A DNA stretch of 12,601 bases, taken from contig CANTHI010000044.1 in the NCBI GenBank assembly GCA_947653505.1, forward strand, positions 1-12,601, given 5' to 3'. Below are positions 1 to 12,601 of this stretch, one piece after another (position 1 is the first letter of the stretch; the number at the start of each line of letters is the position of its first letter). The translations under genes and the position numbers were made by a program. Under the pieces are notes generated by a model that saw nothing but the letters and a program-made list of their open reading frames with translations, searched no databases and was not told the DNA's origin. This DNA is from an uncultured Eubacterium sp. (GTDB lineage: Bacteria > Bacillota_A > Clostridia > Lachnospirales > Lachnospiraceae).

Positions 1-129
1 CTCTCCCAGCGTCCGCGCAGCCAATATGTAACATTATTATGTAAATTGTTGCATTCGCTCTTAAGTTCGCGCCTATGGGCCGGTTCCCTCATCCAGCGTC
101 CGGGAGGCCAGTCACTGGTACATCCCCCA
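1..129. other. Region downstream of luxC-like gene, unassigned
   Basis: This is the sequence after the stop of the luxC-like gene, up to the window edge. I see no terminator hairpin followed by a T-run, so the operon may continue to the left. A short minus-strand frame starting with ATG at 90-92 stays open to the edge (about 30 codons). It lacks a clear ribosome site and matches nothing I recognise. Two imperfect copies of an 18-nt motif lie at 6-23 and 93-110 (15 of 18 bases match). Confidence 0.3.
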
Positions 130-1437
130 CTACCCAATGCATCTGCTCATTTCCCTGATCAGATCGTAGCCGTCCCAGATAACCCCTATCGCAAGGGAAC
201 TGCCAAACTCCACAATCCGGTCTATGCCTCTTAAGCCGCAGTCTGTCACCCACTGCAGGATCTGCTCCCGGTCCAGCCCGTAATACATACAGCTTTGCAC
301 GTTCCCGTTGATATATGGCGTCAGGTCGCGGATATCTGTAAGATCCGTCTGAAAAAACAGACCAAATTTTCCGCGCAGCTGTGTCATATTCTTTGGGATT
401 TTGGGCAGTGAAATAAGATACAGCAGATTATCATACCGTTCCGTTTTCATATCTGCCTGCATACACGACAGCATAACCGCATATTTACACAGCAAAACAT
501 ACTTATCGCACACTTTAATGTCCGCAAGATCATATTTCTGCGCGCAGACAGATACCGCATCCCAGAACTTTTTCTTTGCCAGCTCTCTTTGCCTGCCGGT
601 ACTTCCCAGCCAGCAGATCATATGCGGCGTAGAGCATGCGTTCTGGTCATTCAGATAGGTATCGTTGTAAAACTGTCCGGCCAGTCTGGCGAGTTCTGCT
701 TTGTCCGCTTTCAGAACCGCGTCTGCATCGATTATGCCAAACGAATACCGGTCCGCAAACGCCAGCTCTACGCAACGGACAGGCGGCGGGGATTTGCGGA
801 TCTGGCAGATCGTCTGGTCTCCTCCCCAGATCACGCGGACATCTGACTGTTGTGAAAAATAATCTGTCAGTGTCTGATCATGTCCGAAACGCAGGATGGC
901 TGTCCGCTTTCTGACTTCAGAAAACGGATCTGTCTGTAATAGTCTTTGCATGGCCTCACAGATCAGCTCTGCCTGCCTGTGCCGTTTTTGCGAAACGCGG
1001 ACAATATTTGCGTTTCCTGCAAGCAGTCCAAATACATACGTAAACGCAAAATTTACCGGAATATTTGACGGCGCGATATGAAACGCCAGCCCTCTGCCAA
1101 TACGGGTCTGCCTGTCAGGATCCGCACAGGTTCCGGTATATTGCTCTTTCAGGCGCATGATATTTGATCTTCTGCAGTAAAACGCAAAGGACTGCACGTC
1201 CGGATATTTTCTGCACGCAGGATCTGTGCGGAGCGCTTCTGATAAGGCAAAGAGAAATTCACATACGGTATCCTCAAAGATCCTGAGCGGCATTTTGCTC
1301 AGTACTGGCGCCCCGGCCAGATGTTCCACAGGCAGATCTGCAAGAGAAATCTCTGCAGGGGAAATCTCTGCCGTCCCGTATCCCGTATGTGCGTCTGTTC
1401 CGTGATCTGTGCATACACCATATCTGTTATCCCTCAT
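130..1437 (-). CDS. LuxC-like acyl-CoA/acyl-protein reductase
   Basis: Fatty-acid-reductase (LuxC) family protein of 435 aa, near the usual family length. LuxC enzymes are aldehyde-dehydrogenase relatives that accept an acyl group on a cysteine and reduce it with NADPH to an aldehyde. The expected active-site cysteine is seen as C268 in NDQNACSTP. The conserved IAPSNIPVNFAFTYVFGLLAGN stretch near residues 121-142 is also present. The start has an upstream AGGGGGTG, and the gene overlaps the end of the luxE-like gene by 11 nt, so the two are translationally linked. The LuxE and ACP partners beside it imply the substrate is an activated acid made by this operon. There are no luxAB luciferase genes in the window, so light production is not implied. 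The first 40 or so residues are poorly conserved-looking and contain a short repeat (AEISP, AEISL). The true substrate is unknown. Confidence 0.88.
   Translation of the reverse strand: MRDNRYGVCTDHGTDAHTGYGTAEISPAEISLADLPVEHLAGAPVLSKMPLRIFEDTVCEFLFALSEALRTDPACRKYPDVQSFAFYCRRSNIMRLKEQYTGTCADPDRQTRIGRGLAFHIAPSNIPVNFAFTYVFGLLAGNANIVRVSQKRHRQAELICEAMQRLLQTDPFSEVRKRTAILRFGHDQTLTDYFSQQSDVRVIWGGDQTICQIRKSPPPVRCVELAFADRYSFGIIDADAVLKADKAELARLAGQFYNDTYLNDQNACSTPHMICWLGSTGRQRELAKKKFWDAVSVCAQKYDLADIKVCDKYVLLCKYAVMLSCMQADMKTERYDNLLYLISLPKIPKNMTQLRGKFGLFFQTDLTDIRDLTPYINGNVQSCMYYGLDREQILQWVTDCGLRGIDRIVEFGSSLAIGVIWDGYDLIREMSRCIG
1337..1373 (-). repeat. 15-bp in-frame tandem repeat in luxC 5' end
   Basis: Two 15-nt copies lie at 1337-1351 and 1352-1366 (13 of 15 bases match), followed by a partial third. 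The period is five codons, and the repeat encodes AEISP then AEISL in the N-terminal extension of the LuxC-like protein. Copy-number change would keep the frame. Confidence 0.6.
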
Positions 1438-2503
1438 AAGTATCGCTGCACCCCCTGATCTCTGCCTGTCTGACTCTGCCTGTGATTTTAAAATATTTTC
1501 CTTTCCGCCCGCATGGACAGTCGTCCTCTCCGAGAATCAGCCCTTCGTCCTCGGTCAGCAGGACATGTCCGGGATAGCTGGATGGCAGGATGGATACCAG
1601 TTCTGCCAGCCCTTTCTGACCTGTGGGCTGTATGGAAAAGTCTTCTGCCCTGCGGATAATAATGTCAGAATAATTGGAACAGTGAAAGTGTCCGTATTCA
1701 CATTCCATAAATATGGACCCAAGCTGTTCGGCCATCCCATACTGGTTATGAATGCTGACATTGCCAAATGCCTCCCGTACCTGTGCCCTGAATGCGTCCG
1801 CGTCAACGGCCTGTGCTTCCAGCTTTTTCCATCCTCCTGTGTGGAACAGGATTGCACGGTTCAGCGGCATCCGGACTGCCTGTTTTTTCATTTCACACAG
1901 CACATATTTCCAGATCATAAACGTATAGCCAAACATCAGGATCGTTTCATCCTGATGCTTTGTCATATACGCCTGCATACCTGCCTGATCCAGCTCCATG
2001 TTTTCATTTAAGGCATAAAAAATATCCCTTCCATAAATAGAAAACCCTGTAATGCCTGCCCCGCGTGCCGCGTACATCTTACGGTCTTTTTTCACGGATT
2101 TTGTGTCCAGTATGATCATTGGCAGCCTTGTTTTTCCTATAAACGATGCGATCAGACCTGCCAGTACCGCGGACTGCGCCCTGATATTGTCACTGTCCAG
2201 AAATATCTTTGATACGCTTCCTCCGGTTCCTGAAGATGTCATGACTTTGCGGATCGTATCCGGGGGAACACTAAGCAGCTCAAACTCCTTGAACAGCCGT
2301 ACCGGAACAGGCAGAATGTCGTAATAAGACCGCAGGTTTTCAATATCCATATTCAGATATTTTACGATTGCGTGATACTGCTTACAGTTTGTATCATGAT
2401 GGCGTGTCAGGGCGATCAGCTTTTCTGACAGCATGGCTTCTTTTTCGGCCTTTTCCATAGAATATGGATCCTGTAAAAGCATTTGTTCCAAATCTGGTTT
2501 CAT
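1427..2503 (-). CDS. LuxE-like acyl-protein synthetase
   Basis: Acyl-protein synthetase (LuxE) family, 358 aa, full family length. LuxE proteins use ATP to form an acyl-adenylate, move the acyl group to a cysteine near their own C-terminus and pass it to the LuxC cysteine. Visible signatures are a nucleotide loop TSSGTGG (89-95), HTGGWKK (221-227), YGMAEQ (255-260, like the adenylate-forming family) and the C-terminal CPCGRKGKYFKITGRV block (329-344). C352 in RGCSD is a good candidate for the acylated cysteine. The ribosome site AAAAGGAG lies just upstream of the start and is fused to the last copy of a 10-bp repeat array. It sits between the ACP and LuxC-like genes, forming an acid-to-aldehyde module. 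The acid is not identifiable from sequence; a fatty acid, hydroxy acid or sugar-linked acid are all possible. Confidence 0.9.
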   Translation of the reverse strand: MKPDLEQMLLQDPYSMEKAEKEAMLSEKLIALTRHHDTNCKQYHAIVKYLNMDIENLRSYYDILPVPVRLFKEFELLSVPPDTIRKVMTSSGTGGSVSKIFLDSDNIRAQSAVLAGLIASFIGKTRLPMIILDTKSVKKDRKMYAARGAGITGFSIYGRDIFYALNENMELDQAGMQAYMTKHQDETILMFGYTFMIWKYVLCEMKKQAVRMPLNRAILFHTGGWKKLEAQAVDADAFRAQVREAFGNVSIHNQYGMAEQLGSIFMECEYGHFHCSNYSDIIIRRAEDFSIQPTGQKGLAELVSILPSSYPGHVLLTEDEGLILGEDDCPCGRKGKYFKITGRVRQAEIRGCSDTYEG

Positions 2504-2572
2504 CCGGCTCTCCTTTTGATATCTTTTGATATTTTTTGATATCTTTTTATATTTTTTGATGCCGTTTGATGT
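2504..2572 (-). repeat. 10-bp tandem repeat spacer before luxE
   Basis: The whole spacer between ACP and luxE-like genes is built of 10-bp units on exact register. Six units lie at 2511-2570, with plus-strand consensus ATYTTTTGAT and the outer units diverged. On the coding strand each carries an A-tract of three to six A, and the array ends in the luxE ribosome site (AAAAGGAG). A-tracts repeated at about the helical pitch are known to bend DNA. As RNA, the leader would be A-rich and largely unstructured. Confidence 0.8.
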
Positions 2573-2815
2573 TCAGACAAGATCCACACCGTATTTTTTT
2601 AAGATTCCGATTCCCTTTTCGTACGAGTTAAACTGAATGATATCGTCGGTTTCCAGCATCAGATCAAAAGCTTCTTCGATACAGACGACCAGTCCCATAT
2701 GTCCTACCGAATCCCATTCGGGGATTCCTTCATACACCAGTTTTTCCAGCCCTTCGGTGCTCTCCAGTTCCAGCCCCTCGGCAAAAGCATTTTTGTATTT
2801 TTCTAAATCTGTCAT
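2573..2815 (-). CDS. Acyl carrier protein
   Basis: Small acidic protein of 80 aa, the normal length for an acyl or peptidyl carrier protein. The phosphopantetheine attachment serine is S36 in EWDSVGHMGL, the expected W-D-S context, followed by a helix with conserved hydrophobics (VVCIEEAF). It would carry an acyl group as a thioester on a phosphopantetheine arm added by a holo-ACP synthase encoded elsewhere. It is not part of a fatty-acid synthesis cluster; its neighbours are LuxE-like, LuxC-like and transketolase genes. It is therefore probably a dedicated carrier for the acid activated here. Unlike most genes of the operon it does not overlap its neighbours. It has its own strong ribosome site (GAGGAG, about 7 nt before ATG) after an A-rich leader, which suggests separate and higher translation. 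Confidence 0.9.
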   Translation of the reverse strand: MTDLEKYKNAFAEGLELESTEGLEKLVYEGIPEWDSVGHMGLVVCIEEAFDLMLETDDIIQFNSYEKGIGILKKYGVDLV

Positions 2816-2914
2816 GTTTATCTCCTCGGTGTTTCTTATATGCGTTTTTATTCCGCCTTTTTTATTTTCCCTTTTTTATTTTCCCTTTTTATGCAACGGA
2901 TACCGCAGGCTGCC
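2816..2914 (-). repeat. A-rich spacer with 14-bp tandem repeats before ACP
   Basis: Spacer of 99 nt between the transketolase C subunit and the ACP. On the coding strand it holds about three units of roughly 14 nt, each an A5-6 tract, then GGG or GGCGG, then A-rich and ending in T (about 2850-2893). A good ribosome site, GAGGAG, follows before the ACP start. A small GCAGG/CCTGC hairpin can form across the transketolase stop codon, but no T-run follows, so it does not look like a terminator. Confidence 0.65.
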
Positions 2915-3877
2915 TTACCTGCAGAAATGGTTCTGAATGCAGGAAACAATCCCTTCCCTGTTCAGTCCATACTGTCCTAAAATATAATCCCTGGAGCCTG
3001 TCTTTTTATATTCGTCTGTAATGCCCATACGTACCAGCGGCGGTGTATGGGAAAAAGCTGACATATGCTCTGCCACCGCGCCTCCCAGTCCGCCCAGAAT
3101 GCTGTGTTCTTCTACCGTTACGAGCAGACGGTATTTCTGATAAGACTCTTTTAGCAGCTGCGTATCAAGCGGTTTGATCGTATGCATATTGTATACCGCG
3201 CAGGAAATCCCCTGCGCTCTTAATGCTTCTGCCGCGTCCAGGCAATCCTTCACCAAAAGCCCGGACGCAAACAAAGCCACGTCTTCTCCGTCCCGTAACA
3301 GGGACGCCTTTCCGATTCTGAAATCATAATCATCCTGATAAATAACCGGAACATCCCGGTTTCCGGTCAGACGGATATAGACCGGACCGTCATATTCTGC
3401 AGCGGCCAGTGTCATTTTGACTACTTCGGTACAGTCTGCCGGCACAAGGATCGTCAGGTTTGGAATCGCCCTTAAAAACGCCAGATCCTCTGTGGACCAG
3501 TGCGAGATACCGCTCTTGCCTGTACAGACGCCCGCGGACATGCCAACCAGTTTTACGTTGCATTTTAAGTACCCAAGGTTATGGCGGATCTGTTCCAATG
3601 CGCGCATCGTCAGAAACGATGCATAGGTAGACGCAAACACGCAGTTTCCTTCCATTGCCATTCCGGATGCCGCGGCGACAAGATTTTGTTCTGCGATCCC
3701 TACGTCATAATAACAGTCCGGATATAATTTTTTAAACTTTCCAAGACCGAGCAGCGTACTGACATCTGCGGTAAAAAAACGGATATCTTCACGCTGTTTC
3801 ATCGCCCTGATAAGGCCGACGCCTCCAAAGGCGGCATTCTGGCCTAATCTGGACCATGCGCCGGATTTTACTTTCAT
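2915..3877 (-). CDS. Transketolase, C-terminal subunit
   Basis: Second half of a two-chain transketolase, 320 aa, carrying the pyrimidine-binding and C-terminal domains. The catalytic glutamate that activates thiamine diphosphate is E63 in DVGIAEQN. The SHWSTEDLAFLR stretch (125-136) and the VPAD element (145-148) are typical of this half. Its ATG overlaps the stop of the N-terminal subunit gene as ATGA, and GGAGGG lies 8 nt upstream, as expected for subunits made in equal amounts. Transketolases move a two-carbon ketol unit from a ketose phosphate to an aldehyde. Split transketolases occur widely in bacteria and archaea, including in polysaccharide and natural-product clusters. The aldehyde-forming LuxE/LuxC genes just downstream suggest the acceptor may be made by this operon; that is inference. 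A role in ordinary pentose phosphate metabolism is less likely in this setting. Confidence 0.9.
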   Translation of the reverse strand: MKVKSGAWSRLGQNAAFGGVGLIRAMKQREDIRFFTADVSTLLGLGKFKKLYPDCYYDVGIAEQNLVAAASGMAMEGNCVFASTYASFLTMRALEQIRHNLGYLKCNVKLVGMSAGVCTGKSGISHWSTEDLAFLRAIPNLTILVPADCTEVVKMTLAAAEYDGPVYIRLTGNRDVPVIYQDDYDFRIGKASLLRDGEDVALFASGLLVKDCLDAAEALRAQGISCAVYNMHTIKPLDTQLLKESYQKYRLLVTVEEHSILGGLGGAVAEHMSAFSHTPPLVRMGITDEYKKTGSRDYILGQYGLNREGIVSCIQNHFCR

Positions 3878-4704
3878 ATTTTACCCTCCAGTTCCGCGAG
3901 CGCCTTTTGATACAATGGTTCTGTTAACACATTCTGGTGCCATTCTGCCTGATGTTCCACAAAAGATATGCCTTTCCCTTTTATAGTATGTGCGATCAGG
4001 ACATTCGGGCGGCTGTCATCCAGACGGTCCAGCGCCTCTGTAAGCGCATGGATCTGATGTCCGTCCGCTTCCTGCACATGCCACCCAAAAGCCTGGAATT
4101 TTTCTCCCAAATCCCCCAGCGCCATGACTTCCTCTACCGTACCGGATAACTGCAGATGATTTCTGTCTACAATGACTACCAGGTTGCCCAGCTGATACTT
4201 CGCCGCGCTCATAACCGCTTCCCATACCATTCCCTCATCACATTCCCCGTCGCCAAGCAGGACGTATACTTTATTGGAACGCTGTCTTTGCTTTGCGTCC
4301 AGCGCCATACCGACTGCTACGGATAACGCCATTCCCAATGTACCTCCGGCGTATTCCAGCCCGAACTCCGGACGTTTCGGATAGCCCATCAGCAGGCCGC
4401 CATTTTCCAAAAACGAATACTGCTCCGTCTCCGTAATCCTTCCCATTTCTCTCATGACAGAATACTGCGTCAGGATACAATGTGCCTTTCCTGCCAGAAA
4501 ACGGTCACGCCGCGGGTCATATGGATCCTGTCTGTTCCAGACCAGATACTTTCCATACAAAACCGTTAAAATCTCCACGCAGGAGAGATTGCCTCCCAGA
4601 TGCGCGCCCGCCGCGCCTGCCGCATATGCCATATGGACAACCGAACGGCGCACCCGGTGCGCCATCTGTTCCAGTTCTTTTTTACTATACTCCCCCAAAT
4701 CCAT
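3874..4704 (-). CDS. Transketolase, N-terminal (ThDP-binding) subunit
   Basis: First half of a split transketolase, 276 aa, complete for this half. It carries the thiamine diphosphate and metal site GDGECDEGMVWE (151-162) followed by N182 in VDRN, the usual GDG-N motif. A histidine near the front (AHLGG, H35) matches the G-H-x-G-G position of the family. The KGKG-SF block (242-248) and a WH pair (255-256) are also in place. With the next gene the pair totals about 596 aa, slightly shorter than single-chain enzymes. The start is a little uncertain. The AGGGAGG ribosome site is only 2 nt from the ATG used here, whereas a TTG two codons downstream (4698) would be spaced ideally at 8 nt. The gene follows the second SDR by 7 nt and is ATGA-coupled to the C subunit. 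Confidence 0.9.
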   Translation of the reverse strand: MDLGEYSKKELEQMAHRVRRSVVHMAYAAGAAGAHLGGNLSCVEILTVLYGKYLVWNRQDPYDPRRDRFLAGKAHCILTQYSVMREMGRITETEQYSFLENGGLLMGYPKRPEFGLEYAGGTLGMALSVAVGMALDAKQRQRSNKVYVLLGDGECDEGMVWEAVMSAAKYQLGNLVVIVDRNHLQLSGTVEEVMALGDLGEKFQAFGWHVQEADGHQIHALTEALDRLDDSRPNVLIAHTIKGKGISFVEHQAEWHQNVLTEPLYQKALAELEGKI

Positions 4705-4711
4705 AACCTCC

Positions 4712-5449
4712 CTAAATCATACGTCCGCCGTCAATGTTCCACACACTTCCGGTCACATACGAAGACTGGTCCGATGCCAGAAACCAGATCAGTTCTGCCA
4801 CTTCTTCCGGCTTTCCCATACGACGGATACTGTTTGCCTCTATCATCCTGTCCCGTTCCCGCTGCGGCTTGTACATGCCCATAGCCGTATCGATCAGTCC
4901 GGGCGCGACCGCGTTCACACGGATCTGGTAATGCGCCAGTTCCTTTGCGATCGAACGGGAGGCCCACATCAGCGCGGCCTTGCTCGCGCCATATGCCAGA
5001 TATCCTTCCCTGGCCTCAATCCCGCCTACGGACCCGACATTGATAATGACTCCGTGCTTCTGGCGGATCATGCTTCTGGAAATCATCTGTGTTACCGCCA
5101 TCTGCGCGATAAAGTTCACTTCCATCACCTCGCGCAGCTTATCCAAAGATGTCGTCTGCACATTTCCACAAAACGGCATTCCGGCATTATTGATCAGCAC
5201 ATCGACCGGCTTCTTTTCTTTTACGACCTGCCCAAGCGCCCTTCTGATTTCAGTTTCATCCAATAAATTAAAATAAACCGGTCTTAGAAAACCATTCTGC
5301 CCTCCGGCTGTCCATTCTTTTTGCAGAAAGTCTTCAAATTCTTCGTTATATCTGCCCGCGCAGGCCCATATGCTGCAGCCTTTGGATACAAATTTTTTTA
5401 TGACTGCCCGCCCTATGCCGCCGCTTGCTCCTGTCAACAATATATTCAT
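4712..5449 (-). CDS. Short-chain dehydrogenase/reductase (second SDR)
   Basis: Classical SDR of 245 aa, an NAD(P)H-dependent oxidoreductase of hydroxyl or keto groups. The cofactor loop is TGASGGIG (6-13), the NNAG structural motif is at 87-90, and the catalytic set is S140, Y153 and K157 (GSV... YGASK). The C-terminus VTGSVWNIDGG is typical of FabG-like enzymes. An ATG at 5461 would add four residues (MAEN). I prefer 5449 because it gives an ATGA overlap with the upstream stop, as at most junctions here, and puts the Rossmann strand directly at the N-terminus. Translation would then depend on ribosomes finishing the preceding SDR. Its likely job, inferred from context, is to reduce a ketone formed by the transketolase or by the 2,3-dehydratase branch. 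It also resembles FabG, so reduction of a 3-keto acyl-ACP on the operon's carrier is possible. Confidence 0.88.
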   Translation of the reverse strand: MNILLTGASGGIGRAVIKKFVSKGCSIWACAGRYNEEFEDFLQKEWTAGGQNGFLRPVYFNLLDETEIRRALGQVVKEKKPVDVLINNAGMPFCGNVQTTSLDKLREVMEVNFIAQMAVTQMISRSMIRQKHGVIINVGSVGGIEAREGYLAYGASKAALMWASRSIAKELAHYQIRVNAVAPGLIDTAMGMYKPQRERDRMIEANSIRRMGKPEEVAELIWFLASDQSSYVTGSVWNIDGGRMI

Positions 5450-6276
5450 GTTTTCAGCCATCTCTTTTCATAAACATAAGCAACATACCGCGGGGATATC
5501 CTGTACCGGATTTTTATGCTTTGTTTCCCCCCCCCCGCAGCTTCATATCCTCCGTCAACCTTTATAATTTCTCCTGTTATAAAGGCTGCCTGTTCTGACG
5601 CCAGAAAAAGTACCGCGTGAACGACATCTTCTTTTTCACCTGCTTTTTTTAACGCGCTTTTTCCGATAATATCCTGAACCGTTTCCCCGCTTTTGTAGCG
5701 GATCATATCTGTCCGGATCAGTCCCGGCGCGACCGCGTTGACCCGGATGTGAAAAGGCCCCAGCTCCTGCGCAAGAATTTTCGTTGCGAATGCAACCGCT
5801 GATTTTGCCGTGCCATACGCAATCCCTCCCGCTTCCGGCTTTAACCCTCTGACAGAACTGATGTTGATAATATTTCCGCTTTTCTGGCGTATCATCTTTC
5901 TGGCGATCAACTGCGTAAATGACAGCAGTCCAAAAAAATCCACCTGGAACATTTTTTCGATTTCCTGCATGGAGGTCATCAGAAAAAGCCCTGTGCCTGA
6001 GATACCGGCATTGTTTACCAGACAGTCGATCCGGATCTGATCTGAAAGAATGGTTTTCGCCGCCTGTACAATACTTTCTTTATCTTCCAGATCCAGACAG
6101 ACCGTTTTGATCCATACGCCGTATGCATCCGCCATTTCGTACAGTTCTTTTTCCCATCCGGTACTTTGGGTCCGCGCGCATACCCATACGTTGCAGCCTT
6201 CTTTTAGAAGGCCGCGTACGAGTGCGTATCCGATCCCCCGGTTTCCTCCGGTTACTATTACATTCTGTTTACCCAT
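5446..6276 (-). CDS. Short-chain dehydrogenase/reductase with G10 tract (first SDR)
   Basis: Classical SDR, 276 aa from the chosen start. It shows the cofactor loop TGGNRGIG (9-16), NNAG (88-91) and the catalytic S140 or S141, Y154 and K158 (AYGTAK). An upstream ATG at 6297 exists, but the one at 6276 has a strong AGGGAGG ribosome site 5 nt away, so it is chosen; it overlaps the acyltransferase gene by 8 nt. The usual SDR end (VDGGY, 240-244) is followed by an unusual 32-residue basic and aromatic tail. The tail is encoded from a run of ten G onward (5527-5536). Losing one G would end the protein at about 253 aa, close to a normal SDR length. In the present frame the stop forms an ATGA overlap with the next SDR. 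Function is probably a ketone or alcohol interconversion in sugar or acyl-chain building; the substrate is unknown. Confidence 0.88.
   Translation of the reverse strand: MGKQNVIVTGGNRGIGYALVRGLLKEGCNVWVCARTQSTGWEKELYEMADAYGVWIKTVCLDLEDKESIVQAAKTILSDQIRIDCLVNNAGISGTGLFLMTSMQEIEKMFQVDFFGLLSFTQLIARKMIRQKSGNIINISSVRGLKPEAGGIAYGTAKSAVAFATKILAQELGPFHIRVNAVAPGLIRTDMIRYKSGETVQDIIGKSALKKAGEKEDVVHAVLFLASEQAAFITGEIIKVDGGYEAAGGGKQSIKIRYRISPRYVAYVYEKRWLKT
5527..5536 (-). repeat. G10 homopolymer (C10 on plus strand)
   Basis: Ten consecutive C on the plus strand, read as ten G in the first SDR gene. Tracts of this length are prone to slippage in other bacteria. With nine G the frame reaches TAA at 5514-5516; with eleven it reaches TGA at 5468-5470. 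Only the ten-G frame runs to the ATGA junction with the next gene. A sequencing or assembly length error is also possible. Confidence 0.85.
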
Positions 6277-6937
6277 TCCGGCCTCCCTGCTGTGCAAATA
6301 CCAGATGCCTGCTGTTTGCTTTCATCACCCGCGCAGGATTCCCTGCGACCGTCAGATCATCGCAGACATCTTTCATGACGGCGGCCATCATGGCGACTAC
6401 AACCCGGTCTCCCAGGGTAATTCCTTCCCTGATACAGCTGTGTACGCCTAAAAAGCTGCCGCTTCCAATCGTGCAGTGCCCCGCGATAAAACAGCCTCCG
6501 GACACAATCGTATCCCTGCCTACGTTCACATCATGTCCGACCACCGCATGGGACTGCACGAATACATTGTCCTGCAGACGTGCGTTCGATGAAAGGATGG
6601 TATGCATTTTCAGTACGCATCCTTCCCCGATCTGCGCCGTCCCGGCAATCGTACTTGTCGGATGTATCACCGTGGCAAGGCGGTAATGCTTTTCCTTTAC
6701 GCTGTCATGCATTCTGGCCCGGACAGACGGTTCTCCGACCGCAATGACCACCCGTGCGTGACCCGCGTCATACTGCCCGCAAAAGCAGGCAAATGGCAGA
6801 CGTTTTTGTCCCATAAACCCGCCTGCCGGCTGTGTATCATCGATAAATACAGTCTCATCCCAGACCATCCCGGACGTCTGCATCATCTCATACAGCTCCT
6901 GCGCTGTAGCGCCCGCCCCGTATATGCCTAAAACCAT
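6269..6937 (-). CDS. PglD/NeuD-like sugar acyltransferase (left-handed beta-helix)
   Basis: Sugar O- or N-acyltransferase, 222 aa, typical length for PglD/NeuD-like proteins. An N-terminal small Rossmann-like domain starts GIYGAGATAQEL (4-15). From about residue 90 come hexapeptide repeats of a left-handed beta-helix (IAGTAQIGEGCVL, VGHDVNVGRDTIV, IAGHCTIGSGSFLG). The H130-x4-H135 arrangement in SHAVVGHD fits the catalytic histidine region of PglD. The C-terminus AGNPARVMK is the usual end. Family members transfer an acetyl group, sometimes a longer acyl group, from a coenzyme A thioester to the amine of a nucleotide-linked amino sugar. With the aminotransferase in the same operon, N-acylation of the new amino sugar is the natural reading. 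It follows the glycosyltransferase by 3 nt, with AAGGAG upstream. Whether it could use an acyl group from the operon's ACP is open. Confidence 0.85.
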   Translation of the reverse strand: MVLGIYGAGATAQELYEMMQTSGMVWDETVFIDDTQPAGGFMGQKRLPFACFCGQYDAGHARVVIAVGEPSVRARMHDSVKEKHYRLATVIHPTSTIAGTAQIGEGCVLKMHTILSSNARLQDNVFVQSHAVVGHDVNVGRDTIVSGGCFIAGHCTIGSGSFLGVHSCIREGITLGDRVVVAMMAAVMKDVCDDLTVAGNPARVMKANSRHLVFAQQGGRNG

Positions 6938-6940
6938 CGT

Positions 6941-7873
6941 CTATATCTCCTTCTGCTGTATTTTTTTTATAATATAGCGCGGCCGCCGTTTGGCCAGCTC
7001 AAAATCCCGCCATACATATTCTCCGACGATCCCGGCCGCACCCAGTATCATCCCGCTAAAAAAACAGCTGCCGGAAAGCAGAATGCCGGGCCAGAGGATG
7101 CTGCCTGTTATCATAGAAAAAACGATACAGCATACCGTTCCCAAAAGTCTGGCCAGCACCATACCTGCCCCTGCGGCTTCCATCCAGCGGACCGGTTTTA
7201 TGGAATACGTTACAAACAGGCCGATTGCCGCGTCTATTTTCCTGCGATAGCTCCAGCCGGACTTTCCTTTTTCCCTTCTGCTTCTCTGGTAAGGCAGACA
7301 GCAGTGATCATATCCCATCCATAACAGCAGCATCTGCGTAGAACCATTGGGCGCGTCTATCTGGCAGAACTGCCTCGCCACGCACCTGTCCAAAAGATAC
7401 ATATCAAACCCGCCTTTGGGATAATCCGCGTTTACGATTTTTCTTACCAGCATATAAAATATACCGGAACATACGGCGCTTACAAAGCCGTCTTCCCGTC
7501 CCTCCCTTGCCGCGATGACAAGCGGATATCCTTCTTCCCATTTTTTTAACATTTCCACAAACAGCTCCGGCGGATCCTGCAGGTCACACGAAATCACGCC
7601 GATCACATCCCCGTCCGCCATTTCCATCCCGCACCGTACCGCCGCGCCCTGTCCAAAATTTCTCGTAAAACAGGCAATCCGCAAAATATCCGGATACTGT
7701 TCCTGAAACTGTTCCATGATCCCATAAGAGCGGTCTTTGGAACCGTCGCACACCATAATGATCTCTGCCGTATATCCGGAAAACAGATGCAGATGGCTGA
7801 CAAGATATAAAATAGTATCTGCTATATTTGCTTCATTGTTATATACCGGAATTACGATCGAAAATTTTTTCAT
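6941..7873 (-). CDS. Polyprenyl-phosphate glycosyltransferase, GtrB/CsbB-like (GT2)
   Basis: Family 2 glycosyltransferase of 310 aa with a GT-A domain and two C-terminal membrane helices (about 232-256 and 261-285), the GtrB/CsbB/ArnC layout. It begins FSIVIPVYNNEANI. Donor and metal site residues are seen in VCDGSKD (41-47) and CDLQDPPE (96-103), and the REKGKSGWS loop (200-208) and GIVGEYVWR-KRRPRYI tail are typical. Such enzymes move a sugar from a nucleotide donor to undecaprenyl phosphate on the inner face of the membrane. The ATG overlaps the stop of the YfhO-like gene as ATGA, with a GGGGTG ribosome site. In Bacillus subtilis and Staphylococcus aureus, CsbB makes the lipid-linked sugar that YfhO uses to decorate lipoteichoic acid, so this pair looks like the same kind of module. 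The sugar may be the special one made by the neighbours; this is inference. Confidence 0.88.
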   Translation of the reverse strand: MKKFSIVIPVYNNEANIADTILYLVSHLHLFSGYTAEIIMVCDGSKDRSYGIMEQFQEQYPDILRIACFTRNFGQGAAVRCGMEMADGDVIGVISCDLQDPPELFVEMLKKWEEGYPLVIAAREGREDGFVSAVCSGIFYMLVRKIVNADYPKGGFDMYLLDRCVARQFCQIDAPNGSTQMLLLWMGYDHCCLPYQRSRREKGKSGWSYRRKIDAAIGLFVTYSIKPVRWMEAAGAGMVLARLLGTVCCIVFSMITGSILWPGILLSGSCFFSGMILGAAGIVGEYVWRDFELAKRRPRYIIKKIQQKEI

Positions 7874-10662
7874 GGCACACCCCTTTTTCTTTTCCTGCTA
7901 CCACCGGCCAGAACAACCGGAAGCGCTCCTGTTCCATGAAATACAATACATATCGTAAATACAATGGATATAAGCGCTCCTGCTTTTAACCCGGGCGTCT
8001 CATAATGCAGCCTCACGCAGTGTTCCCCTTCCGTTAATTCCAGCCCCATATATCTGCCATTCACCACTCGGATCTCACATGCTTCCCCATCCACATAAGC
8101 TTTCCAGCCTTTCAGATATGGCACCGCGATACATAAGATCTTTTTTTCCTCAAGGCGGACGCATCCGCGGATGGTATTTCCCTTTACCGCAATCTCTGAA
8201 ACATCTGCCTGCAGCGCTTTTACCTGCGCGGCATACGGATCCATCGGCTGGACAATGACCGAAAGACCGGAAAACCGGAAGGTTCCATTGTTCCGAAAAC
8301 AGAGCGTCACAACATCCTGCCCGCCTTCCACATATCCCAGATTTATCAGATAATCGTTTACTCCTTTATAATACTGCTGCCCTTTTCCCAATATGTATGC
8401 GGTCTTTGATATCCCGTCCATACCTGCGCGGATCACCCCGAAATGACCGGATACAGAACGGACGTCCTTTAGATAAGACCGGATCCCCGGCCCGTCTGAC
8501 AGATAATCCGCAAGGGCGATATCCTCATATGCGGCATCCTCCAGTCTGATATACAGCTCTCCTGAACTATGCTCCGGCAGCCGGATGCGGACGGTTGTCT
8601 GTCCTTTCTCTACCCTGACCGCACCGTGATCCGGATCACACTGTTTTCCTATCTGCCGCTGCATCCGGCGGAATACTTCCTGATGGCTGGCAACTACAGA
8701 ATCACAAAATACCGGTCTGCAGGCGGGGACAAAGCTGCTGTCCGTAACCGCTCCCTGCAGCATCGCCTGTTCTTTTTCATTCACGGACAGCTGGTCATAT
8801 ACATCTTTTGGAATGACCTGCCCATAAGCGTAAAACAACGGCAGCGCGTTTTTATTTTCATAAATCAGATGGTTTCCGCTTTTTTTCACTTTCTCAAAGC
8901 CATAAGGAACATATCTGTTTTTTTTATCGCCCGCGGTCAGATATTTTACGCAGGAGAGCGTATCCAGCGCCGTCCTCTGGTCATATGAAGATATGGCAAA
9001 ATCGTTGAACCGCTGGCTGACGCCCAGTTCTTTTACCGTGCGCAGCAGATCTGCCGGTGCATAGCTAAAATACGTCGAGATGCCGTTACAATGATTCCGC
9101 AGTCCATAATTACGATTTAAATACGGCGCCAGCGCATTCCCTTCCACGGCATCTGTCCGGTATACGCTCTCATCCTGTATGTCTTTAACGGCATCTGCCG
9201 CGTTTTCTTTTGTCAGCTGTTCCAGTTCTCCGGCGTCCAGATATTGTCCGATAATATTTTCTTCATTTAAATTGTAAAAAGAATAGGCATTCACGCCGAT
9301 TTCCAATATAAATACAAAGCCAAATATCCATTTTCCCCATACTGACGCGCAAATACGATACTTCATTTCCAGATATGCCAGCATCAGATAAAGAAACAGA
9401 AAGCTGACAAAATATACTCCCGTGCCAAACAGAAAGTGCAGACAGAGACATAAAATCACATAAACCTGAACGACCAGATACAGTCTGACAAACGTACTGC
9501 CATCCATCTTTTTTATGGAAGGAAATTCAAACGCCACAACCAGCGCCCCGCCAAAGGCCAGTACAAAAAACCAGCGGTTGGTCACAGCCGCCATACCATT
9601 TGCCAGAGCCGCTCCGGCCGGAAAGCAGCAAAGAACCAGTCCGGCCAGACCTGCTATCTGAAACTGCCGCTGCCTGTGACCGCCTTTTTCCACACACAGC
9701 TTCATAACGAGCAGCAGGGCAAGCGCCGAGACCAGACAGTACCCATACTCTCCTACCGATTCGATGCCGGATACGCTTGTAAACAGCGTAATATAATATT
9801 TCAGGTCATAAAAAAGCGGGATTGTCCGTCCGGATACGTCTCCTGTCCTGCCGCTTTCCAATACAAGAAGCAGGTTTGGCAGCAGGGAAAATCCTGCCAG
9901 TCCCAGTCCGCACAGATAAGCTGACGCAAACTTTCCCAGCAGGCGCAGGCAATGTCTGACACTCCTGTCCGGATCCGTGTAAAAAAACCGGATCAGCACA
10001 TACATCCCGCAAAAAAGCGAAAGCATATACAGCAGGTAAAAATAACTGACCGCCAGATAGCACACCGTCGTTAAAAATAAAGCCGGACTTTCTTTTCTTA
10101 ACAGCTTCTCCGCGCCTGCCAGTAAGAGCGGAAAGCATACCGAAGCCTCAATAAAAAAAGCATGCTTAAACGCATAGCATAAAATATATCCGGAATAAAC
10201 GTACAAAAGGCTGGCAAACAGCATGGCGTCGTCTTTTTCCTTCCATTTCCCGCAAAAACAGGTAAACGACATGCCGGAAGCATACATACTCACAAACAGC
10301 CGGAACCAGAAAAAAGACTCCAGATTCTCACGTTTCCAGAATAAACTAATGAGATAAAGCGGCCGGAAGCTGAATACGGTCAGAAAATCACTTCCCTCTC
10401 CAAGCTTCATATCCCACATGGGAATTTCAAAGTTTCCGCTTTTCAGATTCGAAAGCAGCTGTTCTGCCCACATTTTTAAATATAACAGCGCCGGATAATG
10501 CTGTGTAAACCCGTCCGTTCTCCAGATGACGGTCTTTCCTTTCGCAAAAAAGGAAAAAAATGCCGTGCCAAATAACAAAAGAAAGAAAACCGAATACCGG
10601 AAATAGTAGGATTGTATATATTTACGGATTCTCTCTGTCCTGAAAGCGGTTATCATCTTCAT
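7870..10662 (-). CDS. YfhO-family membrane glycosyltransferase
   Basis: Large polytopic membrane protein of 930 aa, of the YfhO family (GT-C-like). After a short basic N-terminus a first membrane helix (YSVFFLLLFGTAFFSFFA) leads to the family's first outside loop, with WRTDGFTQHYPALLYLKMW carrying the acidic residue expected for catalysis. Many further hydrophobic helices fill the first half. A long hydrophilic outer domain follows in the second half, and a last helix (LISIVFTICIVFHGTGALPVVL) ends before a basic tail. An upstream ATG at 10680 is possible. I chose 10662 because it forms an ATGA overlap with the aminotransferase stop and has AAAGG about 9 nt upstream. Known YfhO proteins take a sugar from an undecaprenyl-phosphate carrier and add it to a teichoic acid outside the cell. 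The adjacent GtrB/CsbB-like gene supports that role. The acceptor polymer is unknown. Confidence 0.85.
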   Translation of the reverse strand: MKMITAFRTERIRKYIQSYYFRYSVFFLLLFGTAFFSFFAKGKTVIWRTDGFTQHYPALLYLKMWAEQLLSNLKSGNFEIPMWDMKLGEGSDFLTVFSFRPLYLISLFWKRENLESFFWFRLFVSMYASGMSFTCFCGKWKEKDDAMLFASLLYVYSGYILCYAFKHAFFIEASVCFPLLLAGAEKLLRKESPALFLTTVCYLAVSYFYLLYMLSLFCGMYVLIRFFYTDPDRSVRHCLRLLGKFASAYLCGLGLAGFSLLPNLLLVLESGRTGDVSGRTIPLFYDLKYYITLFTSVSGIESVGEYGYCLVSALALLLVMKLCVEKGGHRQRQFQIAGLAGLVLCCFPAGAALANGMAAVTNRWFFVLAFGGALVVAFEFPSIKKMDGSTFVRLYLVVQVYVILCLCLHFLFGTGVYFVSFLFLYLMLAYLEMKYRICASVWGKWIFGFVFILEIGVNAYSFYNLNEENIIGQYLDAGELEQLTKENAADAVKDIQDESVYRTDAVEGNALAPYLNRNYGLRNHCNGISTYFSYAPADLLRTVKELGVSQRFNDFAISSYDQRTALDTLSCVKYLTAGDKKNRYVPYGFEKVKKSGNHLIYENKNALPLFYAYGQVIPKDVYDQLSVNEKEQAMLQGAVTDSSFVPACRPVFCDSVVASHQEVFRRMQRQIGKQCDPDHGAVRVEKGQTTVRIRLPEHSSGELYIRLEDAAYEDIALADYLSDGPGIRSYLKDVRSVSGHFGVIRAGMDGISKTAYILGKGQQYYKGVNDYLINLGYVEGGQDVVTLCFRNNGTFRFSGLSVIVQPMDPYAAQVKALQADVSEIAVKGNTIRGCVRLEEKKILCIAVPYLKGWKAYVDGEACEIRVVNGRYMGLELTEGEHCVRLHYETPGLKAGALISIVFTICIVFHGTGALPVVLAGGSRKRKRGVP

Positions 10663-11795
10663 ACGCGGCTGCCTTTGCATAATTTTTCGCAGATCAGGTC
10701 ACAGATCCTGTCCACGTCTTTGATTTCCAGGTCCGGATAGCACGGCAGTGTCAGAACCCGCCGCGAAATATACGAGGCAACCGGCACGTGCGCCTTAAGC
10801 CCCTTCCGGATACAGCATGCAAACTCACTGCATAAAGGATAAAAATATCTTCTTGCAAAAATATGATGTTTTTCCAGATACGCCTGAATCTCATCCCTGG
10901 AAATCCCTGTTTTTTCATGTTCAAAAACGACCGGAACATATGCATAATTAGACACGACCCCCTCCTGAACCGGACACAGGCGGATTCCCGCAATCCCGTC
11001 CAGACGCATACGGTATCTGTCTGCGACAAGCTTTCTTTTTTTTATGTAAGTTTTTACATGCGCCAGATTGCATAAACCCATAGCCGCGTGCATTTCCGTC
11101 ATCTTCGCGTTCGTTCCGGTATACGGCGTCTCATCGGTATGGAGTATCTGGCCAAACTGTTTCAGGCCATTTAAATACGGTATTTTATCCGCGTATGCAT
11201 CAGAAAAAGTAAGACAGCCGCCCTCAACCGTATGGAAGACTTTTGTCGCATGGAAGCTGAACATGGACATATCACCAAGCGCCGCCACGCTTCTGCCCTT
11301 ATATACTTCTCCAAACGCATGCGCCGCGTCATAAATCACGCGCAGATGATAGCGGTCCGCGATACTCCGGATTCTGTCTGCGTCACACAGATTTCCATAC
11401 ACATGCACCGGCAGAATCGCGCTCGTTTTGTCTGTAATCAGCGCTTCGATTTTGTCACAGTCTATCGTATAATCGTATGCATTGATATCGCAAAATACAG
11501 GCGTCAGCCCGTTTCTTAAGACTGCCTGCACAGTCGAGCCAAACGTAAACGGGGTTGTAATCACTTCCCCGCTTAATCCCAGCGCTTCGATTCCAAGCTC
11601 CAGCGCCAGATGCCCGTTTGCAAACAAGCTCACATGATCTGCTTCCATAAATTTTTCCAGCTCCGACTGCAGCCTGACATGCTTGGGCCCCGTATGCGTC
11701 AGAATGCCCGTTTCCCACATATCGCAAATCTCGCGGACATATTCCTCCAGTGGCGGCAGGGAGGGCTTTACCACATATACTGGTTTTTCTTCCAT
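10659..11795 (-). CDS. DegT/DnrJ/EryC1/StrS family sugar aminotransferase
   Basis: Pyridoxal-phosphate-dependent aminotransferase of 378 aa, standard length. The Schiff-base lysine is K185 in SFHATKVFHTVEGG. The aspartate contacting the cofactor ring is D156 in IYDAAHAFG, and the early loop FANGHLALELGIEAL (58-72) is typical of the family. These enzymes put an amino group on a keto-sugar nucleotide, usually at C3 or C4, with glutamate or glutamine as donor. Position cannot be told from sequence alone. A 2,3-dehydratase directly upstream gives a 3-keto-2-deoxy sugar in known pathways (such as EvaA then EvaB), which favours C3. The FHATK motif also occurs in C4 enzymes. Its start follows a perfectly duplicated ribosome site, and its stop overlaps the YfhO-like start. 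Confidence 0.9.
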   Translation of the reverse strand: MEEKPVYVVKPSLPPLEEYVREICDMWETGILTHTGPKHVRLQSELEKFMEADHVSLFANGHLALELGIEALGLSGEVITTPFTFGSTVQAVLRNGLTPVFCDINAYDYTIDCDKIEALITDKTSAILPVHVYGNLCDADRIRSIADRYHLRVIYDAAHAFGEVYKGRSVAALGDMSMFSFHATKVFHTVEGGCLTFSDAYADKIPYLNGLKQFGQILHTDETPYTGTNAKMTEMHAAMGLCNLAHVKTYIKKRKLVADRYRMRLDGIAGIRLCPVQEGVVSNYAYVPVVFEHEKTGISRDEIQAYLEKHHIFARRYFYPLCSEFACCIRKGLKAHVPVASYISRRVLTLPCYPDLEIKDVDRICDLICEKLCKGSRV

Positions 11796-11821
11796 AACAA
11801 CACCTTAACAACACCTTTCGT
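11796..11821 (-). promoter_or_regulatory. Duplicated ribosome binding site before aminotransferase
   Basis: The spacer between the dehydratase and aminotransferase genes is almost wholly two perfect tandem copies of an 11-bp unit (11796-11806 and 11807-11817). On the coding strand the unit is AAGGTGTTGTT. Each copy carries a Shine-Dalgarno core (AAGGTG); the downstream copy is 5 nt from the ATG and the other 16 nt away. This is a duplicated translation-start element; its effect on expression is not known. Confidence 0.8.
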
Positions 11822-12601
11822 TCAGATCTGCAGTAAGGACAGCAGATTTCTCAGCTGGATATTTACACAATTATTAAACTGAATCATCTGATTGACTGTC
11901 GCATAATCAATCCAGAAATACCCTTCCGGTATTTCCCTGATTTCAGAGCAGTCTTTCAGATCAATAATTACGTTCCGGTTCTGCTCATGATAAAATCTCC
12001 CGCCTTCTTCTGACAGGACGATATCATGACGGATCCCTTCCTGTTTTTCCAGCTTTGTAAAAAACAGCTTTTCGATTTCGTCCATCTCATTTCCCGGATT
12101 TGTCGGTTCCATCTGGACCACCGGGCCAAGCTCCGCGCTGTCAAAGCATCCCATCTCCGGGCAGACCCGCACGAGAAATTTTCGCACGCCGTCCATCACA
12201 CAGGTAAAAATTCCAAAAACAGCCATTCCGTTCGCTTCGATTAAAGGCTGTTCCCAATACTTTACCTCCCGCCCTTCGATTTCTATAAAACAGTAGATGA
12301 CCTTAAAATCATAAGGCGTTTTACATACAATTTCTGTCGGCGTCATTTTCCATCCCTTAAGACTCTTGATCGGAACCAGACGGAACGTCTGCTTATGATA
12401 CATTTTATAGTCATTCATCACGCGGAAAATACGGTGTATTTCCCCACGGTCTACGCTTTTAAACATGGAATTGTACAACGCTTTGTCCCGGAACAGCCCG
12501 CCCGCCTGCTCCAGCTCATGTTCCTGTAAGGCTGCTTTTGCAAACGGAATACAGGAAAGCACGGTCCGGGTATCCATATTTACAAGGTTTTTGATCTTCA
12601 T
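11822..12601 (-). CDS. NDP-hexose 2,3-dehydratase-like protein (single repeat; may extend past edge)
   Basis: Resembles the NDP-hexose 2,3-dehydratase family (EvaA, TylX3, SpnO). These enzymes remove water from a dTDP-4-keto-6-deoxyhexose to give a 3-keto-2,6-dideoxy sugar. Family signatures in order are WEQPL (116-120), LVRVCPEMGCFDSAELGPVVQ (143-163, the E-x-G...E-L-x-P-x-V-Q block), EEGGRFYHEQNR (198-209) and FNNCVNIQLRNLLS (242-255), the usual C-terminal end. Known enzymes have two such repeats in about 450-480 aa, but here only one is visible in 259 aa. The first ATG falls exactly on the window edge, so its ribosome site cannot be checked and the gene may begin outside with another repeat. 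Alternatively it is a genuine one-repeat version that works as a dimer. It heads the visible operon, 26 nt before the aminotransferase. Confidence 0.75.
   Translation of the reverse strand: MKIKNLVNMDTRTVLSCIPFAKAALQEHELEQAGGLFRDKALYNSMFKSVDRGEIHRIFRVMNDYKMYHKQTFRLVPIKSLKGWKMTPTEIVCKTPYDFKVIYCFIEIEGREVKYWEQPLIEANGMAVFGIFTCVMDGVRKFLVRVCPEMGCFDSAELGPVVQMEPTNPGNEMDEIEKLFFTKLEKQEGIRHDIVLSEEGGRFYHEQNRNVIIDLKDCSEIREIPEGYFWIDYATVNQMIQFNNCVNIQLRNLLSLLQI

What the first reader, a model, noticed from the sequence alone, without database searches (positions are those of the whole stretch)
130..4704. Split transketolase next to an ACP/LuxE/LuxC acid-to-aldehyde module: candidate chain-extension pathway for a surface sugar
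Seen: ThDP transketolase halves, an ACP with its attachment serine, a LuxE-like synthetase and a LuxC-like reductase with its catalytic cysteine, in one operon with sugar genes and no luciferase genes. Known: LuxE activates an acid and LuxC reduces the acyl group to an aldehyde; transketolase adds a two-carbon ketol to an aldehyde. Inference: the aldehyde made by LuxC is the acceptor for the transketolase, and the ketose-like product is reduced by an SDR, building an unusual side chain or branched sugar. I know of no characterised pathway with this combination.
Basis: partly seen in the sequence, partly recalled or inferred. Interest (0 to 1): 0.75.

Follow-up and report, generated by a model that had tools for sequence, protein, structure and literature searches.

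The report
Transketolase–LuxE/LuxC cassette for surface sugars
A bacterial surface-sugar operon carries a recurring set of genes that probably turns an acid into an aldehyde and then lengthens it by two carbons, a route to unusual sugar side chains for which I found no description.

Summary

The grouping is not chance. In three taxon samples (453 genomes) this transketolase type occurs in 30 genomes, 28 of them with LuxC; LuxC occurs without it in 25 of 53.

In 53 of 53 non-identical transketolase pairs from LuxC genomes the catalytic Glu and His remain but Arg91, His461 and Asp469 (E. coli numbering, acceptor/phosphate site) are gone. This is not unique: 12 of 22 pairs taken as unlinked lack Arg91 and Asp469 too.

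I read the window as a variant in which a ketol transferase and SDRs act on the aldehyde. Acid, donor and product are unknown. Main rival: a two-carbon-branched sugar, with LuxE/LuxC working separately.

The parts
130..1437 (-). LuxC-type acyl-thioester reductase (435 aa), catalytic Cys268 in DQNACSTP
   Evidence: PF05893 3.7e-26; 7xc6_A profile match 2.6e-06; Cys268 in 91 of 91 aligned sequences. NCBIfam luminous LuxC model far below cut-off, 39.7 vs 750 bits
1427..2503 (-). LuxE-type ATP-dependent acyl-protein synthetase (358 aa), acyl-accepting Cys352 in RGCSD
   Evidence: PF04443 5.3e-48; 7xc6_E match 1.3e-12 with the C-terminal GCS aligned; Cys352 in 86 of 87. NCBIfam luminous LuxE model 62 vs 550 bits, not met
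2573..2815 (-). dedicated acyl carrier protein (80 aa), attachment Ser36 in WDSVGHM
   Evidence: Ser36 in 80 of 80 aligned sequences; 17 of 37 aligned members hit PF00550, not the window's own; model pLDDT 95 with ACP fold
2915..3877 (-). split transketolase C half (pyrimidine + C-terminal domains, 320 aa); Glu63 (Ec E411) and His126 (Ec H473) kept; His461, Asp469 and Ser385 equivalents are Ser114, Ser122 and Leu42; Arg358 equivalent is Asn14
   Evidence: residue mapping against E. coli TktA
3874..4704 (-). split transketolase N half (ThDP domain, 276 aa); His35, His75, Asp152, Asn182, His256 kept; Arg91 equivalent is Leu99, His100 equivalent is Tyr108
   Evidence: mapping
4712..5461 (-). SDR-family reductase next to the transketolase; candidate ketone reductase
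   Evidence: PF13561 3.1e-49; SDR close to TKC in 25 of 32 related loci
5446..6276 (-). second SDR-family reductase (overlaps the next gene)
   Evidence: PF13561 7.6e-54
6269..6937 (-). NeuD/PglD-type hexapeptide acyltransferase; candidate transferase of the finished acyl group to an amino sugar
   Evidence: TIGR03570 165.5 bits, above its cut-off of 160.8
6941..7873 (-). GT2 glycosyltransferase
   Evidence: PF00535 2.2e-23
7870..10680 (-). YfhO-family membrane protein
   Evidence: PF09586 4.5e-88
10659..11795 (-). DegT/DnrJ/EryC1 sugar aminotransferase
   Evidence: PF01041 4.7e-87
11822..12601 (-). NDP-hexose 2,3-dehydratase, cut by the window end
   Evidence: PF03559 3.3e-56

Best explanation
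An acyl-group (side-chain) cassette inside a surface-glycan operon. LuxE activates a carboxylic acid with ATP and passes it to LuxC, which reduces it to an aldehyde. The split transketolase, a paralogue specialised for this aldehyde, adds a two-carbon ketol unit from a ketose or hydroxypyruvate-like donor, and an SDR reduces the new ketone. The product is most likely carried on the dedicated ACP by a second carboxyl group and transferred by the NeuD/PglD-type acyltransferase to the amino group made by the DegT aminotransferase. It is thus a tetronate-type pathway in which the aldehyde is chain-extended rather than only reduced. Shown by sequence: genes, catalytic residues, operon layout, dependence of this transketolase type on LuxC, changed recognition site. 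Inferred: that the LuxC aldehyde is the acceptor, the direction, the donor, the second activation and the final attachment.
For: (1) Co-occurrence: TK-type in 7 of 250, 8 of 52 and 15 of 151 genomes; LuxC in 14, 11 and 28; both in 6, 7 and 15 (Fisher in 68). 26 of these 28 have both on one contig. Of the 2 exceptions, G335 is a 3.9-kb contig with LuxE on it (L117), and G052 is a deviant transketolase with an SDR but no LuxE, LuxC, ACP or ligase in the 19 kb read (L114). (2) Asymmetry: LuxC without TK-type in 25 of 53 LuxC genomes; TK-type in 2 of 400 genomes without LuxC. (3) 10 other LuxC loci carry an acetolactate-synthase-like ThDP enzyme instead; 0 of 80 loci have both (p 0.0009; 0.006 in the 39 loci with nearly full flanks). 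(4) 53 of 53 non-identical TK pairs from LuxC genomes keep Glu411 and His473 but none has Arg91, His461 or Asp469; in E. coli TK D469T breaks the Arg91 salt bridge and lets in aromatic aldehydes that the wild type rejects, and Ser385 contacts phosphate (PMC5073344 passages). The phosphate role of His461 is recalled. (5) Distance correlations: TKC-TKN 0.74, SDR-TKC 0.53, LuxC-LuxE 0.80, ACP-LuxC 0.55, TKC-LuxC 0.41 (27-31 loci). (6) ACP in 36 of 38 and an AMP-ligase in 35 of 38 TK loci. (7) A PglD-type acyltransferase plus a dedicated ACP is the proposed R-group route in Flavobacterium psychrophilum (PMC6519341 passages).
Against: The window lacks the AMP-ligase found in 35 of 38 TK loci, so how its ACP is charged is open (the window is cut and its genome is not held). 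Loss of Arg91 and Asp469 is not specific: 12 of 22 pairs taken as unlinked lack both. The LuxC-linked transketolases group on one side of a branch only with support 35, so one origin is not shown. DegT lies in 10 of 38 TK loci (15 of 42 other LuxC loci), and one of three acyltransferase clusters in 19 of 38 (14 of 42 others): no clear excess. Distance correlations can reflect species kinship. Co-occurrence does not prove substrate flow, and related genomes are not independent.
Confidence: 0.45

Rival explanations
1. Two-carbon-branched sugar: the split ThDP enzyme transfers a C2 unit to the keto group of an NDP-4-keto (deoxy)sugar and the SDR reduces it (as in yersiniose or avilamycin/paulomycin octoses). 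LuxE/LuxC/ACP make a separate acyl decoration.
For: The operon has an NDP-hexose 2,3-dehydratase and SDRs. Known or proposed octose routes use either a two-protein complex (AviB1/AviB2, Pau11/Pau12) or a single TPP flavoprotein (YerE) (PMC4753412 passages), the same two architectures seen beside LuxE/LuxC (split TK or ALS-like).
Against: The transketolase type is nearly confined to LuxC genomes (28 of 30). The one nucleotide-sugar epimerase/dehydratase cluster that I counted lies in 8 of 38 TK loci against 9 of 42 other LuxC loci, no enrichment. The enzyme is transketolase-like rather than E1-like: best family PRK05899 transketolase, 237 and 233 bits for the halves, E1 models at most 68.
Confidence: 0.25
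2. Reverse flow: the transketolase provides a two-carbon (glycoloyl or hydroxyacetyl) unit to the ACP, as in glycoloyl-ACP starter formation of some antibiotics (recalled), and LuxE/LuxC act on that ACP-bound unit.
For: ACP lies directly between TKC and LuxE in the window, and SDR-TKN-TKC-ACP or ACP-SDR-TKN-TKC runs recur.
Against: No E2/lipoyl or oxidase partner among the window's operon genes; LuxE activates free acids in the luminous system; LuxC occurs without the TK-type in 25 of 53 genomes, so LuxC does not depend on a TK product.
Confidence: 0.1
3. Plain tetronate-like or lipo-sugar cassette: LuxE/LuxC/ACP make the acyl group alone, and the transketolase only supplies a precursor (for example an unusual ketose), being co-inherited in glycan islands.
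For: 42 of 80 LuxC loci show no transketolase in the fetched flanks; flagellin island papers read ACP/FabG/ligase/LuxE/LuxC as lipid decoration.
Against: Only 2 of 400 LuxC-free genomes in the three samples have a TK-type hit; His461 (phosphate contact, recalled) is lost in 53 of 53.
Confidence: 0.15

Closest known systems
Vibrio cholerae O1 tetronate module (VC0248-VC0252; WbeL, LuxE-like RfbN)
   Same: A LuxE-type protein within an O-antigen cluster that N-acylates an amino sugar with a small hydroxy acid. WbeL is 471 aa with a putative ATP-binding domain; the AMP-ligase cluster here has median 477 aa, in 68 of 80 LuxC loci. That WbeL is a ligase, and the roles of the other genes (ACP, dehydrogenase, LuxE/LuxC, transferase), are recalled from Morona 1995, which I did not read.
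   Different: No transketolase there, the aldehyde being only reduced (recalled). The window has separate luxE and luxC genes, a ketol transferase and SDRs, and no ligase inside the window.
Flagellin glycosylation islands of Aeromonas (group II) and Enterobacteriaceae
   Same: ACP, 3-oxoacyl-ACP reductase, AMP-dependent synthetase or CoA ligase, LuxE and LuxC together beside sugar genes (PMC7874193, PMC4875605, passages).
   Different: The word transketolase does not occur in either main text; function there is conjectured as a lipo-sugar.
Luminescence fatty-acid reductase LuxC-LuxE (7xc6)
   Same: Both window proteins match the chains of the solved complex with catalytic cysteines aligned.
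   Different: Far below the NCBIfam cut-offs for luminous LuxC/LuxE; no luciferase gene seen.
Split transketolase of Carboxydothermus hydrogenoformans (6yak)
   Same: Two-chain transketolase, closest solved relatives of both halves; accepts bulky aldehydes with hydroxypyruvate as donor (PMC7661550 passages).
   Different: It keeps the His/Asp of THAG...GEDG; the window has MSAG...GKSG, Leu for Arg91 and Tyr for His100.
Octose/yersiniose ThDP branching enzymes (AviB1/B2, YerE)
   Same: C2 transfer followed by ketoreduction in glycan or antibiotic sugars (PMC4753412 passages).
   Different: The C2 unit goes on C-4 of a sugar (pyruvate as proposed donor for AviB1/B2); no LuxE/LuxC mentioned in the passages.

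Membership tests
Transketolase family (split, two-chain) | ThDP domain and Pyr+C domains with catalytic Glu and Mg/ThDP ligands | tested here: met
   Pfam matches; Glu63, His126, Asp152, Asn182, His35/75/256 present
Pentose-phosphate transketolase (housekeeping type) | Arg91-Asp469 pair and His461 of the acceptor/phosphate site | tested here: not met
   Leu99, Ser122, Ser114 in the window; 0 of 53 TK pairs from LuxC genomes have any of the three; 10 of 22 pairs taken as unlinked have Arg91 and Asp469
LuxE acyl-protein synthetase (Pfam family) | PF04443 with the C-terminal acyl-accepting Cys | tested here: met
   164 bits vs cut-off 24.9; Cys352 aligned with 7xc6_E
LuxC acyl reductase (Pfam family) | PF05893 with the catalytic Cys | tested here: met
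   92 bits vs cut-off 21; Cys268
Luminescence LuxC/LuxE equivalogs | NCBIfam equivalog cut-offs; luciferase genes nearby | tested here: not met
   39.7 vs 750 and 62.1 vs 550 bits; no luciferase among the operon genes
Acyl carrier protein | ACP fold with phosphopantetheine Ser | tested here: met
   Fold, Ser36 80 of 80; the window protein itself has no PF00550 hit
Tetronate-type acyl-group module | ACP + AMP-ligase + LuxE/LuxC + acyltransferase beside an amino-sugar pathway (make-up partly recalled) | tested here: inconclusive
   All but the AMP-ligase are in the window; ligase in 35 of 38 related TK loci
Tetronate-type acyl-group module | Makes a small hydroxy acid (3-deoxy-glycero-tetronate) and attaches it to an amino sugar | not testable with these tools
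   No chemistry available
Octose/yersiniose C2 branching system | C2 transfer to an NDP-4-keto sugar | not testable with these tools
   Needs enzyme assay; no enrichment of the one nucleotide-sugar dehydratase cluster counted beside the TK

The most novel reading that the evidence does not exclude
A previously undescribed, phylum-crossing chain-homologation unit for surface glycans: carboxylate, LuxE/LuxC aldehyde, ThDP ketol transfer (+2 C), SDR reduction. Some loci carry two sets (L076: two TK pairs and two LuxE/LuxC pairs; L026: two LuxE/LuxC pairs, one TK pair and a second TKN at the contig end), so two rounds of extension may occur: an alternative to fatty-acid or polyketide chemistry for building polyhydroxylated side chains.
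Probability: 0.25. Interest if true: 0.85.

Novelty: new variant of a known kind. Interest (0 to 1): 0.64.

Why it matters
If right, ThDP carbon-carbon bond formation on an enzymatically made aldehyde is a widespread but unrecognised way to build unusual glycan side chains in gut and environmental bacteria, and it would give a function to many 'acyl-CoA reductase / transketolase family protein' annotations. It also offers natural transketolases that seem already adapted to aldehydes outside the pentose-phosphate set, which protein engineers have had to evolve in the laboratory.

Tried and rejected
Own genome of the window: none held, so genes beyond the window, including a missing AMP-ligase, could not be sought. 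Viral contigs: 15 pattern matches, none confirmed as a LuxC relative. Alcohol dehydrogenase as the aldehyde user in TK-free loci: of 101 unclassified neighbours listed from 17 of 19 chosen loci I scanned 89 from 16 loci (12 dropped: the 8 of L029, whose genome has a TK 28 kb away, and 4 others). No alcohol dehydrogenase was among the 25 commonest of 97 families shown, so its absence is not shown; two HpcH/HpaI aldolases were counted but ten proteins scanned to find them did not include them. A single-origin test of the LuxC-linked transketolases was not conclusive (support 35).

Bit score as general classifier of the TK-type was rejected: one housekeeping-type TK reaches 262 bits (L093; its genome is in none of the three samples). 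Within the samples I drew the line at 261 bits after seeing the gaps (264 to 250, 261 to 208, 268 to 247), so it is post hoc. In the first sample two weak LuxC hits of 16 (G117, G230, E about 1e-11, in frames of over 830 aa) were dropped. R520 could not be aligned with confidence and is not used. The sample centres (G017, G274, G011) came from LuxC loci; the rest of each sample was chosen by the tool. The 22 'unlinked' pairs were fetched as stretches of about 3-4 kb, so LuxC further off on their contigs was not excluded; one such pair (L084) had a LuxC-like hit and was set apart. The 53 pairs leave out identical C-terminal ends and loci with one half only.

Lux lipid reading (fatty aldehyde for light): rejected, no luciferase among the operon genes and luminous equivalog models not met.
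Full report
Observation. Pfam confirms the transketolase halves, LuxE and LuxC. The ACP has no relevant Pfam hit of its own, but 17 of 37 aligned members hit PP-binding, the model folds as an ACP and the attachment serine is in 80 of 80 aligned sequences. Upstream on the same strand lie two SDRs, a NeuD/PglD-type acyltransferase (above the TIGR03570 cut-off), a GT2, a YfhO protein, a DegT aminotransferase and an NDP-hexose 2,3-dehydratase cut by the window end.

Enzyme identity. LuxE and LuxC match the two chains of the solved LuxC-LuxE complex 7xc6, with the LuxE C-terminal cysteine and the LuxC DQxAC cysteine aligned. They belong to the Pfam families but not to the luminous equivalogs. The closest solved relatives of both transketolase halves are the chains of the characterised split transketolase of Carboxydothermus hydrogenoformans, described in PMC7661550 (passages read).

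Recurrence. 38 of 80 hold split-transketolase sequence within the fetched flanks, 36 of them both halves; among 39 loci of at least 21 kb, 21 do. By record titles these 38 include Lachnospiraceae, Selenomonadaceae, Veillonellaceae, Synergistaceae, planctomycetes, Alphaproteobacteria, Helicobacteraceae, a Cytophagaceae, an Elusimicrobia, a SAR324 and a Mailhella record. An AMP-binding ligase (PF00501) is in 35 of 38 and an ACP in 36 of 38. Common orders are SDR-TKN-TKC-ACP-ligase-(GNAT)-LuxE-LuxC, or LuxE-LuxC followed by SDR and TK. L002, a Lachnospiraceae record, has an order like the window's: GT2 and NeuD (weak hits, 78 and 34 bits), a further 131-aa frame, SDR, SDR, TKN, TKC, ACP, then ligase and GNAT, then LuxE, LuxC; the window lacks ligase and GNAT. 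As a separate sign of linkage, at least 12 of the 32 best TKC homologues (P0121-P0152), counted by eye, have a longest contig of exactly the same length as a LuxC homologue among the 120 listed.

Genome-level test. I searched the same samples with the window's TKC and LuxC. Family of G017 (a Lachnospiraceae record): 250 genomes, TK-type 7, LuxC 14, both 6. Family of G274 (a Synergistaceae record): 52, 8, 11, 7. Order of G011 (an Anaerovibrio record): 151, 15, 28, 15. Fisher p 6e-8, 2e-5, 2e-13; these treat genomes as independent, which they are not. In 26 of the 28 shared genomes the two genes share a contig, from about 0.1 kb to 28 kb apart. Of the two TK-type genomes without LuxC, G335 has LuxE on the same 3.9-kb contig (L117), and G052 has a deviant transketolase with an SDR but no LuxE, LuxC, ACP or ligase in the 19 kb read (L114). 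The reverse does not hold: 25 of 53 LuxC genomes lack the TK-type. This asymmetry is what one expects if the transketolase works on a product of LuxC.

Alternative partners. Ten LuxC loci have an acetolactate-synthase-like ThDP enzyme, eight of them with a NeuB-like synthase in the locus; none of the ten has the transketolase (p 0.0009 over 80 loci, 0.006 over 39). Some genomes without a TK in the fetched locus have a TK-type hit elsewhere: for 29 loci that lacked it, 9 genomes had a hit of at least 257 bits, two of them (G002, G018) already known from another locus. 32 of 80 LuxC loci have neither partner in view, some because their contigs are short, so the LuxE/LuxC module may well have other uses.

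Active site. Against E. coli TktA (fetched), 53 non-identical transketolase pairs from genomes with LuxC keep Glu411 and His473 in 53 of 53. None has Arg91, His461 or Asp469. Of 22 pairs taken as unlinked, from these and related genomes, 10 have Arg91 with Asp469; the other 12 lack both, so the loss is shared with other non-canonical transketolases and is not a signature. In E. coli, Asp469 forms a salt bridge with Arg91, D469T lets in aromatic aldehydes the wild type rejects, and Ser385 contacts the substrate phosphate (PMC5073344 passages); the role of His461 in phosphate binding and of Asp469 in binding the acceptor 2-hydroxyl is recalled. Arg358 stays in 46 of 53 and His100 in 42 of 53, but the window has Asn and Tyr there. 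Together this suggests an acceptor other than a phosphorylated 2-hydroxyaldehyde; it does not name it. Distance matrices show two tight blocks (TKN-TKC-SDR; LuxE-LuxC-ACP) with a weaker but significant link between them, that is, two modules that travel together and are sometimes exchanged; species kinship may add to these values.

What it most resembles. In V. cholerae O1 the amino groups of perosamine carry 3-deoxy-L-glycero-tetronate, assigned to VC0248-VC0252; changes in wbeL alter or abolish the O antigen (PMC3441752 passages), and RfbN is noted to contain a LuxE domain (PMC4772473 passage). In F. psychrophilum a dedicated ACP and a PglD homologue are predicted to deliver a dihydroxyhexanoyl group to an amino sugar (PMC6519341 passages). 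Aeromonas and Enterobacteriaceae flagellin islands carry ACP, reductase, ligase, LuxE and LuxC. The window has the same logic (aminotransferase, PglD-type acyltransferase, ACP, LuxE, LuxC) plus a ketol transferase and SDRs. I therefore read it as a variant acyl-group cassette in which the aldehyde is extended by two carbons. Shown: parts, residues, linkage. Inferred: the acid, the donor, the order of steps and the attachment.

Main rival. Two-carbon-branched octoses are made, or proposed to be made, by either a two-protein complex (AviB1/B2) or a single TPP flavoprotein (YerE), followed by ketoreduction (PMC4753412 passages). The same two architectures appear beside LuxE/LuxC, and the window has a 2,3-dehydratase, so a branched sugar with LuxE/LuxC working apart cannot be excluded. 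Against it stand the near-confinement of the transketolase to LuxC genomes and the lack of enrichment of the one nucleotide-sugar dehydratase cluster that I counted (8 of 38 against 9 of 42).

Print. Three full-text searches paired transketolase with LuxE or acyl-protein synthetase (9 of 9, 20 of 27 and 15 of 70 papers listed); none of the listed titles or abstract openings concerns a glycan cluster with both. Most of those papers were not opened, and subscription papers are mostly not held, so this is weak evidence of absence. The other seven searches were on single aspects.

Noticed in passing
L049:3993-5777, and L003, L010, L018, L020, L046, L052, L068, L070, L074: Acetolactate-synthase-like ThDP enzyme, in 8 of 10 loci with a NeuB-like synthase, beside LuxE/LuxC; in none of the 10 together with the split transketolase. 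A second possible aldehyde-using partner.
   Followed up: partly
window 1427-2503 (LuxE) and aligned relatives: Cys268, Cys329 and Cys331 (CPCG motif) are in 87 of 87 aligned LuxE proteins, but the luminous LuxE of 7xc6 has no cysteines at the CPCG place; perhaps a metal site that marks the non-luminous branch.
   Followed up: no
L076 (probably the contig of L122, same length) and L026: Loci with two LuxE/LuxC pairs and two transketolase pairs (L076) or one pair and a second TKN at the contig end (L026); L009 and L015 have two transketolase pairs with one LuxC.
   Followed up: no
L014 (Methanocorpusculaceae record): ACP, ligase, LuxE, LuxC and an SDR in a record titled as an archaeon, without transketolase in the fetched stretch.
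   Followed up: no
15 loci with cluster c13, e.g. L018:3470-4225: A metallo-beta-lactamase-fold hydrolase recurs near ACP/LuxE/LuxC; it might release acyl groups from the ACP, as LuxD does in luminous bacteria (inference).
   Followed up: no
L084 (G002:C10:21600-24400): A further divergent transketolase pair with a weak LuxC-like hit (104 bits), on a contig of the same length as that of L002.
   Followed up: no
TKN column of E. coli Asp155: The metal-binding Asp is Asn in 14 of 53 transketolases from LuxC genomes, Asp in the window.
   Followed up: no
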